Shown here piece by piece: positions 1 to 45,537 of a DNA stretch of 45,537 nt. The notes below the pieces were generated by a model. The model saw only the letters and a list, made by a program, of their open reading frames with translations, was not told the DNA's origin and did no database searches. The DNA comes from a virus. Made by a program: the position numbers and the translations under genes. Position 1 is the stretch's first letter; each line of letters starts with the position of its first letter. The stretch lies in the IMG/VR virus record IMGVR_UViG_3300045256_000323, positions 1-45,537 of that record, one strand, 5' to 3'.

Positions 1-127
1 AGTCGGTCGTCATGACGGCCGACTCCCAGGGGGTGTGGCGATGCGGCGAGCGGAGCAAGTCCCCGCCCAACCGACAAACGCGGGTAGCCATGACGCGGCC
101 GTCAGGGGCGACGGCGTGGGGTTCGGG
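1..127. repeat. terminal direct repeat, left copy
   Basis: These 127 bases are identical to 45411-45537. A third identical copy lies at 43236-43362 inside a paralogous gene. Overlapping contig ends are expected of a circular assembly, and 127 is a common maximum k-mer length for assemblers. The repeat lies inside the coding region of the third MORN-like gene, so it is coding sequence and not a dedicated end structure. Confidence 0.95.
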
Positions 128-139
128 TATAGTGTTCAT
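1..139 (-). CDS. 5' end of third GLHA/MORN-repeat gene (continues across contig join)
   Basis: Read leftward from an ATG at 139-137, this segment encodes the first 46 residues (MNTIPEPHAVAPDGR...). A strong AGGAGGG ribosome site lies at about 147-153. If the contig is closed by overlapping its 127-bp ends, the frame continues into 45410-44692 and gives an intact 285-residue protein with the same N-terminus as its two paralogues (GTG starts at 43374 and 44538). That the join restores a whole gene with a good ribosome site supports circularity. The part present here is only the start of the N-terminal domain. Function is unknown. Confidence 0.8.
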   Translation of the reverse strand, partial: MNTIPEPHAVAPDGRVMATRVCRLGGDLLRSPHRHTPWESAVMTTD

Positions 140-170
140 CTTTTCCCTCCTGCGCCCTAGTTCGGCTTGT

Positions 171-218
171 TGCCGGCCGCGATAGATCGGGCCGCGGCTC
201 CCGGTTCAGTTCAGTTTT
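171..218. repeat. intergenic module copy (GATCGGGCCGCGGCTCCCGG type)
   Basis: This contains GATCGGGCCGCGGCTCCCGG followed by TTCAGTTCAGTTTTGCCGCG. Nearly the same stretch recurs at 475-522, and shorter versions occur at about 43517-43540 and 44669-44692. It lies just downstream of the leftward gene at 230-448. It may be a processing site, terminator or regulatory site; the sequence alone does not decide. Confidence 0.6.
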
Positions 219-229
219 GCCGCGCGGCA

Positions 230-448
230 TTAATGCGGCGGTACGCCGTCACCGGCTCTCCCTGGGGAGTGTACCGCCGCGTCGTGAATTTCCTCGATCC
301 CGCCGTCTGCGAACAACTCGCAGATATGCAGTGAGCGAATGTCGCCCTGCTGATCTTCGAGAAAGCGGCAACACACCCAGCCGCTTTTTTCGTAATCCGG
401 ATGCCGCCCGACGATTTCGACGAGCATCCCTAAACGCGTGTAAATCAT
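230..448 (-). CDS. hypothetical protein, 72 aa
   Basis: This is a small leftward gene of unknown function. The ATG at 448 follows GAGGGCAAGCA, the same ribosome-site context used by the KRPA micropeptide genes at 43487 and 44639. The product begins MIYTRLGMLVEIVGRH and has a mixed composition with two adjacent cysteines (GWVCCRF) and an acidic middle. I see no transmembrane segment or known motif. It lies between the third MORN-like gene (start 139) and the 162-aa gene at 502-990 and is probably co-transcribed with them. The reverse-strand reading is arginine-rich and looks like a shadow. Confidence 0.65.
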   Translation of the reverse strand: MIYTRLGMLVEIVGRHPDYEKSGWVCCRFLEDQQGDIRSLHICELFADGGIEEIHDAAVHSPGRAGDGVPPH

Positions 449-500
449 TGCTTGCCCTCACTGTAGGTTCGCCGCGATCGGGCCGCGGCTCCCGGTCCAG
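446..500. repeat. intergenic module copy with ribosome site
   Basis: Read leftward, the order is CGGGAGCCGCGGCCCGATCG, then CGGCGAACCTACAG, then TGAGGGCAAGCA and the ATG of the 72-aa gene. The same order occurs before the micropeptide genes that start at 43487 and 44639, so the whole leader has been duplicated along the leftward operon. Confidence 0.65.
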
Positions 501-501
501 T

Positions 502-990
502 TCAGTTTTGCCGCGCGGCTTTCAGCGCGGCGCGAAACTCGCGAATGTCTTTCCCGGCCCAGGCCCTGGCCAGGGCCATTTCGGCTGGCGTCAGTGATTC
601 AAACTCCTTCAGTTTGCGGCTGGCGGCCTCGTCGCCCTCGAAGACGGCGACTGTGGGGATAAAGCGCTTGCGGCCGTAAGGGCCGTCATAGACGGCGGCC
701 CACTTGAGGTAGACCCCGGAGACTTGCGGGCGGTCGCCAGCGTCAAAGGCTCGCATGGCCGCGAGCTGTTCGGCCGTTGGTTCCGTGGCCGCATCAATCA
801 CTGGCGTCAGCCGGCTTTTGCCGCGCCGGCCAGTGCCGGTATGGTGCGCCTCGGTGGGCCGCATCACCGCCACGGCCGCAGCGGCGCTCACCTTGAACCG
901 CCTGGCCCAGCGGCCGATCGTTACCATGCCGCGCGACTCGGCCTCTACCATGTTGTTTGAGCGGCCGGCCGCGTAGTCGAAACCTGCCAT
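502..990 (-). CDS. hypothetical protein, 162 aa
   Basis: This is a leftward gene. I chose the ATG at 990 (MAGFDYAAGRSNNMVEAES) because AGGGGGGC lies just upstream. A TTG at 1014 overlapping the stop of the preceding gene would add eight residues. A basic middle (residues about 30-60, RRFKVSAAAAVAVMRP...GRRGKSR) precedes a more conserved-looking half containing GVYLKWAAVYDGPYGRKRFIPTVAVFEG and a helical tail. The short helix-turn-like stretch IGRWARRFKVSAAAAVAVM could be a DNA-binding element, but this is a guess. It is probably in one transcript with the 71-aa gene upstream and the 72-aa gene downstream. I do not recognise the family. Confidence 0.75.
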   Translation of the reverse strand: MAGFDYAAGRSNNMVEAESRGMVTIGRWARRFKVSAAAAVAVMRPTEAHHTGTGRRGKSRLTPVIDAATEPTAEQLAAMRAFDAGDRPQVSGVYLKWAAVYDGPYGRKRFIPTVAVFEGDEAASRKLKEFESLTPAEMALARAWAGKDIREFRAALKAARQN

Positions 991-1010
991 TGTTCGCCCC
1001 CCTAGGATGG

Positions 1011-1226
1011 TCAATCGTACAGAAAATCGCCGACTTCAGCGGCGGCGATAGCCTGGTCGAGTAGCCGGTCGAATCGGGCGGCCGTGGCCGGGTAAATCCC
1101 GCGCACACTGACCACACTCCGGAAGTTCCGGCGCGACATAGCCACGACCCCTTCATCTTTAAGCCGGCTTACAGCGGCTTTCACGTTTTCGACCATCATC
1201 GCCAGTTGTTCGTCCCACTCCAGCAT
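1011..1226 (-). CDS. hypothetical protein, 71 aa
   Basis: This is a small leftward gene, MLEWDEQLAMMVENVKAAVS..., with a clear AGGGGGAA ribosome site before its ATG at 1226. The product is mostly helical by composition and contains a predicted turn of basic residues (MSRRNFRSVVSVRGIYP). Its stop (TGA 1013-1011) overlaps a possible TTG start of the next gene, which suggests coupling. It resembles small phage proteins that might bind DNA or a partner protein, but no named motif is visible. The repeated hairpins at 1244-1342 lie just upstream. Confidence 0.7.
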   Translation of the reverse strand: MLEWDEQLAMMVENVKAAVSRLKDEGVVAMSRRNFRSVVSVRGIYPATAARFDRLLDQAIAAAEVGDFLYD

Positions 1227-1243
1227 GGCTTCCCCCTGGTTAG

Positions 1244-1342
1244 TTCAGGCGCCCTGGTTCGGCCAGGGCGGCCGGCCGCGCGGGTCTGGGCGCGGCTCCC
1301 GGTTCAGGCGACCAGGTTCAGGCGCCCTGGTTCGACCAGGGC
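1244..1342. repeat. pair of direct repeats, each a GCCCTGG/CCAGGGC hairpin
   Basis: TTCAGGCGCCCTGGTTCG occurs at 1244-1261 and 1317-1334. Each copy folds as a 7-bp stem GCCCTGG...CCAGGGC with a five-base loop (stems 1251-1257/1263-1269 and 1324-1330/1336-1342). They sit between the leftward genes ending at 1380 and starting at 1226. They could be operators, RNA processing hairpins or weak terminators; no T-run follows. Confidence 0.7.
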
Positions 1343-1379
1343 AACCGGCCGCGATGGCCGGCGCCACGGCTCCCCTTTG

Positions 1380-1565
1380 TTATTTCGCGCCGCCCGGCGG
1401 TACGGGTGTGCGGACCACAATAGTACATCTCCATTCGGGCAAAATGTTGCCCCAACCGCCCATGCGGCTAAAGCGGCATCCATTCACGACACGTTTGTAC
1501 TCCGCCGGTATGGCATTCCAAGTCTCCTCGTGTAGCCATAGTCGGGGCGGCAGCTTCTTTTTCAC
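1380..1565 (-). CDS. hypothetical protein, 61 aa
   Basis: This is the first gene of the leftward arm after the divergent control region. The GTG at 1565 is preceded by AGAAGGGC. The product (MKKKLPPRLWLHEETWNAIP...) is basic at its N-terminus, rich in Trp and Arg, and ends in GGAK before TAA. Codon usage looks natural, unlike the proline-rich overlapping frames of the region. Being first after the control region it could be an early takeover or regulatory protein, but no motif supports a specific role. Confidence 0.6.
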   Translation of the reverse strand: MKKKLPPRLWLHEETWNAIPAEYKRVVNGCRFSRMGGWGNILPEWRCTIVVRTPVPPGGAK

Positions 1566-1814
1566 GGCATGCCCTTCTGGTTGAAGTTGCGGGCGAGTCT
1601 GTATGTAAATCCGCGAAGCGCCAACTTTTCGCCCGCCGGGCAGTTTGCCCGCCCTTTCGCGCGTTTTTTTTTTGCTTTGGCGTGGCGTTGGGGCGGCTTT
1701 CGGGCTGTTTTTGGGCCGCTTTGGGGCGGCTTCCGGCCCGCCCAGGCCAACCGCACCCCCCCCTCGCGTGCGTGGGCGTGCGGGAGGGGCTTATCCTGGC
1801 CGGACTCCCGAAAA

Positions 1815-1841
1815 AATATACCACAAAGCGAGTTACGGCAA
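1815..1841 (-). promoter_or_regulatory. possible leftward promoter for the 1565 gene
   Basis: Read leftward, TTGCCG (1841-1836) is followed after 15 bp by TATATT (1820-1815). The -10 is good and this is the only AT-rich patch in the region, but the spacer is short and the -35 imperfect, so the assignment is tentative. Confidence 0.3.
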
Positions 1842-1855
1842 GTGTTGGGGGGCAG

Positions 1856-1894
1856 TGGGCGCAGCGCCCAGAGGGGTCTGGGCGCAGCGCCCAG
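1856..1894. repeat. dispersed palindrome, two adjacent copies
   Basis: TGGGCGCAGCGCCCA at 1856-1870 and CTGGGCGCAGCGCCCAG at 1878-1894. Each is a near-perfect inverted repeat around a central A. This is the only place where two copies lie side by side. Confidence 0.9.
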
Positions 1895-2054
1895 AGGGTG
1901 GTGGGGGGTGGTTGGTGGTTTTGGTTGGCTGGGTGAGAGTGGAGGTGAGAGGCCTGGCGGTCTTGTGTTGGGGGGGGTCGGTGGGATAGGGTATGTGGGG
2001 CTTGGTGGCCGGTGGTGAGTGATTTGGGTGGAGCGGAAGGCGAAGGCGTCGCCC

Positions 2055-2170
2055 GCGGGGGATGCGGGGGATTGCGGGGGATCGTACGACGAGGCCGGTG
2101 CTGGCGCGCACACGGGCGTGCGTCCCGCGGGAGGAGCTGAAACATCCCCCGCATCCCCCGCATCACCCGC
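2055..2170. repeat. inverted repeat of GCGGGGGAT units
   Basis: Three GCGGGGGAT-like units at 2055-2081 are matched in reverse complement by CATCCCCCGCATCCCCCGCA at the start of 2143-2170. The loop is about 61 bp. The G-runs could also form quadruplexes in the top strand. The position between divergent arms suits an origin, operator or packaging element, but this is inference. Confidence 0.75.
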
Positions 2171-2217
2171 AGTGACACCAGCCAGGTTCCAGATGGATTT
2201 CTGTTGGGGGTGTAGGG

Positions 2218-2667
2218 ATGAGCGAGGAAGGGGCGACGGGCCGGTTTGGGGATGGGAAGTGCAAGCGGTGCAAGCAGGCGCGAATGAACCGGGAGGGGGG
2301 GTTGTGTGTGAGGTGCTGGCGGGCGGAGCACCCATATTACCGCCAGCCGCGGATACCGCAATTACTGAAGGACTTACGTTACGTGTACAAGGACGTTCGG
2401 GAGGCGGAGAGGGAGACGGCGGCGGTAAAGAGCCTGCGGGCGGCGTTGGAGCAATCGCCGATGAAGGTGCTGGAGTTGCTGGAGCGGGAGGAGGTGCGGT
2501 ATCGGGAGCGGGTACAAGAGGCGTGGGCGAAGAGCGATCTGAAGGAGGCGGAGGCGAAGGCGGCGGCGGAGCCGGCGAGTCGAGAGGCGGCGGGGGAGGA
2601 ATTGCTGCCGGAAGAGCCGGTGCAGGAATTGATCCGGGAGTTGCTTGATCGGGTGAGGGGGAAATAG
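2218..2667 (+). CDS. zinc-ribbon and helical protein, possible terminase small subunit
   Basis: 149 aa and first gene of the rightward arm. It has an N-terminal CKRC...CVRC pair (residues about 15-33) consistent with a zinc ribbon, then a long charged helical segment (residues 45-148) rich in Glu, Arg and Ala that is likely coiled-coil. It ends 27 bp before the next small gene and two genes before the large terminase, the usual place for a small terminase subunit that recognises the packaging site. No helix-turn-helix is obvious, so that role rests on position only. It could equally be a transcription factor for the arm. Confidence 0.65.
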   Translation: MSEEGATGRFGDGKCKRCKQARMNREGGLCVRCWRAEHPYYRQPRIPQLLKDLRYVYKDVREAERETAAVKSLRAALEQSPMKVLELLEREEVRYRERVQEAWAKSDLKEAEAKAAAEPASREAAGEELLPEEPVQELIRELLDRVRGK

Positions 2668-2694
2668 GGGATTGGGGGTTAGAGGGGAGGGAAG

Positions 2695-2886
2695 ATGGCT
2701 GATCCGGTGTTGATGCAGACGGGGTGTGAGGGGGGGGAGATGCTGCGGGTGGATGGGCTGGCGGGCAAGAAGGTTCGGATTCTGATGGCGCATGGGATGG
2801 ATCTAGCGGCGTCGGTGATCCTGGACCGGGAGCGGGCGCAGTTGCTGTTGATGGCTCTGGTCGAGTTTCTGAAGGGCGATGGATGA
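2695..2886 (+). CDS. hypothetical protein, 63 aa
   Basis: A small gene with GGGAGGGAAG before ATG 2695. Its TGA overlaps the ATG of the terminase gene (ATGA at 2883-2886), a sign of translational coupling. The product runs MADPVLMQTGCEGGEMLRVD... and ends with a helical segment. It resembles short host-like proteins of the form 'xGKKVRILMA...L.ALVEFL', with no catalytic motif. The coupling suggests it assists terminase or is produced in fixed ratio to it. Confidence 0.7.
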   Translation: MADPVLMQTGCEGGEMLRVDGLAGKKVRILMAHGMDLAASVILDRERAQLLLMALVEFLKGDG

Positions 2887-4739
2887 ATTTGTTTGAGGAA
2901 GTGCCGACTGATCTGGCCGCCAACCTGGAATGGCGGCAACGAATCCACTTCGAGTGCCAGCGTAAGTCGGGTCGGTTCCGGAAGGCGGTTCTTTGGGCCT
3001 GTGAGGAGGACCCGCTGTTCTGGATCAACGGGTTCGTGTTCCAGTACAACCCGCTGCTGCGCGGGTCGGAAGCGGGTCCGTTCATCCTTTGGGAGTCGCA
3101 ACGGCGAGCGTTGAAGGATGAGCCGGGCATTTTTGACGCGATGAACAAGGGGTATGACCTGACGGTGCAGAAGTCGCGTGAGGAAGGGGGCTCGTACCTG
3201 GTGCTGTTGGCGTTCATGCACCGGTGGCGGTTCCGGCGTCGGCAGAAGTTTCTGTGCATCAGCCACAAAGAGGAGTTGGTGGAGAATCCGGGCGATCACG
3301 ACGCGTTATTCACGAAGGTGGAGTACGTGCTGGAGAATCTGCCCAAGTGGATGCGTGGCGGGTGGGAGAAGGACAACTTCGACACGCGGCGGAAGCGGTT
3401 TTTCTTCTGCCCGGAGTCACGGGGGGTGTGGACCGGTCTGGCGACGACGAAGAAAGTGACGATTGGGGGCCGGTACGCGGCGGTGATGCTGGACGAGTTC
3501 GCTCACATTGAGTTTGGGTCGGCGATTCGGCACCGGACGGCAGCGACGACCCGGTGCCGCATCTTTGTATCGACGCATGCTGGGGCCGGGACGGAGTTCA
3601 ACCTGCTGTGCGAGAATCCTCGGATCGCGAAGGTGGTGCTGCACTGGACGGATCATCCGCGGAAGCGGGCGGGTCTTTATCGGCTGGGCGAGGGCGGCCA
3701 GGTGGAGGTGCTGGACAAGCAGTACCAGTTCCCGCCGGATTACCGGTTTGTGACAAGTGGGGAGCCAACTGGGGGCCATATGCCGGGCGTGCGGAGCCCG
3801 TTCTATGACCTCGAATGCGAGCGGATCGGCGACCCGGCGGCCGTGGCGGAGGAGCTGGACATCAACCCCTCGGGGTCGGTAAAGCAGGCGTTCGACCCGG
3901 TTCTGATCGGCCAGTTGATGCTGCGAACGGATGATCCGTGGTGGCGTGGGGATATCGCGTTCGACCCGGAAACGGGCGTGCCGCAGGGGTTGGTCGAACA
4001 GCCGCAGGGGCGAATCAAGCTGTGGGGCGTCAAGCCGACGCATAAGGGCTTGATTCCGGGGGGGGTGTACGCCGGCGGGTGCGACATTTCCCAGGGGACT
4101 GGGGCCACGCCGTCGAGCCTGTCGATCGGGGACGTGGACCGTCGGCAAAAGGTGCTGGAACTATGCCGTTCGGACCTCGACCCTCGCGAGTTCGCGGCGT
4201 TGGTCGTCGCCATTTGCCGGGCGTTTGCGACGGTTGACGGAACGCCGGCGTTGTTGTGTTTCGAGTCGGCCGGCTCGGTGGGCGGGGCATTCGAGAAGCG
4301 TTGCATCGAGCTGCGATTTTTTCGCCTATGGGAGCGGGCGACCTCAACCAAGTTCCTATCAACTAGCGGCGTGCGACGTTACGGCTGGATGCCGACGGGG
4401 AACGAAAAGGATCTGCTGCTGTTGGAGTATCATCTAGCGTTGAAACGGCGGGAGTATTACAATCCTTCCAAGTCGGCGCTGAAGCAGTGCTTGAACTTCC
4501 GCGTGAACAAGAGGGGCCGGATCGAGCATCCGAGGGAGGTGCCGGCTCCGGAGGGGTACGAAAGCCGGTTTGTGCATGGGGACATTGTGATGGCGGATGC
4601 GCTGTTGTGTAAGATGTTCACGCACGTGGGGGGCGCGGCCGAGCCGCTGCGTGAGACGGCGCCGGTGAACGAGTGCGACCCAATGGATTTGAACTGGCGA
4701 CGGCGGTACGCCGAGCTCCAGGAAGTCGATGCGGACTAA
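2883..4739 (+). CDS. terL: large terminase subunit (DNA-packaging ATPase and nuclease)
   Basis: 618 aa. The N-terminal ATPase shows a deviant Walker A SREEGGS (about residues 98-104), Walker B AAVMLDEFAH (about 199-208, D204/E205) and a coupling motif STHAGAGTEF (230-239). The C-terminal RNase H-like nuclease has acidic residues in YAGGCDISQGTG (D401), LLCFESAGS (E461) and HGDIVMADALL (D567, D572). The enzyme pumps DNA into the prohead and cuts concatemers. The start is fixed by the ATGA overlap with the previous gene. Length is typical of phage terminases. The Walker A departs from GxxGxGKS, as many terminases do. Confidence 0.93.
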   Translation: MNLFEEVPTDLAANLEWRQRIHFECQRKSGRFRKAVLWACEEDPLFWINGFVFQYNPLLRGSEAGPFILWESQRRALKDEPGIFDAMNKGYDLTVQKSREEGGSYLVLLAFMHRWRFRRRQKFLCISHKEELVENPGDHDALFTKVEYVLENLPKWMRGGWEKDNFDTRRKRFFFCPESRGVWTGLATTKKVTIGGRYAAVMLDEFAHIEFGSAIRHRTAATTRCRIFVSTHAGAGTEFNLLCENPRIAKVVLHWTDHPRKRAGLYRLGEGGQVEVLDKQYQFPPDYRFVTSGEPTGGHMPGVRSPFYDLECERIGDPAAVAEELDINPSGSVKQAFDPVLIGQLMLRTDDPWWRGDIAFDPETGVPQGLVEQPQGRIKLWGVKPTHKGLIPGGVYAGGCDISQGTGATPSSLSIGDVDRRQKVLELCRSDLDPREFAALVVAICRAFATVDGTPALLCFESAGSVGGAFEKRCIELRFFRLWERATSTKFLSTSGVRRYGWMPTGNEKDLLLLEYHLALKRREYYNPSKSALKQCLNFRVNKRGRIEHPREVPAPEGYESRFVHGDIVMADALLCKMFTHVGGAAEPLRETAPVNECDPMDLNWRRRYAELQEVDAD

Positions 4740-4745
4740 CAGTCG

Positions 4746-4760
4746 TGGGCGCAGCGCCCA
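4746..4760. repeat. dispersed palindrome copy
   Basis: TGGGCGCAGCGCCCA begins six bases after the terminase stop codon, in the 56-bp gap before the portal gene. Confidence 0.9.
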
Positions 4761-4795
4761 GATGACCCTGAAGGACCGGGGGGCCTGAGCGAAGG

Positions 4796-6538
4796 ATGCC
4801 GAAGATCGACTACCAGCGGCTCGTCGAAGGCGTCCGCTCGGCGCGTCTGGTCGGCAGAGCGGATCGGGAATACCGCCTTCGGGCAATCCAGCGATTCCGC
4901 GGCCTCGATTCTCCCGTGAACCTCATCGAACAATACGTTCGCATCGTCACCCGGGCGCTGGTCGCCAAAGAGCCGCGCATTCATCTTTCGAGCTTCAACC
5001 CGGCGTACACGTCGCAGGCGCACACGGCCCAGGCCTGGTACAACCAGGAAGTTCAGAAGCAAGAGCTAGCCCGCGTCTTTCAGCGGTGCGTGTACGACGC
5101 CTTCATCAAGCTTGGCGTTTGCAAGGTGGCGCTGGCCACGCCCGGGGATCTTGCGACGCGGGGTTATGCGGCCGAGATTGCGGAGCCGCTGTGCTCCTAC
5201 GTCAGCTTCGATGACTTCGTTTACGACTCACGAACGACGGACCTGTACACGGGGACGTTCGTCGGCCACCGCTTCCGGCTGCCGCTGGAAGTGGTTCGCA
5301 ACATGAAGATGTACGGGCCTGATCGCAAGACGCTCCAACCGGCGACGGACGGCCGATTCAATCAGGAAGGCGACTTGCGAGCCTCGGCCCTGCAACTGGA
5401 GCCCTACTACAAGGACTTCGAGGACTGGGTGGAACTGTGGGAACTGTACCTTCCGAGGCATGGGGTTGTCGTCACCCTCGCCGATGAGCAGCTGGCGGGC
5501 GTGAGCCTGGGCGGCAGCGGCGATCCGCTTCGAGTGCAGAAGTGGCTTGGGCCGGCATGCGGTCCCTACGTCTATTGGCGGTTCAACCCGGTCCCCGATC
5601 AGGCGCTCCCCAACGGAACCCTCACGTCGTTGTTGATCCTGGACGAAGACCTCAACGAGCTTTACCGCAAGCTCATTCGCCAGGCCAAGCGGCAGAAGTC
5701 GAACACGCTCGTGGACGCCAACAACGACAAGGACAACAAAACGTACAAGGCCGCGCAGGATGGCGACCTGGTTCCCGTCGGCAACCCGGCCGCATTCAGC
5801 CAGGTCGAGCGTGGCGGCCCGAACAAGATCAACAACGCCTTCGCGATGGAACTTCGTGACATCTTCAACCGGCTGGGCGGCAACCTCGAAACGCTCGGCG
5901 GCGTGTCGCCGCAGGCGAAGACGCTCGGCCAGGAACGGTTGCTCAATCAGAATTCGAGCGCGACGTTGGCGGATATGCAAAACGAGGTGAACTCGAGCGC
6001 GGCGAAGGTGTGCCGCAACATGCTTTGGTACTACTGGTATCACCCCACCAAAGCGATGCAGAGCAGCTACACCGTGCCGGGCACGCCGATCTCGGCGCCG
6101 CTCACACTCTCGGCCCAACAACGGCATTCGATCAGGTTTGAAGACCTCGACTTGAAGCTGGACCCGTACTCGATGCCGTACCGCGATCCGGCCCAGATTC
6201 TCGACACGCTGGTAACGGCGATCGTGCAAGTGTTCCTGCCGATGGGGCCGATGCTGAGGCAGGCCGGGGTGACGATCGACCTGGAGCGGCTGGCCCAAAT
6301 GTTCGGCGAGCTTCAGGATATGCCGGAGTTCGCCGAGATTCTCCAGACGGCCGGCCCGTCGATCACGGGGAGCCAGGACGACTTCGACCAGGCGCCCGGG
6401 CCTGGCGGGGCGAGACAGAGCGAGCGAATCAATCGCAGCGAGGCCACGCAGCCGGGCCAGGACGGCGCGATTCGGCAGGCGCTCCTCGGACAAGACGCCG
6501 GCGGGGCGCAGAGCTACAGTGCAGGAGCAATGGCATGA
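4796..6538 (+). CDS. portal protein
   Basis: 580 aa, directly after terminase. It begins MPKIDYQRLVEGVRSARLVG, followed by a region (SPVNLIEQYVRIVTRALVAKEP) typical of portal N-termini, a central wing/stem-like stretch (YVYWRFNPVPDQALPNGTL, then ELYRKLIRQAKRQKSNTL), and SSATLADMQNEVNSSAAKVC. The portal forms the dodecameric channel for DNA entry and exit and docks terminase. The C-terminal 60 residues are Gln/Gly/Ala rich. The stop overlaps the next start (ATGA at 6535). Assignment rests on position, length and these features; no catalytic signature is expected. Confidence 0.82.
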   Translation: MPKIDYQRLVEGVRSARLVGRADREYRLRAIQRFRGLDSPVNLIEQYVRIVTRALVAKEPRIHLSSFNPAYTSQAHTAQAWYNQEVQKQELARVFQRCVYDAFIKLGVCKVALATPGDLATRGYAAEIAEPLCSYVSFDDFVYDSRTTDLYTGTFVGHRFRLPLEVVRNMKMYGPDRKTLQPATDGRFNQEGDLRASALQLEPYYKDFEDWVELWELYLPRHGVVVTLADEQLAGVSLGGSGDPLRVQKWLGPACGPYVYWRFNPVPDQALPNGTLTSLLILDEDLNELYRKLIRQAKRQKSNTLVDANNDKDNKTYKAAQDGDLVPVGNPAAFSQVERGGPNKINNAFAMELRDIFNRLGGNLETLGGVSPQAKTLGQERLLNQNSSATLADMQNEVNSSAAKVCRNMLWYYWYHPTKAMQSSYTVPGTPISAPLTLSAQQRHSIRFEDLDLKLDPYSMPYRDPAQILDTLVTAIVQVFLPMGPMLRQAGVTIDLERLAQMFGELQDMPEFAEILQTAGPSITGSQDDFDQAPGPGGARQSERINRSEATQPGQDGAIRQALLGQDAGGAQSYSAGAMA

Positions 6539-6879
6539 AAATGTACGACGGCATGAAGCTGGACGGCGAGAAGTGGGTATTTCTGCTCGACGGCAAAGAG
6601 GTCACGGAAGAGGAGTACCGTCGCCGCTATCCGTTGCCTGAGTCTCGGCCCGGGGATATAGTGGGCGGAACGCCGACTCGCGGTTGGCCGATCCGATCGA
6701 CGGCGCTCGCTGTTCATCCGGAGCAGGTGGACGAGGCGAACGCTCGCAACAAGCAGGCCGGCATTAATGTCCGATATGAACCGGGAACCGGGGTGGCGAT
6801 CATTCCCGACCGGCAGGAGCGCCGCAAGCTCCTCAAGGAAGAACGAGTCGTGGACCGCGACAGTTATACCGGCTATTGA
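6535..6879 (+). CDS. conserved phage protein next to portal, 114 aa
   Basis: Coupled to the portal by an ATGA overlap. The product contains DGKEVTEEEYRRRYP near the N-terminus and GWPIRSTALAVHPEQVDEAN in the middle, then GVAIIPDRQERRKLLKEE. Small proteins with a comparable HPEQV.EA...G segment and a terminal Arg/Lys-rich stretch are common beside portals in short-tailed phages, but I cannot name the family with certainty. It could be a minor head component or a chaperone of portal assembly. No membrane segment is seen. Confidence 0.7.
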   Translation: MKMYDGMKLDGEKWVFLLDGKEVTEEEYRRRYPLPESRPGDIVGGTPTRGWPIRSTALAVHPEQVDEANARNKQAGINVRYEPGTGVAIIPDRQERRKLLKEERVVDRDSYTGY

Positions 6880-6907
6880 CGTGGGCGCGGCCGAGTGAGA
6901 CGGACGC

Positions 6908-7114
6908 ATGGATCGCGCACAAAGGCTTCTTGGTTGCCTTCGCGTGCGGCAGGTGTACAACCGCGAGGTCGCCGAGTTCTTCGCCGACCGGCTCAGGGAG
7001 CCGGAGCTGCCTGAGAAATTCGCCGAGATTTGCCGGCGCGAGCTGGACAGTCTCGATGTCCAGGCCTGGTGGCTGGAGGGGGCAATCCTCGAACTGACAC
7101 GGAGGTTAGAGTGA
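6908..7114 (+). CDS. hypothetical helical protein, 68 aa
   Basis: MDRAQRLLGCLRVRQVYN... is an entirely helical, charged product with ELPEKFAEICRRELDSLDVQ and a Trp pair (AWWLEGAI). Its TGA overlaps the GTG start of the next gene (GTGA at 7111), so the two are probably coupled. The ribosome site is weak. A competing frame starting with TTG at 6876 reads as arginine/serine-rich noise and is rejected. Unknown function; perhaps a small scaffold or connector component. Confidence 0.65.
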   Translation: MDRAQRLLGCLRVRQVYNREVAEFFADRLREPELPEKFAEICRRELDSLDVQAWWLEGAILELTRRLE

Positions 7115-7560
7115 GCGCCGTCCTCAATGTCATCAACAGCTTCACCGTCACCATCAACGGCCAGACCTTCAGCGGCAGCCAGGGCGTCGCCGGCGCGGCC
7201 CCGACTGACCCGCTGCAAATCACGCTGCTTGGCGAGTGCGTCTACCAAGCGAACCAGCTTGCCACCGCCGACGCCGACATCGCCTGGCAGTCGGCCGATG
7301 ATGAGCCCGCGGTGATCTCGTACCTGTTCTTTTGGTGCGACCAGCCGATGTTCCTCCAGCTCCTCACGGCTGGCGGCCAGTTTGTTGTTCTCGTCCCGGC
7401 GTTCACGCCGATGATCCTGCCCGCGGGCTCGATTCTGGTCAACGCCAGCACGGCGGCGCTCGACGGCACGGCAACGCCGACCGTCGTGCCGCTCACCAAG
7501 GCGGTCGTTTGCAACCGTTCGGGCAACACGGGCAATTACCTGCTCGCCGTCTTTGAGTAG
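7111..7560 (+). CDS. beta-rich small virion protein, 149 aa
   Basis: The GTG start at 7111 has GGAGG eight bases upstream and overlaps the previous stop. An upstream ATG in the same frame at 7030 would run through the previous gene and has no ribosome site. The product is rich in Val, Thr and Ala with alternating patterns (INSFTVTINGQTFSGS; FVVLVPAFTPMILPAGSILV), suggesting a beta-sandwich. The place between portal and scaffold genes suggests head decoration, a fibre base or a connector role; none is proven. Confidence 0.7.
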   Translation: MSAVLNVINSFTVTINGQTFSGSQGVAGAAPTDPLQITLLGECVYQANQLATADADIAWQSADDEPAVISYLFFWCDQPMFLQLLTAGGQFVVLVPAFTPMILPAGSILVNASTAALDGTATPTVVPLTKAVVCNRSGNTGNYLLAVFE

Positions 7561-7563
7561 TCC

Positions 7564-7944
7564 ATGTCCTGGCAGACGAAATGGAAGGTCCCGAAAGGCC
7601 GGCGTTCTCGCAAGGCGCCGAGGCGGCGGCGGGCGTTCCAGCATGCCGCCGACTATGACGGCATGCCGGATGGCTGCTTGCCTGACCTGTTCGGCATCCC
7701 GCTCAAGTCGATGGCCCGTCCGACTGAAACCGAGAAGGCGGCCCGGTGCGTCCTCTACGCCGCGCGCTATGCGGCCATCGAAGAGAACCGGCGGCGCTGT
7801 CATGGGATCAACTCGACGGACGACCTTTTCAACCCGCCGCTTACCCCGGCCGATGTTGACGCGGTGACGGAAGAACAAATTGCCGATTTTCTGGCTTGCC
7901 GAGCAGGCCGAGGGTCGATAGATCAATCAACCGTTAAAAGGTGA
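7564..7944 (+). CDS. hypothetical basic protein, 126 aa
   Basis: It starts three bases after the previous stop. A very basic N-terminus (KWKVPKGRRSRKAPRRRRAF) is followed by an acidic/helical body with FGIPLKSMARPTETEKAARC and PADVDAVTEEQIADFLACRAG. A basic arm of this kind can bind DNA or RNA. It is the last gene before a strong hairpin and a 440-bp gap, so it closes the terminase-portal operon. No family recognised. Confidence 0.68.
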   Translation: MSWQTKWKVPKGRRSRKAPRRRRAFQHAADYDGMPDGCLPDLFGIPLKSMARPTETEKAARCVLYAARYAAIEENRRRCHGINSTDDLFNPPLTPADVDAVTEEQIADFLACRAGRGSIDQSTVKR

Positions 7945-7972
7945 AGGCCGCTGGATGAGAACCAGCGGCCTT
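7944..7972 (+). terminator. hairpin after portal operon, probable terminator
   Basis: A perfect 11-bp stem AAGGCCGCTGG (7944-7954)/CCAGCGGCCTT (7962-7972) with loop ATGAGAA starts on the stop codon of the preceding gene. No T-run follows, so it may stall or stabilise rather than fully terminate. A promoter-like sequence lies about 340 bp downstream. Confidence 0.6.
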
Positions 7973-8173
7973 CGGGTGTGCTTCCTGCACCAAACCAGAG
8001 CAGCAAGCATATCCTAACTCGCCGGCGTAGGCGGGGCAATACCTAGACCGGAAAATTTCCGAAAAAACGGCTAGGGCCACTGCCGGGGCGCTGCGGCGCG
8101 AGTGTGGCGATTACCCAGGCCGACAGGCGCCAAAGCAGGGGCAGAGTCGGCGGAAGTCCCCCGCCCGGCCTGG

Positions 8174-8194
8174 CTCTGGGCGCTGCGCCCAGAG
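8174..8194. repeat. dispersed palindrome copy
   Basis: CTCTGGGCGCTGCGCCCAGAG is an extended copy with central T in place of A (21 bp overall), in the non-coding gap before the scaffold gene. Confidence 0.9.
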
Positions 8195-8309
8195 GGTCCG
8201 CGAGGAACCCGGCAGTGGGGCCGGCATGGGGCCATGAGGCCGTTGCGGTGGACCTTAAATTAAACAGCGGGGCCAGGCCGGGGCTGCGCGCGTGTAGGTG
8301 TGACACCAC

Positions 8310-8339
8310 TTGACAGCTGCCGGGCACGCCTTGTAGATT
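8310..8339 (+). promoter_or_regulatory. sigma-70-type promoter for scaffold/capsid genes
   Basis: TTGACA (8310-8315), an 18-bp spacer, then TAGATT (8334-8339), ending 46 bp before the scaffold gene start. A consensus -35 is rare in such GC-rich DNA. It follows a hairpin terminator candidate, which fits a separate transcription start for high-level capsid expression. Confidence 0.65.
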
Positions 8340-8385
8340 ACCCGGCAAGCAATGGATTGTCCTCTCTCCCCCGGGACGGACCCCT

Positions 8386-9435
8386 ATGGCTGAGCCAGCC
8401 GCCTCCACGCCCGCTACGCCGACGGGATTCGAGCTTTACGACCCGACCACTGACCCGGCGGTTAAAGCGTCGAACGATCACACAGCGGCCGGGCTGGCGG
8501 CTGCCACGAAGCCTCCCCTGGCGACGGGCCAAGCGCCGCCAGCTGCCCCCAGCGCTGCAACGGAGTCGGCGACGCCTGCCAAGCCGAAGCACTCCCCCAT
8601 TCTCGTCAGCCGAGCCAAGCGATTCGGGTTCACGGAAGAAGAGGTGAATGACCTCTCGCCGGACGAATTGAAGGAGCTGCTGCGGGATACCGCGGTCGCC
8701 GCCCTGGTCGATCGGGCTGCTCCCGAACCGGACGTGTCAGTTCCAAGCCACGCGGCTGCTCCCGAACCGGCGGCCGCCCCGCCGATTGCCGAGGCTCCTG
8801 CGGGAGACGATGAGCTGGTGAAGGCCCTGAAGGAGGACGTTGACCCGGCAGTCGCCGACGCGATCGCCGCCTTTATCAACAAGAAGTTGCAGGGCCACGG
8901 TGAGCGGCTCGGTAAAGTGGAAGAGGCCACGAAGTACGCCTTAAGCTTTGTCGAGAGCAAACGAGCGGAAGAGAGCGACAACCAAATCGACCAGGGATTC
9001 AGCGACCTCGGGGCCGGCTTCGAGAAGGTGTTCGGGGCTGGCAACGCCCAAACGCTGGACCGCAACTCGCCAGCCTTCAAGCGCCGAGTGGCCATTGTCC
9101 GCGAGCTGCGCGCGAACCCGCCGAAGGATGGGAACATCCGCAAGGCGATTGCCGAGCTGGGCAAGAAGCACTTCGGCGATCTGGCGGCCGGCGCGCCGTC
9201 TGGCGCGCCGTCGCCGGCTTCCGACGAGCGGCCGCGCAAGCAACCTCGGGCGTCCAACGGCCGATTCAGCGAGCAGGATTACCAGGACGCGACGATGGCG
9301 GTGCCGACCAGCCGTCTACCGGCCGAAGAGCCGGCCGGGCGAGAGAAAGCGATCAAGACGGTCAGGGAGATTCAGTCCCGGAACGGGCGGGTCTCCGACG
9401 ACGACATCAATCAGGGCGAAGACAAGTTCCTGTAG
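8386..9435 (+). CDS. scaffolding-like protein
   Basis: 349 aa, immediately before the major capsid gene. It is Ala/Pro/Glu rich and looks disordered in the first about 60 residues. A helical segment SRAKRFGFTEEEVNDLSPDELKELL follows, then a long helical body (ADAIAAFINKKLQGHGERLGKVEEATKYALSFVESKRAEE), and a basic C-terminal region (KQPRASNGRFSEQDYQDATM). Acidic, helical proteins at this position act as internal scaffolds that guide capsid assembly and then leave the head. The role is inferred from composition and gene order. No protease motif is seen. Confidence 0.75.
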   Translation: MAEPAASTPATPTGFELYDPTTDPAVKASNDHTAAGLAAATKPPLATGQAPPAAPSAATESATPAKPKHSPILVSRAKRFGFTEEEVNDLSPDELKELLRDTAVAALVDRAAPEPDVSVPSHAAAPEPAAAPPIAEAPAGDDELVKALKEDVDPAVADAIAAFINKKLQGHGERLGKVEEATKYALSFVESKRAEESDNQIDQGFSDLGAGFEKVFGAGNAQTLDRNSPAFKRRVAIVRELRANPPKDGNIRKAIAELGKKHFGDLAAGAPSGAPSPASDERPRKQPRASNGRFSEQDYQDATMAVPTSRLPAEEPAGREKAIKTVREIQSRNGRVSDDDINQGEDKFL

Positions 9436-9511
9436 GAGCCCAAGGCTCCGGGCGGAGCCTGGAGCCTCGTGAACGCGGGGGGCGTGTCCGGGGGGCTGTG
9501 AGAGGATTCCT

Positions 9512-10552
9512 GTGGAACCAACGGTAGCCACGCAGCTCCACGATCTTGTCAACGCGACCCTTCGTGATCTCGGCAAGCCGAATTTCACCGAAATCGCGAC
9601 CGATACGCAGGAGCATATCGCTTGGCACAATCTGCTCCAGAAGAACCGTGTCGAGATGCAGAGCGGGGTTGGCGTTCAGTGGGACGTGATGGTAAATCAC
9701 TCCCAAAGCGCCAGCAACACCGGGTTTGGCGGCCGCGACAACGTGGATATCGTGGACACGTTGACCCAGGCGACGGCCGACTGGCGCGGGACGGTCGTGA
9801 ACTGGGCCTTCCTGGGACCGGAAATCGACATGAACGCCGAACCGGCCCGCATCGTGGACCTGGTTCGGCAACGGGAAGGCGCGGCCATGATCGCGATGGC
9901 CGAGCGCATGGAGAACAACTTCTGGGGACCGCCGGTTGACGTTTCCGACCAGGTGACCCCTTGGGGCCTGAAGACCTGGATCGTGAAGAACGCCACCGAG
10001 GGCTTCAACGGCGGCGCTCCTGCCGGCTACACGACGATCGGCCTGAACCCGACGACCTTCCCGCGGTGGAAGAACTGGACTGCCTCCTACTCGGAGGTGA
10101 CGCCCGACGACTTGTTGGCCCGCTGGTCGAAGGCGGCCACGTTCACGAAGTTCAAGCCGGCCGTCAAGCTGCCGACCTTCCACACCGGCGACCAGTTCGG
10201 CTACTACACGAACTACGGCGTGTACGGCCCGCTTGAGCAGCAACTGCGTGCTCAGAACGAGAACCTGGGGCCGGACGTGGCCAAGTTCGACGGCGAGGTC
10301 ATGTTTCGCCGCGTGCCGGTGACGTGGGTTCCCAAGCTCGAAGCCGACTCGACGAACCCTGTTTACGGCATCAACTGGGGCTCGTTCAAAACGATCTACC
10401 TGCGGAACTGGTGGCTGCGCCGGACTCGCGTGCCGATTTACCCGGGCCAGCACACGATGAACGCCACCTTCCTGGATTGCATTTACCAGTGGGTGCCGAA
10501 GAACCGGCGATGCCACTTCGTTATCTCCAACGGAGTCTCGGAGCCAGCGTAG
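9512..10552 (+). CDS. major capsid protein
   Basis: 346 aa with a GTG start and AGAGGA upstream. It follows the scaffold gene, and its size and texture fit an HK97-fold capsid protein: a helical N-arm (QLHDLVNATLRDLGKPNF), a beta-rich body (GVGVQWDVMVNHSQSASN...), a long helix region (EPARIVDLVRQREGAAMIAMAERMENN), and a Trp/Tyr-rich C-terminal part (VYGINWGSFKTIYLRNWWLRR). It forms the icosahedral shell. The alternative, a decoration protein, is unlikely given the order scaffold-capsid. Confidence 0.85.
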   Translation: MEPTVATQLHDLVNATLRDLGKPNFTEIATDTQEHIAWHNLLQKNRVEMQSGVGVQWDVMVNHSQSASNTGFGGRDNVDIVDTLTQATADWRGTVVNWAFLGPEIDMNAEPARIVDLVRQREGAAMIAMAERMENNFWGPPVDVSDQVTPWGLKTWIVKNATEGFNGGAPAGYTTIGLNPTTFPRWKNWTASYSEVTPDDLLARWSKAATFTKFKPAVKLPTFHTGDQFGYYTNYGVYGPLEQQLRAQNENLGPDVAKFDGEVMFRRVPVTWVPKLEADSTNPVYGINWGSFKTIYLRNWWLRRTRVPIYPGQHTMNATFLDCIYQWVPKNRRCHFVISNGVSEPA

Positions 10553-10557
10553 TGAAC

Positions 10558-10584
10558 CCGCTCTGGGCGCAGCGCCCAGAGCGG
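10558..10584. repeat. dispersed palindrome copy, longest
   Basis: A 27-bp inverted repeat: CCGCTCTGGGCGC, central A, GCGCCCAGAGCGG. It lies in the 60-bp gap after the capsid stop and could act as a transcript-stabilising or attenuating hairpin for the most highly expressed gene. Confidence 0.9.
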
Positions 10585-10612
10585 CCTTGAAACGAGGAGG
10601 GAGGCTGAGCGG

Positions 10613-10960
10613 ATGGCGGTGCAAGAAGTCAAACATGGTCCTCGCGGCGGCAAGAGCGCCAACCTCTCGCCGCTGATGGCGGCCCTTAACTCGGCCACCG
10701 ATGGCGAAGTTGTCAATGCCTGCCCCTTCGGCTGCGAAACCGAAGACCTCAGCGACAAGGGGCACTGCCGGCACCTGATCGGATTCACCTTGCCGCAGGA
10801 CGCCGGCCGCTTTGAGGTGCTGGAGCCGCCGGATGAGAACGGCTCGCGCCGGGTGAACGGCCGGAAGATCGAAAAGGTGCGGCCCGGCGACAAGCTGATG
10901 CGGGTGACGATCTGCCACCGCGTTTACCGGAAGTCGCCGGACGACGCGAAGCCGGAATAG
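10613..10960 (+). CDS. hypothetical protein with Cys/His cluster, 115 aa
   Basis: The ATG is preceded by GAGGAGGGAGG. The product contains NACPFGCETEDLSDKGHCRHLIGF, where C-x3-C and C-x-H are arranged as a possible metal site, and then a basic, beta-like C-terminal half (RKIEKVRPGDKLMRVTICHRVY). Position right after the capsid gene is often held by small decoration or connector proteins. No known family recognised. Confidence 0.72.
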   Translation: MAVQEVKHGPRGGKSANLSPLMAALNSATDGEVVNACPFGCETEDLSDKGHCRHLIGFTLPQDAGRFEVLEPPDENGSRRVNGRKIEKVRPGDKLMRVTICHRVYRKSPDDAKPE

Positions 10961-10995
10961 GGAACTCACTCACACGGGGGGGGCGGGAGAAACGG

Positions 10996-11859
10996 ATGAA
11001 CGCGATTGGTCTGCTCCAGAACCTTCAAACCGCTGCCGACCAGCGCAACGCCCCCTCGGGTTTCATGGCCGACATCCCGGTGCTTGATATGCTGGAGGAC
11101 CCGGGCATCGGCATTTACTGGCACCGCCGGTTCCACTCTTTCAAGAGCGGCACGGTCAACGCCGCCAATGCGTATTGGGCGCAGGGCCTAAACGCCTTCG
11201 GCTCGGCCGACGGCACCATCACCAACCTGACCACTCAGGAAGGCGGCGTGGCGCTGGCATCGACCGCGACCGACAACGCCGGGGCGTCCATCTCGCAGGC
11301 CTGCCCTCCGTTTCGCATCAGTCGGGCCGCGAAGACGCTGTGGTTTGAGGCGCGGGTGAAGACCTCGACCATTGCCGACACGAAGCACGACCTGTTCGTC
11401 GGCCTGATGGACACGAACACGGCCCTGAGCGCCACGGTGCCCATCACGGCCGCCGGCGCGGTCGCCGACGTGAGCTGCGTTGGCTTCTTCCGGCCGGAGT
11501 CGGCCAAGGCCGGGGCAGGCACCGGCGGCGCGACCTTGAACGTCACGTACAAGGCGGCCGGCGTAGCGGCGGTGGTTGTGGCCAACGATGTCGCGACGCT
11601 TCTGGCCGACACCTACGTCAAACTCGGCATGCGGTTCGATCAGCGGGCCGGCAAGTTCAGCAACAACGACAACGCCCTGTCGTTCTTCGTGGACGGCGTG
11701 AAGGTGGCTGAGAAGGTAATCCCGGTCGCGGCCGGCACGGACTTCCCCAACAACATCAACCTCGGCTTCTTCATGGCCGTGTTGAACGCCACGGCCACCA
11801 CGCCCGGCAACTCCTCAATCAGCAGCGTAACGGTCGCCCAGCTTCTCATCGGCCTGTAA
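10996..11859 (+). CDS. virion protein with jelly-roll/lectin-like domain
   Basis: 287 aa. After a short helical N-terminus (MNAIGLLQNLQTAADQRN), the protein reads as a beta-sandwich of the concanavalin A/LamG kind: LWFEARVKTSTIADTKHDLFVGLMD, then VKLGMRFDQRAGKFSN, LSFFVDGVKVAEKVI and NLGFFMAVLNATA. Such domains in phage heads or tails bind carbohydrate or decorate the capsid. The spacing after the capsid and connector genes favours head decoration. The fold is judged by pattern only. Confidence 0.75.
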   Translation: MNAIGLLQNLQTAADQRNAPSGFMADIPVLDMLEDPGIGIYWHRRFHSFKSGTVNAANAYWAQGLNAFGSADGTITNLTTQEGGVALASTATDNAGASISQACPPFRISRAAKTLWFEARVKTSTIADTKHDLFVGLMDTNTALSATVPITAAGAVADVSCVGFFRPESAKAGAGTGGATLNVTYKAAGVAAVVVANDVATLLADTYVKLGMRFDQRAGKFSNNDNALSFFVDGVKVAEKVIPVAAGTDFPNNINLGFFMAVLNATATTPGNSSISSVTVAQLLIGL

Positions 11860-11876
11860 GTGTGAGCAAGGAGGCA

Positions 11877-11913
11877 GAGTCGGCGGATAGAACGGGATGC
11901 TTTCCGCCGACTC
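11877..11913 (+). terminator. intergenic hairpin
   Basis: An 11-bp stem GAGTCGGCGGA (11877-11887)/TCCGCCGACTC (11903-11913) with a 15-base loop, in the 82-bp gap between the jelly-roll and adaptor genes. No T-run follows; it may be an attenuator or RNA processing site. Confidence 0.5.
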
Positions 11914-11941
11914 ACCTGGTTGACCACCCACGGACGCGCTC

Positions 11942-12736
11942 ATGACGATGCTTCTCAAAAAAGCTGACCTGGAGCGCGAACTCGGACTTTACCTTGGTTG
12001 GGGGCCGGGCAAGGACGGCGGGGCCGAGGCGTGGGACGCCGAGCAGACCCAACTGCTCAAGAGCTTTGTCGATTCGGGCTATTCCCGCTTCATCAACACC
12101 CCGCCGATCCCCAATGGCGTGCATCCCGGGGGCCACGACTGGACCTTCCTCCGGCCGGTGATTCAGCTTCAGGTGCCGGCCGGCGTAACGCAAACCCTGC
12201 TGCCGGACGACTTCGGCGGGTTCACGTCGCCGGAACTGACGCTGGTGAGCGATGCTCAGACCAGTTCCAGCCTGACGGTGAAACTCGGCCACGAGTTACA
12301 GTTGCGGATCGAACGGCAGAAGTACCCGTCGCGCACGAGCCGGCCGTTGCTCGCCGTGGTCATGCCTCGCAAAGAGCAGCCGCAACGGTTCGAGCTTCAG
12401 ATTTACCCGATTCCCGACCGGAGCTACACGCTCCAGGGCTCGTACAACCTGGTGCCCGAGGCCCTGTCGGACTCGTGGCCCTACGCCTACGGCGGGATTA
12501 CGCACCGGGAGACGCTCCTTGAGTCATGCCTGGCCGTCGCGGAAGAGCGATGGGACCGGGTGACAGAAGGCCCGCACTACCTGGCGTTCATGCGATGCTT
12601 GGCGGCCTCGATTCGCAAGGACCGGGAAATGCGGCCGCAGTGGTACGGCTACGACTCCGATCACAGCGACCGGATGCATCACCACTACTGGCGGGACTTT
12701 CCGCCGATCAAGGTCAACGGAGTCGTCCCCTTGTAG
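11942..12736 (+). CDS. head-tail adaptor (SU10/T7-like connector)
   Basis: 264 aa. The pattern matches adaptors of short-tailed phages. A helical start (KADLERELGLYLGWG...) leads to HDWTFLRPVIQLQVPAGVTQ, LLPDDFGGFTSPELTLV, SRPLLAVVMPRKEQPQRFEL, then QIYPIPDRSYTLQGSYNLVP and a helical end containing THRETLLESCLAVAEERWD. Adaptors form a ring under the portal and join it to the nozzle. A dispersed palindrome follows the stop by three bases. Confidence 0.75.
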   Translation: MTMLLKKADLERELGLYLGWGPGKDGGAEAWDAEQTQLLKSFVDSGYSRFINTPPIPNGVHPGGHDWTFLRPVIQLQVPAGVTQTLLPDDFGGFTSPELTLVSDAQTSSSLTVKLGHELQLRIERQKYPSRTSRPLLAVVMPRKEQPQRFELQIYPIPDRSYTLQGSYNLVPEALSDSWPYAYGGITHRETLLESCLAVAEERWDRVTEGPHYLAFMRCLAASIRKDREMRPQWYGYDSDHSDRMHHHYWRDFPPIKVNGVVPL

Positions 12737-12739
12737 CAC

Positions 12740-12754
12740 TGGGCGCAGCGCCCA
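12740..12754. repeat. dispersed palindrome copy
   Basis: TGGGCGCAGCGCCCA in the 29-bp gap between the adaptor stop (12736) and the next ATG (12766); AGGAGAAG follows directly as the ribosome site. The hairpin could affect access to that site. Confidence 0.9.
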
Positions 12755-12765
12755 CAGGAGAAGCC

Positions 12766-13791
12766 ATGTCGAAGCGTTACGACATTCAGTCCGCAGACCA
12801 GCTCGGTTCCCTCGTCCGCGGCCCGACCAAGCTGACGATGCTGGCCCAGGGGAACGGGCCGCCGACCAGCGGCATTCCCGGCTACGCCAAGGGCTGCATC
12901 TACATCGACCGCCTGAACGGCGTCGATTACACAAACATCGGCACGACGCTAGTGAGCGCGTGGGGCGCTTCGCTGGGCGGCAACGTGACGATCGCCGGCC
13001 AGCTGTTCGAGTCGGCCACGGACGGCATTACGGCCTTCGCCGGCGGCGGCCAGGCGAGCGCCACGCCGCTAACAACGCAACTCAACCGGCTCGTCACGGT
13101 CGCGGCCGACGGAGACTCCGTGGCGCTGCCTCAGAGCGTTCCCGGCATGGCGGTGACGGTGGTTAATACGGGAGCCAAGTCGGCCGACGTGTTCCCCGTG
13201 AACGGCGGCACGGACGCGATCAATGGCCAGGCCGCCAACGTCGCTGTGCGGGTGAAGGCCGGCGCTGTCGCCACTTTCTATTGCGAAGTCGCCGGCAAGT
13301 GGGAGTCGCAGCTTCCGCATCTGCGGTTTGCTTCCGTTGGCGCGTCCGGCTCGGTTGCCGCGCAGGCGGAAACGGCCTTTGGCACGAACCACTACGTTAT
13401 CCCGGCCAACAACCTGAAGATCGGCTCCAAACTGCGGGTTCGCGGCGGCGGCACAATCACGACCGCGAACGGCACGCTGCAAATCCGCGTTCGGCTCGGC
13501 GGCGTCGGCGGCGTCCTCGTCATGGACACGGGCAACGCCATCACGCCGGCCAACGGCGACCAGTTCCACTTCGACTTGAGCTTGTCGGTGATTGACACCG
13601 GAGCCACTGGCCACGTCTACGGCGTGTTTTCCTGGGGCATCGGCACCGGCAACACCGCGACTCTCCGGTTCAATAAGACGGCTTCCGTCGCCGTGGACAC
13701 CACGTCGTCGCAGGATTTGGTCGTCACCCAGCAGAACGGCACGGGCAATGGCGCGATCACGCTCGACTACCTGGACGTGGAGATGCCATGA
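12766..13791 (+). CDS. virion protein, probable head or tail fibre
   Basis: 341 aa. I chose the ATG at 12766, with AGGAGAAG upstream, over an in-frame ATG at 12526 that lies inside the adaptor gene. N-terminal residues about 35-65 read GIPGYAKGCIYIDRLNGVDY, a pattern common in phage structural proteins (G-xx-KGC-x-Y). The middle is Gly/Ala/Thr-rich. The C-terminal half is a beta-sandwich-like domain (GSKLRVRGGGTITTANGTLQ...). The stop overlaps the next ATG (ATGA). A fibre or decoration role is inferred. Confidence 0.75.
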   Translation: MSKRYDIQSADQLGSLVRGPTKLTMLAQGNGPPTSGIPGYAKGCIYIDRLNGVDYTNIGTTLVSAWGASLGGNVTIAGQLFESATDGITAFAGGGQASATPLTTQLNRLVTVAADGDSVALPQSVPGMAVTVVNTGAKSADVFPVNGGTDAINGQAANVAVRVKAGAVATFYCEVAGKWESQLPHLRFASVGASGSVAAQAETAFGTNHYVIPANNLKIGSKLRVRGGGTITTANGTLQIRVRLGGVGGVLVMDTGNAITPANGDQFHFDLSLSVIDTGATGHVYGVFSWGIGTGNTATLRFNKTASVAVDTTSSQDLVVTQQNGTGNGAITLDYLDVEMP

Positions 13792-13973
13792 GCCCAGACG
13801 AGCGGGCCTCCCTGATCTACGCGGACGTGCGCGGCGTGCGTCAGGGAGAGCCCGGCTCGTGGGTTGTGCCAGAGGACGTTCTGGTCGAGCTCCTGCTCGA
13901 ACGACGGATGCGAAGGGGGCTGCGGCTCGACCCCCCGCACGTTCCGCCTGGGCCGCACGGAGTCGGGCAATGA
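13788..13973 (+). CDS. hypothetical protein, 61 aa
   Basis: Coupled on both sides by ATGA overlaps, with the fibre-like gene and with the putative holin gene. MSPDERASLIYADVRGVRQG... contains a helical, acidic-then-basic segment (EDVLVELLLERRMRRGLRLD) and a Pro/Gly tail. As the first gene of the lysis-like cluster it could be an antiholin or a regulator. That is guesswork; no motif decides it. Confidence 0.65.
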   Translation: MSPDERASLIYADVRGVRQGEPGSWVVPEDVLVELLLERRMRRGLRLDPPHVPPGPHGVGQ

Positions 13974-14188
13974 GTTGGCGAGAGGCAACTGCCGTCGTGA
14001 TCCTCGCCATGATCCTGCTCGGCGTCGTGTACGATCTGGTTGCTTACTCGGTGTCGGGGAACGAAGCGACTATCTCACGGTTGTGCCTGGAGACGGCCGA
14101 CCGTTGCCGCGGTTTCGCGGTTGGATTTGTCTTTCTGCTTGGCGTGTTGTGCGGGTGCCTGTTCGTTCCGCAGCGCGTTGGGCCATAA
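13970..14188 (+). CDS. two-span membrane protein, putative holin
   Basis: 72 aa. The ATG at 13970 overlaps the previous stop. Two hydrophobic segments, residues about 7-27 (TAVVILAMILLGVVYDLVAY) and about 49-66 (FAVGFVFLLGVLCGCLFV), are separated by a polar loop with CLETADRCRGF. A short size, two spans and position before the secreted peptidase cluster fit a class II holin that makes membrane holes at lysis time. It is too short for most other membrane enzymes. Not proven; it could be another inner-membrane lysis regulator. Confidence 0.65.
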   Translation: MSWREATAVVILAMILLGVVYDLVAYSVSGNEATISRLCLETADRCRGFAVGFVFLLGVLCGCLFVPQRVGP

Positions 14189-14199
14189 CGGAGGGACCG

Positions 14200-14382
14200 A
14201 TGGCGAACTGGATCCAAGGGGCGATCAACCCCGCCCACAGGGGGTACTGCACCCCGATGTCCAAGAAAACCTGCACCCCGAGGCGCAAGGCGCTGGCCAG
14301 GACGCTGAAGAAGATGGCCAGGCGCCGCGGGGCCGGCCACGGGATGCACAAGAACGCCAAGCACGTCGGCCGGCACTCCTGA
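14200..14382 (+). CDS. small basic phage protein, 60 aa
   Basis: GGAGGGACCG precedes the ATG at 14200. The sequence MANWIQGAINPAHRGYCTPM is followed by SKKTCTPRRKALARTLKKMARR and a His/Lys/Gly-rich tail. Small proteins with the CTPM.KKTCTP.RKALA.T pattern recur in many tailed phages; their function is not established as far as I know. The net charge is strongly positive, so nucleic-acid or membrane binding is plausible. It sits between the holin candidate and the secreted coiled-coil gene. Confidence 0.8.
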   Translation: MANWIQGAINPAHRGYCTPMSKKTCTPRRKALARTLKKMARRRGAGHGMHKNAKHVGRHS

Positions 14383-14429
14383 GAGTTGCTGGAGAGGTTT
14401 AGGCCGCCGGTCGGCAGCTGATTCGTTCC

Positions 14430-14452
14430 GCTCTGCGCACCGCGCCCAGAGC
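14430..14452. repeat. dispersed palindrome, degenerate copy
   Basis: GCTCTGCGCACCGCGCCCAGAGC keeps the outer arms GCTCTG...CAGAGC but has a disturbed centre; it lies in the gap before the secreted coiled-coil gene. Confidence 0.65.
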
Positions 14453-14477
14453 ATCGTTTCCAGGACAGGGAGACCCT

Positions 14478-15038
14478 ATGCTTCTCGGCCTTGTACTGTT
14501 GGCGGCCTTTGTCGGCCAAGCTGCGCCAACCGAGCCCCTCGACGTTCTGCTCGACAAGATCGCCAAGCTCCGGGCTCAGCGCGCTGATCTGCAAAAGCAG
14601 GAAGACGAGCTGGTGGCCCAAGCGAAGGCCAGGTTCAAGGAGCTGGCTGACAAGATCGACAAGCTGGGCGCTACGCCGGCTCCGCCGACGCCGACGGATA
14701 AGTTGGCGGCCGACATCGCGAAACTCTACGCCGACGAGCCCAGCAAGGACAAGAAGGTCCAGGCGCTCACTTTGGCCAACCTCTACAAGCAGATGGCCAA
14801 GGAGAGCCAGTCGCCGACCTGCGAGACCTGTGAAGAACTCGCGGCGATCCTCCTCACCTTCGTTGAAAACACAGTCGGCCTTGGCGCGGACGCCTTGAAG
14901 CCGATCCGTGGCCGGGTGCTGACCGAGGTCCACGGAGTAGCGCCGAGTCTCACCGCAAAGCTTGACGACGGCCTCCGCGCCGGGATCGGCGGCGTCTATA
15001 GCCGCGCGGCGGCGATTCTTGAGGGGGTGGCTAAGTGA
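14478..15038 (+). CDS. secreted coiled-coil protein, spanin-like position
   Basis: 186 aa. A hydrophobic N-terminus (MLLGLVLLAAFVGQAAP) looks like a signal peptide cleaved near A14-A16. Residues about 22-66 form a clear coiled coil (LLDKIAKLRAQRADLQKQED...), then a Pro/Thr linker (ATPAPPTPTDK) and a helical C-terminal domain with CETCEE. A periplasmic coiled coil in a lysis cluster recalls spanins, which join inner and outer membranes for the last lysis step, but no lipobox or partner gene is seen. The stop overlaps the next GTG (GTGA). Confidence 0.7.
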   Translation: MLLGLVLLAAFVGQAAPTEPLDVLLDKIAKLRAQRADLQKQEDELVAQAKARFKELADKIDKLGATPAPPTPTDKLAADIAKLYADEPSKDKKVQALTLANLYKQMAKESQSPTCETCEELAAILLTFVENTVGLGADALKPIRGRVLTEVHGVAPSLTAKLDDGLRAGIGGVYSRAAAILEGVAK

Positions 15039-16144
15039 GGCAGTTTATTGCCGACGCTATCGCCAACAAGGCGGTGCAGCAGGCGGCGATCGGCTTCGTG
15101 GTCGCGCTGCTGACGTTCATCGCGACCTACTTCGGCGCTCGGCCTAGTCCGGTTGTCGTTGAGGTCGAGAAGAAAGTGCCGGTCAACTGGCCGACCGAGA
15201 CGATCGGCGCACAGGGCTGGATCGAGGACAAGGACGCCGTGGCCCAGGTCGTCGCCGGCCTGGCGGTCAAGAGCTTCGGCACGACCGAGGCCGGTCTGGT
15301 GGCCGAGGACCAGCTCCCCGATCACGTTTACACCTGGCAGCATTGGCCGAAGGTGACGGGCGGCGAGATTCCCAACAAGAACCAGGGATCGGTCGGGGAC
15401 TGCACCGGGTTCGGGACCGCGACGGCGATCGAAACCACGATGGTGGGCGCGATTGCCAACGGCAAACCCGAGCGGTTTAAGCGCGTCTGTGAGGAGGCGC
15501 TATACGCTGGCGCCCGCGTGCAGATCGGGCATAACCAGATTCGCGGCGACGGCGCCGTCGGCGCGTGGGTGGCGAGATACGTCCAGCAGTGGGGCATCAC
15601 GCCGCGCGAGCCGGTGGCGGGAATTGATCTGACGCTGTATTCGGAGGCGCGGGCCCGCGACTGGGGCCGCACTGGCGCTCCGGGCGGCGTTTTGATCGAC
15701 GCCAAGGAGCATCCCGTTCGCGACATTACGCAGGTCTTGAACTGGGGCGAGGCGAAGAGGGCACTGGCGAGCCACTACGGCGTCGCCGTCTGCTCGAACC
15801 AGGGCTTCACGATGACTCGCGATTCCAGCGGCGTCTGTCGGCCGAGCGGACAATGGGCTCACTGCATGGCCTTGATCGGCTACCACGTCGAAGGCGGCCG
15901 CGAGTACGGCTTCATCATGAACTCCTGGGGCCCGACTGCGTTCTCCGGCCCGACCGGCTGGGGGAATGCTCCGGCTGGCGGCTTCTGGGCCGAGTCCGGC
16001 GTCATTGATCGAATGCTGAAGCAAAACGACTCCTGGACCTTCAGCGACGTGAAGGGGTTCCCTCGCAAAGTGATCGACTGGCCTGTCCGAGCCAAGCCAA
16101 AACAGCCTGCCTTCGTCGGGCCGCTGTTCGCGACGGCTCTGTAA
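15035..16144 (+). CDS. membrane-anchored papain-like (C1A-type) cysteine peptidase
   Basis: 369 aa, GTG start coupled to the previous stop. One hydrophobic segment (residues about 17-33, QAAIGFVVALLTFIATY) anchors the protein, leaving the enzyme outside the cytoplasm. The papain-family order is present: oxyanion Gln117 and nucleophile Cys123 in NKNQGSVGDCTGFGTATA, His276 in SGQWAHCMALIGYHV, and Asn296 in YGFIMNSWG. It should hydrolyse peptide bonds in protein. The position beside the holin candidate suggests it weakens the host envelope at lysis. The alternative is a virion processing protease, but these rarely carry an N-terminal anchor. Confidence 0.85.
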   Translation: MRQFIADAIANKAVQQAAIGFVVALLTFIATYFGARPSPVVVEVEKKVPVNWPTETIGAQGWIEDKDAVAQVVAGLAVKSFGTTEAGLVAEDQLPDHVYTWQHWPKVTGGEIPNKNQGSVGDCTGFGTATAIETTMVGAIANGKPERFKRVCEEALYAGARVQIGHNQIRGDGAVGAWVARYVQQWGITPREPVAGIDLTLYSEARARDWGRTGAPGGVLIDAKEHPVRDITQVLNWGEAKRALASHYGVAVCSNQGFTMTRDSSGVCRPSGQWAHCMALIGYHVEGGREYGFIMNSWGPTAFSGPTGWGNAPAGGFWAESGVIDRMLKQNDSWTFSDVKGFPRKVIDWPVRAKPKQPAFVGPLFATAL

Positions 16145-16158
16145 CATCTGGAGGCGAT

Positions 16159-17214
16159 GTGAAAAAGTTTCTCGCAGCGGTCTTGATGGCCGCGAGTTTG
16201 GCGGCGTCGTCGTTCGCCGATGAGCCGTCCAAAAACAAGGACCAAGAACTCGCGTGGGCGCGAGCTCAAGCGGCGATTGCGGTGGTGAAGTCCAAGCAGC
16301 CAAGCGTCGTGGCGCGAACCAGGGAGGTTCCTTACAACGATGCCGTCAAGGTAGCTCGGACGGAGCACAAGCCGCTGCTCGTTTGTGTCGGCCTTCGCTG
16401 TGATGACGTGTGCCGCGAATTGCGGCCGGCGTTCGTCACCTGCCACGAGACGAGTTTCGACGGCAGCTCCCAGCCGCGGCTGATCCTCTTGATGCATGCC
16501 CTCGACGGCACGCTGTACAAGATGTTCAGTTGGGACAAGGCGCCGACTGTCCCGGAAATCAAGGCGAAGGCAGCGGAGTGTGCCCAGCGTGTCCATGGGG
16601 CCGTCCTCGACGCCGCGATCGCCAGTGCCATCTGCCTGGAGTCCGACCCGGCGACGCCCGGCTACCAATCTGGCACGGTCTGCGTCGGCCCGAATTGCCC
16701 GAACCGGCCCACGGCCCAGGTTCCGGAGCCCTACCGCTCCGCTGGCTATCAGTGGATGCCGTTGGGTGATGGCCCGGTGACGGCCTACGCGGCCCACCCG
16801 ATGGCGAGTCGCGTGAAGCGGCGGTTCTGTCTCTTCCGCCGCCGCGTCCGGTGCGCCCTCGGCTTTGAGCAGACCGTGGAGCCGGAACTAGCTGCGACTT
16901 CGCAGTCGCCGCAGGCCGTCGGCGCGGGTTTGATCGAACGGGCAGCCATTCACCGCCAGCTTAAGGTGGCTCTTCGCTCAGCCGCCTTGACGCCGGCCGA
17001 GAAGGCGATTGCCGAGAACGTGCTGAGCGACCCAGACGTGTACTCGGCGTGCTGCGTGGCGACCCACAAGGCGCTGGCCAAAAAGGTTGCCAGCCAGCCG
17101 ACGAACGTCGTCGGGACGCTCGGCGATGGCCACTTGCTGCAACTGATTGTTCAAAACCTTCCCCAGCTGCTCGCGGCCTTCGCAGAAATCTGGAAGTTAA
17201 TCCACGGCGGCTAA
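16159..17214 (+). CDS. secreted cysteine-rich protein, possible thioredoxin-like domain
   Basis: 351 aa, GTG start with CTGGAGGCGAT upstream. MKKFLAAVLMAASLAASSFA is a textbook signal peptide with cleavage after SFA. Residues about 60-130 (HKPLLVCVGLRCDDVCRELR, then PRLILLMHALDGTLYKMFSW) resemble a thioredoxin-like strand with Cys residues near the helix start, but the CxxC is not canonical. Further on come CVGPNCPN, a basic stretch RVKRRFCLFRRRVRCAL and a helical C-terminus. It could support folding of the neighbouring Cys peptidase or act on envelope proteins. Moderate certainty that it is secreted, low on function. Confidence 0.7.
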   Translation: MKKFLAAVLMAASLAASSFADEPSKNKDQELAWARAQAAIAVVKSKQPSVVARTREVPYNDAVKVARTEHKPLLVCVGLRCDDVCRELRPAFVTCHETSFDGSSQPRLILLMHALDGTLYKMFSWDKAPTVPEIKAKAAECAQRVHGAVLDAAIASAICLESDPATPGYQSGTVCVGPNCPNRPTAQVPEPYRSAGYQWMPLGDGPVTAYAAHPMASRVKRRFCLFRRRVRCALGFEQTVEPELAATSQSPQAVGAGLIERAAIHRQLKVALRSAALTPAEKAIAENVLSDPDVYSACCVATHKALAKKVASQPTNVVGTLGDGHLLQLIVQNLPQLLAAFAEIWKLIHGG

Positions 17215-17218
17215 GGCG

Positions 17219-17233
17219 TGGGCGCAGCGCCCA
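17219..17233. repeat. dispersed palindrome copy
   Basis: TGGGCGCAGCGCCCA begins five bases after the stop of the secreted Cys-rich protein, at the start of the gap before 17342. A short inverted repeat GTATG...CATAC also lies in that gap. Confidence 0.9.
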
Positions 17234-17341
17234 TGCGGGCCAGGCCGGCATTCAGCCGCTTGCGGCTCAGCCAAGGTAGTATGCCCCCCATACTTCAGGC
17301 TGACCCAGGCGGCTGATTTTCCATCCCACACGGAGGTTCTC

Positions 17342-17896
17342 ATGCAATCCATCATCCGGGGCTCGGCGACCGATCTTAAGCCAACGCCGCCCGCCGTTCT
17401 CACCGACAACGGCTTCCCGGTCAAAATTCCGACGCTCACCGCCCCGACCGGCGCGGCGGTTCTCGACCTCGAAAGTGCGGGCAGCGAAGCTCCGCTGGAG
17501 GCGCTCATCGTCCCGTTCGGCACCGGGAACGACGACACGACCTTTAATCTTCGCTGCATCGGCTGGACGCGCATCGCCGGCGACGGCAACACCGGCATCA
17601 GCGATCTGTGGGCGCCAACCATTTTGTGCGACTTCCTCTGCACGCTTGGGACGGTTGTCGGCGTGGACAACACGCCGCTCGGCCACACGATCAGATTCGC
17701 AGACACTATCGCCGTCAACACCGAGCCGACCATCACGGCCGCGACGACTCGCCAGGGGACCGAGCAGATTTACTCGCCGGCTAACAACACGATTGCCTGG
17801 GCCAAGATTCGCTTGCACGGGGTCCAGCGGCTGGAAATCAGCGTGGACATCAACGCGAGCGCGACGGGCGGCGCGGCCCTGGTCGCCTTGCGGTAG
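17342..17896 (+). CDS. virion protein, 184 aa
   Basis: ACGGAGG precedes the ATG. The product is beta-rich and Thr/Ala/Asp-rich (FPVKIPTLTAPTGAAVLDLE; FGTGNDDTTFNLRCIGW; RLEISVDINASATGG), which suits a structural domain of head or tail. It is the first gene after the lysis cluster and precedes the nozzle paralogues. No enzyme motif. Many phages carry comparable small beta proteins as decoration or trunk components. The 3' flank contains half a palindrome (TGCGCCCAGA, 17901-17910). Confidence 0.72.
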   Translation: MQSIIRGSATDLKPTPPAVLTDNGFPVKIPTLTAPTGAAVLDLESAGSEAPLEALIVPFGTGNDDTTFNLRCIGWTRIAGDGNTGISDLWAPTILCDFLCTLGTVVGVDNTPLGHTIRFADTIAVNTEPTITAATTRQGTEQIYSPANNTIAWAKIRLHGVQRLEISVDINASATGGAALVALR

Positions 17897-17917
17897 GCGT
17901 TGCGCCCAGAGGCGTTC

Positions 17918-19255
17918 ATGGACGACGTTCCGGTCCAGTTCCCGCTTTCTGGCCTGGACGCCAGCCGCGCTTTCGCGAGGCAGGCGCCCGAGACGACCGC
18001 CCACGCGCAGAATATCCGCTCTTACGACCGGCTGGAGGATCGCAAGCGGGGCGGTTCGAGGCCCGGCCTGACGCGGTGGATCAACGGGGCGATGCCCGGC
18101 GGGGTTCAGGGCCTCGGCTCCGTGGCTGCGACCGGCGAACAATTCGTCATCGGCTACTTCCCCTTCGAGTGGCCTGACTTTGTGCTCGATCCAGTGAACT
18201 TCGGCAACGTCCGCTCCGGCGGCTCGGGCTTCCCCAGCATCCCAGGCCGGGTGGTGCCCGCCATCACCTGGTCGCCGAGCCAGACGGAGCTTTACGAGGA
18301 CGAAGCCTTCGGCGGAGCCGAGCTGAATCCCGTGGCGAAGGACCCTCGGGACAACTCAGTAGTGCCCGGCACATTCGTGTTCGACCCGCCTTCTGGCACG
18401 GTCTTCGGGCACGTTGACCAGCGGACGGTGACGGCGACCTTCACGCCGGACTCTCCCAGCTTCCGAACGGCCAGGAAGACGAACGTCTTCACCCGCAAGC
18501 TGACGCCGACCAAAGTGGTGTGGGCCCCTCCGACGACGGTCAAGCACGATACCGTCATCGACGGCAGCATCCTCAACGCCGTGGGCCAGGTGAAATCAGA
18601 CGGATCGGCCCTGCCGGGCACGGTGACGTATGACATCTGGTATTTCGACCCGGATACCGGAGCGAAGGTGTACCTGTTCGCGGGAGCCACGATGCATATC
18701 GTGACGGTCTACTATTTCCTGGCCCACTTCACGCCGGACAACCGCGTGCGGTACAAGGATTCGAGTCAGCTCAGCCTGATCGAAGCGACCAACAAGCTCA
18801 CCGAACGCCGGTTCTTTATCGGTAAGCGGACGGTCTACGGGGTCGAGTTAATCACTCGCCACACGCTGCGCCGGTTCCAGAGCCCGCCCGACTATACGAC
18901 CTGGTGCGAGTTTGCCGCGCCCGGGTACGACACCTGGCAACTGCTTCGCGGCGTCTCGACGGTGCCTCCGTTCACCAACGTCGCGTCCTGGACCGTGGTC
19001 CTCAGCGGCACGATCGCAGCGAACGGCACGCTCAATGGCCTGCCGCTGACGCGCGACGAACCAATCGGCGCGGCAGAGATTCCCTTCTGCTTGCAGTGGA
19101 AGAAGAAGAGCGAGTCGTACCCCGACGCGCCCTTGTTCGCTCCGTTTGCTGGCGGCATCACGTCGAACGGCTACTGGACGAACCTCGGAGATGACCCGCC
19201 GCTGGATTGCTCGGCGGGGTCCCAAACGAATGACCCGGCGGGGCCTGGTGACTAA
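17918..19255 (+). CDS. nozzle-related paralogue 1 with Ig-like C-terminal region
   Basis: 445 aa. I chose the ATG at 17918 (MDDVPVQFPLSGLDASRAFA) because the two paralogues downstream begin the same way; a TTG at 17900 would add six residues. The N-terminal 70 residues (FPL.G.D...AF..Q, then NIRSYDRLEDRKRGGSRPGL and VQGLGSVAATGEQF) match the start of the nozzle gene at 20403. Residues about 120-180 (PGTFVFDPPSGTVFGHVDQR...) look like a bacterial Ig-like domain. Its stop overlaps the next ATG (TAATG). It is probably a tail component that docks through the shared N-terminal module. Confidence 0.75.
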   Translation: MDDVPVQFPLSGLDASRAFARQAPETTAHAQNIRSYDRLEDRKRGGSRPGLTRWINGAMPGGVQGLGSVAATGEQFVIGYFPFEWPDFVLDPVNFGNVRSGGSGFPSIPGRVVPAITWSPSQTELYEDEAFGGAELNPVAKDPRDNSVVPGTFVFDPPSGTVFGHVDQRTVTATFTPDSPSFRTARKTNVFTRKLTPTKVVWAPPTTVKHDTVIDGSILNAVGQVKSDGSALPGTVTYDIWYFDPDTGAKVYLFAGATMHIVTVYYFLAHFTPDNRVRYKDSSQLSLIEATNKLTERRFFIGKRTVYGVELITRHTLRRFQSPPDYTTWCEFAAPGYDTWQLLRGVSTVPPFTNVASWTVVLSGTIAANGTLNGLPLTRDEPIGAAEIPFCLQWKKKSESYPDAPLFAPFAGGITSNGYWTNLGDDPPLDCSAGSQTNDPAGPGD

Positions 19256-20136
19256 TGGATGAAGCGACGCTCGAATTCCCGTTGCGAGGGATTGACCGGT
19301 CGAAAGCGTTCGTCCGCCAGACCGGCGAGACGACCTCGGTTGGCTCCAACATTCGCAGCTTCGAGCGGCTGGAAGACCGCCGGCGCGGCGGTTCGAGGCC
19401 GGGCCTGATCCGCTGGCTTGACAGCCTCTTGCCCGGCAGCATTCAGGGGCTTGGGAGCGTGGCGGCGACAGGCGAGCAGTTCGCTCTCGGCTACTTCCCC
19501 TTCCAGTGGCCGGACTTTGTGCTCGATCCGGTCAGCTTCGGGCCGGTGCGGAACGGTGGGACCGGGCATTCGAGCTTGCCGAAGATCACGCCGCGGCTGG
19601 ACTGGACGCCGGCCCACAAGGAACTGCTCGAGGACCAGGCTTTCGTCGCTGGCGACTTCAATGCGGCGGCTCATGACCCGCGCGACAACTCGGTCATTGC
19701 CGGCACTTACTCGTACAGCCTGCCCCTGGGCACGATCTTTGGGCACAGGACGCAGCGAGTCGTCAACCTGACCTTCACTCCGACCGATACTTCGACCTTC
19801 CGGGTTGCTCAGGCATCGTTCACGTTTAAGCGCAACGCCGCCAAGCGCACGCGGGACGAGACGCCGCCGGTCGGCCAGGCGGCCTTGACGGTGTTTCCAG
19901 ACTGCATCGTGGGCGGATATGTTGATGGCACGGCGGCCTACATCGACAGCGGGAACTCAGCATCGGGCACGTGGTCGTATAGTCCACCGGCGGGGTCGCA
20001 CACGACGGCGATCGACGGCAGCACGCTCAACCCGCCCGTGCCAGGCCTTGTGTTCCTGTTCGACGCGACGTTTACGCCGACGATTGGCGTGGGCTTCACC
20101 ATGACCGGGCTTATTGGGACGGTGCTCGGAGCTTAA
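19255..20136 (+). CDS. nozzle-related paralogue 2 with Ig-like C-terminal region
   Basis: 293 aa. Clearly a tandem duplicate of the previous gene: LEFPLRGIDRSKAFVRQ, NIRSFERLEDRRRGGSRPGL, IQGLGSVAATGEQFALGYFP, then WPDFVLDPVSFGPVR and DPRDNSVIAGTYSYS align over about 190 residues. It lacks the last about 150 residues of paralogue 1 and ends after a second Ig-like stretch (SASGTWSYSPPAGSHTTAID). Translational coupling by TAATG suggests a fixed ratio. Likely tail decoration or a receptor-binding accessory; function inferred. Confidence 0.75.
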   Translation: MDEATLEFPLRGIDRSKAFVRQTGETTSVGSNIRSFERLEDRRRGGSRPGLIRWLDSLLPGSIQGLGSVAATGEQFALGYFPFQWPDFVLDPVSFGPVRNGGTGHSSLPKITPRLDWTPAHKELLEDQAFVAGDFNAAAHDPRDNSVIAGTYSYSLPLGTIFGHRTQRVVNLTFTPTDTSTFRVAQASFTFKRNAAKRTRDETPPVGQAALTVFPDCIVGGYVDGTAAYIDSGNSASGTWSYSPPAGSHTTAIDGSTLNPPVPGLVFLFDATFTPTIGVGFTMTGLIGTVLGA

Positions 20137-20140
20137 TGAA

Positions 20141-20416
20141 ATGCTGAAAGCGCACTACAGGTGTTCGCTCTGTGAACTGGACGATGTCTCGGTGCGGGTC
20201 CGCGAACGCAACGCGGGCGAGGGCATCGAGGAGTACGTCGAGCACGTGATGTCGGTGTGCGGCCAGGAGCATGATCGCCGAACTCCGTGGTGTCCAACAC
20301 GAACGCTCCACATTGACCTGCCTATAACTCTGACCGAAGAGGACAAGAAGTCGCTGGCAGAGCGACTCAAGGGACCAGCGGGCGCAGCGCCCAGAGGGCA
20401 GGATGCCGCAGGCTGA
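20141..20416 (+). CDS. small Cys-containing protein, 91 aa
   Basis: ATG at 20141 (MLKAHYRCSLCELDDVSVRV); an in-frame upstream ATG at 20114 lies inside the previous gene. A CxxC near the start with later Cys residues (VMSVCGQ, TPWCPT) could bind zinc. The C-terminal residues GPAGAAPRGQDAAG are encoded by a copy of the dispersed palindrome (20380-20392), so the repeat has been taken into the frame. It overlaps the nozzle start at 20403 by 14 bases. Unknown role. Confidence 0.62.
   Translation: MLKAHYRCSLCELDDVSVRVRERNAGEGIEEYVEHVMSVCGQEHDRRTPWCPTRTLHIDLPITLTEEDKKSLAERLKGPAGAAPRGQDAAG
20380..20392. repeat. dispersed palindrome copy inside a gene end
   Basis: GGGCGCAGCGCCC followed by AGA. It lies within the last codons of the 91-aa gene, just ahead of the nozzle ATG at 20403. 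Confidence 0.85.
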
Positions 20417-22013
20417 AAGGCCGGACACCGAGCTGCGATTCCCCCTCGGCGGGATGGACCGGGCTGACGCCTTCGGCAAACAGCCGGCGCGGCCGATTGG
20501 CACTGACCCGATAACCGGCAAGAAGGTCTACGTCGCCACCAGCCGCTTCGGCCAGAATGTGCGTGCCTTTGAGCCTCTGACGAACCGGGCACGCGGCGGG
20601 TCTCGGCAGGGGCTCGGCCGCACGAAGGCCGGGGCCGTCGTCGCCGGCTGGCTCGTGCAGGGACTGGGCACGCTCTCGAACACGGAGGTCAACGTGCAAT
20701 CCATCAGCGGCCGATTCGTTACTGTCGTCGCCGTCTCCAAGGGCGTCGTCTACTACGCTCGGCCCGACGATACTGTCTGGACGCAGGCGACGAATTTAAC
20801 CGGCAACACGCCGCCCTTGGTCTTTACCGGCATTGTCCGCATGGCGTCATGCGTCCAGAAGCTCTGGTTCGCCGACGGCGCGAACGCGGCTTACTTCGAC
20901 CCCGTGGACAACTCCGTGCATACCTGGACGGCGACGGCCGGCACGCTGCCGGCGTCGGGCGCCAACCGGCCGCGATTGATCTGCACCTGGCGAGGCCGGG
21001 TCGTGCAGTCCGGGCTCCTGGGCGACCCGCAAAACTGGTTCATGAGCCGGGTGAACGTGCCGACCGATTACGACTATGCCCCGCTCTCGCCGAGCGCCAC
21101 GCAAGCCGTCGCCGGCAACAACTCGAAGCAAGGACAGCTGGGCGACGTGATCCAGGCCCTGGCTCCGTACAACGACGACTTGCTGGTCATGGGCGGCAGC
21201 CAGAGCTTGTGGCAGATGCGCGGCGACCCGATGGACAACGGCTCGCTCGACCTCATCACCGACGCGATTGGCATGGCGTGGGGCGACAGTTGGTGCCTTG
21301 ATCCTGGCGGCGCGATGTACTTCGTCGCCAGTCGGCCGGCGATCTACCGCATGGAGCCGGGGAGCAAGCCGGTCCGCATCAGCCAGCCGGTCGAACGGCT
21401 GCTGGCCGGAATCGACACGGGCGCGAATTCGCTGACCATGAAGTGGGACGACCGAGAGCAGGCGCTTAAGCTGTTCGTCACTCCGCTTGCGGCTCCGGCG
21501 GTTACGACTCACTTCACTTGGGAGGCGCGAACCGGGGCGTGGTGGACCGACGCCTTCGCCAACAACAACCATAACCCGCTCGTTGCGACGGTCCTTGAGG
21601 GCAACACCGCCGCCCAGCGGCTCTTGCTCATCGGCTCGTGGGACGGCTACGTTCGGTCCTATCAGGACGGGCAAACGACGGACGACGGGACTAACATTGA
21701 GAGTGAAGTCGTGATCGGGCCGATCTTAACTTCCGGTCTGGATGATGTTATGTTCAACGAAATCCAGGGCGTCTTGGCCGAGGAGGGCGGCACGGTGGAT
21801 TATGAAGTTCGGGTGGGCAAGACAGCCGAGGCTGCTCTGGCCAGCGACCCCGTGGTGAAGGGCACCTGGAAGCCCGGCCGCAACTTTACCCGCCCGGTGC
21901 GCCGCGCCGCGCACGCGCTCTATGTTACCCTTCGGTCAACGAATGCTTGGGCGATCGAAGCGATTCGGGCGACCGTGGAACCGCGGGGCATGGTGAGGCG
22001 ACGCAACCGGTAG
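20403..22013 (+). CDS. tail nozzle protein, beta-propeller-like
   Basis: 536 aa. It opens with the module shared with the two preceding genes (LRFPLGGMDRADAFGKQ, RGGSRQGLGR, VQGLGTL). It then reads as a beta-propeller or large beta domain typical of short-tail nozzle (T7 gp12/SU10-like) proteins: FVTVVAVSKGVVYYARPDD, LWFADGANAAYFDPVDNSVH, GDPQNWFMSRVNVPTDYDY, DDLLVMGGSQSLWQMRGDPM and GDSWCLDPGGAMYFVASRPA. The nozzle closes the channel below the adaptor and opens when DNA is ejected. This call strongly supports a podovirus-like tail. Confidence 0.8.
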   Translation: MPQAERPDTELRFPLGGMDRADAFGKQPARPIGTDPITGKKVYVATSRFGQNVRAFEPLTNRARGGSRQGLGRTKAGAVVAGWLVQGLGTLSNTEVNVQSISGRFVTVVAVSKGVVYYARPDDTVWTQATNLTGNTPPLVFTGIVRMASCVQKLWFADGANAAYFDPVDNSVHTWTATAGTLPASGANRPRLICTWRGRVVQSGLLGDPQNWFMSRVNVPTDYDYAPLSPSATQAVAGNNSKQGQLGDVIQALAPYNDDLLVMGGSQSLWQMRGDPMDNGSLDLITDAIGMAWGDSWCLDPGGAMYFVASRPAIYRMEPGSKPVRISQPVERLLAGIDTGANSLTMKWDDREQALKLFVTPLAAPAVTTHFTWEARTGAWWTDAFANNNHNPLVATVLEGNTAAQRLLLIGSWDGYVRSYQDGQTTDDGTNIESEVVIGPILTSGLDDVMFNEIQGVLAEEGGTVDYEVRVGKTAEAALASDPVVKGTWKPGRNFTRPVRRAAHALYVTLRSTNAWAIEAIRATVEPRGMVRRRNR

Positions 22014-22046
22014 TTCGAGCAACCACCCCGCAACAAGGAGGCTAGC

Positions 22047-22754
22047 ATGGATTCGAGTTCCAGTTCTTACTCGGCCTACGGGTCCGTGGTGAAGCAGAAC
22101 CAGGCCCTTTACGATCGGTATCTCGGCGCCTACAGGGACGTGCTCGCGGGCATTCAAAACATCGGCAACGCCCAGCGGCAGGCAATCACCGACTTTTACG
22201 CTCAGCGGCAGGGGCAGGCCGACCAGGCCCTCATCTCTCGCGGTCTGGGCAACACGACCGTCCAATCCGCCGTCAACCGCGGCCTCACGCTCGATGAGGC
22301 GAAGGCCCAAAGCGACCTGGCCGAGAAGGTCAGCCGCATGCGGGCTGACTACGGCTCGCAGATGGCGCAGGGTATTCGCGGTTTCCTCGGCGGCTACAGC
22401 CAGGGCCAGAGCCAGAGTTTCCGGCCAAGCGGAGCCCCGGCGTCAAACTCAAGCTTGGATCGGCCGTGGATGTTCGCCCCGATGGGGGGCAGGGGCTACG
22501 GCAATAACCAACCGATTTATGGCTACGGGCCGGCAGTCGCCGGCACGTTCGACGCGCCGCAGAGCACGTATGTGCCGCCGTACTACGGCGACGCAAGCTT
22601 AAGTGGTCTCGGCACATTGGGGCCGGGCGGCAGCATGCTTAATTACATCGGAGAGCCGGGCATGTCCAGCGAGGGGCCCTACGGCGGCGGCGGATGGGGA
22701 GAGGACTTGCCGCCAATGACTGGCGATTATCTAGGTAACTACGGCTTTGCGTAA
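22047..22754 (+). CDS. helical then Gly/Tyr-rich virion protein
   Basis: 235 aa with a strong AAGGAGG. The N-terminal 110 residues are helical and Gln/Ala-rich (YGSVVKQNQALYDRYLGAYR; RQGQADQALISRGLGNTTVQ). The C-terminal half is low-complexity, rich in Gly, Tyr, Pro and Ser (GGRGYGNNQPIYGYGP...GEPGMSSEGPYGGGGW). Helical proteins of this sort next to the nozzle often form internal or ejection components of the head, and the aromatic-glycine tail may be disordered or interact with the membrane. Role inferred from position. Confidence 0.72.
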   Translation: MDSSSSSYSAYGSVVKQNQALYDRYLGAYRDVLAGIQNIGNAQRQAITDFYAQRQGQADQALISRGLGNTTVQSAVNRGLTLDEAKAQSDLAEKVSRMRADYGSQMAQGIRGFLGGYSQGQSQSFRPSGAPASNSSLDRPWMFAPMGGRGYGNNQPIYGYGPAVAGTFDAPQSTYVPPYYGDASLSGLGTLGPGGSMLNYIGEPGMSSEGPYGGGGWGEDLPPMTGDYLGNYGFA

Positions 22755-22760
22755 CGCGGC

Positions 22761-22775
22761 GGGCGCAGCGCGCAG
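22761..22775. repeat. dispersed palindrome, degenerate copy
   Basis: GGGCGCAGCGCGCAG: a G replaces the second C of the right arm, so the stem is weakened. It follows the stop of the Gly/Tyr-rich gene. Confidence 0.6.
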
Positions 22776-22795
22776 AATAGCCAGGGAGGGCCGGC

Positions 22796-23059
22796 ATGTC
22801 GAGCCAGACGCTTCTTCATCGCGTTCCCGACCCGGTAGACAAAAACCGGATGGCTCGGTTTACGGAAATCGTTGCCGGGATCTTCAACAGCCTCTTCCGC
22901 CAGGGTCTCTTGGTCTACAAGGGTGGCCAGACGGAATTCGCGATTACCATTGAAGCCCTCTCGGGCGTCGGGCCGCCGGCGGCCGCGCTCGGGCAACCGG
23001 GGGCGATCTACTTCGATGTCACTGACCCGAACAATCTGCTTTTTTACTTCAAGACTTAG
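22796..23059 (+). CDS. small virion-like protein, 87 aa
   Basis: CAGGGAGGGCCGGC precedes the ATG. MSSQTLLHRVPDPVDKNRMA is followed by a helix and a short beta part (QGLLVYKGGQTEFAITIEAL). The ending GAIYFDVTDPNNLLFYFKT resembles the phage motif 'GAIYFD..D...LYY', which often caps fibre or head proteins. It stops 12 bases before the next gene. Probably a minor tail or fibre-attachment protein. Confidence 0.68.
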   Translation: MSSQTLLHRVPDPVDKNRMARFTEIVAGIFNSLFRQGLLVYKGGQTEFAITIEALSGVGPPAAALGQPGAIYFDVTDPNNLLFYFKT

Positions 23060-23071
23060 GAAGGGATACCC

Positions 23072-23443
23072 ATGCAAAACAAGCCGTTTCGGTTCGGGCC
23101 GGTCGCTCTGACCAATGCCGCGGCCAACTACCTGAACCCCGGTACGACGACCGGCGGCGTGAACGCCTCAGCCGCGCCCTACGACAAGACTCGGATTATC
23201 CTCACGCACATCCGTGTCGTCAACAAGACGGCAGCGGCGCACACGGTCAGCCTCTACATCGGGGCGACCGGCGGCTCGGCGGCCGGCACCGAGTTCGCTT
23301 TCAACGCCACGTCGATCCCGGCCAACAGCTACGTCGATTGGTACGGCCGCATGCCGCTCGACACGGTGGACTTTCTCACCGGTCTGGCGGACGCCAACAC
23401 GGCCTTGACCATTGAAGGCGAGGGCGAAATCGGCATCGCGTAG
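23072..23443 (+). CDS. conserved phage structural protein, 123 aa
   Basis: The pattern TRIILTHIRVVNKTAAAHTV, then SLYIGATGGSAAGTEFAF and ANSYVDWYGRMPLDTVDFLT, ends in LTIEGEGEIGIA. Comparable small beta-sandwich proteins are frequent among phage tail and head accessory genes and probably mediate fibre attachment or decoration. The stop TAG (23441-23443) is followed directly by a palindrome copy, and the next gene starts 26 bases later. Confidence 0.75.
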   Translation: MQNKPFRFGPVALTNAAANYLNPGTTTGGVNASAAPYDKTRIILTHIRVVNKTAAAHTVSLYIGATGGSAAGTEFAFNATSIPANSYVDWYGRMPLDTVDFLTGLADANTALTIEGEGEIGIA

Positions 23444-23458
23444 TGGGCGCTGCGCCCA
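23444..23458. repeat. dispersed palindrome copy
   Basis: TGGGCGCTGCGCCCA starts at the base after the stop codon of the 123-aa gene and ends 11 bases before the GTG of the collagen-like fibre gene. Confidence 0.9.
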
Positions 23459-23469
23459 GGGGGTTTGCA

Positions 23470-24300
23470 GTGGGATGGCACGGACCATTTCCGTTCCGGG
23501 GCCTGACCGGCCCGCAGGGCCTTCCTGGCGAGGACGGCAGGGACGCCGAGCCGATCCCCGGGCCAGCGGGTCCGGCTGGTGCGCCGGGGCCGGCCGGCGC
23601 ACCGGGGCCGGCTGGTGCGGCCGGGCAGCCTGGCGCTGACGGCCAGGACGGCGAAGACCCGCTGGTCATTCCTGGGCCAGCGGGGCCAGCGGGGGCGACC
23701 GGAGCCACGGGACCGCCCGGCGCTGCTGGCGCTGCTGGCGCTGCTGGCGCTGCTGGCGCTGCCGGCGCTCCGGGCGTCCCCGGCATGGACGGCGAAGATG
23801 GCGACACGGGCCTGTTCTACGTCTCCACCTCCGCCGGCGGCACGTACCAGGCCGACGAGACCACCCTGCACTTGTCCGGAACAACCTTCAGCATCAAGGC
23901 CCTGGGGGTGACGGACTCGCAGGTGGCGACGGCGAACAAAGACGGAACGGCCGGCACGCCGTCGATGCGCACGCTCGGCGCCGGATCGACGCAAGCGTGC
24001 GCCGGGGACGACTCGCGACTGTCGGACTCGCGCACCCCGAAGGCGCATGCAACGACTCACCAGAACGGCGGCTCTGACGAGGTGGCCACGGTCAGCCCCG
24101 GAGTCGGCGCCATTCCCAAGGCGGGCTCCAACGCGCGGTTGGCCTACGGCTGGCTGCCGGAGTTCCCGGTCTGCCTCAACCGCCTGTCGACCGTGAAGGT
24201 GATGGACGCTGGCACGTCGAGCTACGTTCCGGGCGGTTTGGAAATTGACAGCCTTGCCAGCTTGGAGATTCTCTCAACCTCTTACCTGGAGATTGGCTAA
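23470..24300 (+). CDS. collagen-like tail fibre protein
   Basis: 276 aa. I chose the GTG at 23470, with AGGGGG upstream, over a GTG at 23443 that would read through the palindrome. Residues about 10-115 are dominated by Gly-X-Y triplets with Pro and Ala, including four 9-base repeats (GGCGCTGCT) encoding GAA triplets at about 23720-23760. This region should form a trimeric collagen-like stem. Then comes a fibre segment with DDSRLSDSRTPKAHATTHQN and GGSDEV, a common phage fibre motif, and a short tail. Its stop overlaps the next ATG. A receptor-binding stem is the likely role. Confidence 0.82.
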   Translation: MGWHGPFPFRGLTGPQGLPGEDGRDAEPIPGPAGPAGAPGPAGAPGPAGAAGQPGADGQDGEDPLVIPGPAGPAGATGATGPPGAAGAAGAAGAAGAAGAPGVPGMDGEDGDTGLFYVSTSAGGTYQADETTLHLSGTTFSIKALGVTDSQVATANKDGTAGTPSMRTLGAGSTQACAGDDSRLSDSRTPKAHATTHQNGGSDEVATVSPGVGAIPKAGSNARLAYGWLPEFPVCLNRLSTVKVMDAGTSSYVPGGLEIDSLASLEILSTSYLEIG

Positions 24301-25499
24301 TGGCCGGTGAATTGACGATGGCCGAAGTGAACGCGCCAAGCGCCGGGGCTACGGGCAAGCACAAGATTTTTCTGGATATCGCCGATAGCCGACTGAAAGT
24401 GCTCAGCTCCGCGGGTGTGTTGCGCACGCTAGACGAGCGGCTGAACCTCGGCAACTTCCTTCGCAACGGCGAGTGGACGCTGGCCCAGCGGCAGACGCCA
24501 GCCACGCCGACGACCTACTCGAACACGACCGGCCGGTCGTACACGGCGGACGGCTGGACCGTAACCAACGAGAACGCTTCGGTCCAGTATTTCCGAACCG
24601 GCACCACTAACGCGCCGGAGTCCGGGCTCCAAGCCTTCGCCTATGGCAATTTCACCAAGATCACCAACCAGGGTAAGATCGTTGTCTCGCAGGTGATTGA
24701 AGCGGCCGAGACTCTGCCGCTGCGAGGCCGCATTGCCCGCTTCCAGGTGCTTCTCAAAGCAAGCGCATCGAAGACATTGAAGATCGCCGTGGCGCAGCTC
24801 ACCTCGGCGGGAACGGCTAACACATTACCCGCGACCTTCATCTCGGCCTTTGGCGGCAATGGCGTCGATCCGACCTTGGGAACGAACCTGGCCTTTGTCG
24901 CGCCGCTGGCTGGTGTGAGCGGCGACGGCTGCACGGCCGACACTAACTCATTCATCTGTTCGGTCACGACCTCCTGGGGGCGCTTCGGCGGCTGTGTGAC
25001 GGTCCCCACCAATTGCTTGAATATCATCGTGCTGGTGTGGACCGACACTCAGTTTCTGGCCAACGATCAATTCAGCATCAGCCAGGCCAGCCTCACGGAC
25101 GGTTACGAAATCCAAGACTACGCGCCTGTGCCGTTAAGCGTCGAGCTGCTTCGCTGCCAACGCTATTATGCCAAGTCGTTCGCCATAGACACGGGGCCGG
25201 CGCAGGCGGTGGGCCTCGGCACGGGCGAGGTGCGCGCGATTACCGGCAAGACGACGACTAGCACGGGCTACATCCCGATTCGCTGGCCCGTGCAGATGCG
25301 TGCCGCGCCCACAGTCACGACATTTAGCCCGGTCAGCGCAAATGCGACCGCCCGCGACATCACTGGCAGTCTGGACTCGGGCGCGGTGACGGTTAACCGG
25401 ACCGACGCAAGCGGCTGCGACATTTCGTTCGCCGGCAACGCGAGTTCTGCGGTCGGCAACCTCTTCGGCATCCATTACACGGCCGACGCCGAAATCTAA
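24300..25499 (+). CDS. tail fibre protein with C-terminal binding domain
   Basis: 399 aa, coupled to the collagen-like gene by TAATG. N-terminal residues include KHKIFLDIADSRLKVLSSAG and LRNGEWTLAQRQTP. The middle is a jelly-roll-like beta domain (ENASVQYFRTGTTNAPESGL; WTDTQFLANDQFSISQASLT). YEIQDYAPVPLSVELLRCQRYYAKSF is the signature preceding the carbohydrate-binding tip of many tail fibres. It probably sets host specificity together with the collagen-like stem. The tip (residues about 300-399) is the part most likely to vary among relatives. Confidence 0.8.
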   Translation: MAGELTMAEVNAPSAGATGKHKIFLDIADSRLKVLSSAGVLRTLDERLNLGNFLRNGEWTLAQRQTPATPTTYSNTTGRSYTADGWTVTNENASVQYFRTGTTNAPESGLQAFAYGNFTKITNQGKIVVSQVIEAAETLPLRGRIARFQVLLKASASKTLKIAVAQLTSAGTANTLPATFISAFGGNGVDPTLGTNLAFVAPLAGVSGDGCTADTNSFICSVTTSWGRFGGCVTVPTNCLNIIVLVWTDTQFLANDQFSISQASLTDGYEIQDYAPVPLSVELLRCQRYYAKSFAIDTGPAQAVGLGTGEVRAITGKTTTSTGYIPIRWPVQMRAAPTVTTFSPVSANATARDITGSLDSGAVTVNRTDASGCDISFAGNASSAVGNLFGIHYTADAEI

Positions 25500-25510
25500 G
25501 GAGAGCAGCG

Positions 25511-26854
25511 ATGGCCAGCGTTTACGACCCTACGGCTGACGAGGACCTCGAAGTCAACGGCGCTCTGCCGGACGAGGAGACCGACGCGCCGCCGGACGAG
25601 CAGACCGAAGAGCCGCCCATGGCGCGAGCCGACCGCGCGCCGCCGCTTCCCGCTGAGCCCAGCGCCCAGGTCGGCGCGGACGAGGGCGACAACTCGCCGC
25701 AAGCGATGGCGGCGCGACGGGCGGCCTACCAGGAGCGAGTCCGCCAAGCTGGCGGTCGGCACGTCATGGTCATTCAGGCGGGCGACCGACCGCCGCAATA
25801 CGCCGCTTACGGGCCGGGCGGCCTCGAACAGTTCGGCTACACCCGGCCTGGCCCGATCTCGGAGGACGAGTACCTGGCTCGCGTGCAGCAGGGACTCCCC
25901 ATGAGCCAGCGGGAAATCAACCAGCTTGAGCATCAGCAAATGGAGCTGGCTCGTGTGCTGCAAGACCCGCGGTTTGACGATCGCACCCGCAGGCAGCTGG
26001 CCCTGGCCCTCGACGCCAGCATCCGAGTGGGGCAGGCGCGGCTGGCGCGCCAGCAGGGCGAGCTGCGACAGAAGGTCCTCCAACAGCAGCTCGACCTGCG
26101 GAAGCAGGCGGCCGGCGCTCGCCTGGCCGATGGGTCCCTCAACCACAAATGGGTCGAGGAGAATACGCACACCTTGCCCAACGGCGACTTACTCGTGCCG
26201 GAAATCACTGCGGACGGCGGCCTGCGGATGCAACACGTCAGGAGCAGTACGGCCGGCGCTAAAGCCGGGGCGACCCCGCAGCAGATTGTCGATGAGGCGT
26301 ACAAGCGGATGCTGGCCGACCAAAAGGCTTACGCTTCGATGGACCCAATCTCGAAGGCGAAGGCGAGCGCTCCCGGTGGATTGAAGGAGTACGTGGACAA
26401 GGTGAAGGCCGAGCACGAGGAGAAAGCGAAAGCCGTCCGCGAGTTGCAGGGCGCTATGCCGCCGGATCAACCGGCTGCGCCCACAGCTGGACCTGGTGCG
26501 GGCGCTGGGTCCGCGGGCGCACGATCGCCAGGCGGTGGCCAGCCGCAGTCGCCAGGCGAGCAACTCACGGCTCACGTACTTCATATCAATGGCTACGCTG
26601 CTTCGTTGGCAAAGGACATTGATGGCATCGAGAATCCGGTGGAGCGAGAGAGTAAGCGGAGCGACCTGCGGCGATTGGTGGGACTGCTTCACAGCTACGG
26701 TGGCCCAGGCGCGGCTCAGCGTACCCCGGCGATCGCAACGGAGATTGAGAGTTTACGCTCGCGACTCAAGACGAAGTGGCCGGCAGAAGGGAAGCCTCGC
26801 GCGGCAGACCCTAACAATCCAGAACGCTTCCGCTTGAATGCCAAGTTCGAGTAG
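25511..26854 (+). CDS. internal virion-type helical protein
   Basis: 447 aa; AAGGAGAGCAGCG precedes the ATG. An acidic, disordered N-terminus (about 60 residues) is followed by long helices rich in Gln, Arg and Leu (INQLEHQQMELARVLQDPRF; RLARQQGELRQKVLQQQLDL), a second helical part (VDKVKAEHEEKAKAVREL), a Pro/Gly/Ala linker and a helical tail. It ends 7 bases before the giant gene. Short-tailed phages place ejection proteins here, carried inside the head and released with DNA. No lytic transglycosylase motif is seen. Confidence 0.7.
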   Translation: MASVYDPTADEDLEVNGALPDEETDAPPDEQTEEPPMARADRAPPLPAEPSAQVGADEGDNSPQAMAARRAAYQERVRQAGGRHVMVIQAGDRPPQYAAYGPGGLEQFGYTRPGPISEDEYLARVQQGLPMSQREINQLEHQQMELARVLQDPRFDDRTRRQLALALDASIRVGQARLARQQGELRQKVLQQQLDLRKQAAGARLADGSLNHKWVEENTHTLPNGDLLVPEITADGGLRMQHVRSSTAGAKAGATPQQIVDEAYKRMLADQKAYASMDPISKAKASAPGGLKEYVDKVKAEHEEKAKAVRELQGAMPPDQPAAPTAGPGAGAGSAGARSPGGGQPQSPGEQLTAHVLHINGYAASLAKDIDGIENPVERESKRSDLRRLVGLLHSYGGPGAAQRTPAIATEIESLRSRLKTKWPAEGKPRAADPNNPERFRLNAKFE

Positions 26855-26861
26855 GTAAGTC

Positions 26862-29800
26862 ATGGATGACAAAATCGACCAGCTCGTAGACGGCGCCGCA
26901 CCTGGAGTAGCGGAGCAGGCGGCCACCATCGGGCCGAGCGATAAGGTGGACGCCCTAATCGACGGCTTCGCCTCGCCGCTTCAGGCCCGACAGCGGCGGT
27001 ACGCTCAGGCCCGCGAAGAAGCACAGCAGCGCTTCGAGAACCGCGGCCCCTGGGCACAGTTCAGCCAGTTTGTGACGGACAACGCTATTGCGCCCTTCTG
27101 GTCCGTTCCGAACGCCAAGTGGCAGTCGATGGTGGACGAGTCGCGAAAGCGGATCGCTTCGGGCGACTATACCGATGAAGACCTCGGGCGCGCGGCGTAC
27201 CAGGATGTCCGCGACGAAGCAGAGGGCAAGCAGAGCTTCGGCCGGAAGCTCCTTGGCTCCGCCGGGCGTGCGGTCGGCATGGCCGGTGAAGCGTACCTGA
27301 CCGGGCCGCTCGGCCGAGTCATCCCTGGGGGAACGGCTGCCCTGCCGGCGATCGCCTCTGGCGGCGGCCGTCTGGCGCTTCGGACGGCCGCCATGCCGTC
27401 GCTGTACGCGGAAGCCGCCCAGCAGCGGGCGCAGTCGCAGGGTGGAGAGGCGACGGACTTCCAGAACGCCGGGCCTGCATTCGTGCAGGGCATGATTCTC
27501 AACAAGATTCTCGGGTCGATGGGCAAGGCCGGCGAGGGGCTGGCTGCTCGTGTGCCGACCGCCGCCGGCCGCGCCGCTGCGAGGCTCGGCATCGGCGCCG
27601 TCCAGTTCCCAGCCGAACAGCAATTGGCCGAGGTCGCGACCTCGGTAACCGACAACTTCCTGCCGGAGGCCCTCAAGTTCAACACCCACTACGGAGTTAT
27701 GGGCGACTTGCTTAACGGCAAGAAGGGGGAAGCTGGTCAGCAATTCGCCATGCAAGCGGTAATGGGGGCGATCTTCGCCGCCGTCCACGCCCCCGAACAG
27801 GAGCGGCAATTCATCGTCCGCCGCCAGTTGGAACAGTCCCAGGCGCGGCTGAGGGAACTGGCTGGCCAGGGCATGAGCAGCGATCTGGCCTTCGAGAAGG
27901 CGACCAAGGAACTGGTCGGGCAGCATCAGGAGGCCCAAAACACCGCTTCCGAACCGGCCGAAACCGCCCAGCCCCCTTCCCAGGGCGTTGAGCCTGCCAC
28001 GATCTCGGAGCCTGCCGCGTCTCCTGCCGACCCAAACGCTCCTGGGGCCTCCCAGGCGGCTGCTGCCAATTTGGCAGAGCCAGGTGTGGGCGCGCGCCCA
28101 GAGGGGGCGGTCTACCGCGTGCCGGACCACAAGAACCCGGACAACAGCTTTGAAGCTGGGTGGCGGGAGTTAACCAGCGGTGTCCGCGGCCGGGCGTGGG
28201 CCAACCGGGAACGGGATGCGTCGGACGGCTTCTTCCTGCCCGGCACGCTCCAGTTCGAGCTTTACGGTTCCTTCCCCGGCGAGGGGAAAGTGGCGTTCAT
28301 CGACCCCCACCAGGTCGGGGAGGGCCTCGCCATCGATCCGCGGCTCCGCGCGGTGCGGTACAAAGCCGAGCCCGGGGGCGAAGAGTTCGACCGGCTGAAG
28401 TCGCTCATCGACGCCGCGAATGAAGCCAGGCGCGGCCGCGGCCTCCCCCCGGTCCAGTTGGAAGTCGGCACCGGTGCCGAAGGGCGAGTTGCCCCGGAGG
28501 AGGCGCTGGCCGCCTTTGGTCTGCCCAAGGAGGAAGTCGATGCAGCCCGTGCCCATCAGGACGCCGTTGACAGGGCCATTGCCGACGCAAAGCGGCAGGG
28601 TCACTCGCCCGCCGGCATTGCAGAAGCTTTATCAAGCGGCCTTCGCGATGCATCTGCACAGGTTGAGGCTGAGCGACGTTCAAACTCCGAGGTTCCGGAG
28701 AGCCCCGAACCCGACGCCGGTGCAGATCAGGCGGGACGCGATTCGACCATAGCCAGGCTCGACGCGCTCGACCGCGAGTCGCTCAGCAGCTCGGAGCGGG
28801 AGGTGCTCGAGTCGATGATTAACCGCCTAGCCGGCAACGAACCAGATGAGGGCCTGGCCGCGGTCGGCAAACGCCTTGGCATGAGCGACGAGGGGCTGCG
28901 GCAAGCGCAGATCCGGCTTCTCGAGAAGGCCGGCTCCGACTTCGCCACGCTGGACGAGGTTCGCAGCGCCGAAGCCGAACAGCGGGCAGGCTTACGCAGC
29001 CCGGAGGCCACCGGTCTCCACGAGCAGAGCGATGACGCCGGCATCCACGGAGAGAGCCGAGAAGGCGGCCTCTCCGACAAGAGATACCAGCGGCTCAAGG
29101 ACAGGATGCGCAGGGGAAAGCCGATCAGCCCCCGCGATCGGGACAAACTCCTTCAACGCCTCGGCGACGAGTTGGCCGAACGCCAAGCTGCCGGCGAGAA
29201 GATCAGCCCCGCCGAGCTGGCCGACTACCAGCGGCTGGATAAGGGCAGTGTGCGATATTGGCTCGGAGGCGCGAGCGGCGCCTTCGTGTTCGGCGATGCG
29301 CAGCTGGCTCGAATCTATGACGCCGCTGGGCGCATTGCCCAGGCCAAGCGGGACTTCTTCTTCCACGTTACCGAGCTGGGCGGAACGTCCTATCCGCGTG
29401 CCCATGCCCTTGATCGCGGCGCGGGCGAAGCGATGGCACGCAACGCCAGCGCACGCGAATATGCGCCAGCCATCGCCAAGGAAATCCTTAGCAAGGTACT
29501 GCCGGCGGACCTGTCGGAAGCGGACGCCAACCGCTTCGGAGCGGCACTTAACGAGATGCGCCTGCGACACGCCCAGAACGCTCGCCGCGATCTGGCCACG
29601 AAACTGCGCAATGAGGCGGAGACGGCGGCCGCCTCGGCACGGCCCAACCTCGAACGCCGGCTGCTGAAAGAGGCTCGCCGCCTCGATCGCCTGGCGAAGA
29701 AGACGACGACGATGGTGGGCAAGGAGCACCTGCCCGATGAGCGGGCCTATTTCAACACCCTCGCCGATCCAACTTTCCGCAAGATCATTGACGACTGGAG

Positions 29801-32012
29801 GACGCACGGCGCGCCGCTAGCCGAGGACGCTTCCCGGCGATACCGCGGGCCGGATGTCGTCCCCAACCTCACGCAAATTCCGGACCTGCCATTCTCGATG
29901 ATCGGTGCGAGCCATGCGAGGGGCCCGACCACGACCTCGCCGACTGGAGGCGCGCCGATTCTGGCGACGGCCACGCCCCGCCGGATGGGCGCCGCCAAGC
30001 GGGCAAGCCTGACCGCCAAGGACTACGTCACAGACATCCGCGAGATTCTGCGGCGGTCGATTGAGGACCGAATGGTTCCAGCCGCCCAGGCCGAAGCCAA
30101 CCGGGCGATCGTGGACGCCGGGCTTGGCCTGCGTGGCGTGCCAGGCCGACAGCTTGAAGGCTACACCGAGTTCAAGAAGGTGTTCGACCCCGGCCAGGGC
30201 AAGACTCAGGTGCTCAAACAACTCTTCGGCCGCGGCCAGGCCGTCGCCGACCAGCCCGGCCTCCAGAAGCCGGGCATGGTGGAAATCGCGAACGTGTTCA
30301 AGCCGAAGGGCGTGAAGGGCCAGAGCGCTCGCACGTCGCTCTATGTGCAGACGGCGGCCGAAACCAGGGTCCGCGACGCACTCAATCCGCACAACGCGGG
30401 CACGTCGCTGTACGTCAAGGACGAGATTGCCGCCGAGTACCGCAAGATGCTTGGCCCGGAGTCGGCCAAATTGCCGATCGTCACCCCCGTCATGCAGCTC
30501 TTCAACCGGGCCACTCTCGCGTCGTTGCAAGAACCGGTCTGGCACAGCAAGAACCTCTTGGGCGCGGTTTTTGAGCCCAACTTCAGCCCGGCAGACGCCG
30601 CCAGAAACATCGCCGCCATGCTCCGCAAGGACCCCGCCTTCAATGCCAAACTCACGGAGCTAACCCGCATCGGCGCCCAGAAGCCGGGCGAGCCGACCGG
30701 CCTGCTGTGGGGCGGCAAGGACAAGCCGGCACTCGACCGATGGACCGATCCGACATACGCCACGTCGAAGCTCTTGCACGCTATGAATGATGTCATTCGG
30801 ACGACGTTGATGGATGGGTACAAGAAGCTCGCCGCCAAGGGGCTGGTCCCGGATACAGAGTCCGGGCTGCGGGATGCCATCAACCGCGTCGCTGGCAACT
30901 ACAACCGGCGAATGCAGCACGATTGGGTGCGGATGGCCAAGGACACCGGCGTCGGTCCCTTCGCCGTCTTCGGGACGACGGCCTGGGGTCAGGGCCTACG
31001 GAATGTTCTGGGCGCGCGCCCAGCCGCCGAGGCGACAACCACGCTTGCGTCGGCTAGGCTCCGATTGAATAAGGCCGCGCGTCTGATGGCGCTGCCGGCG
31101 GCCGCCGCCCTCGTCAACATGCTCGCCTGGGGACGGCCCGACGGCGCCGACGATGTTCCGCTCGGCGCCATGAAGGTCGGAGAGGACAAGCAGGGCCGGT
31201 CGCAGTACCTCGACCTGGCCGGCATGAGCCCGGTCAAGCGGACACTGCGACAATTCGGGGCGGTCGATTATGCGGAAGCCCGACGGGAGGGAATGACACA
31301 CGAGGAGTCGATCGACCGAGCGGTTGCCAGCGCCGCCCGATCCGCCGTCCACCCGTTCGCGGGGCCTGCCGCCGAAACCATCGACACCGCAGCGACGGGC
31401 AAAGACAACCTCGGCCGCCAGGTCGCCCCGAAGGCCGGCGAAAACGAGACGCAAACCGTCCAAAATCTGAAGAGCGCTCTACTGCGTGCACACCCCCTAA
31501 CTCGGGCCTTCGAGCCGGAGATTCGCAAAGTGCTGAGCGAGAACCCCGTTCCTGAGCGGAAGAGCGTCGGCGAGCGGGCGATGGATATTGCTGGCCCGTT
31601 CGGTTTGAAGACGGGCAAAGGCGAAGAAGCGACAAACGTCGGCCGGGTGATCCAGCTTCGCCGGCAATTCCTTCGATCAGAGGGGAAGCCCGACGAGTCT
31701 GCCGGCCATGAGTCCGCCATCGCCGGCCTTCGCCAGGCCGCCCTCGCCGGCGATCAGGACGCCTTCGACCAGGCCAAGGCCAAGTACCTCGCCGACTCTG
31801 CTAGGCAGGGCCGGAGCGATAAGGCCATGTACCGCGCCCTGGCCGAGTCGATGAAGCATCTCGACCCGGTTGCCGGCCTGAGTAAAGCCGAGAAAGGCCG
31901 TTTCTGGGACGGGCTCAATGAGGAGCAACGGCGGCGGGTGCTCAAAGCCAGCGAGCAGGCCGACCGCCTCAAGGCTCAAATTGTCTCGATGTGGCTGAAG
32001 AACGAGCAATAG
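26862..32012 (+). CDS. giant internal virion/ejection-type protein, 1716 aa
   Basis: The largest gene and last of the rightward arm. It has an N-terminal membrane-like Gly/Ala section (residues about 130-180, KLLGSAGRAVGMAGEAYLTG), helical stretches and a Pro/Ala/Gln linker (about 360-420). Then come a folded domain (VYRVPDHKNPDNSFEAGWRE...) and long charged helices around 600-1000. The C-terminal region (LFNRATLASLQEPVWHSKNL, then NYNRRMQHDWVRMAKDTGVG) resembles segments of giant phage polyvalent or ejection proteins. No clear peptidase or glycosidase site is visible. It contains two coding copies of the dispersed palindrome. Confidence 0.78.
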   Translation: MDDKIDQLVDGAAPGVAEQAATIGPSDKVDALIDGFASPLQARQRRYAQAREEAQQRFENRGPWAQFSQFVTDNAIAPFWSVPNAKWQSMVDESRKRIASGDYTDEDLGRAAYQDVRDEAEGKQSFGRKLLGSAGRAVGMAGEAYLTGPLGRVIPGGTAALPAIASGGGRLALRTAAMPSLYAEAAQQRAQSQGGEATDFQNAGPAFVQGMILNKILGSMGKAGEGLAARVPTAAGRAAARLGIGAVQFPAEQQLAEVATSVTDNFLPEALKFNTHYGVMGDLLNGKKGEAGQQFAMQAVMGAIFAAVHAPEQERQFIVRRQLEQSQARLRELAGQGMSSDLAFEKATKELVGQHQEAQNTASEPAETAQPPSQGVEPATISEPAASPADPNAPGASQAAAANLAEPGVGARPEGAVYRVPDHKNPDNSFEAGWRELTSGVRGRAWANRERDASDGFFLPGTLQFELYGSFPGEGKVAFIDPHQVGEGLAIDPRLRAVRYKAEPGGEEFDRLKSLIDAANEARRGRGLPPVQLEVGTGAEGRVAPEEALAAFGLPKEEVDAARAHQDAVDRAIADAKRQGHSPAGIAEALSSGLRDASAQVEAERRSNSEVPESPEPDAGADQAGRDSTIARLDALDRESLSSSEREVLESMINRLAGNEPDEGLAAVGKRLGMSDEGLRQAQIRLLEKAGSDFATLDEVRSAEAEQRAGLRSPEATGLHEQSDDAGIHGESREGGLSDKRYQRLKDRMRRGKPISPRDRDKLLQRLGDELAERQAAGEKISPAELADYQRLDKGSVRYWLGGASGAFVFGDAQLARIYDAAGRIAQAKRDFFFHVTELGGTSYPRAHALDRGAGEAMARNASAREYAPAIAKEILSKVLPADLSEADANRFGAALNEMRLRHAQNARRDLATKLRNEAETAAASARPNLERRLLKEARRLDRLAKKTTTMVGKEHLPDERAYFNTLADPTFRKIIDDWRTHGAPLAEDASRRYRGPDVVPNLTQIPDLPFSMIGASHARGPTTTSPTGGAPILATATPRRMGAAKRASLTAKDYVTDIREILRRSIEDRMVPAAQAEANRAIVDAGLGLRGVPGRQLEGYTEFKKVFDPGQGKTQVLKQLFGRGQAVADQPGLQKPGMVEIANVFKPKGVKGQSARTSLYVQTAAETRVRDALNPHNAGTSLYVKDEIAAEYRKMLGPESAKLPIVTPVMQLFNRATLASLQEPVWHSKNLLGAVFEPNFSPADAARNIAAMLRKDPAFNAKLTELTRIGAQKPGEPTGLLWGGKDKPALDRWTDPTYATSKLLHAMNDVIRTTLMDGYKKLAAKGLVPDTESGLRDAINRVAGNYNRRMQHDWVRMAKDTGVGPFAVFGTTAWGQGLRNVLGARPAAEATTTLASARLRLNKAARLMALPAAAALVNMLAWGRPDGADDVPLGAMKVGEDKQGRSQYLDLAGMSPVKRTLRQFGAVDYAEARREGMTHEESIDRAVASAARSAVHPFAGPAAETIDTAATGKDNLGRQVAPKAGENETQTVQNLKSALLRAHPLTRAFEPEIRKVLSENPVPERKSVGERAMDIAGPFGLKTGKGEEATNVGRVIQLRRQFLRSEGKPDESAGHESAIAGLRQAALAGDQDAFDQAKAKYLADSARQGRSDKAMYRALAESMKHLDPVAGLSKAEKGRFWDGLNEEQRRRVLKASEQADRLKAQIVSMWLKNEQ
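28087..28100. repeat. dispersed palindrome copy inside coding sequence
   Basis: TGGGCGCGCGCCCA is a 14-bp perfect palindrome lacking the central base. It encodes part of VGARPEG within the linker of the giant protein. Confidence 0.8.
31008..31023. repeat. dispersed palindrome copy inside coding sequence
   Basis: CTGGGCGCGCGCCCAG, a 16-bp perfect palindrome encoding part of LGARPAA. Same 14-bp core as the copy at 28087 and in the same reading frame, so GARP recurs in the protein. Confidence 0.8.
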
Positions 32013-32241
32013 CACTGGGCGCAGCGCCCACGCGCCCCTGGCATGTGAGGTAGTGCGGCATGTACCGCAAGCTCAGGTCCGGCCGGTCGCCCGGTCGCTT
32101 CGGGCCGACGCGCCCGAACGCATCGACCACTACGCAGCCCCTCGGGTGCGGCTTAGCGTCGAGCCCCATCTTGCCGCCGCCAGGCTTGTCGGCCAGGACG
32201 ATCGGCTTGCCGCAGTTCTTGCAGGTAAAGGGGTTGGTCAT
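31969..32241 (-). CDS. zinc-binding phage protein, 90 aa
   Basis: Leftward gene that overlaps the 3' end of the giant gene by 44 bases (convergent). MTNPFTCKNCGKPIVLADKP has C7/C10, later KMGLDAKPHPRGC with C36, and RYMPHYLTCQG with H63 and C67. Small proteins with C-x2-C-G-x-P-I...HxxxC are frequent in phages, with unknown role. The tail from residue 69 onward is encoded through the palindrome at 32016-32030 and looks like run-on sequence. The ATG overlaps the TGA of the VRR-NUC gene (ATGA at 32241-32238). Confidence 0.72.
   Translation of the reverse strand: MTNPFTCKNCGKPIVLADKPGGGKMGLDAKPHPRGCVVVDAFGRVGPKRPGDRPDLSLRYMPHYLTCQGRVGAAPSAIARSSATSRQFEP
32016..32030. repeat. dispersed palindrome at the convergent junction
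   Basis: TGGGCGCAGCGCCCA three bases after the stop of the giant gene. It is the only inverted repeat at the meeting point of the two arms and could serve as a two-way terminator, although no T-run is present. Confidence 0.85.
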
Positions 32242-32618
32242 TTGAGGACCTCCAGAATTTGCGGCCAGTCTTCCGGCCGCCAGCAGTAGTACTCGACGTT
32301 TCCGCCGACCGCTGAGAGCGCCTCGCCGAAGGTCAGCTGCGCGGCCGATCGCTTTGTGCAGAACTTCAACTCAGCGAAGACAATGCGGTTCCCGCGGATG
32401 AGCGTCAGGTCCGGCCATCCCGCCTGCGACTTGCGGCTGATGGTGCATGACCACGGAAGCCAGCCGTTCGCCTTGGCGAGCTTGACGACCTCGGCCTGAA
32501 ACTGTTTTTCGCTGCGCGCGTCCGGCCCCGGTAGGCGAACCGCCGGTTTGCTGTCGATTGCCCGCCCCTCTTTTATCAGGCGGTCGATCGACTCAAGCGA
32601 TGCCTGGCTCCACTTCAC
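32238..32618 (-). CDS. VRR-NUC-type nuclease
   Basis: 126 aa, GTG start with GAGGAG upstream. The PD-(D/E)XK pattern of the VRR-NUC family is clear: RSEKQFQAEVVKLAKANGWL with E37, AGWPDLTLIRGNRIVFAELK with D70, E83 and K85, a Gln at 94, and the terminal CWRPEDWPQILEVL. Relatives act as structure-specific nucleases in recombination and junction processing. It overlaps the methyltransferase gene upstream by 26 bases and is coupled to the zinc protein downstream. Confidence 0.87.
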   Translation of the reverse strand: MKWSQASLESIDRLIKEGRAIDSKPAVRLPGPDARSEKQFQAEVVKLAKANGWLPWSCTISRKSQAGWPDLTLIRGNRIVFAELKFCTKRSAAQLTFGEALSAVGGNVEYYCWRPEDWPQILEVLK

Positions 32619-33423
32619 CGCCTGGTTCTCCTCGGCAGGACGCCAGGGCAGATTTTACCGCCCGCGCGATGGCCCGGCCCATTGGCAGCGGCACGCCGTT
32701 GGCGACCAGCTTTAATTTGGCATCGGCCAGGAACGGCGCTTCGGCCAGAAAGTCGCGCGGCAGGCCTTGCAGCTCGCAGGCAGCTGCCAGACTAAAGCGG
32801 GCCGGTCTAACGAACCTGCCGTTAGTCGAGGAAGTGACGCAGCCATGCCGTTTCCGGGCCTCGTATTGTTTGCGCGAGTTCCCTATGCGTTTTGATGGGG
32901 GCTTTCCGTGACCGCCAGTGACCGCCTCATGCTTGACCGGCAGTTGGAAGACCGCCAGGTCAATCCAGCGCATCAGGTTGGGCGCTTCCCGACCGCGCAA
33001 GCCGAACGTGAATCGTCGCAGGCGATACTGCTTCTGGCCCACGAGCGGATCATCGCCGGGCAACCAGCAGTTGTTCAGGAAAAACGAACGCGTGCCGTAG
33101 CCTTCGACGATCGGCAGCGGCGCGGCCCTGACGTTCTCCATCACGAACCACTCTGGCCGCGCCTCGCGCACGCAGCGCTCAAATTCCGGGATAAGATTGC
33201 CGAACTTTGGCTCGTAGCCACTGGCCCGGACGAGATGCGCGAGCAATGAAAACATCTGGCACGGCGGCCCTCCGATCAGGCCGTCGAATCGGCCTGGCGG
33301 CGGATGAAAGGCGCGAACGTCGCGGCCGAAGATAACGTCGGGCCCGGAGACCACGGTGAAGCCCTCACGCTCGAAAGCGATTCCAAGTAAGTCCGCGCCA
33401 GGGAAAAGAGACAGCACAAGCAT
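32593..33423 (-). CDS. C5-cytosine DNA methyltransferase
   Basis: 276 aa. Family motifs occur in order: I, LSLFPGADLLGIAFEREGF (residues 5-22); IV, GGPPCQMFS with catalytic C55; VI, ENV (96-98); VIII, QYRLRRF (132-138); IX, RFSLAAACELQGLPRDF (209-225); and X, LVANGVPLPMGRAIARAV with N242. Transfers a methyl group from S-adenosylmethionine to carbon 5 of cytosine. The segment between VIII and IX is short, so the target-recognition region is small. Likely protects phage DNA from host restriction or marks it for a phage process. Confidence 0.9.
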   Translation of the reverse strand: MLVLSLFPGADLLGIAFEREGFTVVSGPDVIFGRDVRAFHPPPGRFDGLIGGPPCQMFSLLAHLVRASGYEPKFGNLIPEFERCVREARPEWFVMENVRAAPLPIVEGYGTRSFFLNNCWLPGDDPLVGQKQYRLRRFTFGLRGREAPNLMRWIDLAVFQLPVKHEAVTGGHGKPPSKRIGNSRKQYEARKRHGCVTSSTNGRFVRPARFSLAAACELQGLPRDFLAEAPFLADAKLKLVANGVPLPMGRAIARAVKSALASCRGEPGGEVEPGIA

Positions 33424-33460
33424 TGTGGTTTATCTTGGTCAAGGCGTATTGGACCAATGA

Positions 33461-33610
33461 CTAATGACTAAGCGTGCCGCCAGGATGCTCGTGGCCGCAT
33501 TCATCGCACTCGCCGCTCACTCCGGCAGCTCCCCATGCCACGCGCGGCCGGCCGTTATACAGCACCACGTCCCCAACCTCAATGGCCGCAAATTCGTCTT
33601 TGGTCATCAT
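33461..33610 (-). CDS. micro-protein with CxxC zinc motif, 49 aa
   Basis: ATG ATG at 33610-33605 and stop TAG at 33461. The product MMTKDEFAAIEVGDVVLYNG is followed by RPRVAWGAAGVSGECDECGH and EHPGG. The C-x2-C-G-H-x-H run may bind zinc. The DNA encoding VAWGAAG resembles the end of the gene at 34876 (WHGELPE, different frame), so a segment near 33515-33540 was duplicated from about 34880-34905. Small leftward gene between the two methyltransferase genes. Confidence 0.6.
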   Translation of the reverse strand: MMTKDEFAAIEVGDVVLYNGRPRVAWGAAGVSGECDECGHEHPGGTLSH

Positions 33611-33612
33611 GG

Positions 33613-33763
33613 TCAGATTCCCGCTCCGCATTGTGCCAGGGCCCAGGCCTCGAGCTCCTCCAGCATCAGCCGACGCAGCTCGTGCCGCGGCGTCTCATCC
33701 CAGAAATCCAGATCGGTCAGGCGTTTTTGGAATCCACTCCTGCTTGGGGTTAGGGAACTTGTG
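33613..33763 (-). pseudogene. possible frameshifted small gene
   Basis: Two good-looking peptide pieces lie end to end in different frames: FPNPKQEWIPK and then LTDLDFWDETPRHELRRLML followed by EELEAWALAQCGAGI before a TGA at 33615-33613. They meet at a run of five A's (read leftward, CCAAAAACG); one A fewer would fuse them. No start codon is found in either frame near the front. It may be a sequencing slip, a decayed gene or programmed frameshifting. Confidence 0.3.
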
Positions 33764-34879
33764 TCACGCGAACAGGCCCGGCTGGATCCTCGCCATTCGC
33801 TTCGTCGTCAGCTCCACCTGCGACTCGCGCAGGTCGATGCCGATAAAGCGCCGGCCGTGCACAAGCGAGGCGTGAGCCGTCGTTCCGGTTCCGGTGAACG
33901 GGTCAAGCACGATGCTTTCCGGCGGCGCAAACCAGCAGACAAATCGCTCAGCCACGCCCAGCGCCATTGGTGCCTCGCCTTCGTGCGCGATCGGGCAACC
34001 GAGTTTGCCCCCGCCGACCGGCACACGCAGCACGTCAGCGGCCATGATGGCATCAGAGAGGACGTTGCCCGGATTGCTGATGGGTGGCGGATCGTAGCCC
34101 ATGAACGGCTCGGGGATCGGCGGCGCGACGATCTCGCGAGCGTGGCCGCCCTTGACCATGCCGTCCTCGCCGCCGAAGTTTTGGTGGGCGATCGTTCTGA
34201 TTTTCGTGCCCGTTCGCCGGCCGCCGTCGATTTTCTTGTCGCCGATCAAGCCGCGATTGACGCGCTTCATGTCACCATTGGATCGACGTGATGGCTCTGG
34301 CCCTCGCTCGTGCGCCCGTGTCCCGTCCTTCCGTCGATGACTCGGAGCACCGCCCGCCTGATACTTCGGCGGCCGGCCGAACGCGGTGTTATCACTCCAC
34401 GCCAGCGGCAGCCGATCCGGCAAGCAGAATGTGTAGATCGGCTCCCAGTCCCGGCGCTGGTAGCGCGGCCCGCCACTGCCCGGCGTCCCGTTCCCCGGCG
34501 CATCGTCGAAATCTTCAGACTTCACCCAGCTGTAGGGCGAGGGCCCGCAAACAACCCCATCGAGCCGCGTCAGGTCCGCGACGAGCCATTCAACCGCGGC
34601 GCTGTATGATCCACCCTCGACCTTCGCGCTCATGTTCACGCACACGAGGCCGGAGCTGACTCGACAACATTCCACGATGATCAGTCGCAGCCAATCGACC
34701 CAACCTTGCGCCTTGTGCTTGAAACCGATCCCGTAGGTCCGAGCATCTTCGTATGGCGGTGAGAAGAAGACCAGCGACACCGCGCGGTCGGGCAGCTGCT
34801 TGAGCCAGGGCAGACAATCGCCTTGCTCGCAACTCCAGCGCTCGCTGCCGTTCAGAACATCCCTCGCGGTCGCGCTCAT
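33764..34879 (-). CDS. amino-methyltransferase (beta class, N4-cytosine or N6-adenine)
   Basis: 371 aa. The start is the ATG at 34879 that overlaps the previous stop (ATGA); an extended frame to 35059 has no ribosome site. Motif IV SPPY is at residues 40-43 and motif I DPFTGTGTT at 326-334, followed by RRFIGIDLRESQVELTTKRM. This order (IV before I, target-recognition part between) is the beta class. SPPY rather than DPPY leans to N4-cytosine. The central 130-290 stretch is Arg/Gly/Pro-rich and may be the recognition domain. Confidence 0.87.
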   Translation of the reverse strand: MSATARDVLNGSERWSCEQGDCLPWLKQLPDRAVSLVFFSPPYEDARTYGIGFKHKAQGWVDWLRLIIVECCRVSSGLVCVNMSAKVEGGSYSAAVEWLVADLTRLDGVVCGPSPYSWVKSEDFDDAPGNGTPGSGGPRYQRRDWEPIYTFCLPDRLPLAWSDNTAFGRPPKYQAGGAPSHRRKDGTRAHERGPEPSRRSNGDMKRVNRGLIGDKKIDGGRRTGTKIRTIAHQNFGGEDGMVKGGHAREIVAPPIPEPFMGYDPPPISNPGNVLSDAIMAADVLRVPVGGGKLGCPIAHEGEAPMALGVAERFVCWFAPPESIVLDPFTGTGTTAHASLVHGRRFIGIDLRESQVELTTKRMARIQPGLFA

Positions 34880-35574
34880 TCCGGCAGCTCCCCATGCCAC
34901 AAGAGCGACATGCACCCGAACGGCACGCGCGCTCCGCCCAAAATCGGCGGGCCGAACTTCGCCCGCGCGCGAATGTCCTTCGGCTTTCCAGCGGCGAATT
35001 CGACCCACCGATCCTGGCATCCGGTCTCGAGCACTTCTCGGCAGGGGTTTACGATCCACCCGTGAGCGTGTTCGCTGGCAACGTGTCCGACGAACACGCT
35101 GAAGCCGTAACCGTTCGGGATAAACACGACCGCATTTTCGCCAGGGATGAGCATGATCTGGTTCTCCGGTTGCAAAAGGCCAATGAGGTAGCCGAAGCGA
35201 ACGGGGCCAACGAGGCCAACGACGCTGCCGAGGCCAGCGAGGCCGCCGACGCCGCCGATGCGAGCGAGGTCGCCGACGCCGATGCCAGCGAGGCTGCCGC
35301 CGACGCCGCCGAGGGGAGCGAGGTGGCCGAAGCCACCCAGGCCACCGCGGCCAACGAGGCCGCTGCGGCCAACGAGGCCACCCCGGCCACTGCGGCTAAC
35401 GTGGCCGCCGAGGTCAAAGCGGCCGCCGCGGCCAAGGAAGGAGTCTGCGTTATGCCCGCGCCAGTAAGCCGCTTGCGGATCGCCATGCTCCTCCAGCCAA
35501 TCGGCATAGACGAGTTGCGGCCCACGGTCGCGCGGGTGAGCGTTAATCATCCGCTGAAACACGATCCGATCCAT
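34876..35574 (-). CDS. TIGR02996-type (planctomycete) domain protein with Gly-rich insert
   Basis: 232 aa; GAGGGC precedes the ATG. Residues about 18-33 read RGPQLVYADWLEEHGD, the signature of the TIGR02996 repeat-companion domain, known mainly from Planctomycetes. After PQAAYWRGHNADS follows a Gly/Leu/Val/Ser insert of about 80 residues (GRGGLVGRSGLVGRGGLGGF and similar), encoded by a simple-sequence stretch. A folded C-terminal part (ENQIMLIPGENAVVFIPNGY... DRWVEFAAGKPKDIRARAKF) comes last. It is coupled to the methyltransferase gene. Function unknown; it was likely taken from a host. Confidence 0.75.
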   Translation of the reverse strand: MDRIVFQRMINAHPRDRGPQLVYADWLEEHGDPQAAYWRGHNADSFLGRGGRFDLGGHVSRSGRGGLVGRSGLVGRGGLGGFGHLAPLGGVGGSLAGIGVGDLARIGGVGGLAGLGSVVGLVGPVRFGYLIGLLQPENQIMLIPGENAVVFIPNGYGFSVFVGHVASEHAHGWIVNPCREVLETGCQDRWVEFAAGKPKDIRARAKFGPPILGGARVPFGCMSLLWHGELPE

Positions 35575-35586
35575 TAGCGTTCGCCC

Positions 35587-35676
35587 TCAATCACTTCCCG
35601 CCGCAGCGGTCCTCTTGGCTTTGCCGCGGACGCCCGGCGTGTAGTGCAGCGGTTGGCCACAGGGGCAAATTGTCAC
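35587..35676 (-). CDS. micro-protein with CPCG motif, 29 aa
   Basis: GTG at 35676 overlaps the TGA of the HNH gene (GTGA). The product MTICPCGQPLHYTPGVRGKA ends KRTAAAGSD. C4/C6 in CPCGQPLHY are reminiscent of short zinc-binding phage proteins. The ribosome site GGAGG lies 10-14 bases upstream. It ends 12 bases before the next gene start. Support comes from coupling and the recognisable CPCG-x-PLHY pattern. Confidence 0.55.
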   Translation of the reverse strand: MTICPCGQPLHYTPGVRGKAKRTAAAGSD

Positions 35677-36071
35677 GACTGAGCCTCCAGGTAGGGCAGC
35701 ACAAGTATTGCTGCCTCAGGCGCCAGCTCGTCGAAACGGCGACGGACCGCGCCCAAGATCGGCCGTCGCGGCAGCCAGCGAAAGAACTGCACCGCGGCGA
35801 TGATTGCCTCGGGCGTCGTCTGTTCCCGCTTTGCGGCCACGGCCAGCATTCGCCCGCGCCACGCGTTGGCCCCCTGGTCGTGCTGCTCACGGTGGCAGTT
35901 GCATTGTAGCTGGACGAATGAGCCGACGCTAACCAGGTTGAAGGGAGCGTCCACGCGGCCGCCCCCCACGCTGAAGATGTGGGCCGCGTCGCGGTGCAGA
36001 CACCAGCGGCCGCACAGCTCGCAGCGACCTTTGCCGCGGAATCGCTTCAGGATGTCGGGGCGGTGCAGCAC
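35673..36071 (-). CDS. HNH-type nuclease
   Basis: 132 aa. CELCGRWCLHRDAAHIFSVG places C17/C20 before H31, and then VDAPFNLVSVGSFVQLQCNC and HREQHDQ give N45, H60 and H64. This is the zinc-linked beta-beta-alpha metal fold of HNH nucleases, with H31 the probable catalytic residue. The rest is basic and helical. It could be a homing enzyme, a restriction nuclease against rivals or a packaging helper; it is far from terminase, so the last is less likely. It overlaps its upstream neighbour by one base. Confidence 0.75.
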   Translation of the reverse strand: MLHRPDILKRFRGKGRCELCGRWCLHRDAAHIFSVGGGRVDAPFNLVSVGSFVQLQCNCHREQHDQGANAWRGRMLAVAAKREQTTPEAIIAAVQFFRWLPRRPILGAVRRRFDELAPEAAILVLPYLEAQS

Positions 36072-36286
36072 TACTTGGCTCCGACACGGTCATTATTCTT
36101 CACCTCGGACCTAGGCGACATGTCCTGATGAATCTGGGCCAGGATGGACTCGATCTTAGCGAAGATTTGGGCGATGAACAGCGACTTTTCAGCGCCGGTT
36201 CGGTGCGTCATCCCGTCGAGGATCATCCCGGCAATGACGTGCTTGTACTTGTTGAATAACTGCTCGCGGCTCATAGCCGGCCTCAC
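36071..36286 (-). CDS. hypothetical helical protein, 71 aa
   Basis: Starts at GTG 36286 (overlapping the helicase stop) or at ATG 36274, which has TGAGGC upstream; the ATG gives MSREQLFNKYKHVIAGMILD. The product is helical, with IFAKIESILAQIHQDM and a basic end. It lies between the helicase and HNH genes. No motif recognised; the Lys/Tyr start and helices suggest a small nucleic-acid or protein-binding partner. Confidence 0.68.
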   Translation of the reverse strand: MRPAMSREQLFNKYKHVIAGMILDGMTHRTGAEKSLFIAQIFAKIESILAQIHQDMSPRSEVKNNDRVGAK

Positions 36287-37914
36287 AATCTAAGCCGTTC
36301 CGGCGGCACGGAACGCACTCGAAGGTAAAAGTCGTACTCGTTCAGCGGCATGTAGCGGAGGGTGCGCGGCGGCCAGTAGTGGTGCTTGCTGACAAACCAG
36401 CCCATCGCCTGTAGGAAGGTCATGCCGCTCTTACCGTACTTGGCCCCGAAATAGCACCGCTCCCAGAGCTTTTGTGTGTCGGCCTTCTCCAACTCTCGGC
36501 GCGGGGCGAATAGTGGCTCTTCGTGCTCGACAAGTTGGCCATCAATCTCTCGGACCAATCTGCTCCGCTTGGCCGTCTTGCCGCACGTTGGGCAGACGCC
36601 GCGGAGCATGATGAGCCCGCACTGCGGGCATCGCAGTGGCTCGGGCGCCTTCTTCGACCTGATCCTCTCCTGCCGCGCCCCGACGTAGGCGTTGCCTGGA
36701 AGGCCGAGCTGCCAGTTGCGGTCTTCGTTGAGCGATCCCAGTCGCCACCAATGGCCGCCGTGATCCTGAATCGTGACGAATTCTTTCGGGCCGTAGCGAG
36801 CGTTCGTCTCCTCGTCCCTGTCGGATCGCAGGAAGCGGCCGCCGGCCTGAAGGTAGCTTTGCAGCGAGCCAAACATCGTCGCCAGGACGCCGTGCCGAAC
36901 AAACGGCAGGTCGATTCCCTCGCGCATCACGAAGCGGTTGCAGATCACCTTCACGTCGCCACCTCGGAAGAGGGCAATGATCTTGTCTCGGCCAGCGCTT
37001 GAAGTCGGCTCAAGGCAACCGTCGAGCCACAGGTCCTCGCCGTCGATGTGGGCCGAGCGAATCCCGGCAGCAAGGAACTGCTCGGCGAACCAGACGCTTT
37101 CGCGCACCCCGGGGGCGAACAGCAGGGTCGGTAGATGTCTGGGATTGAGCAGTTGGAACTGCTCCAGCACCCGGCCGAAGATTCCCGCCGTCATTACTGC
37201 CTTGATCGCTTGCCGCTCACTGATTTCCTCATCGGGTCGGAGCCTGAGCTTTTTCATGTCCGGCTCGTCGCAGCCGTGGTGGCGAGCCATCACCGTCGCG
37301 CCACAGCGACGACACTCGCTCGGCAGGCCGGCGACGATCAGCTGCCGGCAGAAATCCAGTCCGATCGGCGTTGCCGTAAACAGCACGACATCCGAGCCGG
37401 CGTTGACGTAGTGCGTGATGATCGCCCTCGCCCGTGGTCCCGTCATCAGGTGCCCCTCGTCGAAAACAACGAGGTCCGCCGGGAACAAGTCGCGTTGTCT
37501 GCTCTGAAGCCGGTGCCGTTCCCTCAGGTACTCTTCGACCCCAATGTTGCCAAGCGCGAAGTCTTCATCGACTTGTTTCAACTTGGCCGGCACGCGCATC
37601 GACCGCTCGTCGTCAGTTTGGATGCTGGCGATCTGGAAGAGCGCCGAGTGGTCTGCCGCCAGCCCGGCCGCCCGCACGCCATGTTCAAGGCCCATTTCGA
37701 GCATTGATCGGCTCAGTTGGTCAATGAGCAACCGGCGGTTGCAGTACAAGAGGGCCGGCCGGCCGCGACTAACGTATCGCCAGACAAGTTCGGCGATTTC
37801 GCGGCTTTTGCCCGAGCCCGTCGTTCCCGTCAGGCAGACCGGCGACAAGCCTGCGGCAAAGGCGGCCAGCGTACCCTCGACGCCGGCAACCTGATGAGGC
37901 CATAGTTCGTGCAT
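36283..37914 (-). CDS. SF2 helicase with zinc ribbon
   Basis: 543 aa. Motifs in order: Q/I region MHELWPHQVAGVEGTLAAFA; Walker A GTTGSGKS (30-37); DEGH box (152-155); FTATP motif III (179-183); motif VI QAGGRFLRSDRD (356-367). A zinc ribbon follows (C429, C432, C441, C444 in RCPQCG...CPTCG). The enzyme should unwind or remodel duplex nucleic acid using ATP. The overall plan resembles phage replication or recombination helicases of the UvsW/RecG-like broad class. The gene next to it downstream is coupled. Confidence 0.87.
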   Translation of the reverse strand: MHELWPHQVAGVEGTLAAFAAGLSPVCLTGTTGSGKSREIAELVWRYVSRGRPALLYCNRRLLIDQLSRSMLEMGLEHGVRAAGLAADHSALFQIASIQTDDERSMRVPAKLKQVDEDFALGNIGVEEYLRERHRLQSRQRDLFPADLVVFDEGHLMTGPRARAIITHYVNAGSDVVLFTATPIGLDFCRQLIVAGLPSECRRCGATVMARHHGCDEPDMKKLRLRPDEEISERQAIKAVMTAGIFGRVLEQFQLLNPRHLPTLLFAPGVRESVWFAEQFLAAGIRSAHIDGEDLWLDGCLEPTSSAGRDKIIALFRGGDVKVICNRFVMREGIDLPFVRHGVLATMFGSLQSYLQAGGRFLRSDRDEETNARYGPKEFVTIQDHGGHWWRLGSLNEDRNWQLGLPGNAYVGARQERIRSKKAPEPLRCPQCGLIMLRGVCPTCGKTAKRSRLVREIDGQLVEHEEPLFAPRRELEKADTQKLWERCYFGAKYGKSGMTFLQAMGWFVSKHHYWPPRTLRYMPLNEYDFYLRVRSVPPERLRL

Positions 37915-37925
37915 GACGCTTTTGG

Positions 37926-37944
37926 TCTGGGCGCTGCGCCCAGA
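37926..37944. repeat. dispersed palindrome copy
   Basis: TCTGGGCGCTGCGCCCAGA, a 19-bp inverted repeat 12 bases upstream of the helicase start in the 167-bp gap behind the ParB-like gene. Confidence 0.9.
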
Positions 37945-38081
37945 GCCGCCGCGGGGGGCAGGGTGGAGTGCATCGGGAAGAGGCCCCTGGCGCCCCCGCG
38001 GCGTCTACCTGCTCGGCGCTCGCTTCATGGACTACGCTTCCAACCTAGAGAGCGCCCGAATGAGCCGCTGGCGAGGCAGGG

Positions 38082-38825
38082 TCAACTGCTGGCCCTGATC
38101 TTCTTTTGCCACGCGTTATATCGCTCGAAAAGCGTCTCGGCGGCCTGCCTCACGAGTCGGTAGTCGCCGCACTTCTTCTCCTCCGGGTAAAGCTCGGCGA
38201 TGTCCTCGATCCCTTTCGCGATGGCGCCTATCTGCTTGGTGAAGCCGGCGAAGTCGAACAGGATCGTGCCTTTCTTCTTGGCGACGGTGAATTCCTTGCC
38301 ACGCTTATTCACTCGCTTGGTGGCCGCTGCTTGCCCTGCCCCCGGGCTACGTCGGCCCGCCTGGCCGTTGTTTGCCTCGGCGCGAACGTCCGCAACAAGG
38401 TGGTGGGAGACTAGGCACGCCTCGGCGATTTGCCGATCGCTTTTAACGGACCAAGACGCTTGTTCAAGCAGGAGCCGCACCGCCCGGCGCTTGTCGGCCG
38501 GCGAGCGGGGCAGGCCATGCTTGGCGTTCGCCTGGGCGGCAAACAGCACAGCCTCGGCGATCGGGCCATCGTGGATAGTCACCGGCACTTCGGTTTTCTT
38601 GTTGCGGAGCCAGGCTTCGAGCCGATGGCTGCCGTCCGCCAGGACGTATTCGACCGGCGAGGAGCCGGGCTTCCTGAACACATCGATCCTGGGCAGCTCG
38701 ACGCCTTCCCTGTCGAGCCTGGCGTACTCTTCCAAAGTGGCCTGGTCGGTGTGGGCGCGCACCGAACGGGACAGATTGACGGTGATGGAACTCGCTGGCA
38801 CGGTGGCATTGCGACAGTCGCTCAT
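38082..38825 (-). CDS. ParB/Srx-like protein
   Basis: 247 aa from the ATG at 38825 (MSDCRNATVPASSITVNLSR); a longer frame to 39014 uses a TTG and lacks a ribosome site. The ParB nuclease-type core is visible in VEYVLADGSHRLEAWLRNKK (residues about 58-77, with GSHR) and VPVTIHDG, then AANAKHGLPRS-like spacing (AQANAKHGLPRSPADKRRAV). A helix-turn-helix candidate lies at residues 128-147 (KSDRQIAEACLVSHHLVADV). The C-terminal 70 residues are basic, then coiled. May bind DNA in transcription control or partition; no ParA is seen. Confidence 0.72.
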   Translation of the reverse strand: MSDCRNATVPASSITVNLSRSVRAHTDQATLEEYARLDREGVELPRIDVFRKPGSSPVEYVLADGSHRLEAWLRNKKTEVPVTIHDGPIAEAVLFAAQANAKHGLPRSPADKRRAVRLLLEQASWSVKSDRQIAEACLVSHHLVADVRAEANNGQAGRRSPGAGQAAATKRVNKRGKEFTVAKKKGTILFDFAGFTKQIGAIAKGIEDIAELYPEEKKCGDYRLVRQAAETLFERYNAWQKKIRASS

Positions 38826-38973
38826 GGCCGAACTCAGGCAGGGTATGCCGGCCCCCATTGGCAAATGCTCGCCGCGAGGCGGAGCACTGCGACGTACCAA
38901 TGAGGGCGCGGCATCGGTCGGGGTTTTCGCGGCGAGCGAAATTGGTCTATCCCGGTCGATGCCTCGCGGCAAG

Positions 38974-39117
38974 TCATAATGGAAGAGGCACTTCTGGGTT
39001 GAAGATGAAGTCAATGCCGCCTTCGCTCAGGCCGGCCTCGGTGATGATCAGCGCCTGCACAAGCGGTTTAGGATGGTCTGGCTCGCTCGGTGTCGCGTTC
39101 GTGGGTCGGTCGGTCAT
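38974..39117 (-). CDS. hypothetical micro-protein, 47 aa
   Basis: ATG 39117 with AGGAG 8 bases upstream; stop TGA at 38976-38974. The product MTDRPTNATPSEPDHPKPLV is followed by QALIITEAGLSEGGIDFIFN and PEVPLPL. It lies between the exonuclease and ParB-like genes, in a run of otherwise contiguous leftward genes. The first half is Pro/Thr-rich and probably unstructured. No family is recognised, but the ribosome site and position make it credible. Confidence 0.6.
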   Translation of the reverse strand: MTDRPTNATPSEPDHPKPLVQALIITEAGLSEGGIDFIFNPEVPLPL

Positions 39118-39143
39118 GTAATAGCTCCTCATGGATGCGGGCA

Positions 39144-39848
39144 CTACGCGGGCAGCTTCGTCGCCAACTCCCTTGCCACTTCGGCGAAGCGGTCGCAGAA
39201 GTCCAGCAGGGCCTTGTGCAGCGTCTCGGTAAAGGCGTCGCGTTCTACCCGAACCAGAACGGGGTCGATAGCCGGGTTATAGGACAGCACGTCCCACCAA
39301 TCGGTTTCGGTAACAATCATGGCCTGATGAATCTGGCATTTGTAGTCCTCGACCAATGTCTCGGGCCGACGCAAGTAGCCGAGGTGAGTATGTAACTCGG
39401 GGCACTTTAGTTCCAGGCCGCCATCACGGACCAGGCCGTCGGGCGAGCAACCGTAGCGGCCGCACAGCGACAGGCAGAAGCCGATGCGTTCGACGGTCTC
39501 ACCTCGCTCGAACTCATAAAACCGCCGCGCCTCCGGTTCAGTGTCGAGTCCCTGCGACATCGCCTGCGTGATCGGTCGGCCGCGCTCGGTCAGGTAAGCC
39601 GGCGACAGGCACACCCGCTCAGCGATGAGCCGATTGATGTATGCATCTTGCGCGGCCGACGGCTTCAAGGTCTTCGGCGTGAGGATGTTCGACGCCTCGC
39701 TCGCTGTGGGGATGCCGGCGCGGGCCAGCCACCAGTCGTCTTCGCCCTGGACGCACTCCACGGCGTAGAACTTGCCGCGGTTCTGGATCGGTAGACCGCG
39801 CCACGTCATCGCATCCACGTTCAGGCCGAGAGCAATTTTCTCTTTCAC
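39144..39848 (-). CDS. YqaJ/lambda-exonuclease-type recombinase nuclease
   Basis: 234 aa. GTG at 39848 overlaps the stop of the annealing gene (GTGA). Typical features: DDWWLARAGIPTASEASNIL at residues 37-56, EPEA at 104-107, the active site SPDGLV with D137 and ELKCP with E146 and K148, and a C-terminal helix pair around DWWDVLSYNPAIDP. It degrades one strand of double-stranded DNA to make single-stranded tails used by the annealing protein. Pairing with ERF gives a complete phage recombination system. Confidence 0.88.
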   Translation of the reverse strand: MKEKIALGLNVDAMTWRGLPIQNRGKFYAVECVQGEDDWWLARAGIPTASEASNILTPKTLKPSAAQDAYINRLIAERVCLSPAYLTERGRPITQAMSQGLDTEPEARRFYEFERGETVERIGFCLSLCGRYGCSPDGLVRDGGLELKCPELHTHLGYLRRPETLVEDYKCQIHQAMIVTETDWWDVLSYNPAIDPVLVRVERDAFTETLHKALLDFCDRFAEVARELATKLPA

Positions 39849-40801
39849 TTCACGCCCGCCTTTCCCGCTCGCTTCCGCTGCAACAGCACTTCCGCCTTGC
39901 GAGCCTGGTCAACTGTCATTTCGGCCAGCGAGCCGACTTGGTAGACCTTGAGGAACGCCTCGAAGTCCACTTCGTTTCCAGCCTCGCGACACGATTCAAT
40001 CAGCTCGTTTAGGTGCGCGACCTCCTTCTCGCTGATCCGAGTAACCGCGTCATCGTCCTCATTGGCAAACGCCAGGCAAAAGATCAGCTTGGTGAGGTAG
40101 CGCTGGCCGTAGGCGAACCCCGAGCCGCTGGCCTGGGGTCTGTTCATGCCGCCGATCGGGTTGCCCTTCGGGCCGATCCCGTCGACGCCAATGTCGGCCT
40201 GATATCGCTCGACGTGGCCCGCGACGTGGCGAACGTCGCAGACGATGCGGAAGTGGTCGGGCGGGGCGCCGTCGGCCGTTCCGAACGATAGGGCGAACCC
40301 GTGCCGAGTCCAGACAGGCTTGGCGGCTCGCAGCAGCGTCTCGAACTTCGGGTAGCGGCTTCGGGTTTGCGGGTTCTCGGCGTCGTTCACGATTGACGGC
40401 ATCTCGCCTTGGCAGGCAGTCATCGACTCGTTGAACTTTTGCTTGGCGTCCATCGCCCGCCAGCGCTCAGCCAGGTCTGTCAGTTCCTTGAGGGCGGCCG
40501 GGCCTATGTTGGCGGCAATCGCCTGCTCGATTATGGCTAGCGGCGAGGGTTGCCTGGCGACAGCAAGGGCGGTTGTGCCGCTGGCTTCGCATGGCTCTAA
40601 GCCGCTCGATAAATGCCGGTATGCGCCGCAAACAACGCATCGCGTTTGCGGAACATCCTCGGCCCAGCGGTGGCTCGGATGCGACTGGATGGCAGGGGGC
40701 ACATCAGCCTGCTGCATCGGCTCATCGGGTTGGTCTGGGCGCGGAGCGAAGATGGTGTCTTTAGCCGGCGGTCCGGCCGGCTTCGGGTAGTGTTTGGTCA
40801 T
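39845..40801 (-). CDS. ERF-type single-strand annealing protein
   Basis: 318 aa; AGGAAAGG precedes the ATG. An N-terminal extension with CVVCGAYRH (C55, C58) may bind zinc. The ERF core starts near residue 85 (LAIIEQAIAANIGPAALKEL), includes FNESMTACQGEMPSIVND and RHGFALSFGTADGAP, then RHVAGHVERYQADIGVD, and ends in the signature SGSGFAYGQRYLTKLIFCLA followed by NEDDD. It anneals complementary single strands and works with the exonuclease encoded next. The C-terminal 60 residues are helical. Confidence 0.87.
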   Translation of the reverse strand: MTKHYPKPAGPPAKDTIFAPRPDQPDEPMQQADVPPAIQSHPSHRWAEDVPQTRCVVCGAYRHLSSGLEPCEASGTTALAVARQPSPLAIIEQAIAANIGPAALKELTDLAERWRAMDAKQKFNESMTACQGEMPSIVNDAENPQTRSRYPKFETLLRAAKPVWTRHGFALSFGTADGAPPDHFRIVCDVRHVAGHVERYQADIGVDGIGPKGNPIGGMNRPQASGSGFAYGQRYLTKLIFCLAFANEDDDAVTRISEKEVAHLNELIESCREAGNEVDFEAFLKVYQVGSLAEMTVDQARKAEVLLQRKRAGKAGVK

Positions 40802-40812
40802 TATGCCTTTCC

Positions 40813-40947
40813 TCAGCGGGTAAGAATGCCGGCTCGTCGCAACTCTCGAATCAAACAGCCTCTTCCTGCCCTTGCAGCGTCTTGCGGGGTGTTGCTCAGA
40901 CTGTAACCGTTCGCCGCTTTTGGCGCTAGAACGGTGGGATCTGGCAT
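40813..40947 (-). CDS. hypothetical micro-protein, 44 aa
   Basis: ATG 40947 lies within the last codons of the 74-aa gene (22-base overlap in another frame); stop TGA at 40815-40813 sits next to the ribosome site of the ERF gene. MPDPTVLAPKAANGYSLSNT, then PQDAARAGRGCLIRELRRAG and ILTR. The C-terminal half is basic and helical, which could bind nucleic acid. Credible by position and by the tight stop/ribosome-site arrangement; its own ribosome site is weak. Confidence 0.5.
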   Translation of the reverse strand: MPDPTVLAPKAANGYSLSNTPQDAARAGRGCLIRELRRAGILTR

Positions 40948-41150
40948 TCTAAAGTCTTTTGATCGGCCTCGCCACGATCCGCCAGGTCGATCAGCAGCTC
41001 GCTGAGAGCGGCGTGTAGGCGCCTAGCGTCGGCCGCATTGATTTGGCCGTAGATTCCTTCCATCGACCAATTTTTCCCCTCTCTGCCACAGGAGCGCAGC
41101 ACGACCTTGCCGGCGGTATCCACGTAAACGGTCTCGGTTCTCTTTGCCAT
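40926..41150 (-). CDS. hypothetical protein, 74 aa
   Basis: ATG 41150 has GGGGAGTG upstream; an ATG 24 bases earlier gives MFAPGSVF but lacks a good site. MAKRTETVYVDTAGKVVLRS is followed by CGREGKNWSMEGIYGQINAA and helices (ARRLHAALSELLIDLADRGE). It is the first gene downstream of the strong leftward promoter at 41328-41356 and so probably an early product. Unknown function; it may regulate or assist the annealing protein. Confidence 0.7.
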   Translation of the reverse strand: MAKRTETVYVDTAGKVVLRSCGREGKNWSMEGIYGQINAADARRLHAALSELLIDLADRGEADQKTLECQIPPF

Positions 41151-41327
41151 AAACACACTCCCCGGGGCGAACAATCAAACGCTCTGGGCAACGCGCCCAG
41201 AAACAAACACCAAGGAAAGACCGTCGCCCCGGTGCCTGCCCGGCGGCGAGCGATGATGCCCGCGCGAACGCGGGGCGGACGGTCGTACTCATGAAAGCTG
41301 ATGCCGGGCATGGCTCAGGATGCCGAG
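41151..41327 (-). promoter_or_regulatory. 5' leader of the leftward recombination operon
   Basis: About 175 bases between the promoter and the first gene. It contains the palindrome copy at 41183-41201 and a GC-rich hairpin (CCCGCG...CGCGGG at about 41260-41277). Such a leader could hold an attenuator. No tRNA or riboswitch pattern is seen. Confidence 0.45.
41183..41201. repeat. dispersed palindrome, degenerate copy
   Basis: TCTGGGCAACGCGCCCAGA has intact outer arms TCTGGGC...GCCCAGA with an altered centre. It lies in the transcribed leader of the leftward operon. Confidence 0.75.
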
Positions 41328-41356
41328 AATGTACGCCACCTTCGGCGTGGTGTCAA
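41328..41356 (-). promoter_or_regulatory. strong sigma-70-type promoter for leftward operon
   Basis: Read leftward: TTGACA (41356-41351), a 17-bp spacer and TACATT (41333-41328). The -35 is consensus, spacing is ideal and the -10 matches four of six. It lies 178 bp before the first gene of the recombination operon and should drive 41150 leftward, possibly as far as 31969. Confidence 0.75.
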
Positions 41357-41400
41357 GTACCTTGCTTGGCTTTTAGGCGCGCATGGCCTTAGTTCGCCAA

Positions 41401-41979
41401 CTACTGCCCGAAATACGGATGTTGCCGGGCGACCAGGCGCCGCTTATCGCGGCATCGCTCGCATTCATCGGCCTCGGTGCCGACTGGATTATCCTCGCTG
41501 TCCCAAGCGCCGCAGCTAAGGCATTGCCGGCCGTTGTCCGTGCCGCAGCCCAGCGCGAGAACTTGTTCATACACTTTCTCGCCGACCGCTTCCAGAAAAT
41601 TGCCGAGCGTGAATCGTCGGCCGGCCCGGCTCTCTTCGGCCATCTGGTCCTTGAACCGCCGGGCCAGAGCGGTGACCGCGGCCGCGGCAACACATTCGAC
41701 TTGCTCATGGTGCGCTTCCGTGTTGCCAGCGGCTTCGCACCAGATTGATTCAATGCCGATGTAGAGCTCGCCATCTGCGTCGCTGGTCCCCAGATAGACG
41801 AAACCGCCTTTAAGTTGGGCGGTACTGGCCTCGCGCAGAATTGCCGCCCATGCGTCCACAACTCGCGCGCCCGTCAGTTCAAACGTCGCGAAGTGTTTGC
41901 CCTCGTGCCCGGTTGTAATTCGCTTCAGGACATCGAGGCTGAAACGTTTGGCCACGTCGCGGATGAATTGTTCAGTCAT
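41401..41979 (-). CDS. hypothetical protein with C-terminal zinc knuckle, 192 aa
   Basis: AGGGGGG precedes the ATG. The N-terminal half reads MTEQFIRDVAKRFSLDVLKR, then beta strands (GKHFATFELTGARVVDAWAA; GGFVYLGTSDADGELYIGIE). The C-terminal part ends with CLSCGAWDSEDNPVG and ECERCRD (C153, C156, C173, C176), a four-Cys zinc site. It lies just upstream of the leftward promoter, downstream of the AAA+ gene. No family recognised; an adaptor for nucleic acid or for the neighbouring AAA+ protein is possible. Confidence 0.75.
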   Translation of the reverse strand: MTEQFIRDVAKRFSLDVLKRITTGHEGKHFATFELTGARVVDAWAAILREASTAQLKGGFVYLGTSDADGELYIGIESIWCEAAGNTEAHHEQVECVAAAAVTALARRFKDQMAEESRAGRRFTLGNFLEAVGEKVYEQVLALGCGTDNGRQCLSCGAWDSEDNPVGTEADECERCRDKRRLVARQHPYFGQ

Positions 41980-42012
41980 TTTGTCCCCCCTGTGTGTTAG
42001 GTCAATTGGTGG

Positions 42013-42681
42013 TCATTCGGCGGGCAGCAACCAGCCGGCCTCTATCTCCGCCAGAGCGGCCCGCATGTTTTGCTTATGTTTCTGCATCAACGCCTTATAA
42101 GCGCTCAACTGCTGCCCGTCTAACTGTTCCAGCTGGGCGATTTCCTGCAACCGTTTGGCCGCCGCATCGGCGAATCCGTTCGACTGCAACCGTACTACTG
42201 TACATCGCGAAGTGAACGGACCAGCGTCCGCGTAGTCCTCAAATAGCTGGTCGGCGCCATCACGGGTTGTTGTGAAATTAACAACTACATGAGGGGGGAT
42301 TGCCTCTAAGGTAGTGAGCAACCGTGATACGACGGCACCCCGGAGTAGGTGCATTTCATTAAAGATATAAGCGCGGCCACTAAGCCCACGGGCGCCATGC
42401 GGTAATACGGTAGTGTGCCACGTAAGCTCCATATCGCGGATGTCGGCTATGCTCAGGTCCGCCGCGTTGGTTTCGACAATAGCCAGCGGAGGCGCAACTT
42501 CAGCGGCCACGATCCGGGCAAGTGTCGTTTTCCCCGTCCCGCTCTTGCCTACGAACATAAAAGCGCGGCCGGCAAAGCCCCGGGATTGCAGACGTTGCAG
42601 CGTGGCTACCGCTTTGGGCTGGCCGACGACGTCGGCCAGAACCCGGGGCCGATAGCATTCATGGAGCGGCTGTAAAGGCAT
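42013..42681 (-). CDS. AAA+ ATPase, clamp-loader-like
   Basis: 222 aa. YRPRVLADVVGQPKAVATLQ is the opening of DnaX/RFC-type clamp loaders (residues 10-29), then Walker A GKSGTGKTT (45-53). Walker B reads IFNEMH (106-111), Asn in place of the usual Asp. Sensor 1 region VVVNFTTTR (132-140) and the arginine-finger motif SRC (158-160) follow. Such proteins load sliding clamps. The loss of the metal-binding Asp may lower ATP hydrolysis. It lies next to the repeat-protein genes; no phage clamp or polymerase is visible, so it may act on the host clamp. Confidence 0.82.
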   Translation of the reverse strand: MPLQPLHECYRPRVLADVVGQPKAVATLQRLQSRGFAGRAFMFVGKSGTGKTTLARIVAAEVAPPLAIVETNAADLSIADIRDMELTWHTTVLPHGARGLSGRAYIFNEMHLLRGAVVSRLLTTLEAIPPHVVVNFTTTRDGADQLFEDYADAGPFTSRCTVVRLQSNGFADAAAKRLQEIAQLEQLDGQQLSAYKALMQKHKQNMRAALAEIEAGWLLPAE

Positions 42682-42690
42682 GTCAAACCC

Positions 42691-43374
42691 TCAATTATTG
42701 ACGTTAAGTGCGGTCGCCGTCACCGTAGCCGTAACTCTCGCCGAAGCTGCGGTCTGCCGCCGGCCGAGCAACTGGCCGTGGCGATACTTCGCGACGAATC
42801 GCTTGCCGTCGGCGCAAACTGTTTCCCGCCGGCCGTGCAACTTGCCGGCGCGGTATCGCTCGACAATCCGCGTGCCATCGGCGCGCACCTCTTCCCGCCG
42901 GCCGTGCAACTTGCCGTCGCGGCATCGCTCGACAATCCGCGTGCCATCGTCGCGGACAATTTCCCGCCGGCCGTCTCTCGGCCGGCCACTCCCAACGCGG
43001 ACTGGCACTCCGTACCGGGCACGGAGAGCGGCGGCGGCGCCTGCGTCGGCAGGGTGTAAGGTGATGCTAACTATTTCCATCCGCTCGCAGCGCAGGCCGC
43101 GAGTGGAAAACGCGGCTCTGCCGTCGCACAAGACATGTACTACTGCCTCTCCCGAACGATCGGGCGCGGCATGCGGCGTGTAGCACACCGCATGCAGCCC
43201 ACACTCTCCGAGCACGGCGGCCGAGTCCGTCCAGGAGTCGGTCGTCATGACGGCCGACTCCCAGGGGGTGTGGCGATGCGGCGAGCGGAGCAAGTCCCCG
43301 CCCAACCGACAAACGCGGGTAGCCATGACGCGGCCGTCAGGGGCGACGGCGTGGGGTTCGGGGATGGGGGTCAC
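42691..43374 (-). CDS. GLHA-domain + MORN-like repeat protein A, 227 aa
   Basis: GTG 43374 overlaps the stop of the KRPA micropeptide (GTGA). The N-terminal domain (about 130 residues) includes MATRVCRLGGDLLRSPHRHT and VLGECGLHAVCYTP (GLHA at 59-62), recalling a domain seen in many phage proteins of unknown role. The C-terminal part has three clean 23-residue repeats of the type GRREEVRADGTRIVERYRAG, like MORN_2/YwqK antitoxin repeats. It shares long stretches of near-identical DNA with proteins B and C. It may be a binding scaffold or anti-host factor; the function is not known. Confidence 0.78.
   Translation of the reverse strand: MTPIPEPHAVAPDGRVMATRVCRLGGDLLRSPHRHTPWESAVMTTDSWTDSAAVLGECGLHAVCYTPHAAPDRSGEAVVHVLCDGRAAFSTRGLRCERMEIVSITLHPADAGAAAALRARYGVPVRVGSGRPRDGRREIVRDDGTRIVERCRDGKLHGRREEVRADGTRIVERYRAGKLHGRRETVCADGKRFVAKYRHGQLLGRRQTAASARVTATVTATALNVNN
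42756..42962 (-). repeat. 69-bp tandem repeats in gene A, three full units
   Basis: Units start at 42756, 42825 and 42894 with a partial unit at 42963, at exact 69-bp spacing marked by CCCGCCGGCCG. Each unit encodes 23 residues. Compare eight full units in gene B. Confidence 0.9.
43236..43362. repeat. internal copy of the 127-bp terminal repeat
   Basis: Identical to 1-127 and 45411-45537. The match between gene A and gene C extends about 68 bp further upstream (from 43168 and 45342), so about 195 bp are exactly shared. Confidence 0.9.
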
Positions 43375-43487
43375 GACGCCACCCCCGCGGCCGCTGGCCG
43401 CTTCGCTGGCCGCTTCGCTGGCCGCTTCGCTGGCCGCTTCGCTGGCCGGCGAACTACCGTCGTCACGCGGATGATTTTTAGTTTCAT
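43371..43487 (-). CDS. KRPA-repeat micropeptide, 38 aa (copy 1)
   Basis: ATG 43487 follows GAGAGGGCAAGCA and the stop TGA overlaps the GTG of gene A. Product: MKLKIIRVTTVVRR, then four PAKR-type repeats and PAAAGVAS. The KRPA part is encoded by 12-base repeats (GCTGGCCGCTTC on the top strand). A tail of Lys, Arg and Pro resembles nucleic-acid-binding tails of bacterial histone-like proteins. Coupled translation suggests it tunes expression of gene A or acts with it. The second copy is at 44535-44639. Confidence 0.6.
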   Translation of the reverse strand: MKLKIIRVTTVVRRPAKRPAKRPAKRPAKRPAAAGVAS

Positions 43488-43541
43488 TGCTTGCCCTCTC
43501 TAGGTTTGCCGCGAGCGATCGGGCCGCGGCGCCCGCTGGTC
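43485..43541. repeat. intergenic module copy before gene B end
   Basis: Same order as at 446-500 (CATTGCTTGCCCTCTCTAGG, TTTGCCGCGAGC, GATCGGGCCGCGGCGCCCG); it holds the ribosome site of the micropeptide and the leader between gene B and the micropeptide. Confidence 0.65.
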
Positions 43542-44538
43542 ATGTGGTCCGCGATTCGTCAGCGCGAATCTCTTTACGCCGGCCGAGCAACTGGCCGTGG
43601 CGATACTTCGCGACGAATCGCGTACCATCGGCGCAAACTGTTTCCCGCCGGCCGTGCAACTTGCCGGCGCGGTATCGCTCGACAATGCGCGTGCCGTCGG
43701 CGTGAACCTCTTCCCGCCGGCCGTGCAACTGACCGGCGCGGTATCGCTCGACAATGCGCGTGCCGTCGGCGCACACCTCTTCCCGCCGGCCGTGCAACTG
43801 GTTATCGCGATAGTTCTCCGTGATTCGCGTGCCGTCGGCGCGCACCTCTTCCCGCCGGCCGTGCCGCTGGTCATCGCGATAGTTCTCCGTGATTCGCGTG
43901 CCGTTGGCGTAAACTGTTTCCCGCCGGCCGTGCAACTGACCGGCGCGGTAGTGCGCTGTGATCCGCTTGCCGTTGGCGAAAACTGTTTCCCGCCGGCCGT
44001 GTGGCTTGCCGGCGCGGTAATGCGCTACGGTCCGCTCGCCGCTGGCGTAAACCTCTTCCCGCCGGCCGTGGCACTTGCCGTCGCGGCATCGCTCGACAAC
44101 CCGCGTGCCATCGGCCCAGACTACTTCCCGCCGGCCGTTTCTCGGCCAGTCACTCCCAACGCGGACTGGCACTCCGTACCGGGCACGGAGAGCGGCGGCG
44201 GCGCCTGCGTCGGCAGGGTGTAAGGTGATGCTAACTATTTCCATCCGCTCGCAGCGCAGGCCGCGAGTGGAAAACGCAGCTCTACCGTCGCACAAGACAT
44301 GTACTACTGCCTCTCCCGAACGATCGGGCACGGCACGAGGCGCGTAGCATACCGCGTGTAGTCCGCACTCTCCGAGCACGGCGGCCGAGTCCGTCCAGGA
44401 ATCGGTCGTCATGACGGCCGACTCCCAGGGGGTGAGGCGATGCGGCGAGCGGAGCAAGTCCCCGATCAGCCGGCAGATTCGCGTAGCCATTACGCGGCCG
44501 TCAGGCGCGACAGCGTGGGGTTCGGGGATGGGGGTCAC
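43540..44538 (-). CDS. GLHA-domain + MORN-like repeat protein B, 332 aa
   Basis: GTG 44538 overlaps the stop of the second KRPA micropeptide (GTGA). The N-terminal domain is almost the same as in protein A (GLHA present; ICRLIGDLLRSPHRLTPWES). The C-terminal domain has eight full 23-residue repeats, with positions 5-15 varying (RADGTRIT, ASGERTVA, ANGKRITA). It ends GRRKEIRADESRTT. Proteins with this repeat are often antitoxin or binding modules. The larger repeat number and relation to A and C indicate duplication and repeat expansion. Confidence 0.78.
   Translation of the reverse strand: MTPIPEPHAVAPDGRVMATRICRLIGDLLRSPHRLTPWESAVMTTDSWTDSAAVLGECGLHAVCYAPRAVPDRSGEAVVHVLCDGRAAFSTRGLRCERMEIVSITLHPADAGAAAALRARYGVPVRVGSDWPRNGRREVVWADGTRVVERCRDGKCHGRREEVYASGERTVAHYRAGKPHGRRETVFANGKRITAHYRAGQLHGRRETVYANGTRITENYRDDQRHGRREEVRADGTRITENYRDNQLHGRREEVCADGTRIVERYRAGQLHGRREEVHADGTRIVERYRAGKLHGRRETVCADGTRFVAKYRHGQLLGRRKEIRADESRTT
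43575..44126 (-). repeat. 69-bp tandem repeats in gene B, eight full units
   Basis: Units start at 43575, 43644, 43713, 43782, 43851, 43920, 43989 and 44058, with a partial unit at 44127. Spacing is exactly 69 bp throughout. Sequence between units differs most at the codons that vary in the protein. Confidence 0.92.
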
Positions 44539-44639
44539 GACGCCACCCCCGCGGCCGCTGGCCGCTTCACTGGCCGCTTCGCTGGCCGCTTCACTGGCCG
44601 ACGAACTACCGTCGTCACGCGGATGATTTTCAGTTTCAT
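44535..44639 (-). CDS. KRPA-repeat micropeptide, 34 aa (copy 2)
   Basis: ATG 44639 follows the same GAGAGGGCAAGCA site; its stop overlaps the GTG of gene B (GTGA). Product MKLKIIRVTTVVRRP, then KRPA/KRPV repeats and AAAGVAS. Compared with copy 1 it has one fewer 12-base unit and two Val for Ala changes. Conservation of frame, start, stop overlap and repeat type in both copies supports real translation. No copy precedes gene C. Confidence 0.6.
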   Translation of the reverse strand: MKLKIIRVTTVVRRPVKRPAKRPVKRPAAAGVAS

Positions 44640-44693
44640 TGCTTGCCCTCTCTAGGTTTGCCGCGAGCGATCGGGCCGCGGCGCCCGCTGGTC
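44637..44693. repeat. intergenic module copy before gene C end
   Basis: Nearly identical to 43485-43541: micropeptide ribosome site, TCTAGGTTTGCCGCGAGC, then GATCGGGCCGCGGCGCCCGC up to the stop of gene C. Confidence 0.65.
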
Positions 44694-45537
44694 ATGTGGT
44701 CCGCGATTCGTCAGCGCGAATCTCTTTACGCTGGCCGTGTAACAGGCCGTGGCGATACTCCGCGATGAATCGCGTGCCGTCGGCGCAGACCAGTTCCCAG
44801 GCGCCGTGCCGCCGGTCATCGCGGTAGTGCGACACTACCTTTGTGCCGTCAGCTCGGGTCTCCTCGCGCCGACCGTGCAACTTGCCGGCGCGGTAGTGCG
44901 ACACTACCTTTGTGCCGTCGTCATAGACCGCCTCGTACTGGCCGTGTAACTGACCGTCGCGGTAGTGCGCTGTGACACGCCCCATGCCAATACGAATTTC
45001 TTCGTATCCGTGCAAATCGCCGTTGCAGTATTCCGAAATAACTCGTGTTCCGTCAGCATAAAGCACATCGCGGATGCCGTGCAGGCGGCCGGCCTGGAAA
45101 CGCTCTATAGTCACTGCCCCGTCAGCGTCCAGCGATTCGCACTCCCCGTCTCGGGGCAGCATCGGAGCAACATCTACTGGCACTCCGTACCGGGCACGGA
45201 GAGCGGCGGCGGCGCTTGCATCGGCGGGGTGCAGTACGATACGGTCAATCTCCATGAACTCGCAGCGCAGCCGGCGGGCGAAAACAGCGCGCTTGCCGCT
45301 ACAGATTACATGCACGATTGCTTCGCCGCGATTGCCCGGCACGGCATGCGGCGTGTAGCACACCGCATGCAGCCCACACTCTCCGAGCACGGCGGCCGAG
45401 TCCGTCCAGGAGTCGGTCGTCATGACGGCCGACTCCCAGGGGGTGTGGCGATGCGGCGAGCGGAGCAAGTCCCCGCCCAACCGACAAACGCGGGTAGCCA
45501 TGACGCGGCCGTCAGGGGCGACGGCGTGGGGTTCGGG
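44692..45537 (-). CDS. GLHA-domain + MORN-like repeat protein C (5' part lies at 1-139)
   Basis: Within the window the frame is open from the right end to TGA at 44694-44692. The circular join adds the start at 139, giving 285 residues. The N-terminal domain matches A and B, then diverges around residue 130 (GVPVDVAPMLPRDGECESLD). The repeats are more diverged (HGIRDVLYADGTRVISEYCN; HGQYEAVYDDGTKVVSHYRA) and not all are 69 bp. The ending matches B (LHGQRKEIRADESRTT). C looks like the oldest or most diverged member. Function unknown. Confidence 0.78.
   Translation of the reverse strand, partial: PEPHAVAPDGRVMATRVCRLGGDLLRSPHRHTPWESAVMTTDSWTDSAAVLGECGLHAVCYTPHAVPGNRGEAIVHVICSGKRAVFARRLRCEFMEIDRIVLHPADASAAAALRARYGVPVDVAPMLPRDGECESLDADGAVTIERFQAGRLHGIRDVLYADGTRVISEYCNGDLHGYEEIRIGMGRVTAHYRDGQLHGQYEAVYDDGTKVVSHYRAGKLHGRREETRADGTKVVSHYRDDRRHGAWELVCADGTRFIAEYRHGLLHGQRKEIRADESRTT
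44796..45002 (-). repeat. degenerate 69-bp repeats in gene C
   Basis: Units can be aligned starting at 44796, 44865 and 44934 (69 bp apart), and a fourth near 45003 is 3 bases shorter. They are less alike than units in A and B. Confidence 0.8.
45411..45537. repeat. terminal direct repeat, right copy
   Basis: Identical to 1-127. The repeat ends at GTTCGGG, exactly where gene A and the start of the window diverge in sequence. Confidence 0.95.

Follow-up and report, generated by a model that had tools for sequence, protein, structure and literature searches.

A phage protein that links a TIGR02996 domain to a conserved C-terminal domain through a glycine-repeat tract of variable length, and its relation to DUF6948 phage proteins

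The window, by which we mean the whole 45,537-nucleotide stretch of viral DNA analysed here, encodes on its minus strand a 232-residue protein, P0001 (34876–35574), with three consecutive parts: a TIGR02996 domain (residues 6–40; 35455–35559), a glycine-rich tract of 88 residues (47–134; 35173–35436) and a C-terminal domain (135–232; 34879–35172). The stop codon overlaps an ATG of the next gene in an ATGA at 34876–34879. The downstream neighbour is an N6/N4 DNA methyltransferase (PF01555, phrog_67), whose listed ORF extends from 35059 (GTG) to 33764, and upstream lie a probable HNH endonuclease (35673–36071; phrog_740, E 2.2e-4) and a superfamily 2 helicase (36283–37914; PF04851, PF00271), all on the minus strand. 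Pfam and PHROG matches add a RecE-like exonuclease and an Erf-like annealing protein to the same cluster, and P0001 is a protein of this early (DNA-metabolism) phage gene cluster. The same three-part plan is found in P0002, encoded on a second phage contig (L002) of 34,970 bases, where identity to P0001 reaches 82% in the N-terminal part and 77% over 97 residues of the C-terminal part, but the tract has only 48 residues. Substitutions between the two genes fall 3/3/15 over the three codon positions in the N-terminal block and 22/10/51 in the C-terminal block. Since this second phage keeps the same gene with such similar flanks around a much shorter tract, the reading frame is, judged from these two sequences, real, and the tract is variable in length, as the original prediction had anticipated from its simple-sequence character. 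No relatives of P0001 were found among 50,697 phage records.

A profile search bears out the predicted TIGR02996 domain in P0001 (E 3.2e-12, 46 bits against a curated NCBIfam cut-off of 29.05), and a genome-level search of the window places it at 35455–35562 with 49.3 bits. The original prediction had described this domain as interrupted by the glycine-rich insert, which does not hold, since a complete domain precedes the tract and a separate conserved domain follows it, so that the tract joins two domains. To our knowledge no function is known for TIGR02996 (rpt_mate_G_obs). The domain was expected to be expanded in Gemmata-like planctomycetes, and three planctomycete genomes indeed contain 79, 44 and 9 copies, against none in 14 control genomes. 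P0001 resembles the proteins of this family in its N-terminal domain and in its association with planctomycetes, but in many of the bacterial members, read by eye, the domain is followed by leucine-rich-repeat-like sequence or by some other folded part, whereas P0001 goes on into the glycine tract and a different, separate domain; leucine-rich or similar repeats are absent after TIGR02996 in P0001, and the profile does not require them. The contig of P0002 has five TIGR02996 matches in all (L037 and L038), three of them above the cut-off, with a glycine tract in only one.

When P0001 was searched against GTDB genomes, 22 of the 23 loci found were in Planctomycetota records. A TIGR02996-like protein at L007 520–1776 lies in a metagenome-assembled genome labelled Bacteroidales, possibly on a misplaced contig. 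Independent backing for a planctomycete host comes from the structural genes: the portal-like protein of the window has a homologue in the planctomycete genome G481 (E 7.5e-50), where seven structural ORFs of the window are colinear at 25–50% identity on a 7-Mb contig, in what appears to be a prophage-like relative within a planctomycete chromosome. Together with the distribution of TIGR02996, these colinear ORFs make a planctomycete host, first hinted at by the domain itself, well supported, although not proven, and the combination of TIGR02996 with a glycine tract is a possible marker for planctomycete phages. The window also contains, at 32031–32115 on the plus strand, a predicted tRNA-Gly of 85 nt with the anticodon ACC, which is unusual for bacteria and may be a false positive.

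The tract, measured at positions close to the predicted 35190–35440, contains 33 glycines, 15 leucines and 10 valines, arranged as G-L-x or L-x-G triplets with a 9-nt period. Autocorrelation of its DNA is about 0.60–0.65 at multiples of 9 compared with about 0.41 at 3, 6, 12 and 15, and Tandem Repeats Finder (TRF) reports periods of 9, 18, 27 and 54. Glycine occurs at every third residue to an extent reached in 22 of 20,000 shuffles of the window tract and in none of 20,000 for the L002 tract, which consists of pure G-L-x triplets with the same 9-nt period. In this spacing P0001 is similar to collagen-like phage proteins, from which it differs in being nearly free of proline and in having no profile match over the cut-off: the collagen profile does not match P0001 and reaches only E 0.9 (9.8 bits against a cut-off of 27.2) on the L002 orthologue. 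Membership of P0001 in the collagen family was rejected on these two grounds.

Pattern scans revealed the same succession of TIGR02996, glycine tract and C-terminal domain in three further viral contigs, L175, L267 and L274, although in L274 only the YxDWL motif of TIGR02996 is present, below the profile threshold. Two more contigs, L240 and L257, have the N-terminal part and the tract, within which their sequence ends; structural genes on the L240 contig, including terminase and portal, have counterparts in the window phage at 29–42% identity. The plan also occurs in five genes of one Gemmataceae genome (G017), in which the TIGR02996 and C-terminal parts are nearly invariant while the tracts are hypervariable. 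This fused form is rare in genomes, since a scan of 102 genomes of the order with the glycine-tract pattern yielded the G017 array and a single unrelated match; two further glycine-pattern scans added no new members, and an initial scan of genomes with less suitable patterns had found nothing. The original prediction thus stands as regards TIGR02996, the host clue and the length change, falls as regards the interruption, and missed both the C-terminal domain and this recurring plan. The five-gene array (L082 4379–12650) is covered by an IMG/VR viral record. A location inside a prophage was considered and not adopted, as acyltransferase and phytochrome genes are likewise found in the record, which shares only one structural gene with the window; the acyltransferase and phytochrome genes make its boundary look too wide.

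The C-terminal domain of the G017 proteins is DUF6948 (PF22253; 92 bits against a profile threshold of 27 bits). For L175 the Pfam match to DUF6948 is sub-threshold (E 0.005), and a comparison of the L175/L267 domain with DUF6948 in hhalign gives a probability of 79% and E 1.6e-5, so that, by sequence profile, these two domains are distant, borderline members of DUF6948. The DUF6948 probe sequence was confirmed as PF22253. Among 80 viral DUF6948 loci, which stand nearest to the query set and are therefore not a random sample, a strict Gly-X gene lies directly downstream of DUF6948 in 75, with only 3 strict Gly-X tracts elsewhere in the same loci; a looser criterion, with annotated phages included, gives 84 of 88. 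Counted from the last base of the DUF6948 stop codon, the ATG of the Gly-X gene has a median position of −12 nt. Residue X is S, Y or D at 1918 of 2158 positions, and the serine codons are almost exclusively TCN. In one phage record that L175 matches, the gene overlapping that of a DUF6948-like protein encodes 104 residues of pure Gly-X and is annotated as lamprin. In eight Pectobacterium and Dickeya phages every difference in tract length is a multiple of 6 nt, and in the Pectobacterium phages Ymer and Amona DUF6948 and the downstream DNA are identical while the tracts differ. DUF6948, which is common in phages, is therefore tied to an adjacent or fused glycine-repeat protein that differs even between otherwise identical loci. 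No paper on this link was found in a limited search of the open-access literature. At L075 871–1485 (MW202478), where the Gly-X tract precedes DUF6948, an annotated CDS uses a different frame, in which the tract becomes an Ala-Met repeat, and this annotation is probably wrong.

In P0001, as in the DUF6948 phage proteins with their adjacent Gly-X genes, a small domain goes together with a hypervariable glycine tract, but in a different form. The usual arrangement consists of two overlapping genes, lacks TIGR02996 and uses G-[SDY] repeats with a 6-nt period, while P0001 is a single fused protein with G-L-x repeats of 9 nt, and because of this different repeat its tract may behave differently from the two-gene version. 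Furthermore, the DUF6948 of the fused relatives is either genuine or borderline, whereas the C-terminal domain of the window protein, although it occupies the position of DUF6948 in the other members as a third, conserved domain, matches nothing in Pfam or PHROG and nothing significantly in the PDB. DUF6948 itself is not matched in Pfam at E ≤ 10, PDB sequence searches returned chance-level matches only, and hhalign aligns the two domains in the expected register with a probability of just 0.2–5%. As the register is the expected one but the comparison lacks significance, the domain is the positional equivalent of DUF6948 and is not filed as DUF6948. A pattern for its conserved peptide found no other relative, and weak matches in 95 Gemmataceae genomes were discarded as bacterial homologues, those that were read being mostly diaminopimelate epimerase and chance frames. 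An AlphaFold model of full P0001 is too poor to use (pLDDT 32); the β-β-β-α order in its low-confidence C-terminal part, like that in the confident DUF6948 model, is suggestive only. On balance we lean slightly towards the C-terminal domain of P0001 being DUF6948/Sm-like.

What could such a domain be? For the C-terminal domain of L175, AlphaFold run on an alignment of 48 sequences gave a confident model (pLDDT 89.5, pTM 0.81). Nearly all Foldseek matches of this model in the PDB are Sm/LSm proteins, with probability up to 1.00 and a TM-score, normalised by target length, of as much as 0.70; the best E is 0.016 and none is ≤ 0.001, though the matches agree. Among viral models Foldseek returns DUF6948 proteins and a phage Sm-like protein. 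A PDB sequence search gives no sequence-level match of the domain to Sm/LSm. DUF6948 is thus predicted, from the modelled domain of this fused relative, to be a small barrel with an Sm/LSm-like fold, which points to RNA biology. Ring formation and RNA binding characterise Sm, LSm and Hfq proteins, several of which carry low-complexity tails (SmB, SmD1, LSm4, and the C-terminal tail of Hfq) that help to build RNA granules. DUF6948 resembles these tailed proteins both in its predicted fold and in the low-complexity chain that accompanies it; in the fused form, however, the order is chain and then barrel.

We therefore tentatively propose, as a reading that we hold at somewhat less than even weight, that P0001 is a fused, host-adapted version of a phage module made of an Sm-like barrel and a glycine repeat, perhaps acting as an RNA-binding condensate scaffold. 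The barrel end of P0001 and of DUF6948 would form a ring or bind RNA, as Sm, LSm and Hfq do; the glycine chain would serve as a flexible, weakly sticky, multivalent polymer that draws barrel complexes together, within the infected cell, as a condensate or scaffold; and TIGR02996 would tether P0001 to a partner in the planctomycete host. Shifts in tract length by whole repeat units would keep the frame and retune the polymer. The individual steps of RNA binding, condensation and tethering, drawn from the behaviour of Sm, LSm and Hfq proteins and their granule-building tails, are each possible but doubtful. A broader and still less secure extension would be that phages commonly encode an Sm/LSm-like barrel together with a hypervariable glycine polymer that builds an RNA–protein condensate, and that planctomycete phages have fused both behind TIGR02996 into a counterpart of the low-complexity-tailed Sm/LSm proteins. 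If this were true, the low-complexity scaffolds of eukaryotic RNA granules would have tunable analogues in phages.

The chief alternative sees the tract as a near-neutral spacer: its in-frame repeats would arise and be rearranged by replication slippage, and the end domains alone would be of consequence. Changes by whole repeat units, a repeat period that differs between the window and the other members and a range of 48–88 residues between orthologues are all as such a spacer would have it, and we regard it as possible, though not probable. It fails to explain, however, why the repeat persists as a separate, coupled gene beside DUF6948 in nearly all of the contigs analysed, which counts against it, nor does the restriction of X mostly to S, Y and D, with serine nearly always encoded by TCN, sit well with neutrality. 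Alternatively, phage and host could be in conflict over the tract, which would then be a hypervariable surface for decoy or recognition that evades or blocks a host sensor and is diversified between phages by recombination. Such a role is unlikely, since the narrow alphabet of X is unlike a binding surface under diversifying selection, even though Ymer and Amona differ in the tract only, the ends of the G017 array are near-invariant around different tracts, and P0001 adjoins DNA methyltransferase and HNH genes. A virion or fibre protein, with the repeat as a collagen-, silk- or adhesin-like stalk, is very improbable: period-3 glycine recalls collagen, and a collagen-like tail fibre built with G-P-A triplets is indeed encoded by this phage (23443–24300, plus strand), but P0001 is encoded on the opposite strand within the helicase, methyltransferase and recombination cluster, its orthologue barely registers with the collagen profile, proline is almost absent and other family members carry Gly-X dipeptides. 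Finally, the frame through the tract might go untranslated, the ORF being open only by chance because the repeats are GC-rich. The repeat is open in several frames, one of them antisense (ORF at 34894–35577), but this idea is extremely unlikely given the frame held through the shorter L002 tract, the third-position bias in both flanks and the overlap of the stop with a start codon of the next gene. The fused barrel and glycine-repeat module remains, among these readings, the one we prefer.

Other repeats are found towards the end of the window, where three adjacent ORFs (42691–45501, minus strand) contain 69-nt (23-residue) repeats such as EIVRADGTRIVERYRDGKLHGRR, one of these ORFs having a Tcp10_C/G-box-like Pfam match (E 9e-12). 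Between the genes with the 69-nt repeats, at 43392–43448 and 44558–44600, lie perfect or near-perfect 12-nt tandem repeats resembling CTGGCCGCTTCA.
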